64,000 bases of DNA from Whitmania pigra (lineage: Eukaryota; Annelida; Clitellata; Hirudinida; Haemopidae), in assembly GCA_021613335.1 (NCBI GenBank), contig JAJTWR010000471.1, positions 401,001-465,000 of the forward strand, read 5' to 3'. Below, in pieces: positions 1-64,000 of this stretch. Each line of letters begins with the position of its first letter. Position 1 is the stretch's first letter. The notes below the pieces were generated by a model. It saw only the letters and a list, made by a program, of their open reading frames with translations. It was not told the DNA's origin and made no database searches. Position numbers and translations under genes: made by a program.

Positions 1-690
1 AATGATTAAATTAATCGAATGAGCAAAAAGAGATCTTGCGAGGATTATCGTAAAGAGGTCTTTGTTAAGATGTAAAGTCTACTCCATCCAACTTTATGAC
101 TCGAGAAAGTGACTTTACGATGTTGTACAAAATGCTCAAGACATTTCATTGTCTTGACTTCCTACTTATCAATTAGTAATTACGCAATTAATTCAAATAA
201 AGCTTCGTTTATTAATAGAAATGCAATAAAATTATTGCAAAATTAAAAATATTTAACTTTTTAAAAATATTTAATTTAATAAATTCTATAAGGAGTTAGT
301 TTTTTGTAAAAAATATTTAAAAAAATAATAAGTACAATTTCTCAGTAGTGAGTAGCAAAAGCTTTTCCAATTGATGCTTAATGAAAACACGGCAACTATT
401 TTCTTTGCCATCGCGTGTCATTAAGTATCTCTTCTGATTATTTTGTTTGGAGTCATTTGCAATAACAATGCCGATCTTATTTGTGATCATTCATGCTTGC
501 TATCATCTCTCCTTATAGGTTCGTTAACATCCTCTTTGTATATAACAGTTAATTCTCATTTGTAAGTTCTCACTAACTCATTATAATTTTTAATATTCCT
601 TATTTCTTGAGTTTCGAAACAATGATTATTTAATTTATAATTGCAAAATAATAATTAGGCTTTATTATCCGGATACTTGGGTTGAAGGTC
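1..690. other. AT-rich intergenic DNA, nothing recognised
   Basis: No open frame of note, no RNA gene and no clear repeat were found here. The sequence is strongly AT-rich with homopolymer runs. Confidence 0.5.
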
Positions 691-1110
691 CCAATCACCG
701 ATCAAGGCATTATCCGTAGGACCTCTTTTATTCCTCTGCAGATCAATTTCTCTTCAATTAATTACTTCATAAAAATTTCTACAAAATCTTGTAAAAGATA
801 TTAATTGATGTATATCTGTTTGTGGTTATGCGACTTATAGATTTATTAAGACTGATAAATTTGCATTTAAAATATTTCGGCTTCGTAGCTGAAAATATTT
901 AATCTGATAAAATAAAACAAAAACACTACAAAATATTGTTGTATTTAATATTAATTGTATTTAATTTGGTTTTGATTTTTAGCAATGGCACTTATTAAAC
1001 CTAAAACTGATAAATGTGGAGATTATAAGAGTGGCCATTTCTTGTTAAAAAACATGGAAACCATTTCAATCTGCTTCAGGACTTCTGCTAATTTCTCAAC
1101 TTATTATTTC
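690..1110 (+). repeat. diverged duplicate of the protease upstream region (copy 1)
   Basis: About 850-1110 aligns by eye with about 4307-4560, the DNA just upstream of the serine protease. Shared landmarks include the stretch around 1001-1030 (tail cctaaaactgataaatgtgg) and the following gagattayamagagtggcc block. The part near 690-730 (caccgatcaagg) also recurs at about 3000. It looks like the remains of a tandem duplication of the protease gene's 5' flank whose coding part is gone. Confidence 0.6.
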
Positions 1111-1128
1111 ACGTGACGAGTCCAATAT

Positions 1129-1226
1129 TTAGGGGTGGTAGGGGTGTGCCACTGCACAGGGACCCCCACCAATTAGGGATCCGCCAACAGACCCTACATA
1201 TTTTTTGTCAGCTTCTGAGGGTATTG
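1129..1226 (-). repeat. possible hAT (ZMYM-type) terminal fragment
   Basis: On the minus strand the stretch reads as a GGCGGATCC...GGTGGGGGTCCCTG segment, resembling the G-rich terminal regions of ZMYM-type hAT elements such as the one at 6418. It is too short to classify firmly. It abuts the SINE at 1227. Confidence 0.25.
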
Positions 1227-1410
1227 TAATTGTAACTTCATTTATATAGCGCCATGTGCATAACTTCAGAGGCGCGTCTTGTAACCATTTATATAGCGCT
1301 TCTTTCCAAGGACGCTGGCGACAGTGCAGGCTGGGTTTCGAACACGACACATTACGACTGTTGCCATTATCGCCGTATGCAGGCACGTAACCCATTCGGC
1401 CAACCTGCAC
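1227..1410 (-). mobile_element. tRNA-derived SINE, copy 1
   Basis: The head at 1410-1324 (minus) is 87 nt, the size of a class II tRNA, with a perfect 7-bp acceptor pairing GTGCAGG/CCTGCAC, an A-box-like TGGCCGAATGG and a B-box-like GTTCGAAACC. The body carries GCGCTATATAAATG motifs and the 3' end is an ACAATTACAA tail. A second copy with the same 87-nt head and tail lies at 35155-35344. The long open frames here are spurious. Confidence 0.75.
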
Positions 1411-1483
1411 TCCCAAATAGAAATAGAAATAAAAATTGGTGGAACGACCATCTAAGTAAATCACACCCTGCTCATCGAACATA

Positions 1484-2000
1484 ATTATATGTCTGCAATT
1501 ACGAACATTCTCTGATGTTTTTTTTTTGCTTTGGCATTAAGTGTTCTTGTTGGAATTTAATAAACTATCTATAATAAGTTATCATTGGATAAGATGTCAC
1601 AGAAAGATGCGCTACAGTTGCCCGATTATTATTTTTACATTTTGAAGTGTACAACCTTTTAATCGTATTTGAAATGGGTCGTTCCACGTCAAATCAGCAC
1701 CATTTTGGATTTTGCTGAAATTTGGCACACTTGTTAACCCATATGAGTAAATAAAAAAAACTAAAATTTCATATTTTTTGGCCGATCTGTGTCCGAAATA
1801 TGATTCGCTGAACTATGGCCAAATGCCAACAGTTCGATGGTTGAGAAGCTCTAGGTTTAGTTTTAGAGCACCTCTTAGGTTAATATTGGCATATTAAAGG
1901 TATTTAAATGCTCTATTTTGGCAAGCAACTTGAATAATTTTAATATTTAACAAATTATTTTTATTTAAACATTAAAATTTTCAGCAGTGTTTCTCTTCTC
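1484..2000. other. unclassified sequence, repeat-like
   Basis: No gene is visible. The part at 1678-1860 is less AT-rich than its surroundings and looks like an old repeat, but it has no second copy in this window and no recognisable ends. Confidence 0.3.
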
Positions 2001-2300
2001 CTCATGGCCTTGACTGCGGCTTTCGAGACCATGGACCACGGAGTAGTCCTAAACGGAATAGAGAAATCATTCGGAGTGTTCACTCGGAATTTGGATGTCA
2101 GATCTTACCTTGCTGGCAGAAAACAAACAATATTGTCAACTGGTGGCCATGACGCGGTTACTGAGGACATCTCAAATGGCGTTCCACAGGGCTCGTTCCT
2201 TGGGCCAATACTCATTTCTCTATATGTAACTGATATAGAGAAAATTGTTAAGCTACATGGCTTTACCAATGCTAAATTAATTAGAATTAGAATATGACAT
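2000..2300 (+). pseudogene. non-LTR retrotransposon reverse-transcriptase fragment
   Basis: An open stretch of about 97 codons matches the middle of a non-LTR reverse transcriptase. It has an A-A-F-E-T-M-D-H-G motif (RT block with the catalytic-strand 'AFDxVDH' pattern), a R-S-Y-L-A-G-R segment and the hallmark N-G-V-P-Q-G-S-F-L-G-P-I-L block. The YxDD box and everything downstream are missing, and no endonuclease is present upstream. It is a 5'- and 3'-truncated relic of a Jockey/CR1-like element and is not related to the CR1-like copies at 29-38 kb closely enough to be the same family by eye. Confidence 0.75.
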
Positions 2301-2404
2301 TCGTGAAAGATTGAAATCATTTTTGAACATTTTGAAGGATAATAAATAAATCAGAAACCATTTTAGTTCGAGAAAATTTTGGATGAAAACCAAGCGACCT
2401 CCGT

Positions 2405-2700
2405 GGTCTTTTATGCGAGATCACTCCTGATTCTCTTGGCCAGCTGAATGTCCTTTGGCCTAATGGCGCTTTGAATGGATGGCGCACTGGTTGGTGTTTT
2501 TAAAAAACCGACAGCCTCCTGAAGGGCCATGACGGCCGAACTCTGGAAGCGCAAATCGGCTTTGAAATCCTGGGCGATTACCATGACCAGACGCTAGAAA
2601 GGCAGCGGATGAGAAGCTCGGTGCCTGATCTCTTTCTAATGGACGGAACATTTTTATTCGCGGTTTTGGTGGCCAGCTGCTTCTTGGGATTCTTTTGTAC
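2405..2700 (-). pseudogene. histone H3 pseudogene, frameshifted and internally deleted
   Basis: Minus-strand translation in shifting frames recovers H3 landmarks: K-K-Q-L-A-T-K near the N-terminus, T-E-L-L-I-R, then L-P-F-stop-R-L-V with an in-frame TAG where H3 has Gln, [22 protein letters not shown], then [11 protein letters not shown] in another frame, and finally [11 protein letters not shown] before a stop. About 20 residues between the tail and TELLIR are missing. There are no introns. This is a dead H3 copy, not a functional variant. Confidence 0.85.
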
Positions 2701-2729
2701 TTCTAATCTCAATTTTCTAAGGGTCTGCC

Positions 2730-4170
2730 TAATATTTCTGCTTACAATTTCTGCAGCGAATCTGTAGCGAGATGGGCGCCTGATTAATAACGCTAAGAAA
2801 ATCAATGTTCAAAATATATTGTTTTGGCTCTTTAATCTTCTTAAGAGCAAAGTTTCAGGATTGGAGAAAGCATTATTACGTTCACTTTCGCACCAGGAGA
2901 TCATTTTTTGTCAGGGACAACTTTTCTTGTCTTGCGTCAAGTAGTCTAGTTAAAAATTGTTAACTGTACAATGTCACTCTAGTTATGACGGTAAATATCC
3001 AAATCACCGATCAAGGTTTTTCCACAAGTCCTCTTGTCCATTAAATTATTAACCTTAATCAGAATTAATATTTTTATAACAAAAAATCAGTCGAAAAATC
3101 TATCGCCTAATACTGAGCATGATTATTTTCATGTTTCATTCCAGACACTAATCCTAGCAATAATAATAATTTATAATTTTCTGTTATTAAATAGTTGGAC
3201 GTTGCATTTAAATATTAACTAAATTATGCGAATGCTCAAATTACAAATAATTTAGAAAATTTTTGAGTTTTTTTTCACAGCCTGGAGATGCGAATTTCTC
3301 TAGTAATTGAAATAGCTATTCTTTGCATTAATACTTTAATATTATTTTAATCATAGATAGAAGTAGCTGGAATGTGGGCTGTAGAGAAAAAGACAATTTC
3401 AGATTTCAATACTTCAGCAATGCAATTAAATATAATTGTTCAAATTGATTTTACATATTCAAAAGACTCAAAATGCTATGGAGCAAAATATGTGTATGGA
3501 ATAGTTCGAAAACTCACACCATACATTAGCTAAAAAAGACTTTTTTCAATGCTTTCAGGAATATTATTTAAGCAAATCAAATTATAACTAGATTGAAATG
3601 TGTTGTGTGCAAGTAGATTGTCTGTAACTACTTGTATAGTAGTGGAATATTTAATTACGAGAGATATTTGAAGGCTTTAAATATAAAAAAAAGATCACGA
3701 AAAAGGTTACGTGTCGAGGGCAAACGAAATGGTCATTTTCTAATATTTTGAACAAAAATATTTTAATCTGGATGGAAGTCAACATTATCAATGCTACACA
3801 ACCTAAATGGTAGTTATTGATTGAATTATAGCACACTTCAAAAAGGAAGTTCGGGTTGGAATTTCATAAAAACGCATGACGTCTTCAGCCTATCTAAAAG
3901 GAGTTCAACATTTTTCAAACTATGGTGAAACATTCGAGAGGTTCTTGTCTCCATTTGCTAAAAATAAATATGATAATAACTTTACGCTATAGAAGGATGT
4001 AGAAGGATACATTAGGAATGTTTTGAGGGAAGAAAAAACCTGGTTGGGTTGGTATTGATAATAAAAGTGGGGAAGTCAATTCCAGATCTGCGGGCCAACA
4101 TTGTCTGTATCAGATTTCATAATTTCAAGTTGGAGTAAATACAAAATACAAAATAAAAATAAATTTCTAA
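2730..4170. other. intergenic, with second diverged copy of protease upstream DNA
   Basis: The part at about 2995-3200 aligns by eye with about 4170-4300 (for example the tatcgcctaatactgagcatgattatt block against tgtcgcctgatactgcgcatgattatt) and its start recurs at about 695. The rest of the stretch shows nothing recognisable. Confidence 0.5.
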
Positions 4171-4633
4171 AAAAAATTAAATTATTCCTTAGAATTAATC
4201 TTTTTATAAAAATCAGTCCACACAAATCAAATGTCGCCTGATACTGCGCATGATTATTTGCAAGTTTCATTGCAAACACGAATCCTAACAAACCAAACAT
4301 ATCTGACAAATTTGATAAATGTTCCTCTTTTAAAAATATCTAGGAATTACAGCTAAAAAATTTTGTGAAAAATAATGACACAAAAATATTGTTATAATAT
4401 TAATCTTGGGGTTTATCGGTTAATTTTTATCAATGACATTCATTATTCCTAAAACTGATAAATGTGGAGATTACACAGAGTGGCCCATTCTTGTTACAAA
4501 ACATGGGAATATTTACAACATGTCACACGACTTCTGTTAACTTATCAATGTTTTCACATGACACTCAATGACAGGTGACCATTTGAAAATCTTTAAATGT
4601 CCAGCAATTGTTCAACCCACATCTTCTGCAAAT

Positions 4634-6209
4634 ATGATCGCTTTCTTAAAAGTTCTTTTTGTTTCGGTTTTAAGTATTCAAGGTAGGATTTAAAAAAAAA
4701 TTGAGAAGCCGTTAACTAAATGATACCTTATAATCAGAAATAACCAACCCAGAATTTAATTTTCGAATGAAAATGTTGTCATAAAGAATGATGCGCATTC
4801 AATTTTAGCACTGGTATCGGGCCGTGCAATTGAAGTTTTCATCTTGAATGGAGAAGACACCCAACCAGGATCGTTTCCACATCAAATACAGCTTCAGAGA
4901 AGAACAAACCTCCAGTGGAAGTTTATTTGCAGTGCTGCCATTCTGAGCGATGTTTATGCCTTAACAGCGGCTCATTGTGTTACGGAAAGGTAAGCTAAGG
5001 TGCCTTATGGATAGCGATGAATTGGAAACATCAAATTTGATCATGTTAAAACGTGGAAAAATAAGGTGGTCTTATTAGTTTAGAAATTTAATGTTTAATG
5101 TTGCATTAAATAAGTTATTCAGACAATATGTGAAATATTTAACATTTGATATTATTGACAGCGATCCAGCAAGACTGAGGATGGTGGCAGGTATCCATAA
5201 AAATAGCAACAAAAATGGTACTCAGACAACTGGAATTGGAAATATAACCATCGTAAGAAAATATTTGGTTGAAATCTTTAGGAATAGACATTTAATTTAA
5301 CAACAACTTCATTTTAATTTTCAGTCATATTTGCAATTCCATAAAAGTTTTATTTTAATATTTTAGCATCCAAACTATGGAGATGGAGAAGGTTTCCTTA
5401 GCAACGATGTCGCCATAATCCGCATGTCTGAACCTCTCCGTTTTAACGAGAACATCAAAGCAATCGATTGGAACAGGAACAACAACGAAACATTTGAAGG
5501 GCACAAGTGCAATCTCACTGGCTGGGGGGAAAGTAGGGCAGATAGATTTAAACTTTTTAGAAACGATTATATTTTGGTTGTCTTCATCCGTAAACCAGTG
5601 AAATTCTGGTGTGGCCTTTTTAGATAATAAGTTGCAAAGGGATATTGAATATTTCAGTCTTTGAAGCTTATTGAAGACAATTTTTATAAATTTTTGTTGT
5701 CCAACTCGTCCGACAAACTAATTCCACATAAAATTAATAAGCTCACTAATGTCAATTTTACACGCAGCACACGATTCCTATGTCTCCGATGTTCTTCAAA
5801 AAGTGAACATGAAAATCATAAGCAATGAAAATTGCAGCCTCATTTTGTCTCAAATCCCAACTGCCACCATTTACCCTGGTCACATTTGTGCCTTTGATCC
5901 GCCGAAGGGAAGTTGTGGGGTGAGAACCAAATTCTTTGGGAACAAATATTACGCCTAATTATTTGATGTTACAATAATTAATATAACAATACATTAATTA
6001 AAGCATGTTTGAATTTACTAATTCGTTGTTTGCATATTTTGCAGGGTGACAGCGGTGGACCAATGACATGCAATCTAAATGGGAAACCGATTTTGGCCGG
6101 AATAACGTCTTGGAACATTCGCTACGATGGGACTTGTAGCACTCTTCATCCGTCTGTCTACTCAAGAATGAGCTACTTTAGCCAATGGATTGTTGAGAAC
6201 ACCCCTTGA
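4634..6209 (+). CDS. secreted chymotrypsin-family serine protease
   Basis: Six exons join with consistent phases: 4634-4682, 4809-4989, 5162-5252, 5367-5532, 5768-5919 and 6045-6209. The product starts with a hydrophobic signal peptide (M-I-A-F-L-K-V-L-F-V). The catalytic triad is visible as T-A-A-H-C, N-D-V-A-I-I and G-D-S-G-G-P, and G-W-G is present. The residue six before the catalytic Ser (chymotrypsin 189) is Gly, not the Asp of trypsin, which suggests elastase- or chymotrypsin-like specificity. The mature N-terminus appears to be I-L-N-G preceded by Phe, not the usual Arg/Lys, so activation is unclear. A polyadenylation signal AATAAA lies at about 6367. Role by family: extracellular proteolysis in digestion or immunity; which one cannot be told. 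Confidence 0.9.
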
Positions 6210-6417
6210 ACTCAAGAAATGTTTAAACTTAGACGGAACGCGCTTAATAATTAATTAATAATTAATGCAATGAAGATGCACCAAGTTCTCAAACTTTTTA
6301 AGTCATGATCGTTCGTTGCAGAGAATTTGAATTTGTTTTAAGAATAATCAAATGTTTATTATACCAAATAAAGTAACAAATACCGCGGCATGAACAAGTA
6401 CTTTGTACATTCGCTCA
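6210..6417 (+). other. 3' untranslated and flanking DNA of the protease
   Basis: AT-rich sequence after the TGA stop, including AATAAA at about 6367. Nothing else is seen. Confidence 0.4.
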
Positions 6418-7400
6418 GGGACGCCCCTTGAGAGGGGCAAGAGGGGGAAGCTTGCCCCCCCCACTTGGAACAGACTGAAAGAAGTTGGAAAAATTAGGAT
6501 TCACAATTTAAATGCATATTATAATAATTCCTACAAGGTTTAGGATTTAAAGTTACAACAAATATTTAAAATGAAATAATGTCCGCCCATCTCTCTTGGT
6601 ATTAAATTAAATTCGCCATTGGTTGAATATTTCGTTGTCTTGGTGATTTTGTTTACTTTCATAATTTGTTGACGGTTATTTGAAAGTTTGAGTTTTTAAT
6701 ACGTGTTATAATAAGCGCTTAATTGGTGATAATAACAAGTATTACTACAGTTTAATAAATCTAATCAACAAGCTGTTATTACGATTCCGCAGTAATTACC
6801 AGTAAATAGTACATCTTATGGCTCGTTATAATCCTTGTTTAAAAGGATGGTTTGAGGACGTTAAGCTGAGACCTTATGATGTTTCATATCGGAGGCATAG
6901 ATCGCAAAATGAATTTGTTCAATTAATTGCGAACACACGCAAAAAAAAAAAGTAAAATCATTAAAGAAAATTCTGACAATTAGTTCTACACTGTGATGGT
7001 GGATTCAACACGAGATAGTTCGAGGAAAGACGAGTTGACTATTGTAATCCGTTTCGTAAATCAAAAAGAAATTGCAAATGAAAGACTCTTGCAAATAACC
7101 TAAATAACTGACAAGACTGGCGGTGGAATAGGAAAGAGTATAGTCAGTTGCTTGCATCGCAATGGCGTTGATACTGACAATCTTTCTTTTCAATCGTAAT
7201 GTCTGGAAAGTTTGAGGGAGCTCAATAGAAAGTATCTGAGTTGGTTGGCCATTTTGTATCATATGCTCCTTGTCAAGCACACAGAACAAACACCGCAGTT
7301 AAACATTGTTGCCGTGCCAGTACGATCATTTCCGATATGTTTAATATTTTAGAAGAATTTTTGGAGTTGGGAAAAACTGTCCTTCATGCTCCCCCCCCCA
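6418..7400 (+). pseudogene. ZMYM-type hAT transposase relic
   Basis: The left end starts CAGGGACGCCCC, like hAT termini. Downstream, translation in shifting frames gives pieces of a ZMYM1-like hAT transposase: a short start at 6817 (M-A-R-Y-N-P...W-F-E-D-V-K), then S-S-R-K-D-E-L-T-I-V-I-R-F-V, D-K-T-G-G-G-I-G-K-S-I, and P-C-Q-A-H-R-T-N-T-A-V-K-H-C-C. Stops and frameshifts interrupt it, and the C-terminal dimerisation region is missing. It is an inactive remnant between the protease and the adenylate-kinase-like gene. Confidence 0.65.
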
Positions 7401-7608
7401 CTATTTTGCCTTCGGTACGTCTCTGCATTCACTTAAAGACGTCATATTTGATTGAAAGTGACGCTTCCACGTACAATATTGGGTACGAATTTTTCCATTA
7501 TTATTTTCTTTTTTTCATAAAACTAAAAATTACATTTCATGTAAGTCAGACAAAATCAAAAATTTTTGTTCAAACATAAATGGGCCAATCATATGATATC
7601 GTGGCAAA

Positions 7609-8193
7609 TTACTTTTTCTTTTCTACGGCAACTTTGCAGGCGGCAGTGACGGCGTCAATTTCTCCTTCACCGTCGATTTCTACCAGTTTCTTCTTCTTCG
7701 TGAAAAAATCAACGATGGGTTTAAGGTTCAGGTTGTGGGTGGCAATTCGTGTTGCAATGACCTCCTCCGTGTCGTCCGCTCTTCCCTCGGCTGCAGACCT
7801 TTCCATGCATCTTGCCTTCATTGTGTCATCAGAGCACTTAAGATGTATTACTTTTGCAATTGGTGCAATCTCTTTTTCGAAGGCCGTTGACTGAGAAGCT
7901 TCTTTTGGAAAACCATCTATCAGAAATTCCTTGGTGGTTGCAGCTTCCTTGATCATGTTCTCTTTTAACATTTGGATTATGAGGTTCGTTGCCACCAATT
8001 CACCCCCTTCGACGGAGGGTTTCGCCTTTTTTCCATTTTCCGTTTCTTCCTGAATTTCCTTTCTCAAAAGTTCTCCAACTGAGAAATGCTTAATTGCTGG
8101 ATTTTCCGCTATTTTCTGGCAAACAGTTCGCTTGTCCGCACCAGGTCCTCCGAAAACGCAGGTGACTTTTGATTTCTTCAGTAACTTAGCCAT
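7609..8193 (-). CDS. adenylate-kinase-like protein (cytosolic AK1 type), degenerate active site
   Basis: A single open frame of 194 residues, the usual length of AK1 (about 194), with ATG at 8193-8191 and TAA at 7609. The fold is clear: P-loop region near residue 15, F-L-I-D-G-F-P at about 92-98, and a lid-type segment G-R-A-D-D-T-E-E. By family it would transfer phosphate between ATP and AMP in the cytosol. However, the P-loop reads G-G-P-G-A-D-K-R-T where active enzymes have G-x-P-G-x-G-K-G-T, and the Arg after D-G-F/Y-P (an AMP-binding residue in AK1) is Lys. The Walker lysine is kept. It has no coding intron, so a retrocopy is possible. A 3'-splice-like site at about 8230 on the minus strand hints at a 5'-UTR intron. 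Activity is doubtful. Confidence 0.85.
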   Translation of the reverse strand: MAKLLKKSKVTCVFGGPGADKRTVCQKIAENPAIKHFSVGELLRKEIQEETENGKKAKPSVEGGELVATNLIIQMLKENMIKEAATTKEFLIDGFPKEASQSTAFEKEIAPIAKVIHLKCSDDTMKARCMERSAAEGRADDTEEVIATRIATHNLNLKPIVDFFTKKKKLVEIDGEGEIDAVTAACKVAVEKKK

Positions 8194-9720
8194 TTTAGCT
8201 CCCTTTTCCTTATCTTGCTATTGTTTATCTGAAACATTAAAAACTATGTAACTGGTAGCAATATCACCGATTAATAAATTACGAAAACTAAGCGAACAAT
8301 CGCTATCAATGGTTTCAACAAATCTCTCGTTTAAACATTGCGTAATGTGGTAATGTAAGCAGCAAGTGGTTCGGTTGATTGATGAGAACAAAAATAAAAT
8401 TGATTGAATTCTAATTAATCATTACTTTACTTAAACCTGCAAAATAAAAACTATCATGTTAGATTTTTTTCCGCTTTCATGTTACTCTTCGAACGAACCG
8501 TTACTAATCGTAATGAGTGAAATCTCATTTGCCCCAAAAAATTCAACATAATATTGTTTGCGATCGAATTTTATAAAATCACTTTTTTTTTATTAATTAT
8601 TTATTGTTTTTATTGTGTAACCCGTATATAATCAGGTATTAAAATGTGCTAGCCGTAAAATGCAAAAAACTTCAAATGCAACACTCTATGTTTCTATAAT
8701 TTCTAGGATTGTTATTGATAAAGTGCTGGTTAATAAAATAATAAGGAAGAATAATTTGCTAAAGTTGAATAAAAGTATGCATTGGCATTTGACGGTTAAG
8801 AAGAAGATCAAGTGTAATACTTGCAATAATATTATCCTGATCGTTATCATGAAGTCAACCAACATCATATTATAGCAATGAACACTCGTAGTACTTATAA
8901 TTAAGTGCTTAATTTCATATGGAAGCCGAAAAACGCAAGAACTATGGCGGAACCGATGACTTGTAGCGATGACATTTATAGTGTATTGTGCGACCGACTT
9001 TTTAAATTTCGTTTGTGCTGTGGTTTGCTCATTACCTATAAGGATTCTCTCAAGCTCAGAAGAGGGTTTAGATATTGGTTATGATTTTTGAACCGTGGTA
9101 TTTGTTGAATCGTTCATTTGGCTGAAAAATATAGATATAAAAAATAATTATCAATACTGAGCTTCAGACTCATAATTTGTCATGCTTTTCAAATGCCCAA
9201 AAAACTAAAACTTTATCATTTATTAAAAAATAAGATGCAAAAATATTATTTGAAGGAGAGTGTCGATATAAAAACAGTCATATTTTTGAACATTTATATG
9301 CACTGTGAAACTATATATTAAGTGTGCACTGTGCAACTTCTATATATTAAGATAGCTGTAATATTTCGACTTCATAATCTCGAAAAAATCCATCACACAA
9401 TCCAAGGTTGTAGCGAGATAAATTATTAATTATAATCTGATCAATTTTGTAGTTCTGGCCACGCTACTGTTGGAGATAATTATTAAAGCTGTCAATACGA
9501 TGTCAAAATTGCTGAAATTACCATGTGGGCGTTAGTTGAATATATACTCAAAATCTACAATATCGTTTTGCAAGGTTTAATAAATCAGAAATTAATTTAA
9601 TTGGAATTTAAGGTCTCATGTAGTATTAAAGTATTAAAATAAACAACACAAATATTTTCAATATTGCAATAATTTATATCAACAAATAAAAAAAAAGTCC
9701 ATTTTTTTAAAGAAACTCTT
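8194..9720. other. AT-rich intergenic DNA, nothing recognised
   Basis: This holds the 5' flank of the adenylate-kinase-like gene. Short open frames at 8660-8875 overlap on both strands and are low-complexity shadows. No RNA gene or transposon end was seen. Confidence 0.5.
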
Positions 9721-9781
9721 GCGAGCTGCCAGGAATTGAACTCCTTACGGAGAAAGCCTTAACCACTCGGTCACCGACGTC
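9721..9781 (-). pseudogene. class II tRNA-like fragment (Ser/Leu type)
   Basis: On the minus strand the sequence has an excellent A-box region (GTGACCGAGTGGTTAAGGC, as in tRNA-Ser/Leu) and a B-box-like GTTCAATTCC, but only about 22 nt lie between them, so the anticodon arm and variable arm are missing. The ends do not form a good acceptor stem. It is best read as a tRNA pseudogene or the head of an old SINE. Confidence 0.6.
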
Positions 9782-9896
9782 CACTATATAATTTGCGTCA
9801 AAAAATAAAAATAAAGTCTATTTCTTAAATGATCCACAACGGATTAAATAAACGTAAATGTTTTCATGACAAATAACCCAGTTTTTCAACGAATCT

Positions 9897-12798
9897 TCAG
9901 AGAGCAAGGAATAGCATCAGCGCAACCAAGAAGATTTGGCTGAAATTGAGTGTGGAGCGTAGGAAACTGGAAGAGCTTTTAGAGACGCACTTTAGGGGAA
10001 GTTCTTCCGAAGTCTTACCCTTGATACAAGTGATTTTTTCATTGCCAGGAGATTTGAATCCAGAATCGCACTTGATGGTGTAATTAACGTAAGTCGGATC
10101 AGACACGTTGTACTGAAAATCTATGACACCGTTTGAGATGTTAAAGTTTAGGATGCAAGTTTCGCTTATCTCCTGATGCATGGTCTCGACTTGGTTGGCG
10201 ATTGTTTCCACCTCGTTGTTTGCAAGACCAACGTTGATGTCTCCAGTGACGTGAAGATCGAACAAACAGTTTTTATTTCCCTTACACCTTGGATCTGGTG
10301 GAGGATCGTCAAAAATTGGAACGAAGTTCTTATTCTGGAAGTCTTTCCAAAACAAACCAACAGGATACGAAAATATGGACGTGTTTTCATTAGTTGTCCA
10401 CTCCATTCCAAATTTGTAATGAATATCGACATTTGAAGAATTTCTCGATATGAAGGTCTTGTTAGGCAGCATGAAGTCGTTTTCCGGATCATCATCCCAG
10501 TTGCCAATCAAACCAAATACTTTGCCTTTCAGTATCTGATCCAACGTGATGATGGTATGCAGCATGCCATTCAAAACTTGAATTTGAAGTTTCAATCCTT
10601 TACCAGTTTCAACTGAGACTTGTGATTGGTTGATGTAGTCTATAAAGAGAGCACCAAGTCCAAGTGATTGGGGCTGCAAAGTATCGTTTCCAAGTCTGAC
10701 TTGCAACGATTTTAAAGCTGTCATCTCTATTTGAATGACTTCTGAATCGGAAGATTTGATCGCAAAGGCGGAAAAATAACTTGCTGGTTTGAGAATTCCG
10801 TCCTGACCAATAAACTGAGCAATTCTCGTTTGAACCATCAGTCCTGGTCCCTGCAAGTAAATAAATTCACCAACTGGATTAAAATCGTACTCGACGTCGT
10901 CAAGAGTCGTGAAATGAGGATCTCCGTTTGCTCTTCTGACTCTAGGTGCAACAAAAAATCTTGAATCTATTGAAGGACGCTTTTCGTAGAACTTAGCGTA
11001 CATGTGCTGCAATTTGTAGCAGAATATGAACGGCAAGATTTCCATGGTGAAGTGGCGAAGCTTCGACTTAATTGGATCGTTCAAAGACATGGAACCACCT
11101 CCATTTACTCCTAATAAAAGCTGATTATTGTTGTTGTAGCAACATTGGCTCGTCACATTATCAGGATTGTTGGTACTTCTATAACATCCTTTGGCTCCAG
11201 GACGGAATGTGTCACACCAATCTTTTCCTGAAGGATAACAAGTGTCGTCCATCTCGAAATTACCAGAAAGTCTAACAGGGAAATCGGCTGGAACCGCAGG
11301 CTGACAAGGGTTCCGTCTGGATGTCATTTCTTTGAATCGTTCTATTTCTAAACCACTTGGTTGTGAGTTGTACCAATCATTGCATAAAAACTCAACCCTA
11401 GCTTCAATCAGAATCTTCTGTAAAACAAAACTATCCACGGAAAGATAAATCTTTCGAATTGTGTTGCGGTTAGATTTTTGTTCGTCAGTTCTTTTCAGAA
11501 ATTTATTCGGCCAATATTCGAAAATCCCTGTGTTTGGAGGCTTGATGTAAATTTGCTGCCTTTCCAGTGAAACAATGTTTCCCACTCTATCGACAATCGT
11601 GTCTTCCTGCATTCCACAAATTATGATTTGATCGTTTGGATTTGAGGAAAGCTTCCAGGTAACATTGAAAGGTGTATCTGCATCTTCTCTAGTGATTTCC
11701 AGTTTTTTGAATTTCACCAATTCGTCATTTATGTCATGTGAAATAACAAAACTATTGTAGGATATGTTGTCGGACTTCAGATGAAGATCAATTCTGCCCA
11801 AAATGTCGATATAAGGCGTGATGCAAATAATTTTCAAGTTGTTGATAATGGAACAGTTAACTTTTGTTTCTTTAAACATCACATCAATTGATTTTTGACC
11901 TCTTCTGAAGCATGGACCAGTGATTGAAAGTTCCTGACCACCAAAGAAAAGCACTTTTTTCGGGTAAACATCCAAAAGACCATTTGTTCCACAAGCACTT
12001 GATATTTCTCCAGATATTGAAAACATCCATTTGCCTTGTTCGCCAACATTGCTCTCACTTAAAGCATAATTAGAAATATTTGCTGTGTTGGAATGTGGCA
12101 CAAGAAAATTTCGTCTGCCATCTCCAGCGTTGAATCCAATTTGTGCATACGCGTATCCGAGTTTATCGTAAAGAAAAATGACGAAAGAATCGATTCCGTT
12201 GCTCGTAAGAATCGTTTGATGATTTACAACCATGTGACAAGGATGAATTGTACTTCCTCTGCATTTGAAACGAGGCACGTTGTTGAATGTCACAATGAAG
12301 GCCCACGAACTTCTAAATGTTGCTTGATTGACAAATTTCTTTCTGACTTCATCAGTAATAGACGTCAACAAATTAGGATCGAACACTTCTCTGTAAAATA
12401 TGTCACCGCCTTCTCTTGGATCGCTATCAACCCAGTATGCGGCGACGCATTGGGTACCATTCAGTGGAAACGGAACAGGTGTAAAGGAAGTGCTTCCTTG
12501 TCCAAAATAAATAATTCCATTCGTACTCACATGTATCTCTTTGAACAATTTCCCAAAGAACGGAAGATCAAAATTGAATGAAATTGTCGTAAATGCATCA
12601 TCTTGTTTTTCAAGTCTCTGGTCAGAAGCGTCGTTCCCAAATGGTAAGAATGTTACACCTTTAGCCGCATCAAAAAATGTTGCAACAAAGGCGATCACGG
12701 TGACAATACTGAAATTATTACGAAGACTTTTGAAATAATTTCAGGAATTGTAATAAATCACTGAAAAAGACTTACTGCCGTATCGCTTCCATGCTCAT
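9897..12798 (-). CDS. NIDO-AMOP-VWD-Sushi surface protein (SUSD2/mucin-4/Mesh-like)
   Basis: Two exons: a 23-nt first exon 12798-12776 and a large exon 12708-9897, joined across a 67-bp intron, giving 944 residues. The join completes a signal peptide (M-S-M-E-A-I-R-H-I-V-T-V-I-A-F-V-A). Then follow a NIDO domain (about 30-235, with the Y-W-V-D-S-D core), an IPT/TIG-like segment (about 240-320), a Cys-rich AMOP region (about 455-600, with a dibasic-like site R-V-R-R after it), a VWD domain beginning G-D-P-H-F-T-T and including G-L-I-G-N-W-D-D-D-P-E-N-D-F, and one Sushi/CCP module near 860-910. The C-terminus is a short hydrophobic tail ending at the stop, which suggests a GPI-anchor signal or a membrane anchor without a cytoplasmic part. 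Family members act in cell adhesion and barrier structures; the exact role here is unknown. Confidence 0.9.
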
Positions 12799-14690
12799 AC
12801 TAGTTGCCTTAGATGTTTCACGAGTGAAGTGATTTCAAAAAGATTCACCTGTTAAAATTAGAAGCGAACATCATATTTTATGAAATAATCGTTAAAATTG
12901 ATTGTTTAATCAATAACACTTGCTACTTGAAATGACTCATAATCTTCAACTTTTGTGTTCGAAACCTGGCTTCGTCCTCATAAAATTATCAAAAATGAAC
13001 ACATCCTACAATCCGTCCAACAGCACATCCTAGTGCCCACAAAAACTAAAAAAAAAACCAGTTAATCAACAATAAATAAATAATAAGCAATAAATAACAA
13101 ACATCCGCCAACTTTTTGCTTAAATAAATTGAAATGTTAAATCGCCTTCACTTGTAAAACCGTTCTAACTGCGAAATTGCAAAGATAGGCTAAAAGTAAT
13201 GTCAGTAGGCGAGCTTGCATTTATAAAGAGTTTATCAAGATGATGACGAAAACAAAACTTGACTGCATTTAATGAGGATTCGTTACAATTAAGTGGGATC
13301 AAGGATCTCGTTGAGTGACTCCATAATTCCTAGGAATTAATATTCATAATTAATCATAGGGGTAAATTAATTTTACATCACAAATTAAAAAATTTAATGC
13401 ATAGATTTGAATATTTTAAAAGATTTAGTAAACACTTGAGAGTTATTCCGCGATAATTAAAAGAAATGTCTCTTTAATATTCTAAGTCGAAACAGTCACC
13501 GTCATCTCCAACGTCTTTAGTACAACACAGCATGACCTTTATTGTTTTGATTTCATAAATATTATTATGCAAAGTTCTCCAATTGAACTTGCTGGGCTGT
13601 CGTTAATAACCAAACAACCTGTTTCATGATTGTGGATTCTGATATTGAAGTGTTGATCCGAGTCTTTATGTATGTATTTATTTATTTTTTATTTTTTCTT
13701 ACATCCAAATGAATTATAAGAAAATAGTTCATGAAAGCAGAGTTCTAAGGTTGACTTATCATTTTATGATAATGAGAACATAAATTGACGAATAGCAAAA
13801 TTATTATTATTTATTCTATATTAATACATATTTTATTACATAAATTTGTGATTATCTAACTAATCCAATATCTTCACTTATGATATGATCTTCGATTCAA
13901 TGAATGGCTGTTGTGTCTTTGGCAATTATACCAATCCAATCTTTGAACATAGTCTTGCAATTACGACATCCTGATTTTTATTCGCTTTTTATTGTCTGAT
14001 TGTGACATTTAGACTGAAACAGTCGAGTATTACATAATTATGTTTCAAGGCCTACATTTACTTCCTTTTAGACTGAAATTCGACCAAGATGTTGATTACG
14101 TTCCAAATAATTATTTGCATATTTTTTCGTCATTTGGATGTAGTTTAAACTATTTTAATAGCAAACGGAAGTAAATCCTTTGAAGAATTTCACAATGATA
14201 TCTTTATTGCATTAACTTTCTATGAATTTCTATGCAAACATCCAAGTGGTTTAATAAAGTCGCAATAGTCAGTGATTACCCATTTAACTGCTTGACTTTG
14301 ACTTCATCATCATCACCATCACCATCATCATGAACACTCGAGCAGAATTCAAGCATCGGTGACTTCCGCAAACGATCAAAGGTATTCGAAAATGAATCTT
14401 GAGACTTGGGTCGCTCTTAGTCGTCTCTGTTGATTATAACAAGCTGTTATTAATTCATCTATAAAGTTAATCCCTATTATTAATAATTTATTAATATTCG
14501 CTTACGCTAAAAATTAGCCTAAGTTTTGAGGTTCTTGAATTTAGGAAGTTAAGATAGGGACGATGAAGTTTAATGTGTATGTGAGAAGACTTTATGGCCT
14601 AGCCCCGGGCAGCATTTTGTGTTTGTATTGCTTTGAATAATTTAATATTATTGAGATGTGTAAAATAATTAATAATAATAAAAAATTAAT
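12799..14690. other. intergenic DNA with a short CAT/CAC repeat
   Basis: No gene is seen. A trinucleotide run (catcatcatcaccatcacc...) lies at about 14303-14331. The stretch holds the 5' flank of the surface-protein gene on one side and the start of lectin unit A on the other. Confidence 0.5.
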
Positions 14691-15090
14691 AAAAACTAAT
14701 TATCTCGCATAATAAATTCACATTCCTTGTACTTCATTGAGCAAGATGTTTTACATGTGATAAAATGTAATGTAATGTCAAAATTTGACTAACTTACGTC
14801 ACTTGATGTTCGAAAGTTTTGCCTTCTATCTTGTTTTCGAAAGAAGGTATGAGCATGTTTCGGCATTTTGGAAAAATAATAACAATGAAGCATTCCAAAT
14901 AAAATAGTGGTCGATTTCCCACGACAGCATAAATTAAAATGTGAATTTTTTTTCAAATTAAATAAAAACAGAAATGCATTTCTATCGCCAGTAGGAACAA
15001 GAGACAACAAACAATAAATAATGGTTCTGCGTTTAATATATAAATACCACATCTCAACCGCTGAGATGTTAATAAAATGAAACATTGGAT
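14690..15090 (+). promoter_or_regulatory. duplicated promoter region of lectin unit A
   Basis: This block recurs upstream of lectin copies B1 (about 26130-26571), C (about 27505-27947) and D (39905-41348, split by an element). It contains a TATA box TATATAAATA at 15037-15046, followed by an imperfect inverted repeat catctcaaccgctgagatg at 15050-15068 and the start codon at 15091. The same TATA is kept in every copy, which supports shared regulation. The transcription start is inferred to be about 30 bp after the TATA box, leaving a very short 5' UTR. Confidence 0.7.
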
Positions 15091-17964
15091 ATGATCTTCG
15101 TTTATTTCTATCTTTTTAGCTCATTGACTATTGTAGCCAATCCATCCGTGATTAGCTGGAATCCTGGAACCTTTGAATCGCAGAAAATATGTTCTGCTCA
15201 TTTGCCGCTTAAAGTCCTGGAAAACGTGACGAGTAGCCTGGAATGTGCTTTGATGTGCACAACGAATTCCATGTTCAAATGCCTGGCATTCAATTTCGTT
15301 ATATCCAGGTGCAGCTTGTTTGATTTTCTTTCCACGAGCTTCTACGTGGTCACAACGGAGAACTGCTTGTACTACCAGGTGGAAATATTCCCATTCATTT
15401 TGAAATTAATTAGATATAGTTTATTTCATTTAAAGTAATAGAACAATTTGCTTAATAATTTCATGCGATTTTCATTTTTTAAATCGATTAAATTGTATTT
15501 TGCCAGGATTCAACAAATATATTCAAAGGTAAATATTATTTTAATTTTGATCAATGCTATTGCTTTTTTGTTCAATACTTCAACAATTTCAACTACAATT
15601 CTATGTCAGACAATTTCCCCTTTTTATCATTTAAAGAGGATTTTATTTTAGATTGGTATTTTTACATTTGTATTTGCGATATCTCTTTTAAATATGTCTG
15701 AATTAAATATGTTTAAATTTGTGACAAAACATTTTCTCAGAATTGTTATTTCGCCATCTTCAATTAAAATATAAAAACTTAAAAAAAGCTGAAAGAGAGG
15801 GAAATGCACCGTAGCGTGTCAATGGTCGTAGTTGCTTTCAAACGCCACTCAAAATTTATTGTTGCTATTTATTATAATTTGTTACAGTTTATTACTGATT
15901 GCAACTTTGATAATTTATTTATAAGCTTTCGTGATGCAGATGTAAAAGTCAACATCGCCTACAACAAAGTCGTGTACCTGAGCCTATCTTACGCATTCTC
16001 CCCTCCAACAAGTAAAGTGGTGGATAATTCCAGCTCAACGGATTATTGGACGAGTTGCTGTTCAACTGGAGATGGTGGTGGTGGACCAAACTGGTTTGTC
16101 ATTGATCTGGAAGATTTCTTCAAGATTATTTATGTCCTCCTTATTAACAGAAACGTTATTGGTGAGTGAGGAAATTCATTTGATTTAGTAAAGGATGTAG
16201 ATGACCTGTGGATGTAATTGTTGATGTTGTCATCTAATATCTGCTGAATAAAATATAGAAAAATCTATATTAAATAAAGAAAAAATTAAAATATAGAAAA
16301 AATCTATATTCTGTTATTCTTTATCACTAAATTGGAACATAACCAAGAGTCCATCTATAAAGTACGTCAAGCTCGAGAGGGGAGGGGTCTAAGAAAGTGT
16401 GACAGTTTGTGACAGAGAGGGAGGTGGTTTAATCTATGTGTGACGCAAACATATTTGCAAATTTAAATAAATAAATAATAAATTTTTAAAATTTTATATT
16501 TGCAAAATGTTTCATTTTTAAAATGCTGATTCTGTATAATGTTTGGGAATGAAGCTCCGAAAATGACGGTTAGCTTTATTTCATTCAGAATGTTCACTTG
16601 TTATTTCTAAGAATGGAGAAAGGGAATTTGCATACATCATTGTATAATGAGACGTGGAATACAATCAAGTCTGATGCTAATGTATTTGAAAACGTAGGGG
16701 GTCTGAATTTTGTGACGTACATTTTAGAGGTGGGTCTGGCATTTGCGATAGTGTGTGACAAGGAGGAGGGTGTTTAAAATGGTCCAAAATAGCGTGATGT
16801 ACTTTATGGACGACCCCCAATGTATAAACAATTTTCCTATAAAAAATTCTAATGTAATAATTCTGATATCATTCATTTGAAATAAGTAATTTTTTATATA
16901 ATGAAAAACAAAAGCATCTAAAGCCAGTGCGCATTTGTGTACATTTTCTGCATTACGAGAGAACCAATTAAAAAAATCAATTAATTTTTGGTCCTCTGCT
17001 ATTTCTAAAATTAAAATTTAACTATTGAAAGATGCTTTCTCATTTTTCGATAACATTTTATTTTTAATGTGTAAGCCGATATAAAGGGGCAATAATATAA
17101 CTGCAAATTTATTAATGAATAATGTTAATATAATATAATATGAGATAGAGTACTATTACTGAATTAAAATTTAAAGTATTTGTTTTCTTTCCTGCTGAAA
17201 ACCCCACGTTTGATTTCAATCACATTTGATAATCACAAATAGTATTCTTACTAAGTTAACAATACTCTGTTGTATTTCTTATATTAATAGTAACTTTTCA
17301 GTTAAAGGTCAACTATGATCTGAACCCCCCATCCTAGAAACTGAAGATATTAATTCACATAAAGAGCTAGGTAAAAAAGAATAGCTTGGAAAAAGAAATA
17401 AATTTTTTAAAAAGTAGATTGAAAAGACACTTCATTCATTGGATGAGGCTTTTGTTGTCGATGAAAGTCAAAAGAGCACTTAAGTCTCTCCGTCTTATCC
17501 CGCTTCCAAATGATAACAATTGCACAATTGTTCTGCTGCTTTAACTCTAATTACATTTTTCATTTTACAATTGCAATTTTTCTTTTAATATTTTATTTTA
17601 TTAACTTTAATTCAAAATGCGGTAAAATTCATCGAAAGGTTTCTATGTAAACAGTTGTTGTGGGCAATGTTGAGATAATGACTATAATAATACTTATAAT
17701 AATATCTTAACAACTACGTTCTTTTCAGGAAATCGCCTCAATAATTTCATTGTCGGTCTCAGCCAAGATTTCAGCTCATCCATTGGAATCCAGAGGGGAC
17801 AGTACAAGCTCTGTGGGGTTTACCCAAGCACAACCAAGAATGGAGGCATTTTTATACAGGTGTGTCAGGATTTAACATACCTGGCCAGGTTTGTCATCCT
17901 ACAACAGTCTCTTAATAACGAGGGACTTTTTACGGTCTGTGAAGCAAAGGTTTACGCGATTTGA
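15091..17964 (+). CDS. secreted PAN + F5/8C (fucolectin-type) protein, unit A
   Basis: Four exons, 15091-15378, 15507-15528 (22-nt microexon), 15940-16161 and 17729-17964, sum to 768 nt and 255 residues with all phases closing. The product has a signal peptide (about 1-17), a PAN/Apple-like domain in exon 1 with the spaced Cys pattern (K-I-C, L-E-C-A-L-M-C, F-K-C-L-A-F-N, S-R-C-S-L-F, N-C-L-Y-Y), and a fucolectin/F5/8C domain in exons 3-4 (N-I-A-Y-N-K-V...V-V-D-N...S-C-C-S-T...N-W-F-V-I-D-L...N-R...R-L-N-N-F-I-V-G-L, ending C-E-A-K-V-Y-A-I). The His of the classical fucose-binding motif is not evident. Intron 3 (1,567 bp) holds a MITE. The gene faces the LBP/BPI pseudogene at 18529. Confidence 0.85.
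16350..16822. mobile_element. MITE in lectin A intron 3
   Basis: The left end reads gtccatctataaagtacgtc and the right end gcgtgatgtactttatggac followed by gaccccc, forming inverted termini of about 25 bp. The interior has no coding capacity and carries G-rich blocks (gaggggagggg, gggggtct). A related copy sits at the matching place in lectin C (33036-33487), and unit D is empty at this site. Confidence 0.7.
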
Positions 17965-18528
17965 ACATTTGAAATATAAATTAAGATAGATTTTTGCCAA
18001 TCAAATGAAAAGAAAACACGCATTAATCAAATCTCTTCCTATTAAAACTTGCCAATAGTTTTCAACTGACAAAGTATATTGATATCAACTTGTTAATATC
18101 TTATATCAACTTCTTAATATTGACAATTTAAATTCGAATTGAAAGTTTTAAAGACTAGTAAGGCATAGAATAATGTTCGCTTATAACGTAAGAAGAAACT
18201 TGTTTTTGAATTCGTTTTTATTGTGATTGTGTTTTCTTAACTATTTTAGTGATAGATTTTCAGTCCTATGACAATATTGTCTGAATAAAAGTTATGCGTA
18301 TTATTAGTCTTTCAAGAAATTTATTGATCAGTATTGTCTATTATTGCCTTGCTAACAATTATGAACAATACTAAAGTAATTTATAAAAACTCGAAGTCAA
18401 TATTCAGATGTTAATTGGTTCATAAATAAATAACAAAATAAAAAAAAAACGATTTTTCCAGTTTTAGAATCAAACAGAATAATGCTGTTCTCCGCGAAAT
18501 ATTCGAATAACGCCAAGTCGTTTGAACT
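17965..18528. other. convergent intergenic DNA of unit A
   Basis: Shared 3' flank between the lectin (+) and the LBP/BPI pseudogene (-). It is repeated with small changes in units C and D. No other feature is seen. Confidence 0.5.
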
Positions 18529-20715
18529 TCAGACATTCAAATATTTGAGGTCTGCACTGAGGCGTAGAAATTGTTCGTGGAAGACAATGCTAGTATTTTC
18601 CCAGCCGACTCCCCGTGTTTTTATGACGGGTACTCCTTCCTTTATATTCTCGTTGATCCTGTCCATCTCCACCTTGCTGAGTATGTTGAAGGCATAACGA
18701 AGACCTTCCTCACTCACACCAGATTGACTCAATTCATTGACCGACATATAAGGAATGATGTCTAAAAGCTTCAGCTTTAAAATGTGACCCTCAATGCTGA
18801 AAGTGACGTTGAAAAGTGTGTGAAGTCGAGCTGTAGCGAGTTCGATTCTCGATCCGTTCGAAAGGCGAAGGTCGGTGACAGCTTCTCCAGACACGTTACT
18901 GTACAATCCGTAGGGTCTTATGTGCGGTTTTGGCAATCCGGTTTCCGACTTCAATTCGATTTCGAACGACGAGCCTGGATAATCACTTGCAAATCTGGGC
19001 ATCATTTCAGCAAAACAATAAATGTCGCCAGTCTGCCTCCAAGAGTTTCTAAAATTTGTGATTTGAAATAATAAAATATGTACAAATCAAGTCAAATAGA
19101 CATTTACTTTCTGGTCGTCTGGTAAATCGTTTCGATTAATCAGGGTTCTCGTTCCTTTCGAAACTAAAATCCTTCCGTAGGATGAGAGGGAATCTTCCGA
19201 AATCAGGAAGGACACCATTTCATTACCTGGTTCCACGTCCATATCGGGCTTTGTTTAAAAATTTGAAAAATTGTTTTCATTTTGCAACATGTTACTGTAG
19301 TTGTTGTTACTGAATAAAATTTAAACATGGTTTAAAAATAACACAAAAAGTAAAGTCTTGCCTGAGGATTTTGGAAAGCCTCTCTGGGGTACATTCCTCC
19401 AAAATCCGTTCCGACGTGACTTGTTTCAACGTAGCCATCTTTGATCTGAGGATGAGCTGTTAACCTGTAATCAAAATAAAGATCTCTCGTCAAAGCAACG
19501 TCGACAACGAGAGTGGAAAGCTCCTCGTTTCCAGTTTCGCCGATTTCATTTCGTGACGATTCGTACAGTTCTTACTCGACCATTTCCTTGATCCCCTCTT
19601 TGAAAGCACTGTAAGCACGTTTGAAAGACTGTTAGTCATCTCTAGTATTTATTTTACAAAAATATTTATAAAATATTAAAAAATTTAATATAATAGTAAT
19701 TAGTAATGTATCTAATGACCATAGCACCTGGACAGTATATTATAGAGGTTTTTATTGCGTCCCGAAAATTTAAGATCGATATCCATTACTGAATAAGTGC
19801 AACCAGTTGACCTGTTAGTAAGTATGGCAGTGGCGGGATTGTGACCGAAAGTGACAGATATGACAATGGCGACGTTATTGGTTTCCAGGCTTAGAGCTCC
19901 TCTGTCCTTTTTAATCTAAGGAATCCCAAATCCAAAGTGCAATTCCGTCCAGCTGTTTTTGTGAGACATTCTATGGAAAGAGTCCAGGTGATGAATGATG
20001 TATCTTAATCGATTTTTTAAAATTGTATATGAGTTTATTGAATCAAACAAACGAGCCATTATATACACAAAAAAAAAAAAAAAGCGAAAGCACTAAATAA
20101 ATTCAAATAAAACCAAAGGTCCAACCTTAAGAAAGCACAGGCATCCGCTATCGGAGTGACTCTAAAAGCTATTATTTGCACGACATTTTGAACAACAAAT
20201 AAAGTAATTAGGTAGGGCATGTATTTAACTAATAGATGAAGATATGGAGGAGTAAAGTCTTGGGCCACAACATTGAATTGATAATTTGAGAGTGGACTTA
20301 AAAAGTGAAGGATATTCATGTGCATTACCTTGAAAGTGTGAAGGATTGTCACAGTTATTGCTTGATATGAACAAACCAGAGAATATTTTGGGAAGAGAAT
20401 TGAAATCATATGCAAACATGGAAAGAGCAATTTGTAAATTGCGAACTTGTTATATATTTAATACTTAATATTTAATTTTAGACTATTGTTAAATAATGCA
20501 GAGGCAGTTGATTACAAAGATGATAACAATAAAATTATTCGTACGATCTGTTTTTGCAATACATTCAATTGATGTAAATGTGTAATATATTTAGATACCC
20601 ATATTATATTACACTAAGTTAGATAAGGGTAAATAAGAGAGAAATATAACAGAAGAGTTACTTCGGTAGATTAAAGCTTTACATGCTGTTTGAATACACT
20701 CTGTAATCTCTGTAA
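18529..20715 (-). pseudogene. LBP/BPI-family pseudogene, unit A
   Basis: Compared with the unit D gene, exons are recognisable at 18529-19046, 19108-19248, 19362-19628 and 19728 to about 20015, but the frame is broken repeatedly. There is a TAA at the codon that is GAA in unit D (V-E-E-E becomes V-E-stop-E, about 19574), two extra bases in exon 2 (cctttttaatc against cctttaatc), a 2-base loss at the start of the last exon (about 19030), and an insertion of about 660 bp at 20015-20675 that splits exon 2. The signal-peptide exon is absent. The last exon alone still reads 158 open residues of the C-terminal BPI barrel. Confidence 0.85.
20015..20675. other. unclassified insertion in LBP/BPI pseudogene A
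   Basis: Unit D is continuous where this stretch interrupts unit A (the flanking gtcgat / attaaagc of unit D are adjacent). It contains an A-run at about 20069-20083. No inverted ends, coding frame or second copy was seen. Confidence 0.4.
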
Positions 20716-20766
20716 TAATTACAAATATTCTCAATCATTCAATAAATGACCCTTGGATTGGGGCCC

Positions 20767-20942
20767 TATATAAATGGTGGATCGATTAAGAAGTGCATTC
20801 ACATTCTATTCGGATACATAAGGCACCCAAAAAATCGGCTAAATACAAAAGATAATGCTTTTGGCCACCGAAAAGCTTAACGAGTGCTTGAAAAAAATCA
20901 ATGGAGTTACTGACAAAGACTTTTCAGAACATGATGACGCAG
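20767..20942 (+). other. orphan promoter and first coding exon of an unknown gene
   Basis: A TATA box (ctatataaat, 20766-20775) is followed at 20855 by an ATG opening a frame of 29 codons to 20942, where a donor-like GCAG|GTAGCC occurs. The encoded start is M-L-L-A-T-E-K-L-N-E-C-L-K-K-I-N-G-V-T, rich in charged residues and not recognised. No continuation exon was found, because the next DNA is a relic of the lectin promoter. It may be the 5' end of a gene whose remainder was lost in the rearrangements. Confidence 0.35.
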
Positions 20943-20944
20943 GT

Positions 20945-21140
20945 AGCCAATTCGACAACATAAATTAAAATGTGAAATTGTTATTTTTTCGAATTACATA
21001 GAAACAGAAATTCATCCAAAACAAGAATTACAAGTGGTTTCCATCGTCAAGTAGTAACAAGAGACAACCAACAAAAAATACATTAACCGATAACTAAATC
21101 AAAATTTAATTCGAAATTAGTGGCTTGAATGCTTTTCTGA
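20945..21140 (+). repeat. relic of the lectin promoter region
   Basis: The stretch from cataaattaaaatgtgaa to caagagacaac aligns by eye with 14928-15010 and with the same region before lectins B1, C and D. No lectin exon follows. The end (about 21098-21153) also matches a segment inside the foldback element at 40505-40560. Confidence 0.6.
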
Positions 21141-21397
21141 CCGTTTTGAGTTTATTGGTATCAGGGAATTTCATTAAGTAGAAGATTTATCGTCTTAAAT
21201 ATTGCTAGAATTCCGGCTACTTCCTCAGTTTACATGGACTTTTCAAGTTGGTATTTAATATGAATTATTGATTGACAAGCAATATATTATCTGCACAAAG
21301 ATAATTGGCACTTAGAAAATTTACCAGACACTCATTAAGTCTAGGCTCACGAAGTCTAATTTCTTTTGATCCTTCCCCGAGTTCCCGTTGCAATATG

Positions 21398-22788
21398 CAG
21401 TGATGGGTAGTTACTAACTATAAGTAGTTAACTACTAGTTAATAACTACTTTAAAGTAGTTAGGAAGTAGTTAATAACTACTCTTAAAAAAGTAGTTAAA
21501 AAATAGTAGTTAACTATTTGTTGTTAATAACTACTTCAAAAATAGTTTTTTTTACGCAATACTTTTTAACTACTTTAAACAAAATTTTAAAATAAAATGA
21601 AGAAAAATATTTTATTCCAATTTTACAATTTGTTACATCACTTTATAAATACAGTTTCTTTGTTTTCAACTTTTGCTTACTTCCGCCATTTCTCGTTTCT
21701 GAATTATTACTCTTAGTAGTCGTATTCTGAAAACGTTTTATGTAAATTGCAATTTGGTTTTATATAAATTTGCGATTTTAATGCAGCTAATTTTGTCAAG
21801 GCATTTTCTTTAGTTGTTGAGAAAAACTCTGTTACTGATGACATGGACACGGATGAGCCATTATGTGATATTTCTGAAGATCTTGTTGGTGAAAGTATAG
21901 CCGATTTGATTGAAAACGAACAAGATATTGATAATGCGGATAATGTGCTTCTTTTGCCTCCTCATAAGCGCTGCGGTAATGATACCTTAAATCTTGTGGC
22001 TACTGTGGATGCAATGAAAGCAAGGGATAATCTGCAATACAAACGACTTTATGATAGATCAAAGGCAAAGGTTGCATCATTATCAAACTCAGTTCATCGC
22101 AGTGTAAAAAATGCTGAGGTTGTACAGGACATTACGGGTTCAACATTTTTAAAGCCAAAAATTACAAGGTGTCGTTAACAATCACCACCTTTGCGGACAA
22201 TGCGGCTCAGAACAGTGAATATGATGATTTATATGACTATGGAAAATGTACCAAACTCTTGTGATAATGAGGTAGCTGAACAGCTTAATGATTATTTATC
22301 AAACTCCGCAAGAAATGTACAAACCCTACTTAATTATCCAACTGTTTGTGCTGCATTCATCAAGCTTAATTCAACATTACCAAGTTCGGCAGCAGTTGAA
22401 AGACTTTTTAGTATAGCAGGGCAGGTTTTATGTAACAGACGATGTAAATTATCGGGTAATCATGTTGACATGATGATTTTTTTAAGAGATCGCCTGAAAC
22501 ATCTACTGAATACTTCTGTTTTTGATTAATTTGGACAATAAAATTTTGTTGAAAATGTTACACTAGTGTAAATAAATATGCTAATAATTATATTTTGTTC
22601 AATTGTCCAGAAAATTAATTTTATCAAATGTCAACGGAAAAGTAGTTAAAAGTAGTTAACTACTATGCAAGTAGTTAAGGAGTAGTTACTAACTACTTAT
22701 TTAAAAAGTAGTTAAAAATAGTTACTTTTTATAAAAGTAGTTGACTACAGTAGTTTACTACTTTTTAAGTAGTTAAAGCCCATCACTG
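21398..22788 (+). mobile_element. hAT transposon with 8-bp target duplication
   Basis: The termini are CAGTGATGGG...CCCATCACTG and the flanks are an exact 8-bp duplication GCAATATG (21390-21397 and 22789-22796). Both subterminal regions (about 21405-21545 and 22640-22775) are dense arrays of agtagtta / taactact, likely transposase-binding repeats. The interior encodes a damaged hAT transposase at 21843-22529, including the C-terminal dimerisation block L-P-S-S-A-A-V-E-R-L-F-S. The transposase is truncated at its N-terminus and split by a frame change near 22180, so the copy looks non-autonomous. Confidence 0.92.
21843..22529 (+). pseudogene. hAT transposase remnant
   Basis: Two open pieces (21843-22178 and 22191-22529) carry the central helical part and the hAT dimerisation domain (F-I-K-L-N-S-T-L-P-S-S-A-A-V-E-R-L-F). 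No BED zinc finger or complete catalytic core is present. The two pieces lie in different frames. Confidence 0.8.
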
Positions 22789-22844
22789 GCAATATGTATA
22801 ATGAAAAGTTTGATTTGGAATTTAATCTATCTTATCTATTGACC

Positions 22845-22915
22845 AGAGATGGGTATTTACTAACTCTAAGTAGTTAACTACTAGTTATTAACTACTTTTT
22901 AAGAATAGTTCCCGT
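22845..22915 (+). repeat. solo end of the same hAT family
   Basis: The stretch agatgggtatttactaactc followed by agtagttaactactagtta repeats the left subterminal region of the 21398 element. No transposase or right end is attached. A further internal scrap of the same family lies at 24655-24720. Confidence 0.6.
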
Positions 22916-23057
22916 TTTTTTTTTGAATACTCGTCCCTGGCTCTTTGATCCTTCTTCTATTTTTTAAAACAATTCGCTCATTTTTATCTCTAGGTTGGTT
23001 TTAATCGCCTCACCAAAAAAACCTTTAAAAAGGGGCTAGAATAGAGACAGTTATCAA

Positions 23058-24421
23058 CAGTGTTGTAAAAATTACCTCATTTCGGTAACTAGTTACAAGT
23101 AAAAGTAATACCTCAAAAAGCTACTTAAGTATAAGTAAGAGTATTGTCTCAAAAATTTACTCAAGTAAAAGTTATAAGTTACAGCGTCTAAAAGTTACTT
23201 TTAAGTAAAAATTACAAGTAACTTTGATGCCGCCATTATTGTGATCATACATCATTCCGTATTATTTAAAAGGAATTGTTTCTCTTATCGTTAAAACAAT
23301 TACTGGTATTAACTGCTAGTACTAACAGTCATTAAGTAATAACATTTGAACTAATGCATTCTTTTGGTGTTTTTATTATTTATTACATTACAATCACAAA
23401 TTTTTGTTAATTTTTAACATAACTAAGTTCTCGAATAGTTTGTCACTCATTATGGTCCTTCAGCTGTTCTTTGTCATACCAGAAGAGCTGAATAAACGTT
23501 TAACAGCTGCACTAGCTGGCAGAGGAGTGTTCAACTGGATAAATAATTTCTTCAGGGTATCGCTTCCAGTAATAATGTTCATGTCATCTGATCGGTCTCG
23601 AAGATACTGCATCAGAATATCAGTTGACCTTGTGCAATTGAAGAAACTGTCTTCAATACTGTCAGCATCAGATGAACGAGAGCTCAAAGCTCATCCATCT
23701 TTGCTGCATTAGAAGATGCTATTTTGGCTACCAGTTTCTCATCAAGCTTGACAACCGTTAGCAACAGATATCCCATATTCCTTAACTTCTGTTGGATGCA
23801 TGCGTTCCACGTGCTTCTTCAAGTTAGATGAAGAACCTTCATATGCTGAACATATAGTTTTTGTTTCTGTTGGCAGAGTAGGCTTGCATACTTATATGAT
23901 TTTCCTTTGATTGAAATATGAACATTTTGTTCAAATACGGCCACGGACTATCTTCACCCTTGTTCCTCTTATCTTCGCTAACGACACTAAAAATGGCTTC
24001 AAATGAATCCATACTACGATATATTAAATTTTATATTATTATATGTATATAATATTATATATTAAAAAAGCTTCGGTATGACTAATCAACAATTTCCGAT
24101 TTAAAACAAAAACGACCGGCGATAACCCCAATAACAAAAGAGCGATGATCGGGAAGGGGAAGGTTCTCGAACGAACCAAAGAATAACAATCTAGAATTTA
24201 AATTTTTTTTTAAATAAATTAAACTAATTTAAAATGTTATTTATGTTACTTTGTAACGTCTTGCGCCAAAAAGGTAACGAATTAAAAGTATGACCAAAAA
24301 TAGTAATTTGTTACAAGTAAGAGTACAAAAATTTTTTTGTAATTGTTACAAGTAAAAATTACCAAAAAATGTAATTAATTACAGTAACGAATTACATGTA
24401 ATTCGATACTGCACAACACTG
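23058..24421 (-). mobile_element. second hAT transposon with 8-bp target duplication
   Basis: The termini are CAGTGTTGT...ACAACACTG and the exact 8-bp flanks are GTTATCAA (23050-23057 and 24422-24429). Subterminal regions are rich in gttacaagtaa-type repeats. On the minus strand there are remains of a BED zinc finger (about 23760-23860, S-N-L-K-K-H-V-E-R-M-H-type pattern) and the hAT dimerisation block at 23687-23460 (L-N-T-P-L-P-A-S-A-A-V-K-R-L-F). The transposase is broken. It is a different hAT family from the one at 21398. Confidence 0.9.
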
Positions 24422-24719
24422 GTTATCAACTTCGTGTTTTTTAAAATTACTTAAATCGATTTGGTGTGAATTGCTGTAATTCTTTTTCCAACATTTTCGT
24501 GGTTCAAAGAGCATAAAATTTCAGAGCTGAATGAAAACTGCGTCCCATGCATTCATGCATTCTTGAATTGCGTTCGTCATCATTCAATCGAAATGATCGA
24601 ATGTTGCAATAGCTTCATTGTTCTTTCTACGCCTTCATCATCATCATCATCAAATAGAAGTTAAGAAATAGTTGACTACTTTTTAACTACTTTTAATAAC
24701 ATTTTAAAATAAAATGAAC

Positions 24720-25035
24720 AAAAAAAGTAAAAAGTTACAGCATCTAAAAGTTACTTTTAAGTAAAAATTACAAGTAACTTTGATGCTGCCATTATTGTGA
24801 TCATACTTCATTTCGTATTATTTAAAAGGAATTGTTTCTATTATCGTTAAAGCAATTGTTGGTGTTAACTGCTAGTACTAACAGTCATTAAGTGATAACA
24901 TTTGAACTAATGCATTCTTTTGATGTTTTTATTATTTATTACAATCACATCATTTTTATATTTCACATAATTTTTAACATGACTAACTCCTCAAATAGTT
25001 TATCACTCATTCTGGTCCTTCAGCTGTTCATTGTC
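24720..25035 (+). repeat. partial second copy of the 23058 hAT element
   Basis: The sequence from gttacagcatctaaaag to tcattctggtccttcagctgtt aligns by eye with 23178-23470. It has no terminus on its right side and stops abruptly where the MULE relic begins at about 25035. Confidence 0.75.
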
Positions 25036-25290
25036 AGACAATGGCATCGTAGTTTCAACAAACAGTCGATTGTCATCATCCATCAGTCTTCAAACTCATT
25101 GACCAGTTTCGAAAAGAGCAAGATAAGGTGGAGATTGAGATCACACGTTTCCAGGCAGGTGAGAGAAAGCAAGAAGCATCGAAGGTTAAGTAAGTGAAAT
25201 TAAATCAAAGTCTCCGCACTCTTGTTCCAACCTACGGCAACACAGAACCTCTCGATTACATGCGCTGAATTGCTTACAATCTCACAATTT
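25035..25290 (+). pseudogene. MULE (FLYWCH-type) transposase C-terminal relic
   Basis: Translation in two frames gives a typical MULE C-terminus: W-H-R-S-F-N, then H-H-P-S-V-F-K-L-I-D-Q-F-R-K-E-Q-D, then L-R-T-L-V-P-T-Y-G-N and L-D-Y-M-R. A frameshift near 25065 and stops (TAA near 25192, TGA near 25265) disable it. It lies 90-380 bp inside a minisatellite arm (25375-25419) of the same type as the foldback element at 40193, so it probably belonged to a larger coding relative of that element. Confidence 0.6.
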
Positions 25291-25374
25291 AACTAATTTG
25301 ATGCGAGTAATTTCCATTTATTTTAGTTTATTAATTTTTGTACAATAAATTTTATTGAGCTGCTTTCATGAGTT

Positions 25375-25419
25375 TTGTTTTGTCGGGGTTGTTTTGACGG
25401 GGTTGTTTTGACGGGGTGC
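25375..25419 (+). mobile_element. right-hand arm of a foldback/MULE element
   Basis: The repeats gttttgtcggggtt / gttttgacggggtt end with gacggggtgcc, the same terminus as the foldback element at 40193-41247. The terminus sits inside lectin fragment B0 exon 1, directly before gattttctttcc, so this insertion truncated that lectin copy. Confidence 0.75.
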
Positions 25420-26124
25420 CGATTTTCTTTCCACGAGCTTCTATGTCATCACAACGGAGAACTGCTTGTATTACCAGGTGGAAATATTCCCATTCGTTTT
25501 GAAATTAATCATATTTAGTGTATTTCATTTAACGCAATTTGCATTTAAACAATTTGCTTAATAATTTCATACGATTTTCATTTTTAAATCGATTAAATTG
25601 AGTTTTTCCAGGATTCAACAAATATATTCAAAGTTAAATATTACTTTAATTTTGATCAATGCTATTGCTGTTTTGTTCAATACTTCAACTATATCAACCA
25701 CAATTCGATGTCAGACAATTTCCCCGTTTTATCTTTTAATGAGGATTTTCGTTTTAGCTGGAAATTTTACATTTATTTTGCGTTATGTCTGAATTTTATA
25801 TCTGTTTCAAAATTTTTTCTTATATTCGTTATTCATAACATATATATGCATAAGTTTAAATTTGTCATAAAAAATTTTGTAAAATTGTAAAAAAATTGTA
25901 AAAATGTAAAAACTAAAAAAAGCTGAAAGAAGGAAATGCACCGCAGCGTGTCAATGGTCATAATTGATTTCAAACGCCACTAAAAATTTATTGTTGCTAT
26001 TTATTCTAAGAAAGTGTGACAGTTTGTGACAGAGAGGGAGGGGATCAACCTATATGTGACGCAAACACATTAGAACATTTAAATAAATAAATAATATATT
26101 TTCAAAATTTTATATTTGCAAAAT
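25420..26124 (+). pseudogene. lectin fragment B0 (3' end of exon 1, exon 2)
   Basis: It begins within lectin exon 1 (equivalent of about 26796) and includes exon 2 at about 25612, whose donor is damaged (ttcaaagttaaat in place of ttcaaaggtaaat). Exons 3 and 4 are missing; the sequence jumps from intron 2 into the MITE of intron 3 (ctaagaaagtgtgacag at about 26007). Its first 200 bp are closer to copy D than to B1. It cannot make the protein. Confidence 0.8.
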
Positions 26125-26571
26125 GTTACATTAAAACTAATTATCTCGCATAATAAATTCACATTCCTTGTACTTCATTGAGCAAATGTTTTACATATGA
26201 TAAAATGTAATGTAATGTCAAAATTTGACTAACTTACGTCACTTGATGTTCGAAAGTTTTGCCTTCTATCTTGTTTTCGAAAGATGTGGCTTCAGGTATG
26301 AGCATGTTTCGGCATTTTGAAAAAAAATAACAATGTAGCATTTCAAATAAAAAAAGTCGATTTCCCCTGACAACGTATATTAAAATGTGAATTTTTTTGA
26401 ACTAAACAGAACTAAATAGAAGCAGAAATGCATCCAAAACAATAATTACAGATTTCACCGAGCAAATGTTTTCTATCGTCAGTAGGAACAAGAGACAACA
26501 AGCAAAAAATGTTTCTTCGTTTAATATATAAATATCACCTGCTGAGATGTTAATAACATGAAACATTAGAT

Positions 26572-27009
26572 ATGATCTTCATTTATTTCTGTCTTTTTTG
26601 CTCATTGACTATCGTGGCCAATCCATCCAAGATTAGCTGGAATCCTGGAATCTTTGAATCGAAGAAGATATGTTCTGCTCATTTGCCGCTCAAAGTCCTG
26701 GAAAACGTGACGAGTAGCCTGGAATGTGCTCTGATGTGCACAACGAATTCCATGTTCAAATGCCTGGCATTCAATTTCGTTACTTCCAGGTGCAGCTTGT
26801 TTGATTTTCTTTCCACGAGCTTCTACGTCGTCACAACGGAGAACTGCTTGTACTACCAGGTGGAAATATTCCCATTCATTTTGAAATTAATTATATATAG
26901 TTTATTTCATTTAAAGTAATAGAACAATTTGCTTAATAATTTCATGCGATTTTCATTTTTTAAATCGATTAAATTGTATTTTGCCAGGATTCAACAAATA
27001 TATTCAAAG
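26572..27009 (+). pseudogene. truncated lectin copy B1 (PAN exon only)
   Basis: Exon 1 (26572-26859, 96 codons) and exon 2 (26988-27009) are intact, with promoter and TATA box (about 26525-26534), but the F5/8C exons 3 and 4 are absent. Transcription would run through the MITE scrap into copy C, so exon 2 could in principle splice to C's exon 3. As it stands it would give a signal peptide plus PAN domain. It is a product of the 1,376-bp duplication. Confidence 0.8.
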
Positions 27010-27900
27010 GTAAATATTATTTTAATTTTGATCAATGCTATTGCTGTTTTGTTCAATACTTCAACTATATCAACCACAATTCGATGTCAGACAATTTCCC
27101 CGTTTTATCTTTTAATGAGGATTTTCGTTTTAGCTGGAAATTTTACATTTATTTTGCGTTATGTCTGAATTTTATATCTGTTTCAAAATTTTTTCTTATA
27201 TTCGTTATTCATAACATATATATGCATAAGTTTAAATTTGTCATAAAAAATTTTGTAAAATTGTAAAAAAATTGTAAAAATGTAAAAACTAAAAAAAGCT
27301 GAAAGAAGGAAATGCACCGCAGCGTGTCAATGGTCATAATTGATTTCAAACGCCACTAAAAATTTATTGTTGCTATTTATTCTAAGAAAGTGTGACAGTT
27401 TGTGACAGAGAGGGAGGGGATCAACCTATATGTGACGCAAACACATTAGAACATTTAAATAAATAAATAATATATTTTCAAAATTTTATATTTGCAAAAT
27501 GTTACATTAAAACTAATTATCTCGCATAATAAATTCACATTCCTTGTACTTCATTGAGCAAATGTTTTACATATGATAAAATGTAATGTAATGTCAAAAT
27601 TTGACTAACTTACGTCACTTGATGTTCGAAAGTTTTGCCTTCTATCTTGTTTTCGAAGGATGTGGCTTCAGGTATGAGCATGTTTCGGCATTTTGAAAAA
27701 AAATAACAATGTAGCATTTCAAATAAAAAAAGTCGATTTCCCCTGACAACGTATATTAAAATGTGAATTTTTTTGAACTAAACAGAACTAAATAGAAGCA
27801 GAAATGCATCCAAAACAATAATTACAGATTTCACCGAGCAAATGTTTTCTATCGTCAGTAGGAACAAGAGACAACAAGCAAAAAATGTTTCTTCGTTTAA

Positions 27901-27910
27901 TATATAAATA
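27901..27910 (+). promoter_or_regulatory. TATA box of lectin C
   Basis: TATATAAATA lies 38 bp before the start codon at 27948, in the same place as in copies A, B1 and D. Confidence 0.7.
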
Positions 27911-27947
27911 TCACCTGCTGAGATGTTAATAACATGAAACATTAGAT

Positions 27948-30900
27948 ATGATCTTCATTTATTTCTGTCTTTTTTGCTCATTGACTATCGTGGCCAATCC
28001 ATCCAAGATTAGCTGGAATCCTGGAATCTTTGAATCGAAGAAGATATGTTCTGCTCATTTGCCGCTCAAAGTCCTGGAAAACGTGACGAGTAGCCTGGAA
28101 TGTGCTCTGATGTGCACAACGAATTCCATGTTCAAATGCCTGGCATTCAATTTCGTTACTTCCAGGTGCAGCTTGTTTGATTTTCTTTCCACGAGCTTCT
28201 ACGTCGTCACAACGGAGAACTGCTTGTACTACCAGGTGGAAATATTCCCATTCATTTTGAAATTAATTATATATAGTTTATTTCATTTAAAGTAATAGAA
28301 CAATTTGCTTAATAATTTCATGCGATTTTCATTTTTTAAATCGATTAAATTGTATTTTGCCAGGATTCAACAAATATATTCAAAGGTAAATATTATTTTA
28401 ATTTTGATCAATGCTATTGCTTTTTTGTTCAATACTTCAACAATTTCAACTACAATTCTATGTTAGACAATTTCCCCGTTTTATCATTTAAAGAGGATTT
28501 TATTTTAGATTGGTATTTTTACATTTATTATGCGATATCCTTTTTAAATATGTCTGAATTAAATATGTTTAAATTTGTTACAAAAACGTTTCTCAGAATT
28601 GTTATTTCGCCATCTTCGATTAAAATATAAAAACTTAAAAAAAGCTGAAAGAGATGGAAATGCACCGTAGCGTGTCAATGGTCGTAGTTGCTTTCAAACG
28701 CCACTCAAAATTTATTGTTGCAATTTCTTATAATTTTTTACAATTTATTAATAATTGCAACGTGGATAATTTATTTATAAGCTTTCGTGATGCAGATGTA
28801 AAAGTTAACATCGCCTACAACAAAGTCGTGTACCTGAGCCTATCTTACGCATTCTCCCCTCCAACAAGTAAAGTGGTGGATAATTCCAGCTCAACGGATT
28901 ATTGGACGAGTTGCTGTTCAACTGGAGATGGTGGTGGTGGACCAAACTGGTTTGTCATTGATCTGGAAGATTTCTTCAAGATTTTTTATGTCCTCCTCCT
29001 TAACAGAAAAGATGTTGGTGAGTTAGGTAGAAGTTAATTTGATTTAGTAAAGGATTTTAATAACATAACATAACATAACAATTATTTATAGTGGTTAAGA
29101 AGACCTGGATCTGTGTAATAACTACTCTTTTTAGTCCTAATATCCGAATATACTTAAGTAAATTTTGAATTTATCTATTGTGTCAGCATGGATGGTTTCC
29201 TTATCTAGTTTATTCCATAAGGAAACCACCCTTGAACTGAAATAATTGTTTTTCAAGTTTCCCGAAGCCTTCCTGTATAATTTACAATCGTGCCCTCTAG
29301 TAGAAACACTTTTTGTGGCTTCGAAAAACTGTTCAGGCAAAAAGCCTTCCCTTCCCGATAAAATTTTGAATGCCTCGATGAGGTCCCTCTATATCTTCTC
29401 TTTTCCAGAGTCGTTAATTTACATCTATTTAATCTTTCCTCGTAACTAAGCTTTCCAAAACCATCTATCATCCTGGTTGCCCTTCTTTGTACTCTTTCCA
29501 ACATCTCTACATCCTTCCTCAAATGAGGGTTCCATACTTGCACACAGTACTCAAGGTGTGGCCTTACTAATGCCTTATACAATCTCAGTATTACATCCTT
29601 GTTCCTGCTTACTACTGTTCTCTTTATCATTCCAAGTACTCTGTTTGCTTTTTTAGCAACTTCCATGCACTGTAGAGATGCTTTTCCATTGTTCTGCATT
29701 ATTACCCCCAGATCTCTTTCCTGATTTGACTGCTTCAGAATGCTTCCTCCAAATGCATATTCGACTTTCGTGTTTTTGCATCCCATATGCATAATGGAGC
29801 ATTTGCTTACGTTGAAAAGCATCTGCCAATCTTCTGCCCATTTGAATAACTTGTTAAGATCTTCCTGAAGTGTATCTACATCTTCTTGCTTGCTGACACT
29901 TCTTGCTACTTTGGTGTCGTCAGCAAACTTGGATAACTTAGATCTTATGCCATCATCCAGATCATTTATATATATGCAGAACAGTACAGGTCCAAGCACC
30001 GATCCTTGTGGGACGCCGCTAAGTACTGGTTGCCACTCTCAATAAATTCCTCCTATGCCTACCTTCTGTCTCCTATCTATCAACCAGTTTGTAAACCAAT
30101 GTAATAGTTTGCCTTCAATCCCACATGCACCGAGCTTTTTTTGAAGCCTTTGATGGGGCACCTTGTCAAATGCTTTTGCGAAGTCTAGGTACACTACATC
30201 TACAGCCTTGTCAAGATCAACCCACTCATAAATTTCTTCAAAAAACTCAAGTAGGTTGGTAAGACACGATCTGTTCTTAGTAAAACCATGTTGGCTCTTT
30301 CCAATCACATCGTTTCTTCCAAAAAATGTTGATACAGCCTCTTTGATCATTCTTTCCATTACTTGCAAACTATAGAAGTTAAGCTTACTGGCCTGTAGTT
30401 GGATGGCAAACCCCTACTTCCCTTTTTGAATAGAGGAACTACTATTGCATCTTTCCAATCTCTTGGTATTGTTCCTGAATCAAACGATTTGACAAATAAG
30501 ATTGCCAATGCTTCTCCTATAGCTGTTCTTGTCTCATATAGTAGTTTAGGATGTAGGTTGTCTATTCCAGGGCTCTTGTCTACTTTCAAATTTTCCAGTT
30601 GCTTAATTACCCCTGTTTTTGAGAAGTTTACTGTATCTAACTTTATCTCAATCTGTTGGATTCTCCTTGGCAGTTCTGGTATATTCCCTATTGTTTCTTT
30701 AGTAAAAACTGAACTGAAGTAGCTATTTAATATATTGGCTGTTTCCTCTACTGAATCAACTGTTTGCCCCTCACTATTTTGTAATGGTCCAATTTTGTCC
30801 CTTACTTTTTGTTTACATCTAACGTATCTGAAAAAGCTCTTGCTATCGCTTTTAACATTCTTTGCTAGTTTGTTCTCATATTCTAGTAATGCTTTTTTAT

Positions 30901-33900
30901 TAATTCTGTTTGATGCATTCCTTTGTTTCTGATATTTTTGTTTTAAATCCTTAAGCTCTCTTTCCTCTTCCTCTCCAGATTTTATTTTTGTCATTTCTAG
31001 TAATTTCTTCCATGCTTTATACTTAGCTCTTTTGCATTTGATGACCTCCTTCGTAAGCCATGGCTGTCTTTTCTGAGTTCTGCCTCTGCTTGGGATATAT
31101 TTATCTACAACTAGATTTAGCTCTTTCTTGATTATTGTCCAAGCTTCTTCTACATTAGCAGATTCTATTTTTTTAGCTAGGTTTGTTTTCTCTAACTCAT
31201 TCCGTATTTTATCATAGTCAGCCTTAAAAAAGTTTTTAGAATCTAGGTTCTCTTTTTTTAAATCCTCGTTGTCTAAATAAATGTTCCATCTGACAACTTG
31301 ATGATCACTTGTTCCAAAGTGTTCACCAACTGTTAGGCCTTCCACTAAGTTCTCATCTGTTGTTAATATCAAATCTAATGTGTTTTTAACTCTTGTGGGA
31401 TCAGTGATGTGCTGGAATAAGAAGTTATCATTTGTTACATTTATAAAGTTTATATCCTCAGGTCTTTCTCCTTCTAAAGTGTTCCAGTTAATATGGTAGT
31501 TAAAGTCACCCATTACTAGCATAAATTCCTTACTGGCTTTGTATAATATCTCATTTAGTCCAGTATCCTCTTTAAAATTTGGTGGCCTGTAGCAAACCCC
31601 TAAAAGAAGTTTGAATTTACCTATGTAAATATCACACCATAAACTCTCTTTAAAGTTTTCATTTTGAAATTCCTTTCTTTCTATTACTTTGATATAATTC
31701 TTAATATAAATTAATACCCCTCCTGCTCCATGTCCATTTTCTTTCTGTCCCTCTCTGTCTTTCCTTAACATCTCATAGCCATCAATTGCTAGCTCAGAGT
31801 TTTGAATACTTTCTTTTGCCCAAGACTCAGTAATGCCAATTATATCTGGCTCCTCCGTATCGACAATTAGCTCGAGTTCTGTCCTTTTAGTCTTACTAAC
31901 TATACTTCTAGCATTGGCATAAACACATTTCAGAACTCTTACTCTGTCTATATCCTTACTTAAATGATTAATTTCTAATCTTACCTCCTCCTCAGCTTTT
32001 CCAGCTTCATGTTGCCTGGTTGGCCCTTCACTCTGAAAATGTAGTCCCCCGACTGATCTTCAGCTTGCTTTTTCTTCGCCTCTTCCAACAATTTCTTGCA
32101 TTGCTCTCTTTCTGCTTTAGTCAAATCATGGCAGACAGAGATGTCTTTGAATTTGCTTTCTGCAGTTCGTAATTTTGGAAGTGATTCCAAAACTAGGTTC
32201 TTTGATTCTCTTTCCCTAAATTGAATCATTAGTGGCCTTACCTCCTTTGTATCCTTACCTATCCTGAATACACTTTTGATGTCACCACTATCACATTTTA
32301 CACCAAGTACATTGTTGATGAAATGCATAGCAGTGTCTCTATCCTCAGTTTTCTGTTCTGGCTCACTTTTAGCTTTGCTTTCTTCGAGCCTGTACAGTAT
32401 AATGTTGTTCCTTCTCTTTTCTCTTTCGACTTCCTCCTGAGCAATGGTTTTTGCTGTACTGATTTTTTTGTCCACAACTTGTACTCTGTCTTCAATTGTT
32501 TTCAATTTTGCATCTACTCTTTTCTTTACAATTTCTGTCCATGCAAGACCCTTGCTTTTAGTACCAGCTTCGGCTGTCATGTCAGCCTCGACTGAGACAA
32601 GTAAGCTCTCTACTTTCTCCTCCAGCTTTGAAACTTTATTTTCCACAAGATCTCCTCCTACTTTGCCGCTTTCTATAGTCTCCAACTTTTTTTCGAACAA
32701 CTCGATTTTGTGACTTTGTTCCTTATTGATACCTATGAGTTGTTCGAGTCTTTCGACGACGTCTTTCATTCGCACACAGTTCTTGCAAATTTGGTTTAGA
32801 TTCAAACCCTCGACACTTCCATACATTTCGCATTCTTGGCATTTTTTAAAATCTTTAAAACTTCTCGTAGTCATTTTAGCGAAACTTTCACTAGAGCGAT
32901 AATACGTAATCAAGTTGATCAATCAATTTTGATGACGTATGGATGTAATTGTTGATTTGGTTCTCTAATATTTGCCGGGTAAAATCTAGAAAAAATCTAT
33001 ATTTTATTATTTTTTTACCACTAAATTGGAACATAAGGGTTCATCCATAAAGTATGTCACGCTTGAGAGGGGAGGGGGTCTAAGAAAGTGTGACAGTTTG
33101 TGGCAGAGAGGGAGGTGGTTTAACCTATGTGTGACTTATAAATTAGAAATTTTAACAAAACAGATAATAAATTTTTAAAATTTAAATTGTTAGATTTTTA
33201 AAGTGCTGTATAATGTTTGGGAATGAAGCTCCGAAAATCACTATTAGCTTTGTTTCAGTCAGATCTTTCGCTCAGTATTTCTTACAATGGAGAAAGGGAA
33301 TTTGTATACATCATTGTATATTGAGATATGGAATACAATCAATTCCGATAATAATGTATTTATAAAAGTGGGGGGTTTGAGTATTGTGACGTACTTTTTA
33401 GAGGTGACATTTGTGACAGAGTGTGACAAGGGGGAAGGGGTTTAAAATGGTCCAAAATAGCTTGGCGTACTTTATTGACGGCCCCCAGATTATAAACAAT
33501 AATTGTCTTTTAACAAATTCTTATGTAATATTACCGATATCATCCATTAAAAATAATTTTTTTTTATATAATGAAAAACAAAAGCATCTAAAGCCAGTGC
33601 ACATTTGTGTACATTTTCTGCATTGTGAGAGAACCCATTAAAAAATCAATTAATTCTTGGTCTTCTGCTATTTCAAAAAATCAACCCATGAAAGTTGCTT
33701 TCTCATTTATCGATAAAATTTTATTTTAATATGTAAAGCTATATAAAGGGGCAATAATATAACTGCATAATTAATAATAAATAAATTTAATGTAAAATAA
33801 TAACATAGCATAACATAACATAACATAACATAACATAACAGTTATAATTATTTTTATAATATTTAATTTTTTATCTTTAATTCAAAATGCGGTAAAACTC

Positions 33901-34232
33901 TTCGAAAGGTTTCTAAGTAAGCAGTTACTGTGAGTAATGTTGAGATATTGATTATAATAATATCTTAACAACTACGTTCTTTTCGCCTCAATTCAGGAAA
34001 TCGCCTCAATAATTTCATTGTTGGTCTCAGCCAAAATTTCAGCTCATCCATTGGAATCCAGAGGGGACAGTACAAGCTCTGTGGGGTTTACCCAAGCACA
34101 ACCAAGAATGGAGGCATTTTTATACAGGTGTGTCAGGATTTAACATACCTGTCCAGGTATGTCATCCTACAACAGTCTCTTAATAACGAGGGACTTTTTA
34201 CGGTCTGTGAAGCAAAGGTTTACGCGATTTGA
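27948..34232 (+). CDS. secreted PAN + F5/8C (fucolectin-type) protein, unit C
   Basis: Exons 27948-28235, 28364-28385, 28796-29017 and 33997-34232 have exactly the sizes of copy A (288, 22, 222, 236 nt) and give 255 residues without breaks. The domain layout is as in copy A. Differences are few, for example K-D-V-G at the end of exon 3 and S-R-Y-V in exon 4. Intron 3 is swollen to 4,979 bp by a CR1-like retrotransposon (minus strand), the MITE and a CATAA repeat. Its 3' splice site is preceded by an extra cgcctcaatt, but still ends in CAG. Whether such an intron splices well is unknown. Confidence 0.83.
29100..31995 (-). pseudogene. ORF2 (endonuclease + reverse transcriptase) of the CR1-like element, broken
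   Basis: The endonuclease begins upstream of the first ATG (Y-A-N-A-R-S-I at about 31915; I-T-E-S-W; V-M-G-D-F-N-Y; T-S-D-H-Q). The RT follows with S-N-Y-R-P-V-S-L-T, Y-L-D-F-A-K-A-F-D-K-V, G-V-P-Q-G-S-V-L-G-P and F-A-D-D as the YxDD-type box. It is interrupted by a 1-base loss near 30360, a TGA near 30040 and a frame change near 29330. ORF2 overlaps ORF1 in the -1 frame with no ATG near its start. Confidence 0.85.
31981..32874 (-). CDS. ORF1 protein of the CR1-like element
   Basis: An open frame of 297 residues from the ATG at 32874. The N-terminus has a CxxC...CxxC cluster (C-Q-E-C and I-C-K-N-C), followed by a coiled-coil rich in E/K/L (about 45-160) and an L1-ORF1p/transposase-22-like RRM region (R-R-N-N-I-I-L-Y-R-L, R-P-L-M-I-Q-F, A-E-R-E-Q-C-K-K-L-L-E-E-A). 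Such proteins bind the element's RNA. Its end overlaps the start of ORF2 in another frame. Confidence 0.8.
   Translation of the reverse strand: MTTRSFKDFKKCQECEMYGSVEGLNLNQICKNCVRMKDVVERLEQLIGINKEQSHKIELFEKKLETIESGKVGGDLVENKVSKLEEKVESLLVSVEADMTAEAGTKSKGLAWTEIVKKRVDAKLKTIEDRVQVVDKKISTAKTIAQEEVEREKRRNNIILYRLEESKAKSEPEQKTEDRDTAMHFINNVLGVKCDSGDIKSVFRIGKDTKEVRPLMIQFRERESKNLVLESLPKLRTAESKFKDISVCHDLTKAEREQCKKLLEEAKKKQAEDQSGDYIFRVKGQPGNMKLEKLRRR
33036..33490. mobile_element. MITE in lectin C intron 3
   Basis: The ends are gggttcatccataaagtatg and cgtactttattgacggcccc, an inverted pair. It is about as long as the copy at 16350-16822 and sits at the orthologous intron position. Confidence 0.7.
33797..33841 (+). 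repeat. CATAA pentanucleotide microsatellite
   Basis: About seven units of cataa. It replaces DNA that unit D keeps at about 44060-44465. The unit is the same as the tail repeat of the CR1-like element, so it may be a trace of an extremely short insertion. Confidence 0.7.
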
Positions 34233-34754
34233 ACATTTGAAATATAAATTAAGAGATTTTTGCCAATCAAATGAAAAGAAAACACGCATTAATAAAATCT
34301 CTATTCCTCCTATTAAAACTTGCCGATGGTTTTCAGCTGACAAAGTATGTTTATATCATCTCATCTTATTAATATCTCACATCAACATCATAATATTGAC
34401 AATTTAAATTCAAATTGAAAGTTTTAAAGGCTAGTAAGGCATAGGATAATGTTTGCTTGTAACATAAGCAGAAACTTGCTTTCGAATTCGTTTTATTGTG
34501 ATTGTGTGTTCTTAACTATTTTAGTAATATTATAGATTTTCAGTCCTATGACAATATCTTCTGAATAAAATTATGCGTATTCTTAGTCTTTCACAAAATT
34601 TATTGATAGGTATTGTCCATTATTGCCTTGCTAACAATTATGAACACAAAAGTAATTTATAAAAACTCGAAGTCAATATTCAGATGTTAACTGGTTTGTA
34701 AGTCGATTACAAAAACGATTTTTCCAATTTTAGAATCAAACAGAATAATGTTGT

Positions 34755-34920
34755 TCTCTGCGAAATATTCGAATAATGACAATCCATCGACAAAATTAAT
34801 TTTGTTTATAAAGTCTGCTTTCAGCTGATTCCAGGACGTCCTGATGGCATCTTCCAACTCTGATTTAGAATTAAATTGTCTTCCATCTTTATAAAAACAC
34901 GTTGTTGGGATTTTTTGCTA
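34755..34920 (-). pseudogene. possible Tc1/mariner transposase C-terminal scrap
   Basis: The minus strand reads Y-K-D-G-R-Q-F-N-S-K-S-E-L-E-D-A-I-R, then S-W-N-Q-L-K-A-D-F-I, the pattern seen at the C-terminus of Tc1-like transposases. No DDE/D residues, inverted ends or start were found. It replaces part of the 3' region of the LBP/BPI pseudogene in unit C. Confidence 0.45.
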
Positions 34921-35044
34921 AGTTTGAAAATATTCTTTCACCAAATTTAAAACATACTTGTGGAAGTACTATTTACATAAAATACTAAAATTTTAGAACT
35001 TTTCGTGATATATTAGTTGAGATATCGTCAGAAAATGTGTACTT

Positions 35045-35855
35045 CCTATATATATTTGGCGCATTGTATGTTGAAGGCGTAACGAATCACTTGCAAATCT
35101 GGGCATCATTTCAGCAAATTAATAAATGTCGCCACAGTCAGCCTCTACGAGTTGTAATTGTAATTGTAACTTCATTTATATAGCGCCATATGCATAGCGT
35201 CAGAGGCGCTTCTTGTAACCATTTATATAGCGCTCCTCCCCAAGAGCGCTGGCGGCAGTGCAGGCTGGGTTTCGAACACGACACATTACGACTGTTGCCA
35301 TTACCGCCGTATACAGGCACGTAACCCATTCGGCTAACCTGCACGCCGAATATGTTAAAATGAAAATAGTTCCTAAAATATGTGATTTGAAATAATAAAT
35401 TATGTACAAATCAAGTCAAATCGACATTTACTTTCTGGTCGTCTGGTAAATCGTTTCGATTAATCAGGGTTCTCGTTCCTTTCGAAACTAAAATCCTTCC
35501 GTAGGATGAGAGGGAATCCTCCGAAATCAGGAAGGACACCATTTCATTACCTGGTTCCACGTCCATTTCGGGCTTTGTTTAAAAATTTGAAAAATTGTTT
35601 TTATTTTGCAACATATTACTGTAGTTGTTGTTACTGAATAAAATTTAAACATGGTTTAAAAATAACACAAAAAGTAAAGTCTTGTCTGAGGATTTTGGAA
35701 AGCCTCTCTGGGGTACATTCCCCCAAAAGCCGTTACGACGTGACTTGTTTCAATGTAACCATCTTTGATCTGAGGATGAGCTGTTAACCTGTAATCAAAA
35801 TAAAAATTTCTCGTCAGAGTAACGTCGACAACAAGAGTGGAAAGCTCCTAGTTTC
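35045..35855 (-). pseudogene. LBP/BPI-family pseudogene, unit C
   Basis: Remains of three exons: the last exon with about 280 bp deleted (the sequence jumps from ttgaaggcgtaacg to aatcacttgcaaatctg at about 35080), an intact-looking 141-nt exon at 35432-35572, and part of the next exon from 35686 to about 35850. The GC splice donor used in units A and D is mutated (cttgtctgag), a SINE is inserted at about 35155-35344, and the 5' half is gone, replaced by a Gypsy fragment. It cannot encode the protein. Confidence 0.85.
35155..35344 (-). mobile_element. tRNA-derived SINE, copy 2
   Basis: The 87-nt tRNA-like head (35344-35258, minus) again has the perfect GTGCAGG/CCTGCAC pairing; the tail at 35151-35170 is (TTACAA)n on the minus strand. 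It interrupts the intron-exon region of the unit C LBP/BPI pseudogene. Units A and D lack it. Confidence 0.8.
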
Positions 35856-36230
35856 ATTTGGTGCGACAATACTTCGACGTATCGTTGTCCTTTTGTTCCA
35901 GAAAGCCACAGGTTTTTGATATTCAGACACCTCCATGATCTTGCTCATCCGAGAGTTAAAGGATCCAACCAATTAATACGATCAAGATATTTTTGGCCAA
36001 AAATGAAAGAAAACATAAAATTTTGGGTAGCAAATTGTCAAGACTGCCAGAAGTCCAAGATTACAAGTCACAACAAGACCACTGTTCAACAACCTATGTA
36101 CCCATACCATGATCGCTTCCAAGCGTTGGACATAGACATCTTAGGCCCACTTAGACCATCCAGAAACCTTAGTTCCGATTTCCCTCCGACAAACGATATT
36201 TGTTGACAATCATAGATAGAGCAACATGAT
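35855..36230 (+). pseudogene. Ty3/Gypsy retrotransposon integrase fragment
   Basis: An open stretch encodes the H2C2 zinc-binding region of a Gypsy-type integrase (H-L-H-D-L-A-H-P, then Y-F-W-P-K-M...C-Q-D-C-Q-K-S-K) and the start of the integrase core (L-D-I-D-I-L-G-P-L). No LTRs, protease or reverse transcriptase are nearby. It marks the point where the unit C LBP/BPI gene was cut off. Confidence 0.8.
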
Positions 36231-36239
36231 GGTTCAAAT

Positions 36240-37240
36240 GTATTCAAATGTCCAGCCTCACAGCAGAAGCAGTTGCAGAAGCGTTCTTGGACAACTGTGT
36301 CAGTCATTTTGGTGTACCCTTTCCCTGACTTGAAATGGGTTTTGAAACAGTTAGGTGGGTGATCAGAAACAAGATTTTTCTCTCCTTGTAGTTTTAAGTT
36401 CAGAAAATTTAAATGACTAGTTATATCTGCAGCAAAAGCCAATTTCCATTCCCACTATTCATCAGACAGTAATGGTTTTGACTCACCATTACTTTCCAGG
36501 AAGTCACCTATTTTCTTTCTTAATTTAAATACTCTACTCAAAACTTTCTTACAACTTACATCTTACTGCTGTGTAATATGCTAAATTTCGCAATTCTGTG
36601 TCTCTATCTTTCAACATGTCTCTGAACTGTCTATGGTTGAGCCCATGTGACCTTATTAAATTCACCATCTTCTTCACAAGATTCAGTAAACTGCTGATGT
36701 TCACATACTTAGCACACAAAACTTGCTGGTGAATAATACAGTGCAGGATCATTGGTTGTGGAATGTTTTTTTATTATTCACATCTGCTTGCACTTTTCGC
36801 TATTTGAGTCATAATTTTTTCACCCATGTCTGCAACATGTCGGGCAATGGTGTTTGCACCCAAGGCTACATTTGTAAGTTATTTCGAGTTTTTTTGGCAA
36901 AGTTTTTAAGCCACCTCTAACAAACATTCCTTCACTACTTTACCATCTCTATACGGTTTGCCACTTTTAGCCAGGACATTGGAAACTTTATAAACGCCTT
37001 AGTCAAGGATTCATTTTCATTTGACGATTTATTGTCAATGTTCTCTGAGATGGGAGTTGATTTTGTAATTTAGAAAATTTTTAGGCTCAGACTTTACCCT
37101 CCAACTGTGCATATTTTTCCTGATGTTTTCTTTGGTGTATTATTGCATCACACCCACGGTTTTGTTTCAAATCACTCACTACCAATGCGTCCCTCAGAAT
37201 ATTTGAAAAATCCTTATTAAACTAAACACATTCCCAATAC
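36240..37240 (-). pseudogene. hAT transposase relic (GTF2IRD2/Charlie-like)
   Basis: Minus-strand pieces in several frames match the central part of this transposase group: K-P-Y-R-D-G-K-V-V-K-E-C at about 36950, L-H-C-I-I-H-Q-Q-V-L-C-A-K and L-N-H-R-Q-F near 36740-36620, and A-D-I-T-S-H-L-N-F-L-N-L-K-L-Q-G near 36420. Many stops interrupt it. Termini were not found. Confidence 0.7.
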
Positions 37241-37369
37241 TTTACATGCACTGGTAAGTAATTACGTGAAATGATCACTAAATAAAAAAAATTGCAACAT
37301 GATTCGCTATTAGACGCTAACTGATACCAACACCTTATCGCAGCAGTCGACCGCAAATGGCAATAACAT

Positions 37370-38650
37370 ACTATAACATAACATAACAATTATTTATAGT
37401 GGTTAAGAAGACCTGGATCTTTGTAATAACCATTCTTTTTAGTCCTAATAACAGAATTTACTTGAGCACATTTTAAATTTATCTACTGTGTCCGCATGGA
37501 TGATTTTCTTATCTAGTTTATTCCATAAGGAAACCACCCTTGAACTGAAATAATTGTTTTTCAAGTTTCCCGAAGCCTTCCTACATAATTTCTAATAGTG
37601 CCCTCTAATAAAAGCACTTTTTGTGGCTTCGAAAAACTGTTCAGGCAAAAGGCCTTCCCTTCCTGATAAATTTTTGAATGCCTCGATGAGGTCCCCTCTA
37701 TTTCTTCTCTTTTCCAGAGTCTTTCATCGTAACTCAGCTTTCCAAAATCTTCTATCATACTGGTTGCCCTTCTTACTCTTTCCAACATTTCTACATCCTT
37801 TCTCAAATAAGGGTTCCACACTTGCACGCAGTACTCAAGGTGTGGCCTTACTAATGCCTTATACAATCTGAGTATTACATTCTTGTTCCTACTCACTACT
37901 GTTCTCTTTATCACTCCAAGTACTCTGTTTGCTTTTTTAGCAACTTCCATGCACTGTAGAGATGCTTTTCCATTGTTCTGCATTATTACCCCCAGATCTC
38001 TTTCATGATTAGACTGCTTCAGAATGCTTCCTCCAAATATATATTCAACTTTCGTGTTTTTGCATCCCATATGCATAAGGGAGCATTTGCCTACGTTGAA
38101 AAGCATCTTCCAATCTTCTGCCCATTTGAGTAAATTGTTAAGATCTTCCTGAAGTGTATCTACATCTTCTTGCTTGCTGACACTTTTTGCTACTTTGGTG
38201 TCGCCAGCAAACTTGGATAACTTTTTTCTTATGCAATCATCCAGATCATTTATATACATGCAGAACAGCACAGGTTCAAGCACCGATCTTTGTGGGACGC
38301 CGCTAAGCACTGGTTGCCACTCTCAATATTTCCTCCCATTCATACCTTCTGTCTCCTACCTGTCAAGCAGTTTGTAAACCAATGTAATAGTTTGCATTCA
38401 ATCCCACATGCACTGAACTTTTTTTGAAGCCTTTGGTGGGGCACCTTATCAAATGCTTTTGCGAAGTCTAGGTACAATACATCTACAGCCTTGTCATTAT
38501 CAATTCACTCATCCACTCATATATTTCTTCAAAAGAAAATGTTGGTAAGACACGATCTGTTCTTATAAAACCATGTTGGCTCTTCCCAATCACTTCGTTT
38601 CTTACAAAAAAAGTAGATACAACCTTTTTGATCATTCTTTCCATTACCAT
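37370..38650 (-). mobile_element. CR1-like non-LTR retrotransposon, 5'-truncated copy
   Basis: The RT C-terminal two thirds and 3' end closely match the copy at 29-30.4 kb, including the same TGTTA tail (37374-37390 on the minus strand) and the same TGA before E-W-Q-P. The element is cut at about 38650, upstream of the RT block M-E-R-M-I. Frame breaks occur near 38310 and 37760. Confidence 0.85.
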
Positions 38651-38792
38651 GCAAACTACAATCTGTGATCAAAATACTAGTCTTGAACAACCATTTAAAA
38701 ACTTCGCCACTAGATGGCTTTATATCATCTCATTGATTGTGAACAGAAGTAGAGAAGGTAAGCAGCGAATAAAGTTTTGCAATATAGTAATC

Positions 38793-39894
38793 CAGGGGTT
38801 CCCAACCTGGGAGCCAGGACTCCCTAGGGGAGCCGCGAAGGGGGTCCAGGGGAGCCGTGGAGTACTTGGAGACAACTTTTCAAAAATCAGCATAAAAAAT
38901 TTTCAAAATTATTTTAAAACTAACTTTTTAAAAAATCCGTGAATAATATTTATGCACAAGTAACGAGTATGGAGCAGACTTTATGATAAAGTACATGAAA
39001 GTGTCAATTTTAGCAAAAATAAATTAAAAAAACACAGCCGACTAATGGAACTCCAGAGAACCAGAGTGACCTTGAAAGTATATTTTGTCTGCCAGAATTC
39101 AGCCTATCACTGGCATATTTGGCTGACATTTTCACCCATTTTAAATGAGCTTAACACTGATTCAGGGTCCTAACATGACTGTTATTGATGCTGGTGAGAA
39201 ACTAGGCTCCTTTCTGGAGAAGCTGCCCCTGTGGATCAGAAGAATGGAAAATAACAACTTTGCGAATTTTCCAAGATTAGAAGAGTCTCTACAACCCAGT
39301 CTGAATGAAGCTGGCACCATACCAGCTTCTCTTAAATGCGACATTTTGGCCCACCTAGGATGGCATCATTTCATGACTACTTTATTAAGAAAGAGTTGCA
39401 GCCCCATGATGCCTGGGTAAGGAATCTATTTTTGGTCAATTTGGATGATCAGGACTTGGCCAAAGATGATCTCATTGATCTGAGGCACAAAAAGTTGCTA
39501 AAGAAGGAGTTTCAGGTCAAGAGTTTGGCTGACTTTGGTGCTCCATGATGATACCATACCCAGTTCTAGCCAAAAGAGCCATGATATCCATCATTCTTTT
39601 TGTGACAACCTACCTCTGTGAAGCTGGATTTTCAACCTTGCTGACAATCGCGAAACAAGCTTGATGCAAAGGATGACATGAGAGTTTTAATTTAAAATTA
39701 AAGCCCTTCTTGTGGACAAGAAGAAGGAGCAATCTTCGCATTAAAAATTTGTTTTCAAAATACATCGTATGGTTCTTTTTCGACAGTAAATTATCGTTCA
39801 TTGCTTTTTTTCTTGAAAAATTTTGATAGGGGGGCCGTGGACCACATTTTGTCCTCTAAGGGAGCCGTGGGCACAAAAAGATTTGGAACCCCTG
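38793..39894 (+). mobile_element. hAT (Charlie/ZBED5-like) transposon with 8-bp target duplication
   Basis: The termini are CAGGGGTTCC...GGAACCCCTG and the exact 8-bp flanks are TAGTAATC (38785-38792 and 39895-39902). Just inside both ends are copies of a ggagccg(t/c)g motif. The interior at 39145-39700 keeps fragments of a ZBED5-like transposase (D-L-I-D-L-R-H-K-K-L-L-K-K-E-F, K-S-L-A-D-F, then T-T-Y-L-C-E-A-G-F-S), with frameshifts and stops. It is a deleted, non-autonomous copy just upstream of the unit D promoter. Confidence 0.92.
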
Positions 39895-40192
39895 TAGTAA
39901 TCGGTTTGAAAACAAACGCATTAATACGCGCCTCTATTTTAATTCAATAAAAACGTAACGACCACATAAGCGGCGGCAGATCTTGGCATGATACACGTAA
40001 ATTTCCGTATTTGTTTTCGTAAAAAAGGTATCCGCGGGCAGAATGAAAGGGCCTCAAGGACATAATTCGGCATTTTGAAAAAAAAAATATACAACATTGT
40101 AAAATTCCAAGTAAAAAAGTATTTTTTCGAATTAAATAGAAACAGAAATGCATCCAAAATAAGAATTACTTATGGTTTCTATCGTCAGTAGG

Positions 40193-41247
40193 GGTGACCC
40201 GTCATAACAGCCCGGCGACAGAATAGCCCCGACAAAACAGCTCCGTCAAAATAGCACGGCGTCAAAATAGCTCAAGACAAAACAGCCCCGACAAAACCGC
40301 CCCGACAAAACAGCCCGGCAAAACAGCCCGGCGTCAAAATAGCCCAGGACGGAAAAATCCCGTCAAAATGGCCCCGTCAAAATAGCCCCGACAAAATAGC
40401 CCGGCGACAACATAGCCCAGGACAAAACAACCCGGCGACATAACAGCCCCGTCAAAATAGCCCCATGATAACTCCATGTCAAAGTATTTTTTAAAAATGT
40501 TGTGAAACTGAATCAAAATTTAATTCGAAATTAGTGGCTTGAATGCTTTGATCGTTTTGAGTATTGTTTGTTGTTATTATTGTTCTCCAGAAGTTTAATT
40601 TGCATAGTCTTCCTTATTCAAATTTGTATCTGGCTTACAAATTTGTGTTGACATTATCCTGATCACAAGTTGCTTGTGAGGGGTCGTTTTCAAAATTGAA
40701 ATACGTTTTGAACAGATTAAGAAATTTTCTGAACCAGTCAATTCTACGATCATTCATGCTGATGTCTTGTGAGAAAGACTCTTTTCCAAGAATCAATAAC
40801 AATGAAATCATTGATGTTTTAGCATCGACTAGTGAAACGATGAAAAAGCTGTTATAATAGTTAATAGTGAATAGAAATTTTAGACTCTAGTGTTTCTTAT
40901 GTTTAAGTTGATCAAAGTAGGAGTTAAATAAATGTTCCCGGGCCGGTTTTTTAAGCCAGTCCGACCCTGGTGACAGGGCTGTTTTGACGGGGCTATTTTG
41001 TCGCCGGGTTGTTTTGTCCTGGGCTATTTTGTCGTCGGGCTATTTTGTCGGGGCTATTTTGACGGGGCCATTTTGACGGGATTTTCCCGTCCTGGGCTAT
41101 TTTGACGCCGGGCTGTTTCGACGGGGCTGTTTTGTCGGGGCGGTTTTGTCGGGGCTGTTTTGTCTTGAGCTATTTTGACGCCGGGCTGTTTTGACGGGGC
41201 TGTTTTGTCGGGGCTATTCTGTCGATGGGCTGTTATGACGGGGTGCC
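40193..41247. mobile_element. foldback-type element with about 270-bp minisatellite inverted repeats
   Basis: The two arms, 40193 to about 40465 and about 40970-41247, are inverted copies built from short units of the type cccgtcaaaatag / ccccgacaaaacag, in the same order in both arms. Termini read ggtgacccgtcataacagcc and, reversed, ggcaccccgtcataacagcc. The flanks GTCAGTAGG at 40184-40192 and 41248-41256 form a perfect 9-bp target duplication, and the undisturbed site exists in the other lectin promoters (for example about 26475). The 500-bp centre has no long frame. The layout and the 9-bp duplication fit foldback elements of the MuDR group. It splits the unit D promoter region. Confidence 0.93.
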
Positions 41248-41294
41248 GTCAGTAGGAACAAGAGACAACAAACAAAAACTGGTTCTGCGTTTAA

Positions 41295-41326
41295 TATATA
41301 AATACCACATCTCAGCTGCTGAGATG
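41295..41326 (+). promoter_or_regulatory. TATA box and perfect palindrome of lectin D
   Basis: TATATAAATA (41295-41304) is followed by CATCTCAGC-T-GCTGAGATG (41308-41326), a perfect 9-bp inverted repeat with one central base, 22 bp before the start codon. Copy A has the same palindrome with one mismatch pair; B1 and C keep only the right half (ctgctgagatg). It could be a factor-binding site or a start-site element. Confidence 0.6.
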
Positions 41327-41348
41327 TCAATAACATCAAACATTAGAT

Positions 41349-44300
41349 ATGATCTTCATTTATTTCTGTCTTTTTTGCTCATTGACTATCGTGGCAAATC
41401 CATCCAAGATTAGCTGGAATCCTGGAATCTTTGAATCGAAGAAGATATGTTCTGCTCATTTACCGCTCAAAGTCCTGGAAAATGTGACGAGTAGCCTGGA
41501 ATGTGCTCTGATGTGCACAACGAATTCCATGTTCAAATGCCTGGCATTCAATTTCGTTACTTCCAGGTGCAGCTTGTTTGATTTTCTTTCCACGAGCTTC
41601 TACGTCGTCACAACGGAGAACTGCTTGTACTACCAGGTGGAAATATTCCTATTCGTTTTGATATTAATCATATTTAGTGTATTTCATTTAACGCACTTTG
41701 CATTTAAACAATTTGCTTAATAATTTCATACGATTTTAATTTTGTAAATCGATTAAATTGTGTTTTGCCAGGATTCCACAAATATATTCAAAGGTAAATA
41801 TTATTTTAATTTTGATCAATGCTATTGCTTTTTTGTTCAGTACTTCAACAATTTCAACTACAATTCTACAATGTCAGACAATTTTCCCGTTTTATCATTT
41901 AAAGAGGATTTTATTTCAGACTGGTATTTTTACATTTATTATGCGATATCTCCTTTAAATATGTCTAATTTTTAAATTTGTGACAAAAAATTTTCTTATA
42001 ATTTTTATTTTGCAATCGTCGATTAAAATGTAAAAATTAAAAAAAGCTGAGAGAGAGAAATGCACCGTAGGGTGTCAATGGTCGTAGTTGCTTTCAAACG
42101 CCACTCAAAATTTATTGTTGCTATTTTTTTATAATTTTTTACAATTTATTAATAATTGCAACGTGGATAATTTATTTATAAGCTTTCGTGATGCAGATGT
42201 AAAAGTTAACATCGCCTACAACAAAGTCGTGTACCTGAGCCGAACTTACGCATTCTCCCCTCCAACCAGTAAAGTGGTGGATAATTCCAGCTCAACGGAT
42301 TATTGGACGAGTTGCTGTTCAACTGGAGATGGTGGTGGTGGACCAAACTGGTTTGTCATCGATTTGGCAAATTTCTTCAAGATTTTTTATGTCCTCCTCC
42401 TTAACAGAAACGATCTTGGTGAGTAAGGATAAAATTCATTTGATTTAGTAAAGAATGTAAATGAAGAGTGAATGTTTGTTTTGACGTTTGGATATAATTG
42501 TTGATGTTGTCCTTTGATACATGTTGAGTTCAAATTAGAAAATATCGAGCTTCTATTACGCTATATAAGTTGCATACCAAGTTAGGGACGGCATTTTGAA
42601 TGAGTACCTAAAATTTAAAAATTTTAAAAATGGCCGCCCCTTTTTTTCAGTTTTCTGCTGGAAGTCCATTGAAGGATCAGATTTCAGTTTGACATTGGGT
42701 ATAATTCATCTATTGATGTACGAGCCATGAAAGAAAATCACCTTATTAATTTCTTAAAACGTCACTTCATTTTAACCCAAGACCAGATTTTATATTTTAT
42801 TCGTGAGCAGTCTGAAGCTTCCATTTTGTATTTTTCAAAACCTTTGACTTTTCAAAGAAGGTACCGTAATGAAGAAAGTGAATGAAAGCGCGGCGTTATT
42901 CCGTAGAAAGAGGCAGAGCAATAGAGTTTATTGAATAGACGAATTCAAAAAACTCTGCTCTGAAATGTGTATAAGCATGAAGCGTCAAATCCGCAAAGAG
43001 AAACGAATCGATGTAAAGTATTGGCTGACACATCGCTGGGATTTGACGCTGAATTGAGACGGAAATGCTGTGTCATCGACAGGTTGACTGAGGAAATATC
43101 TGTCAGATTTCAGCAAAGTCATGTTCTTACAAACAAATATGCTTTTCTCATGCTGTGAAACCTGTTTGATGATAATTATGATTGTCAGCTTGGCATAGTC
43201 GGTGAAGACATAGAAAAAGAAGAGTTCTTTGCCAAAAGGAAGAGATTGAAGTATTTTATAGAAACGATAACATCGATGGACCCCTTCAACTTTTGATCTT
43301 CCTAACCCAGGCTTTACCCAGTGCTGATAGTTGTGAGCGTTCATTCTCCAAACTTAACTTAATAAAAAAGTACCATCAATCATCTAGGAGCCAGGAATGA
43401 CTGACAGACTTGGCAGTCCTCTCAGAGAGAGAAATTGACGATGGACTGAATTTTGAAACTGTTATATAGAAAAACCTCAAAAACTGGTTGTAAATTTTCA
43501 TTTGATTGTAGTTCCAGGAGAATAAACAATTGAGAGCTTTACGAAATTTTGAAGGTTAACGTATTATTAAAGGCCATGAGGAGGGGAGAGAGCGGCAAAT
43601 CTTGTGACCGCCCCTGGCGATAAGAACACTTAGTACGCCATTGCTCTATATCACTAAATTGGGAGATAACCTAAACATATAAACAATTGTCCTGTAGCAA
43701 ATTTTTGTACTTAATATTACATTAATCATGTAGTTAATAAATAAACAAATTATTATGTGTCATTACCGATATTATTCATTGGAATTAAATAAATTTTTTA
43801 TATAATGAAAAACAAAAGCATCTAAAGCCAGTGCACATTTGAGTACATTTTCTGCATTGTGAGAGAACCCATCAAAAATTCAATTAATTTTCGTTCTGCT
43901 ATTTCAAGCATTAAAATTTAACCCTTAAAAGAAATTCTGTTATTTTTCAATAAAATTTTATTTAATTATATTTTTTATTAATTGATATAAAGTGGCAATA
44001 ATATAACAGCATAATTATTAATAAATAACGTTAATATTATATAATATAACATGAGAGTACTCAATTGCTGAATTAAAATTTAAAATATTTTGCTTTCCTT
44101 CTGAAAACCCCACGTTTGAGTTCAATCATGTTTGATAATCACAAATAGTATTTTTACTAATTTATCATTACTGTATTTTATTTCTTACATTAATAGTAAC
44201 ATTTCAAATAAGGGTCGAATCTGAACCCCCATGCCAGAAAATGAAGATATTAATTGAAGAATTAATAAAAAAAAAAGCTAGGCCGAAAACAATAGCTCGG

Positions 44301-44856
44301 AAGAAGAAATTAACTTCTTTTAAAAGTAGATTGAAAAGACACTTCATTCATTGGATGTTGTCGATGAAAGTCAAAAGAGCACTTAAGTCTCTATGTTCGT
44401 CTTAATGCTTCCAGAATGATAACACCTGCACCATTGTTCTCTTGCTTTAACTCTAATTATATTTTTCACTGTGAAGTTATAATTATTTTTATAATACTTT
44501 AATTAAAAATACGGTAAAACTCTTTGAAAGGTTTCTAAGCAAACAGTTGTTGTGAGCAATGTTGAGATAATGATAATAATAATACTAATAATAATATCGT
44601 AACAACTACATTCTTTTCAGGAAAACGCCTCAATAATTTCATTGTCGGTCTCAGCCAAAATTTCAGCTCATCCATTGGAATCCAGAGGGGACAGTACAAG
44701 CTCTGTGGGGTTTACCCAAGCACAACCAAGAATGGAGGCATTTTTATACAGGTGTGTCAGGATTTAACATACCTGTCCAGGTATGTCATCCTACAACAGT
44801 CTCTTAATAACGAGGGACTTTTTACGGTCTGTGAAGCAAAGGTTTACGCGATTTGA
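41349..44856 (+). CDS. secreted PAN + F5/8C (fucolectin-type) protein, unit D
   Basis: Exons 41349-41636, 41772-41793, 42197-42418 and 44621-44856 (288, 22, 222, 236 nt) give 255 residues with no break. The domain order is signal peptide, PAN-like, F5/8C. Changes from A and C include S-R-T-Y near the start of the F5/8C domain, D-L-A-N-F in place of D-L-E-D-F, and G-K-R-L-N-N in place of G-N-R-L-N-N. Intron 3 (2,202 bp) lacks the MITE but holds a ZMYM-type hAT relic. This is the only unit in which the convergent LBP/BPI partner is also substantially complete. Confidence 0.85.
42585..43616 (+). pseudogene. ZMYM-type hAT transposon relic in lectin D intron 3
   Basis: The right end is ...gaccGCCCCTG, hAT-like, and the left end is near tagggacggc. 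Fragments include S-L-G-F-D-A-E-L-R-R-K-C and D-R-L-T-E-E-I-S-V-R-F-Q-Q at 43035-43120, and the dimerisation region L-T-Q-A-L-P-S-A-D-S-C-E-R-S-F-S-K-L at about 43295-43360, followed by R-E-I-D-D-G-L-N-F-E. Frame breaks separate the pieces. It is absent from units A and C. Confidence 0.75.
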
Positions 44857-44906
44857 ACATTTGAAACCAAATATAAATCAAGATAGATTTTTGCCAATCA
44901 AATGAA

Positions 44907-45276
44907 AAGAAAACACGCATTAATCATATATCTTCCTATTAAAACTTGCCAATGGTTTTCAGCTGACAAAGTATATTGATATCAACTTATTAATATCTTA
45001 TATCGACTTCATAATAATGACAATTTAAATTCGAATTGAAAGTTTTAAAGACTAGTAAGGCATAGAATAATGTTCGCTTATAACGTAGGAAGAAAACACG
45101 CATTAATCATATATCTATGCTTCCTATTAAAACTTGCCAATGGTTTTCAGCTGACAAAGTATATTGATATCAACTTATTAATATCTTATATCGACTTCAT
45201 AATAATGACAATTTAAATTCGAATTGAAAGTTTTAAAGACTAGTAAGGCATAGAATAATGTTCGCTTATAACGTAG
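44907..45276 (+). repeat. 183-bp tandem duplication in unit D 3' flank
   Basis: The stretch from gaaaacacgcattaatcata to ttcgcttataacgtaggaag occurs twice head-to-tail (44907-45089 and 45090-45276), almost identical, with an extra atgc in the second copy near 45117. Units A and C have it once. Confidence 0.85.
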
Positions 45277-45600
45277 GAAGAAACTTGTTTTTTGATTTCG
45301 TTTTATAGTGATTGTGTGTTCTTAACTATTTTAGTAATAGATTTTCAGTCTGATGACAATATCTTCTGAATAAAAGTTATGCGTATTATTAGTCTTTCAT
45401 GAAATTTATTGATCAGGATTATCCATTATTGCCAACAATTATGAACAATACAAAAGTAATTTTATAAAAACATATTCAGATGTTAACTGGTTTGTAAGTC
45501 GATTACAAAATTTATAAAAACAATTTTTCCAATTTTAGATCAAACAGATTAATGCTGTTCTTCGCGCGAAATATTCGAATAATGCCAAGTCGTTTGCACT

Positions 45601-47544
45601 TCAGACATTCAAATATTTGAGGTCTGCACTGAGGCGTAGAAATTGATCGTGGAAGACAATGCGAGTGTTTTCCCAGCCGACTCCCCGTGTTTTTATGACG
45701 GGTACACCTTCCTTTATGTTCTCGTTGATCCTGTCCATCACCACCTTGCTGAGTATGTTGAAGGCATAACGAAGACCTTCCTCACTCACACCAGATTGAC
45801 TCAATTCATTGACCGACATATAAGGAATGATGTCTAAAAGCTTCAGCTTTAAAATGTGACCCTCAATGCTGGCAGTGACGTTGAAAAGTGTGTGAAGTCG
45901 AGTTGTAGCGAGTTCGATTCTCGATCCGTTCGAAAGGCGAAGGTAGGTGACAGCTTCTCCAGACACGTTACTATACAATCCGTAGGGTCTTATGTGCAGT
46001 TTTGGTAATCCGGTTTCCGACTTCAATTCGATTTCGAACGAGGAGCCTGGATAATCACTTGCAAATCTGGGCATCATTTCAGCAAAACAATAAATGTCAC
46101 CACAGTCAGCCTCTAAGAGTTCCTAAAATATGTGATTTGAAATAATAAAATATGTACAAATCAAGTCAAATCGACATTTACTTTCTGGTCGTCAGGTAAA
46201 TCGTTTCGATTAATAAAGGTTCTCGTTCCTTTCGAAACTAAAATCCTTCCGTAGGATGAGAGGGAATCCTCCGAAATCAGGAAGGACACCATTTCATTAC
46301 CTGGTTCCACGTCCATTTCGGGCTTTGTTTAAAAATTTGAAAAATTGTTTTTATTTTGCAACATATTGCTGTAGTTGTTGTTACTGAATAAAATTTAAAC
46401 ATGGTTTAAAAATAACACAAAAAGTAAAGTCTTGCCTGAGGATTTTGGGAAGCCTCTCTGGGGTACATTCCTCCAAAAGCCGTTCCGACGTGACTTGTTT
46501 CAACGTAGCCATCTTTGATCTGAGGATGAGCTGTTAACCTGTAATCAAAATAAAGATCTCTCGTCAGAGCAACGTCGACAACGAGAGTGGAAAGCTCCTC
46601 GTTTCCAGTTTCGTCGATTTCATTTCGTGACGATTCGCACAGTTCTTCCTCGACCATTTCTTTGATTCCCTCTTTAAAAGCACTGTATGCACGTTTGAAA
46701 GACTCTGTTAGTCATCTCTAGTATTTATTTCATAATTTTTATAAAAAATAATTCAAAAAAATTCAATATAATAGTAATTAGCATTAATGGCAATAGTACC
46801 TGGTCAGTATATTATAGAGGTTTTTATTGCGTCCCGAAAATTTAAGATCGATATCCATTACTGAGCAAGTGCAACCAGTTGTCCTAATAGTCGGTCTGCC
46901 AGTGGCGGGATTGTAACCGAAAGTGACAGACACGACTATAGCGAGGTTTTTGGCTTCCAAGCTCAGAGCTCCTCTGTCCTTTAATCTAAGGAATCCCATG
47001 TTCAAACTGTAATTCCATCCACCTGTAGTAGTGAGACTTTCTATGGAAAGAGTCCAGGTGATGGAAGAAGTGTCTTTGTCGATTAAAGCCCTTGATGATG
47101 TTTGAATATACTCTGTAATCTTGAAAAATATTCTCAATCATTTAATAAATATGTATTCTTTTTATAAACGTTTTAAAATTATGATTTGAAAAATTATTGT
47201 AATATTGTTTAGTATTGATATGTCGAACTGATAACCAATTATAGATCTTTTTCGAAGAGGCATACTGTAACAGGAAATGGCCTCTTTTAGATATTAGAAT
47301 ATTTGCAATTTATAAAATTTATCACCTTGACATCGGTCACTCCGTATTGGAATTCACCGGAATCTCCTGTGACGCTCCCCAAGTTTTTGTTCAAGATGTT
47401 TCTCTTCAAAATGTTTGAAGCAACACCTGCAGCATAATCCAAACCTCTTTGTGATAGTTGCATCTTCACACCACTATGTGTGGCAACAGTTTGACCAATT
47501 TGATTCAAATAGATTAAGGCTACCATTATTCTCACAATAAACAT
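45601..47544 (-). CDS. LBP/BPI-family lipid/LPS-binding protein, unit D
   Basis: Five exons on the minus strand: 47544-47326, 47119-46800, 46702-46436, 46322-46182 and 46122-45601, about 490 residues, the family's usual length. After a signal peptide come the BPI N-terminal signature (Q-L-S-Q-R-G-L-D-Y-A-A-G), the paired Cys region (P-A-T-G-R-P-T-I...C-T-C-S), the central sheet (N-E-M-V-S-F-L-I-S-E) and the C-terminal barrel (L-R-L-S-N-G-S-R-I, G-V-P-V-I-K-T-R-G). Family members bind LPS or lipids outside the cell. Intron 3 appears to use a GC donor (CAG|GCAAGA). The exon 2 to exon 3 junction does not close in phase with canonical sites (one base off), so either the boundary is misread or this copy also has a frameshift. 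It converges on lectin D. Confidence 0.8.
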
Positions 47545-48399
47545 TTTCACTTATTACGTTGTTAAACCGACTTAAGATTAAGCGAGTGAGAGAAATCAAT
47601 AAACTCACGGTGGGTCTGTTCGTCAATATTTATTGGTAGAAAACAGGACCCAAATTAGGGTCGCAGTGCAGAATTCTGGAAGTCCATAGTTCATCATTGA
47701 ATGGGCGGCAGTTTTCCTGTGTCATTTATTAGGAGTTTTTGGGACCAGATGAGATCAATTTTTACATGCGAAGAATTATTTCTAAAACGGAAATGTAAAT
47801 AAAAAAATATTGTTAATGACTGGTTATCAGTATTAAAATAAATCACTTCAACAACACATTACATAATGCACGTAATTTATCTAATTGAGTATTGAGTCAA
47901 CTTCTAATACTTTGCCTAAATTTGAAATTTAATCAAATCCTCAATTTAATAAGTATTGGCTGCTCATGTGGGCGTATTTCCCCCAAATTGTGCGTAGTTT
48001 TTTTTAGCAATTTATCCATGTATTTAATTGATCCAGATTGCAATCCAAACAGTTTATTAGGCTACGCATTTCTTTTTTATTTATGATGTTAGTGATGCCG
48101 AATTTTTAAGAATAAGTCCTTGCGAAGAAATGGCAATCTAATATTGCTTTAATGGTTGCTATTTGTTGACATTAACAAGACTTCTCAACGGAGGTCGGAT
48201 TCAAAAAACTTCCAAAAATAAGAGCTTTGGCTCGTGTCGTAAGCTTGCAGTAACGTTTTCATCAGTTTGTTAATCAACAAAGTTTGCATTTCGAGAAAAG
48301 AGTTTCATGTTATAAAACAACCATTGAATATTATTGAATAATTCTAATGAACATACCAAATTTAAGAGACTTCTGACAAGTACGAAAACGTAATTTAAT
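47545..48399. other. intergenic DNA, nothing recognised
   Basis: This holds the 5' flank of the unit D LBP/BPI gene and the 3' flank of the Reeler gene. A short open frame at 47892-48086 (+) shows no motif or splice context and is not called. Confidence 0.5.
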
Positions 48400-51269
48400 T
48401 TAAATACACATTTTAATCAAAGTAAAAAGCATAAGAATGTAGGAAAGATTGTTGGATGCAAGAGCCGAACAGACGGGCATGGAATATGCCAGATTGGTCC
48501 AAAATTCCTCGTATTCATGAACCAACGTTATCCTGCAAAATAATATTAGTAGGTTATCCTTTGCACAATCTCAACAATGTAAAATTATATTTCTAAATGC
48601 GAAAATAACTAAATATCAAATAAATAAATATTTTTTAAAGTAATAACCTATGAATAAATATTTTTTTAATAATTAAATAAAAACAAACGCAAAATTTAAA
48701 TCTCCAGCGTTGGTGGAAGGAGGGATCCACTTGAATGTGATGCTTTTAACACCCAACACAGCGATATGGTGAAGAGCACTCTGATGATGATAATACTTAT
48801 ATGCATAATTTCATTAAAATAATAATCTATCACATCAATTAGTGTGATATTAATTTAATATAATAAAATATTAATTATTCTTATCAACAAATATCACGAG
48901 ATATGGGATTATAGATAGCAGTTATTTGAATGAAATACATTAATACTTGTTTGATTCCCTGACTTTTGCTCAAATGGCGATAGCTCGCATTGGTTGATCA
49001 CATGACCTTCGCTCACATGGCAGTTGCGCACACAGATTATTGCGCAAACGACATTTACGTAAACTCAAATTTTTTAAATATCACTTCCTAGGTTTACGGG
49101 TTCAAACCTCCCTTGAAATAATTAGAAATAAAAAATTAAATGTTAATCCTCAAATAAATTTAAATTTTGTAAACAAAATTGGCATCGGACAAATAAATAA
49201 GTAGATACAAGTAAATAATTAGGCCTTATATCGACTATTGTTTTTTTAACTAACAAATAACGTGAACTTTTACAAATAATATATTTGGACCGGGCCCCAT
49301 GAGAAGAGGAGCCGGTGCGCCATACAGTGGCCTTAGAAAAGTTTAGGAGGCCCGTGAACATTAGAGCTAAAAATTGAAATGGGCAATTACGCATGAAATT
49401 TTCATTGTTTTATGCCAAAAGGGATGAAAGGGAATTTCCAACTCAACCTTTTCCAGGAAGGCCCACCAAATTTTTCCAAATCAAGAGTTTTTTTGTGTGG
49501 TGGGGGTTTAATAATTATAGAGAGCTGAGATGAAAATTTAAAAAAATTATTTTTGTCTTTATATTTTATTAAGTTTGAGGAACTTCATATCATTCTATTA
49601 GTTTATGCCTTTTGCTTTCCAACTGAATCATCTAGATATGACGATATAGTGATATATAGTGATTGAATGGGGAGCCCAGAAGAAGTCTCTAATCGACACT
49701 TGACTTTTATCTCGGTGGCGCTGATATGAACCCAACCGAAATCAATTTCTAAATACGGCCCTATGCACTAAGGAGAACATTTAATAGGGATTTAATTGTT
49801 TTTACATTTTTTGCTTAATTGTTCACATAAGAAATGGAAATGGTCTGGAACCCTCACCATAAATACCTGATCGAGAACATTGAAAACATCCAAAAGAAAT
49901 TTACCAAGGCCATCCCTGCTGTTGGACAGCTAAAGTACCATGACCGGCTCAAGGCTCTACAACTTAAATCGCTTGAACATCGCCGTTTAATAGCTGACCT
50001 CTGCTTATTATACAGGATCATCAATAATTTAACATCAACTCACCTTAAAAACCATATTCATTTTGCAAGCTACTCATCAACTATAGGTCATCGATTTAAA
50101 CTAAGGTCATATTTTTGCGCAATAGACAACACCAAATATTTTTTCACAAATCGAGTTATTAACATTTGGAATAAACTACCTAATAGCTTAGTCTCAGCTA
50201 GCACCTATAGTCGCTTTACCTCTCTTCTCAATGAATATGACTTGTCTCCTTTTATCGTTTATTACTGATTGAACTTCTCGTTTCTTTTTTTCAATGTTTT
50301 GCTGTTTTGATAGTGGGCAGGTAAGAGGCTTCGGTCCTCTACCCACTTAATAAAATAAATAAATAAAAAAATAAATATTTTAAATGAATTCCAAAAACAT
50401 TTCAATTAAACGTCAAAAATTTTAGTGTGCGCAAATGTCGTTTGCGCTATAGACTATGTGCGCAAGAGTCTACTTAGGCAACTGCCAGTGTGAACAATTG
50501 CCCATATGCGTAATAATCTAGGTTAGAAACAGTCTATGTGCGCAACTGCCATGTGAGCAACAGTCTGGTTACCGCATTTACGAAACTCCGCTTCTCTTAT
50601 TAACATAAGATACGTTTGCATTTGTGTCGTAATATTTAATTAAATTTAAATTATTTAAATATTCCTGACTTCAATGTCTCACCTTTTCATTTCCAAAGCA
50701 GTTTGAAGCTGCCAAATTTGTCGAGTTTACGATTTCAAACCGCCCATAGTTCTGAGCAGCGTTTCCGCTCTTTTTGGCCTGTATGAAAACTCCCTCGATC
50801 TTCAACAAAGAACTATTCCTCTGAAAACTTTGCAGATTCACTGCAAGAAAAGTACAATAAAAATTAAATTGACCGTCAGGTTTATGATGACATTGACGTG
50901 ACTTTTGCAACAATGTTTTTATTAATACAATTACATTAAACAATAAAAAGAATCTTAAGAAAAGTGTTAACCTACTAAAATGATTAGCTTCAGTTAACCA
51001 ATTAATATTAATATATTAATCTTTAACGACATTAACTCACCGACGATAGCTGGGCCGCCAGCTGTGTAACAGGTAACAGAAGTATTCAACTCCAGCTTTG
51101 TGTTAGCAGTGGATTGAGGATTGAAAGGGATGGAATTGTTATTCCTGTGCCCAGGAACCATGCTACTGCACATGCCATCGTTTATCGGGGGACCACTTTT
51201 GTAACCTTTCACCCCCTTCAAACTGAGAATCAAACAGAAAACGTAGGCACAGAACATTTTTGATTTCAT
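48400..51269 (-). CDS. secreted Reeler-domain (defence-protein-like) protein
   Basis: Four exons on the minus strand, 51269-51041, 50840-50683, 48780-48689 and 48532-48400, sum to 612 nt and 203 residues with closing phases. A signal peptide (M-K-S-K-M-F-C-A-Y-V-F-C-L-I-L) is followed by the Reeler start (Y-K-S-G-P-P...C-S-S-M-V-P-G-H), the S-V-T-C-Y-T-A-G-G strand, G-V-F-I-Q-A-K, the K-S-I-T-F-K-W-I-P-P strand and V-H-E-Y-E-E-F-W-T-N-L at the end. The tail is hydrophobic (Y-I-L-M-L-F-T-L-I), perhaps a GPI signal. Single-Reeler secreted proteins are upregulated in arthropod immune responses (defence-protein/hemolin-inducible group); function here is inferred. Intron 2 (1.9 kb) holds a transposon nest. 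Confidence 0.82.
48985..50580. mobile_element. inverted-repeat element with short internal repeats, in the Reeler intron
   Basis: The left arm (about 49008-49062, gctcacatggcagttgcgca ... ttgcgcaaacgacattta) recurs inverted on the right (about 50430-50560, expanded by further tgcgcaa / actgcca units). The arms bracket 1.4 kb with a nested LINE fragment. It looks like a foldback or TIR element with repeat-rich arms; target duplication was not found. Confidence 0.6.
49825..50385 (+). mobile_element. 5'-truncated non-LTR retrotransposon (Jockey-like)
   Basis: An open frame of 144 codons (49834-50268) is the C-terminal part of a LINE ORF2 (V-W-N-P-H-H-K-Y-L-I-E-N-I, F-T-K-A-I-P, Y-H-D-R-L-K-A-L-Q-L-K-S-L-E-H-R-R, F-F-T-N-R-V-I-N-I-W-N-K-L-P). 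After the stop comes a short 3' region with gtgggcaggtaagaggcttc, a hairpin-like pair with ctctacccact, and an (AATAA)n tail ending about 50375. It is a typical truncated insertion. Confidence 0.85.
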
Positions 51270-51798
51270 CGAGAACTTAATCAGCTCGTTTCTCTGGCAT
51301 TTCAAGTAGGCAACTTATTTGTAAGCTATCAGATGAACTATTTCCACCCTCAATACGTCTTCTTTAGCTTGGGCGATGCTATCAAGCCATGCGTAACAAA
51401 GCTATCGATTCCCACCACAAATGATCCTTTCAGGCACAAATTGTCACAAACCTTTTGAAAGACACCCACATTGAAAATAATTTTCTCAAGCGCCAAGTTG
51501 CTTGAGAAGGTGCGAAGCAACAACAAAGACGTTCCTTGTGGTTTCATTCTTTTGTGGCGAGGCCAGGTGCACTAATTAACTGAACAGAGAACTTGGTTGG
51601 TATTATTAGGAAAATAATACATTCGTTTGTAGTTTATTAATCGAATTGCTTCAGTTTTACAGAATTAATAACAAGTTTTGTTCAACAGAGTTTAATAACG
51701 GAAAAATTGAATTTATTGAATTGAATATAATTCTCTTTAATCTTAGTAGAAGTTCAAATGTAAAAGCAATGTCTTGCATTTTAATAATTCGTTAATTC
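51270..51798. other. intergenic DNA between the Reeler and Listerin genes
   Basis: An open frame of 65 codons on the minus strand (51547-51350) lies in the Reeler 5' flank; it has no motif, signal peptide or splice context that would support a gene. Nothing else is seen. Confidence 0.4.
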
Positions 51799-54700
51799 TC
51801 AAAAGGCTGATCGACACAGCGGACAGGCTGCATTGTGACTAGATTCGAACCATTTCAGAAGACACGCATTGTGGAACTTTTTCTTGCACGTCTTGCACTG
51901 CATTTTCGGCAGAACCTTTGCTCCCTGTTGGCTGAGGACGAGGGAAAAGCAGATCATGCATGAGTTGCCGTCGAATCGCCTGTCCAGGCTCTTGCTCAAA
52001 GTCATCAGGGCCTCGGTGACTGAGGCATCCTGATAATTCAAGTTGTAATAATTTGTTCAAATGCACATTAGTTGTTCAATAATAATAACAATTATGTTCA
52101 AATAATTCAAATTCTAATAAATTATCATTTAATCTAATAAATTTGTATTATTATTATTATTATTATTATTACATCATCCTATAACTAAATAATAATAACT
52201 CAAGGCACAATAACAATGCAAATTCTTGTTGTGTTTAGCAAGTGAAAGTGCCGAGTTGAAGAACACAACAACGTTTTGCACACCAGGTCACACTTGTTTA
52301 TGTCATGACTCTGTGGAACAAGTCAAGGACATTCAATCATGTTTAGTGTCCAACGAAAATAAAGTTCCCTTCAGGAGACAAGTTTAAAGAAACTCAACCC
52401 AATATTAGTGTTTAATAAAGCAATAATATTGCAATGTTTTTAAAGTAATGTATCTAAAATATATAATTATTTTAAATTAAAATTTCATCTGGAATGCAAA
52501 ATAACCTTGTAATTGAGAAGTTTGTTTAGCTGCAACTTCCACGTCGGACTGAGTTGTTTGACGAAGTTTATTCTGTCGTCGTCGAGAATGACTTTCACCT
52601 GCAACAACGGATTTTCCATTTTATCATTAACAAATAAGTACTTAATATTAAAAATTGTAACGAATTAGCATATGTTAATGTAAAACAATTTATGAAATTA
52701 AAATATTTTATTCATTTAGTAAAACCTAATTTGAAGAATAAACAAAAGAAAGGAAGACAATTAAAGACTGATAAAAGCAACAGACATGACTGAGTGGTGA
52801 GTTGTCTGGGAAGTTGATGATGAGAACTATGGTGGCATCCTCGGCAGAATAAACAGCCATCAGTTCCTTGGCGTGACCTTTAACCTGGAAGTTCAGTCCA
52901 CTTTGTTCGGAAGTCGTCTGAAGAGCTGTGTTTAATTCCTTTGAGATGTAGGCGGGGCTAACAAACCTGATAATGTAATAATTGTATTTAATAACTAAAT
53001 AAAATAATGAATAAATTAATCGTGATTGTATGAAAAATTCAAGTAAAACAAAACATTTCAAAATAAATTCAATGCAAAATTCAATGTTAATAATGATAGT
53101 GAAAATATTAACAGATGATTAAAATTCCACTAACTTTGTCACAAACTTGTCAATCTGCAAGCTACTCTTTTGATCGAGTCCCAAATACCAGTTCCGCACG
53201 ACCCTTGGAAAGGCGTGGATGGTTTTGACGAAAATCCTGAAGGCAAACTGCTCCAAGTTCTGCAGAAGAAACTCTGGTTCTTCGGCCGTGGCTCGACCTT
53301 GACTCTGAACTTTTCTCTTTAACGTCACGTGACCTCTTTTACGTTCCTCGCAACCGAGCGAATCTAAAAACAATTTAAGTCGGACGGGATTTTCGTCGCC
53401 TTCGATGTGGAAGTTCGGCAAATGGTCTTCGTGTGCAGTCAGTTGCAAGTGTTCCGAGGGTTTCTTGGTGACCACCGAGGACAGGACAAACATGTGTCTG
53501 GCAACACAGCTGCCGCTGAACCAATGAGACAGTGAGCTTTTTACTATGGCGGGGGATTTTTTGAACACGTCAAGAATTAACTCGAAGGTCAACAAGTATG
53601 ACAAAATCTCCGAGCAGTTAGCAGGAGTCAAAGGAACTTCTTCAAAGAGCTTCAATGAGTCTGGAAATATTTCCTCCAGTTTCACCAAATTGTGTTCAAA
53701 TGCCTGCATCAAGGAAGGAAGGAATGTTGTTGGACCCAATGATTTTTGATTTTCATCCGCTTCTTCTGATTGTGATTGAACGTCTGATGAAGTAGTTGAT
53801 GCATCTGGAGTGATTAAAAAAAGTGATTTTTAAATGGTCTCATTATTGGATGTAAAATTGGTTAAGACTTGATCGGCTAATTTTAACAGATAACAAGCTG
53901 GTTAATAGCTCACCATCTGCATTGTCATCTGCAAATTTATTGCACAAAAATTCAGCTTTCCTTTGCACAAACTTCTTCAAGAGAGCATAAATTGGCAACT
54001 GCAAACAATGCCTCTGCATGAATGGCAGAAGTAACTCAAACAAGAGTTCTGCCTCGTCTCCATTTTCACAGGGTGGTGTTGATGATGATGATAATGAAAG
54101 GAAGTGCTGGAGAGACTCAGAAGGGCAATGGAGGATGACATCACAGAGGAGTTCAAGAGAGTGCAAGTACTACATGTGGAAAGAACATCATATTAAATTG
54201 ATTCATAATGGATGGAGATGTTTTAGGTTATTTTATGGTAATCATTTGCCTCAACTGAATTATGAAACATTTTAAGAAATTCTACACAAAAACATGCATT
54301 AATATTATTTGACAGGATACTGAATTCTTATCCAATGCACTCAAGGGCAGAGTTAATGCACAATGCATCAAACTTATCAGAAATTAACCTGCAAGCCTTT
54401 GAATCTCTTGGCAGTGATGATGCTGATGAAGAATGGGTTGAGGTATTCGTAGATTGTTGATTGGAAAACATTCAGCCATTCATCAGACAGACGAGGCGAA
54501 TTCTCGGTGAATTCTGAAATAATATAATGAACGCCCAGATGTAATGTTTCATCCAAGCAACAATAGTGTGTAATGTCAATATGTTTGCATATTTACATGT
54601 CACTGATATGATCCATCATGAATAACATTGTTTTAAAACAAATAAATATTTTTGTTAAATCTCCAACAACCAATCAAATATATTAATCAACAACCAACAT

Positions 54701-57700
54701 TCAGCCTTACCCTTGGAATTGAACAATTTGCTCATTTGCAGAATCAATGACAGCATGGACTGAAGGAAGCATTCAAAGGAAGCTGAAACTTCAGAACTGG
54801 ATTGAACCAAAGTCTCCAAGCCCTGGAAACGTGACACTGCAAAACAAAGCACTTCGTCCCAATGTTCCTCTGCCAAGCTCGGACAGATCACAAATCTTGA
54901 AACGACATTTTTGTAAAAATCGATCACCTGAATGGATGGAGAACAATTAATTTAAATTGCTTAAGTTAAACCAATTAATTTAAATTGAATAAGTTAAACC
55001 AATTAATTTAAATTAAATATGTTAAACCAATTAAGTTGAATTGGTTAAGTAAAAGTTAAAGCAATGAAGACAATGAAACAATGTTCTGAAATCATTGTTA
55101 AACTCACTATCGTGTTAAACTTTCCAATTCTTTTATTGAAGCTGCCATCGTCAAACAATCCTTCACAGAATCGTTTCACTTCGTTTATTTTCATGAAGAG
55201 GAATGCGGAAGTTTTCAAATCTCCATCATCAACCTGCTCGCTCGACGAATTCGGTTCGACGGACGAATTTTCGGTGTCGAAGAATTTAACATAATCACCA
55301 CTCATCAGAATCCTGTTGATGATGTTGAATGTATTCAGCAGAGAATCTGAAATATTCGTAATTCATAAGATTATGTTTATGGCATGCTTAAAGAAAGCTG
55401 AAAAAATGTCCACAACCTGAGAAATCTTCTTCCTGCTCAATATGTGATTCTTTCAACAAAACAATGAATTTATCAAAAATCTTTTTTAAGGATTTTTCTG
55501 GCAAAATGGAACTCAGGGCCATCAAAACCTTTGCTGCATTTCTGTCAACGGTGTTAACTTTGAGAATCCTTTCGATGATGCAACTCTCTGTGGATGTCAG
55601 TGAATTCCACAAACACTCAACAGAGCTTATTTGCTTCAAGAGGACGTGAAGAGCAAGAGTGTTGGCATTAAGTTCTTGGTCAGTCTTACTGTCGAAACAC
55701 AAATCAATCCTCGTTTTAGCCAGATCGCTTATCACACTTTCATGAAGAAGGGGAACCAAAAAACTGCTGGCTGTCATGAAATCTTTCATTACAGCCTCAG
55801 AACAACTGAAATCACAAAAAGAAAGGATGGCAATTCCATCAATCAAGTTGTTGACAAAAGCCTGGTTTCCAGTAGTTCTCAACTTCAAGCTTTGTTGCTC
55901 AGAACCTTCAACAGGATCCACATTTGAAGACACCAAGACATTGAACAACTTGGCATAAAATGTTTGGATATAAATATGACTTTCAATTGATAGTGGTGCC
56001 ATGGAAAGATCATTCAGTTGAAGCAATTTTTCGACAATTTCCATTTGAACGGGCGACCCGGTGGATTGTTTTGCATCGATCATCCTCTCAGTTGGGTTAG
56101 CAACAAAGTCGGAGAAGAAATCAAAATCTTTGAAGTGCCTGTAAAACAATTCAATAACTTCCATTGATGTATCAACAACTTCTTTTAGTTGGCTGTAATC
56201 ATGAACCACGACGGTCACATAATTGATCAAGAGTTTTGTAATTTTTTGGCAAAGTTTTGATTCTTTGAACTTCTTCTCCTCATCTGAGCAACTCAACAAA
56301 ACCTCCATGGCAGACATCAAGGTTTTTCTCGATTCGTGGCACACTTCGTTTGAAACTTCAGGCACGGCCTTAACAGATGCCCACAACAGCATCTCCATGT
56401 AGCAGCCAAATGCTTCACATGTCATCAATTTGGTGACAGATTTTGTTTCAAGGAGATGAGAGTAAAGAATTTGAATGAAATCAAATGTCTCATTAATGAA
56501 TCCTTGGTGAAAGGTTGCAAGTAACTGGCCCTTCAAGGAAGACAGTATTTCAGATTTGATGGAAGCTGCAAGTGATTATTTATGAAATTATTGTTATTAA
56601 TATGAAACAAAATGAAAGTAAAGAATAGTTAGAAATAGATTTGAAATTTAAGTTTCAAAATATAGTTGAACAAAAACTCTTACAATCAGTTCCTTCATTC
56701 ATGGTCAAAACACTACAGAGCACATTCCAAGCTTCTTGATTAGCCACATCCTTCATAAAGTCTTGGACACAATCCTCAATGGTTGATGCAAGAAGATCTT
56801 TACATTTCTTACTTAGAGTCCAGAAACCAATCAATTGAGTATCTGGAGTATCAAAGAGCAGCGACAAACAATTGCACAATTTCTTCCTGCCTTGCACACC
56901 TCCGTTGTTCTCCAACTCTGTCATAGCAAGTTCAAAATCTTTCAACCTCTCATCTTCTGATTCCAAAGTCAAAGCTCTGATAAAGATGCTCATGACCTCA
57001 GGGAATAAGGACAGGTCAATTGAGACCAACCAGGGAAAGACGACCTCTTTTAGGAAGCACTGATTTGTGGAGCGATCGCTCGGACCGTTGACGACGTCGC
57101 GATCTCCATAAGATGGCCTCAAAGCAAGCAGGAAATCACTGCAAACAAATCGTTCGAAGAGCATCCTGAACAATTTTATGGTCCAAATTGATCCATTTGT
57201 CGACTTGATTGATGAGTAAAGATAGGAGGACAAGTTGTGAATGAATTCCTTGAGAACCTCATTGGTCTTATAAGCTTCCATAATGTCCTCGCTTGACATC
57301 AACTTAACTTCTGGGGTGATCTGATTCTCAAATTCCAACGATTTCAATCTCGTCGAACTTTGCTCGTCGAATCTCACGATTTTTCTAAGAGTTGTTTTTG
57401 AATGACTTCCTTGGTCACTGCTGAACGACAGAAGCAACTGGTAGAAAGTGACCAGCTTAATGACAGGTCCCTCTTTTGCTCCGTCATTGAAAATATTCAC
57501 AGACACCTCCTTCAACTCGTCCAATATTGCCTTGAACACCTGATTCCAGATTTCCAATTTCCCATGATTATCGACATCGACCGATGAGGAACGCTTGCTC
57601 ATCTTGTGTAAGTACCAAATCAGGTCTGCTATGTGCTTCAGAGAGCAGTTCAACGAGTTCTTATCACTCACAAGAATGAATTTGAACAATTCCACAATCT

Positions 57701-60336
57701 GAAAATAATAATGGAATATTAGTAAGAGCTAATTAATATTTTACAAACACTTCATGAAACAATCACTAATAACTAATTATTTCTAGTCATTATTTAATCA
57801 TAGTCAGTATATCCAACTCAAAACACAACCTGTTCGTTGATGAATGCAGTCAAATTATTGTTCAACTTGTTCTCACAGAGGTTGAAGATGATAAACTTGC
57901 AACATTCCACAAATGACTTCACAATGGCATCGCATTCCCTTTGACTCATCAACACACTGTTCTGATTCAAACTATCAACAAACAAGGTTTATTGGTAAAT
58001 AATGATTTACAGAAAAATTTAACAAATCAAATTTGGATATTGAATTTTAACAAAATTCCTAATATTCCAAATAACTAATTCAAATTCCAGCATGCAAATC
58101 TAATTATAAACATTTGGTTGACATAAATTCAGATTAAGCAACACCTGTAATTCATTAATTCATTGAAATGCAATTCATAGAAGTACTGACCCATTCCTGA
58201 TCCTCGCAAGGAAGCGACAAATGAATTTATCGTCAGCTTTAACATCCTGCGGAAGTTTGTCGACGATGACGACGAGGTTGGGGTGGGTGACCTCAGCGCA
58301 TCCATGGCAACCAGCATCAAGTGAGTTGAAGAGTTTTGGTAAGAAAGCCTTGTTTAGACTCACGTGTGACCAGCAGTCCTGAGAAAATCGATAATTAGAA
58401 ATATTAATAAATGTAACATATTTAATTTGCAAAGTGGAAATCTTGGAAATTCACCTTGACGTCGCAAACCGAAACCACAGCTTTCCAGAGAGCAGGTATT
58501 ACGTGAGGGTTCGATTCGTCGATGCACAGCAGTACAGAACGACACACCTGTGCCTTGTAAGGTGAATCACCATTGAAGGTTCCTCTGTCACACAAGGTCG
58601 ACGCCAAGTCGAAGAATGCACGTCTCACCTGTTAATAAAGATTAAAAGATGTAAACATCTCGAGCTCGACCATAATTAATTTTGCAGCCAATTAAATATT
58701 TAAAAATAATTAATTAATCACATTCAATTTTAAATTGCAACTTACACTTGGCATTCCACTTTTATGGAACTTCCAAAGGTTTTGGTTGTTCAATATTTTT
58801 TCAATTGCTTCATCGACTTGCGATCCATATTGAACATCAGCAAGTTTTATGAACCTCGAAAGAGCGTCCAAGGAAGTTGTTTGAAGTCTTGTCAGTCGAT
58901 CTTCAACCTCTTCTGCTTCACAAACACTGCAAATAATTTAAATTTCAAATTAAAGTCATGCAAAGGAACATCTAAATCATCTTTTTTATGCTAAGTAATT
59001 TAATCAAATAAATAAACATGCAAAGATGGCTGCCACTGTTTGTAACCTAAGAAGTGTCAATAGCGTAGATGAACAATTACAAACAAGTGCAACTCGGACA
59101 GTTTTAAAATGCATAATTGCAAAGTAATATTTATCACTGAACAGAATTAACATTGATTAAACTAAATAAGTAATAAAAATTTCAGCGATTTGTATTTGCC
59201 ATTCTAATGAATAATGCAAATCTCACTCGGATGCCTTGATATTCTCTTTTGTTGTATCGAACAAGATGTTGGTCAACAGCTGAGAATAAAATGAAACCAA
59301 TATTAGGTTTAAGAATGCAAAACTAAGTTACAGTTAATATCACATTATCTTACAAATTATTATTAGCAAAAATCGAAAAGAATCTTGCAAGACAGCATCA
59401 CCATCTAAAATCCAAAACACCATTGCATCTCACCTTAAGGATCTCTGTTTTACAGAACCAAACTGCCTCTGATTGTTTAGCTTCTCTGAACAAAGTGTCA
59501 AAAGCTTTCCTTGCCAGAAGAGCACTCTGTTGGTGGCAGTCGCATTGAGCCAACAACCAGGTTCCCATGGTTTCCTTCAAGTGTGGAGCCAATTTGTTTT
59601 TTAATCTTTCCGATACTTTTGAGAAACAATCTTGGCACAATTCTCTGATGCTTCTGTCATTGTCCTGTTTAAAAAAAGACATAAATCATTTTTAAAGAGG
59701 AAACAAATGTGTTTAATGACCTTGTCAGGTCCATGCAAATCATTAAAAAAGTTGATGCAACTTACAAGAGACAACTTTGTGTAATGAGGAATCCAATATG
59801 GAAGAACAGCAGCAACAACTTCAAGATCTTTCTCTAAGCTCAGCTGCCCAAATTCTTGGAGACCCTAGATTATAAAATAGGCAAATTAAAAAGATGAATG
59901 CATTGTCTGGTGAATTAAAAGTGATTTGTTCAAATATTTAAATATTATTTACGCAACCTTTTTCCTAGTATTGGTATCCTTCTTGGACAATTTTTTCAAA
60001 ACGTAACAAAAGTCACTGTCATTAGGAGTAGATGTATCTGCTTCTTCACCCTGTGACTTTAGAAACTTGGACAAAATAAAAAACTGTCCAGGGATGGCTC
60101 CACCTGATTTCACGACCAGCTCTGCAGCTTTTGCACTGCTTGAAGGCTTGAGTAATTTCAAACAAATTGTGAAATAAATATATAATCAGAGAAAAATTGA
60201 CAAAATAAAATTTATTATCATTGTTCTAAATTTAATCTCTGAGAATTATGCGCAGCTATATTAAAAAGACGATTTCGTATAAAAAAAATACCTGAAGATT
60301 TCCTTTAGTCCTTTGAGCTTGCTTAGATTTTCCCAT
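51799..60336 (-). CDS. LTN1: Listerin, RING E3 ubiquitin ligase of ribosome quality control
   Basis: Nineteen exons were traced on the minus strand: 60336-60292, 60146-59958, 59864-59766, 59664-59434, 59279-59227, 58926-58746, 58628-58455, 58378-58191, 57962-57830, 57698-56684, 56565-55417, 55346-55108, 54927-54711, 54513-54389, 54169-53914, 53804-53135, 52966-52786, 52598-52506 and 52029-51799. They sum to 5,469 nt, 1,822 residues, close to the family's usual 1,550-1,800. The N-terminus has the conserved K-Q-x-R-T-K-G-N motif; the middle is helical HEAT/ARM-like; the C-terminus is the RING-type domain (C-M-I-C, C-K-T-C, F-H-N-A-C, C-P-L-C). The enzyme ubiquitinates stalled nascent chains on 60S subunits in the cytosol. 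Exon 9 uses an acceptor 10 bp inside that of the paralogue, which absorbs an extra T near 57960. Confidence 0.95.
52145..52172 (+). repeat. ATT trinucleotide microsatellite
   Basis: About nine units of tta/att in the last intron of the Listerin gene. Confidence 0.9.
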
Positions 60337-60832
60337 TGTATGAAAGTTTGTTTATTTGTCGGAAAATTTAATTTCACAACAATGTGACGAGAGGAGTCCC
60401 ACAAATTAAACGACAGCCTCAAAATATCAAAACAAAAGTCATCAAGCGTGGAAAATAAAAAACACAAAGATTATAGGTAAAGTGCTTTTTTTATTAGTTC
60501 TTTTCAAAAATTGAAACCTATCTCATTTCATATTTAATTTTACTTTATTCATAATCCCATAATTCAAATGCTTACTCTTGATCGAAATTCTGGAAATAAG
60601 AAATAAGCGAGGTATATGAAATGTGTGGAATGCGTGATTGTCTCAACCAATGTAAGCATTCATAAAATCCATTTTATTCAACAAACCTAAAGCACATCGC
60701 GTTTCTTCTAAAATAAAACTATACTAAATTTTGCTCAAAAAAAAAACCTGATAAGATTTCGGGAAATGTTTTATATTTTCACGTAAAACAATTAACCAGA
60801 GCAATTAATCATTTAAAGTACAAGATTTATTA
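60337..60832. other. 5' flank of the Listerin gene
   Basis: AT-rich sequence with no recognisable gene, RNA or repeat. It separates the complete Listerin gene from the truncated paralogue upstream. Confidence 0.4.
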
Positions 60833-61195
60833 TGTTAAGGAAAACATTCCAATACCGACCAGAAAACACACCCACTCGGGGACCGAGCGGTCTGAAGACG
60901 GGTTGTCCGATTTGCCCAGTTACGAGTTACGGCGGACAAAATGTCGGGATAGAGACGGGACCGATAAGGGAAAGAAGCTCGTTAATGAAAGGTTAATGTG
61001 TCAAAGAGCCCGTAAGGGTCCCGCATATAGACCATTTGCTTATCCCGGCCGGAATAACATATGTGTGTTTATGTATCGGAATATAATGTGTGTTTAATGG
61101 CATTTTTGATGTTTTTTCTTCTTTTGTTTGGTGAAGTTGGAACAAAATACGATTACTTACACTCAAGTTCAATCAATACAAGGCAGATCATAACA
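60833..61195. other. GC-richer island, possible solo LTR
   Basis: The stretch is clearly less AT-rich than its flanks in its first half (60858-61060) and is bounded by TGTTA...TAACA, the kind of inverted end found on LTRs. No matching target duplication was seen (TATTA against TGACA) and no second copy is in the window, so the call is weak. The open frame inside it is probably chance. Confidence 0.25.
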
Positions 61196-61311
61196 TGACA
61201 TATAGAAATAAGTGAAAAAGTAAACTTTATTTGAACTTTGGCGTTGTTCGAAAATGCTTGGATAAAGTGCAGAAACTGCATAACAATTATTTAATCGTTC
61301 TTTAAATCAAC

Positions 61312-63953
61312 TCAATTGTCCATTGCTGGCAAATTTATTACCAGTTTTGGCATCCCAACCTTCCCTGCTTTACCAATTGATGGCATGGGAATCTTTTCTT
61401 TAAAAACATTTTCTTCCGACAAAAACAGTTGGCAAAAGAGGATTAGCTTGTTAATGGGCTCAATGCTGCCCTCTTTGACAAGATTATCTGCAATCTCGTT
61501 CACATCATCCAGCACAGTCTTGTACACCAGCTCCCACGCGTTACTCTTCGAGGACATCTTAAAAAGGTACCAAATTAAATTTGCTACATTTTGGAAAGTG
61601 GCGGTAAATGTACTCTTCTCAGACGTCAAAGCTTCTTTGAGTAAACCCAAGACCTAACAATTGTGAGATAAAATCCAATTAGTTGTAATTAATTATGTTT
61701 TTGCTGTTGGCGGCAAAACACTTAATAAAATATATGTACATTCATGCATAGGTAGCTTGATAATTTAATTCCAGGATAAACAAGTGCATACCTGATCTTT
61801 AATAATAACTTTTGCATTGAGGCTACTAGACCATTTGCTCTCACAAATGTTGTAGACGACATGCTTGCAACAATCAACGAATGACTTGACAATAGCGTTA
61901 CTTTCCAAGTGGCTCATCAGAACATTGTTCTGGTTCAAACTGTCAAAGCAAGAGTTAAAGTTATTAAAATATTGAATTAAATTTATTTTTAAATTATTTA
62001 ATTAAATTAATTAGATTTAATTAAATTTAATTTATTGACCTGTTCCTGATCCTCGCAAGGAAGCGACAAATGAATTTATCGTCAGCTTTTACATCCTGCG
62101 GAAGTTTGTCGACGATGACGACGAGGTTTGGGTGGGTGACCTCAGCGCATCCATGGCAACCAGCATCAAGTGAGTTGAAGAGTTTTGGTAAGAAAGCCTT
62201 GTTTAGACTCACGTGTGACCAGCAGTCCTGAGAAAATCGATAATTAGAAATATTAATAAATGTAACATATTTAATTTGCAAAGTGGAAATCTTGGAAATT
62301 CACCTTGACGTCGCAAACCGAAACCACAGCTTTCCAGAGAGCAGGTATTACGTGAGGGTTCGATTCGTCGATGCACAGCAGTACAGAACGACACACCTGT
62401 GCCTTGTAAGGTGAATCACCATTGAAGGTTCCTCTGTCACACAAGGTCGACGCCAAGTCGAAGAATGCACGTCTCACCTGTTAATAAAGATTAAAAGATG
62501 TAAACATCTCGAGCTCGACCATAATTAATTTTGCAGCCAATTAAATATTTAAAAATAATTAATTAATCACATTCAATTTTAAATTGCAACTTACACTTGG
62601 CATTCCACTTTTATGGAACTTCCAAAGGTTTTGGTTGTTCAATATTTTTTCAATTGCTTCATCGACTTGCGATCCATATTGAACATCGGCAAGTTTTATG
62701 AACCTCGAAAGAGCGTCCAAGGAAGTCGTTTGAAGTCTTGTCAGTCGATCTTCCACCTCTTCTGCTTCACAAACACTGCAACGAATGTCAATTTTAATCA
62801 AACCAGTGTCATGAAAACATTCTTGACATCCTCAGTGTGCATTATCTTACGACGGTTGAATATTTGCAGTGGGTTGCTTACCTGGAATTTTTTATTGTTT
62901 CTTTGGTTGTTTCAAACAGGAAGCAGGAAATCACCTATTTAAATAAAAAGAAATCGGTTATTTTTTGTGCATAAGTTATGGGGAAAGTTATTTTTAACGA
63001 ACATGTAAGAATTCAACGATTATTGTTAATACTAAAATATGAAATGAATAAAACAATGTCAACTGTATCAGTTAATCAAATGTGTGTCGCAAGAAATTCT
63101 CACCTTAAGAATCTCTGTTTTACAGAACCAAACTGCCTCTGATTGTTTAGCTTCTCTGAACATAGAGTCGAAAGCTTTCCTTGCCAGAAGAGCACTCTGT
63201 TGGTGGCAGTCGCATTGAGCCAACAACCAGGTTCCCATGATTTCCTTCAAGTGTGGAGCCAATTTGTTCTTTAATCTTTCTGATATTTTTGAGAAACAAT
63301 CTTGGCACGATTCTCTGACACTTTTATCATTGTCCTGTCCAACATAAACATTATTTATAAACTGCGTATTATTAGGAAACAATTGCAAACTTTGAAAAAT
63401 AATTAATTTAACATTCCGCCGCGAAATATACTACGTGACATGAATTGGATCAAATCGTTTTATTCATTTCAATTTAATAATTTTGTTAATTGCAATCAAT
63501 CAATGTTTAACTTACAAGTGACAACTTTGTGTAATGAGGAATCCAGAAAGGAAAAACTGCTATGACATCCCCAAGATCTTTCTCTAAACTCATCTGCCCA
63601 AACATTTGGAAACCCTGGTCACGAAAACAAATAAAATATGGTTCAAGTAAAGAAAAATTTTGAAATAATATTGCTAAATGTTTATAAATAGCATCAATAT
63701 TCGTGTTAATCGATAGCAAATTGAATTTAGTCATCCTATTAAAGTTTTGTATTTATTTTTTCACCTTCTTTTTGGTATTAGAATCCCTCTTTAAAAATTT
63801 CTTCAGCGTGTAGCAAAATTCACTATCATCAGGAACTGATACATTTTTTTCTTCGTCAGTTAATTTCAAACACTTTGATAAGTTAAAAAATTGCCCTGGA
63901 ACGATTCCACTGGTTTTGATGACCAATTCTGCTGCTTTGGAACTTTTGGAAGG
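61312..63953 (-). CDS. truncated Listerin paralogue without the RING domain (runs off the window)
   Basis: Nine exons were traced: 63953-63765, 63614-63516, 63334-63104, 62934-62882, 62775-62595, 62477-62304, 62227-62040, 61939-61792 and 61653-61312. Sizes match Listerin exons 2-9 (189, 99, 231, 53, 181, 174, 188, then 148 against 133), and all phases close to give 534 open residues; the first exon would lie beyond 64000. It follows Listerin through the start of exon 10 (V-A-N-L-I-W-Y-L-F-K-M-S), then departs (about 61390) and stops at 61312. It therefore has only the N-terminal third and no RING, so it cannot be a ligase by itself. It lies head-to-tail upstream of the full gene. Confidence 0.85.
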
Positions 63954-64000
63954 CTGGAATAAAATGTTTATGTGTTGAAGCAGAGAAACATTAAGCGTGT

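Follow-up and report, generated by a model that had tools for sequence, protein, structure and literature searches.

The FB elements of Drosophila have a foldback anatomy built on tandem units. The published family nearest to the element described here is Tm1 of the root-knot nematodes (Meloidogyne), which belongs to the Phantom subclass of Mutator/Foldback elements and has units of 13-15 bp, arms that are 93% alike, MITE-like forms and a Phantom-type transposase; 8-10 bp target duplications flank 45 of its 53 complete elements (PMC3169594). Muta1 of the mosquito Aedes aegypti has more than 300 non-autonomous derivatives, and its transposase mobilises such derivatives in yeast; Muta5, which is similar in build, showed no movement in the same assay (PMC5225508). 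In other foldback families the transposase differs or was not found: the arms of Galileo contain repeated binding sites for a different transposase (PMC3688188), and for Tetris, which shares foldback anatomy, tandem units and 8-10 bp duplications with the element below, no transposase was found (PMC4079207). As for hosts, a 2019 survey of MULEs gives flatworms, crustaceans, arthropods, tunicates and an ichnovirus for Phantom, with no annelid, and gives annelids for Rehavkus and one other group (PMC6446971); Tm1 adds nematodes to the Phantom hosts (PMC3169594). The element that we describe comes from a leech, Whitmania pigra, and is built much like Tm1 and Muta1.

The window, by which we mean the whole stretch of 64,000 bp of leech DNA that was analysed, contains a non-coding foldback element of 1,055 bp at positions 40193-41247 (Table 1), in which long, internally tandem-repeated inverted arms surround a short centre. 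The initial annotation had proposed this anatomy, with ordered arms of about 15-bp units, a non-coding centre of about 500 bp and a perfect 9-bp target duplication, and each of these features holds; the duplication GTCAGTAGG is flush with both ends of the element. The arms are about 270 bp each and are complementary, as inverted blocks, at 95% over 150 nt and at 96% over 119 nt. Their units are of the GWCAAAAYAGCCCC type with GG/GGC or AG spacers, and unit length is identical between the arms at 16 of the 18 positions (our script gave 17 segments per arm, and the count of 18 follows from splitting one 31-bp and one 29-bp segment in two by eye). A further period of 73 bp, in keeping with five units, is also present in the array. 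At their outermost bases the two ends are unequal, reading inward as GGTGACCC on the left and GGCACCCC on the right. The element contains no stop-to-stop frame of 110 amino acids or longer, and this copy itself encodes no transposase. When it was folded computationally as a single strand of RNA, 261 of the 272 left-arm bases paired with the right arm, and the energy was -640 kcal/mol compared to a mean of -294 kcal/mol for 10 mononucleotide shuffles.

Table 1. Coordinates, in the window, of the foldback element and of a transposase relic that shares its end.
Feature	Position	Strand	Remark
Target site duplication, left, GTCAGTAGG	40184..40192	+	Site occurs once in the paralogs
Left arm: 18 units of 14-16 bp, beginning after the terminus GGTGACCCGTCATAACAG	40193..40464	+	
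Centre, non-coding, 506 bp	40465..40970	+	
Right arm: repeats the left arm in inverted orientation, with its 18 units in the same order	40971..41247	-	
Terminus of the right arm (position given for the whole arm), GGCACCCCGTCATAACAG when read on the minus strand	40971..41247	-	
Target site duplication, right, GTCAGTAGG	41248..41256	+	
Transposase relic: residues 378-458 of the L068 ORF, 77% identity, internal stops	25047..25289	+	C380:426047-426289
Right terminus GACGGGGTGCC of the transposase relic, the same as the foldback end, together with arm units	25375..25421	+	

The sequence GTCAGTAGG has five matches in the window, where 0.19 are expected. One of these, at 13201, has flanks unrelated to the insertion site. 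The unfilled site is present as an exact single copy at the paralogous positions 26478 and 27854, and as a single but altered copy at 14.9-15.0 kb and near 21.0 kb. The flanks of the element, once joined, match the paralogous gene copies at 27.8 kb (90% over 980 bp), 14.9 kb (88% over 977 bp) and 26.4 kb (85% over 991 bp), and match the sequence at about 21.0 kb for 96 bp only. An empty site in the sister genes, as previously noted for this locus, is therefore seen in three paralogous gene copies and one 96-bp fragment, with the site once in each (two of them exact). About 100 bp downstream of the insertion point, the ATG at 41349 opens a frame that encodes a match to the PAN domain (24.3 bits, cut-off 21.4), and on reading the sequence we noticed a TATA-like TATATAAATA some 48 bp past the insertion point.

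The window also contains a tandem family of PAN-domain genes (14948-15890, 25421-27381, 27785-28746 and 41247-42147), whose stretches are 82-90% alike. The PAN domain is in the first frame, and a further frame is weakly similar to F5/8 type C, below the cut-off. By eye, we identified two non-LTR retrotransposon-like copies with endonuclease and reverse transcriptase frames on the minus strand (29253-32922 and 37561-38322), frames resembling the end of a hAT transposase on the plus strand (21768-22529), and a gypsy-like integrase fragment near 35823.

Related sequences are numerous in the rest of the genome. Searches of 178 Mb in 381 contigs gave 587 matches to the left end (28-base pattern, up to two mismatches), 1,007 to the right end (21-base pattern, up to two mismatches) and 274 to the centre (31-base pattern, up to three mismatches), the two end counts being on different scales because the right-end pattern is shorter. 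Reversed patterns, used as controls for the left end, the right end and the centre, gave 0 matches each. That ends outnumber centres suggests that the ends are shared by other forms, with broken copies and relics adding to the number; for example, one other end-sharing form (L073:33-474) is 442 bp long and has a 10-bp duplication, found by eye. From the exact ends among those listed, 74 left and 89 right ends were compared and formed 51 left-right pairs, 40 of which span 900-1199 bp. Contigs C3, C16, C18, C23, C60, C66, C71, C74, C77 and C80 were omitted from the pairing for left ends, and C17, C30, C33, C36, C43, C51 and C66 for right ends; C66 has one further pair, of 448 bp.

Target duplications were examined in 40 copies, comprising the window copy and one from each of 39 fetched loci. 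Both ends are exact in 37 of them (the others, L018, L036 and L042, lack an exact end or run into N). An exact duplication of 8-10 bp flanks 32 of these 37 copies, with lengths of 9 bp (24 copies), 10 bp (6 copies) and 8 bp (2 copies). Copies with 9-bp duplications elsewhere in the genome, on whose existence the foldback claim depended, are thus present. In shuffled right flanks, repeats of at least 8 bp occurred in a mean of 0.86 of the 37 copies, approximately the level produced by chance self-pairing alone. Five copies have no exact duplication: two of these are off by a single base, and the other three (L013, L024 and L029) have no trace of one with both ends intact and are possibly products of recombination between copies. 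No marked consensus emerges from the 9-bp duplications; their first base tends slightly to G (11 of 24) and their second to T (12 of 24). One of them, the GTCGCCGGG of L016, has arm-like flanks, so this copy is probably nested in another copy.

To compare arms we used 32 copies, having omitted the 8 of the 39 loci whose best alignment does not span the element (L018, L034, L036 and L042-L046). The nearest arm is one on the same side, left with left or right with right, in 63 of 64 cases, and the partner arm of the same element is the nearest neighbour in only one. The left-arm and right-arm consensuses differ by 4.4%, with their units in register. We looked for continuing homogenisation of the two arms inside each element and saw no sign of it: the mean difference is 5.6% between the arms of a single element and 5.7% between those of different elements, and no exchange between the arms of an element since the spread is visible in the 32 copies. 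Centres diverge by a mean of 1.7% between these copies and by 1.0% from their consensus, a value that applies to the closest set and not to the whole family because the scored copies (40 of 1,275 candidates) were chosen by their likeness to the window copy. Arm length varies among copies, often in steps of about one unit.

These relationships bear on whether the arms could be two minisatellites that expanded independently in opposite orientations beside a coincidental 9-bp repeat. That the arms are tandem arrays is what such a history would leave, but it is refuted by the shared unit order, the flush duplication, the unfilled sister sites and the hundreds of copies, and the check for independent microsatellite expansion gave the same answer, same-side arms being nearest in nearly every case and the consensuses lying in register. 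We give this explanation practically no credence. The simplest reading of the alignments is that the whole arm was duplicated in inverted orientation before the present copies spread. The arms would have arisen either by one inverted duplication of the whole array or by interior loss between two matching arrays, and single units would have been gained or lost later.

A candidate transposase comes from the same genome, in which we found 20 places with a MULE domain, two of them with four or more arm units within about 1.5 kb. One of the loci, L068 (3110-5780 on contig C283), has an ORF of 458 amino acids with a FLYWCH finger at residues 4-59 (28.5 bits, cut-off 23.6) and a Pfam MULE domain at residues 181-270 (38.2 bits, cut-off 27.6); an N-terminal finger of this kind together with MULE is the mark of Phantom. 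The two cysteines and HxH pair of the finger are present on reading, and the DDE residues (D184, D245 and E374) and a CxxH motif (C266 and H269) align with those of relatives. The canonical left end is absent from L068 and the right end is changed. Another locus, L069 (C20), has stops inside, and its left end is within 2 mismatches in 28 of the foldback end; the two loci differ at 48 first, 30 second and 65 third codon positions (about 325 sites each). When the whole genome was searched with the L068 protein, all 88 candidates were scored and 67 pieces matched; the only full-length matches besides C283 were on C183 and C359, at 31% and 32% identity. That search found no full ORF with more than 35% identity apart from the one on C283, and we found no copy with an intact transposase plus both intact ends.

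The transposase sequences are tied to the foldback element by its units and ends. We inspected the 3' ends of 15 transposase copies (12 fetched copies, L068, L069 and the relic in the window). Beyond the 3' end, at least one unit was detected by pattern in 9 of the 15, in some cases one alone, and unit remnants were seen by eye in three more (L080, L081 and L083, the first two being duplicates of each other); L074, L079 and L085 have none at that position. The exact right end GACGGGGTGCC is present in 3 of the 15, namely L075, L078 and the window relic. Outside the arms, the sole link between the foldback element and the transposase copies is a 58-column match, identical in 49 columns, between bases 42-94 of the foldback centre and the L068 sequence immediately interior to its left arm. 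The relic has both transposase sequence and a foldback-type end, and therefore ties the two together inside the window itself. The 3' end of this relic is flush against a PAN-gene copy that starts mid-exon at about 25422, so the family probably inserted here a second time, into the coding region of a sister gene, and this insertion then lost its left side.

Transposons have acquired long arms with internal repeats on more than one occasion (PMC3688188, PMC3169594), so a foldback element from another superfamily, like Galileo of the P superfamily, could in principle look like this one without being related to it. However, the units and ends adjoin MULE transposase sequences in several places, and duplications of 9 bp predominate, and we regard a mere look-alike as exceedingly unlikely. 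The duplications, mostly 9 bp within the 8-11 bp typical of the group, and the linkage of a MULE/DDE transposase through units and ends are those of the MULE superfamily. The original placement of the element in the MuDR group is thus supported by more than 9-bp duplications, namely by FLYWCH+MULE transposase sequences bordered by these units and ends.

Database searches with the L068 protein found 129 relatives at E <= 0.001, of which at least 73 have both FLYWCH and MULE (counted among the 120 listed). Among those listed, the named relatives include Parnassius (58% identity), Microcaecilia (57%), Physella (52%) and Thelohanellus (51%), with Ixodes, Rotaria and Photinus more distant. Relatives so scattered and yet 50-60% identical could reflect horizontal transfer, or else foreign sequence mixed into some of the records. 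One exact 21-base end pattern had no match in the viral collection. A host protein of 947 amino acids encoded in the window gave 13 hits, among them three from the leech Helobdella robusta at 46-49% identity, which rank below four others at 99%, 75%, 59% and 58%.

Within the MULEs, the main competitor to Phantom is Rehavkus, a MULE-like group with a PHD finger, 9-bp duplications, inverted repeats of 26-400 bp and a minisatellite (PMC6446971). The equal duplication length, the arm size class and the presence of annelids among its hosts (PMC6446971) would all suit it, but the transposase linked to the leech element has FLYWCH and Pfam MULE, its only matches at E <= 1, with no PHD finger, and the five relatives that we checked all have the same FLYWCH and MULE pair. 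We therefore consider Rehavkus very unlikely. The data support narrowing the MuDR assignment to a MULE family of the Phantom type, of which the element is the non-autonomous foldback form, the Phantom type being assigned by the domain pair FLYWCH and MULE, as the named relatives carry no Phantom label.

Overall, we are highly confident that the element is a non-autonomous foldback transposon with hundreds of related copies, likely moved by a Phantom-type MULE transposase that acts on its ends. It would have descended from a fuller, transposase-bearing element. By analogy with the arms of Galileo, the 14-bp units may be repeated binding sites, in this case for the FLYWCH domain, and the arms would bring both ends together within one transposase complex; the element would then be cut out and pasted in through a staggered cut of 9 bp. 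A more specific scenario, which we think improbable, is that the foldback swarm outlived its autonomous element and that its hundreds of members are still mobilised, or were until recently mobilised, in trans by the stranded transposase gene on C283, which, having lost its own ends, could no longer move and would be turning into a captive host gene.

Comparison with Tm1 (PMC3169594) brings out both shared and distinct features. Both families have composite inverted repeats of about 14-bp units, unequal outer end motifs, duplications of 8-10 bp that are mostly 9 bp, short non-autonomous forms, and a FLYWCH+MULE transposase (496 amino acids in Tm1 and 458 here), and the arms of one element differ to a similar degree (6.85% in Tm1 and 5.6% here). 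In contrast, the unit is CGATTCAGTATCCGC in Tm1 and GWCAAAAYAGCCCC in the leech, and the end motifs, compared by reading, are CGGTTAA / CCTACCC in Tm1 and GGTGACC / GGCACCC here. The analysis of Tm1 covered 61 elements, compared to 274 centre matches here, and Tm1 is described as senescent, whereas the divergence of centres from the consensus (1.0%) marks the 32 copies in our comparison as young. With Muta1 (PMC5225508) the leech family shares a MULE transposase with a FLYWCH finger and DDE triad, duplications (8-9 bp in Muta1), inverted repeats made of tandem units (12 bp in Muta1) and abundant non-autonomous derivatives, but the arms of Muta1 are shorter (145 bp, 9 units) and intact autonomous copies of it are known, whereas we found none with intact ends. 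A FLYWCH+MULE transposase, 8-10 bp duplications and variable, at times foldback-like ends are features of Phantom in general (PMC3169594, PMC6446971).

Our literature search for leeches combined with Mutator/MULE, or with foldback, found no paper, and the terms FLYWCH, foldback, tandem repeat, minisatellite, MITE and Phantom are all absent from the text of a 2026 paper on arthropod MULEs. The family extends Phantom-type foldback elements to an annelid, and does so with a linkage between foldback element and transposase at the sequence level, which is absent for some foldback families such as Tetris (PMC4079207). The family numbers hundreds of copies, and those that we compared are young with matching arms, which makes it a good set for studying the role of the units in recognition by the transposase, and the same set of copies is suited to asking how an arm duplicates as a whole. 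At the locus itself, a foldback insertion lies just upstream of one gene of a tandem family whose sister genes are unfilled, so that any effect on expression could be gauged against natural controls.
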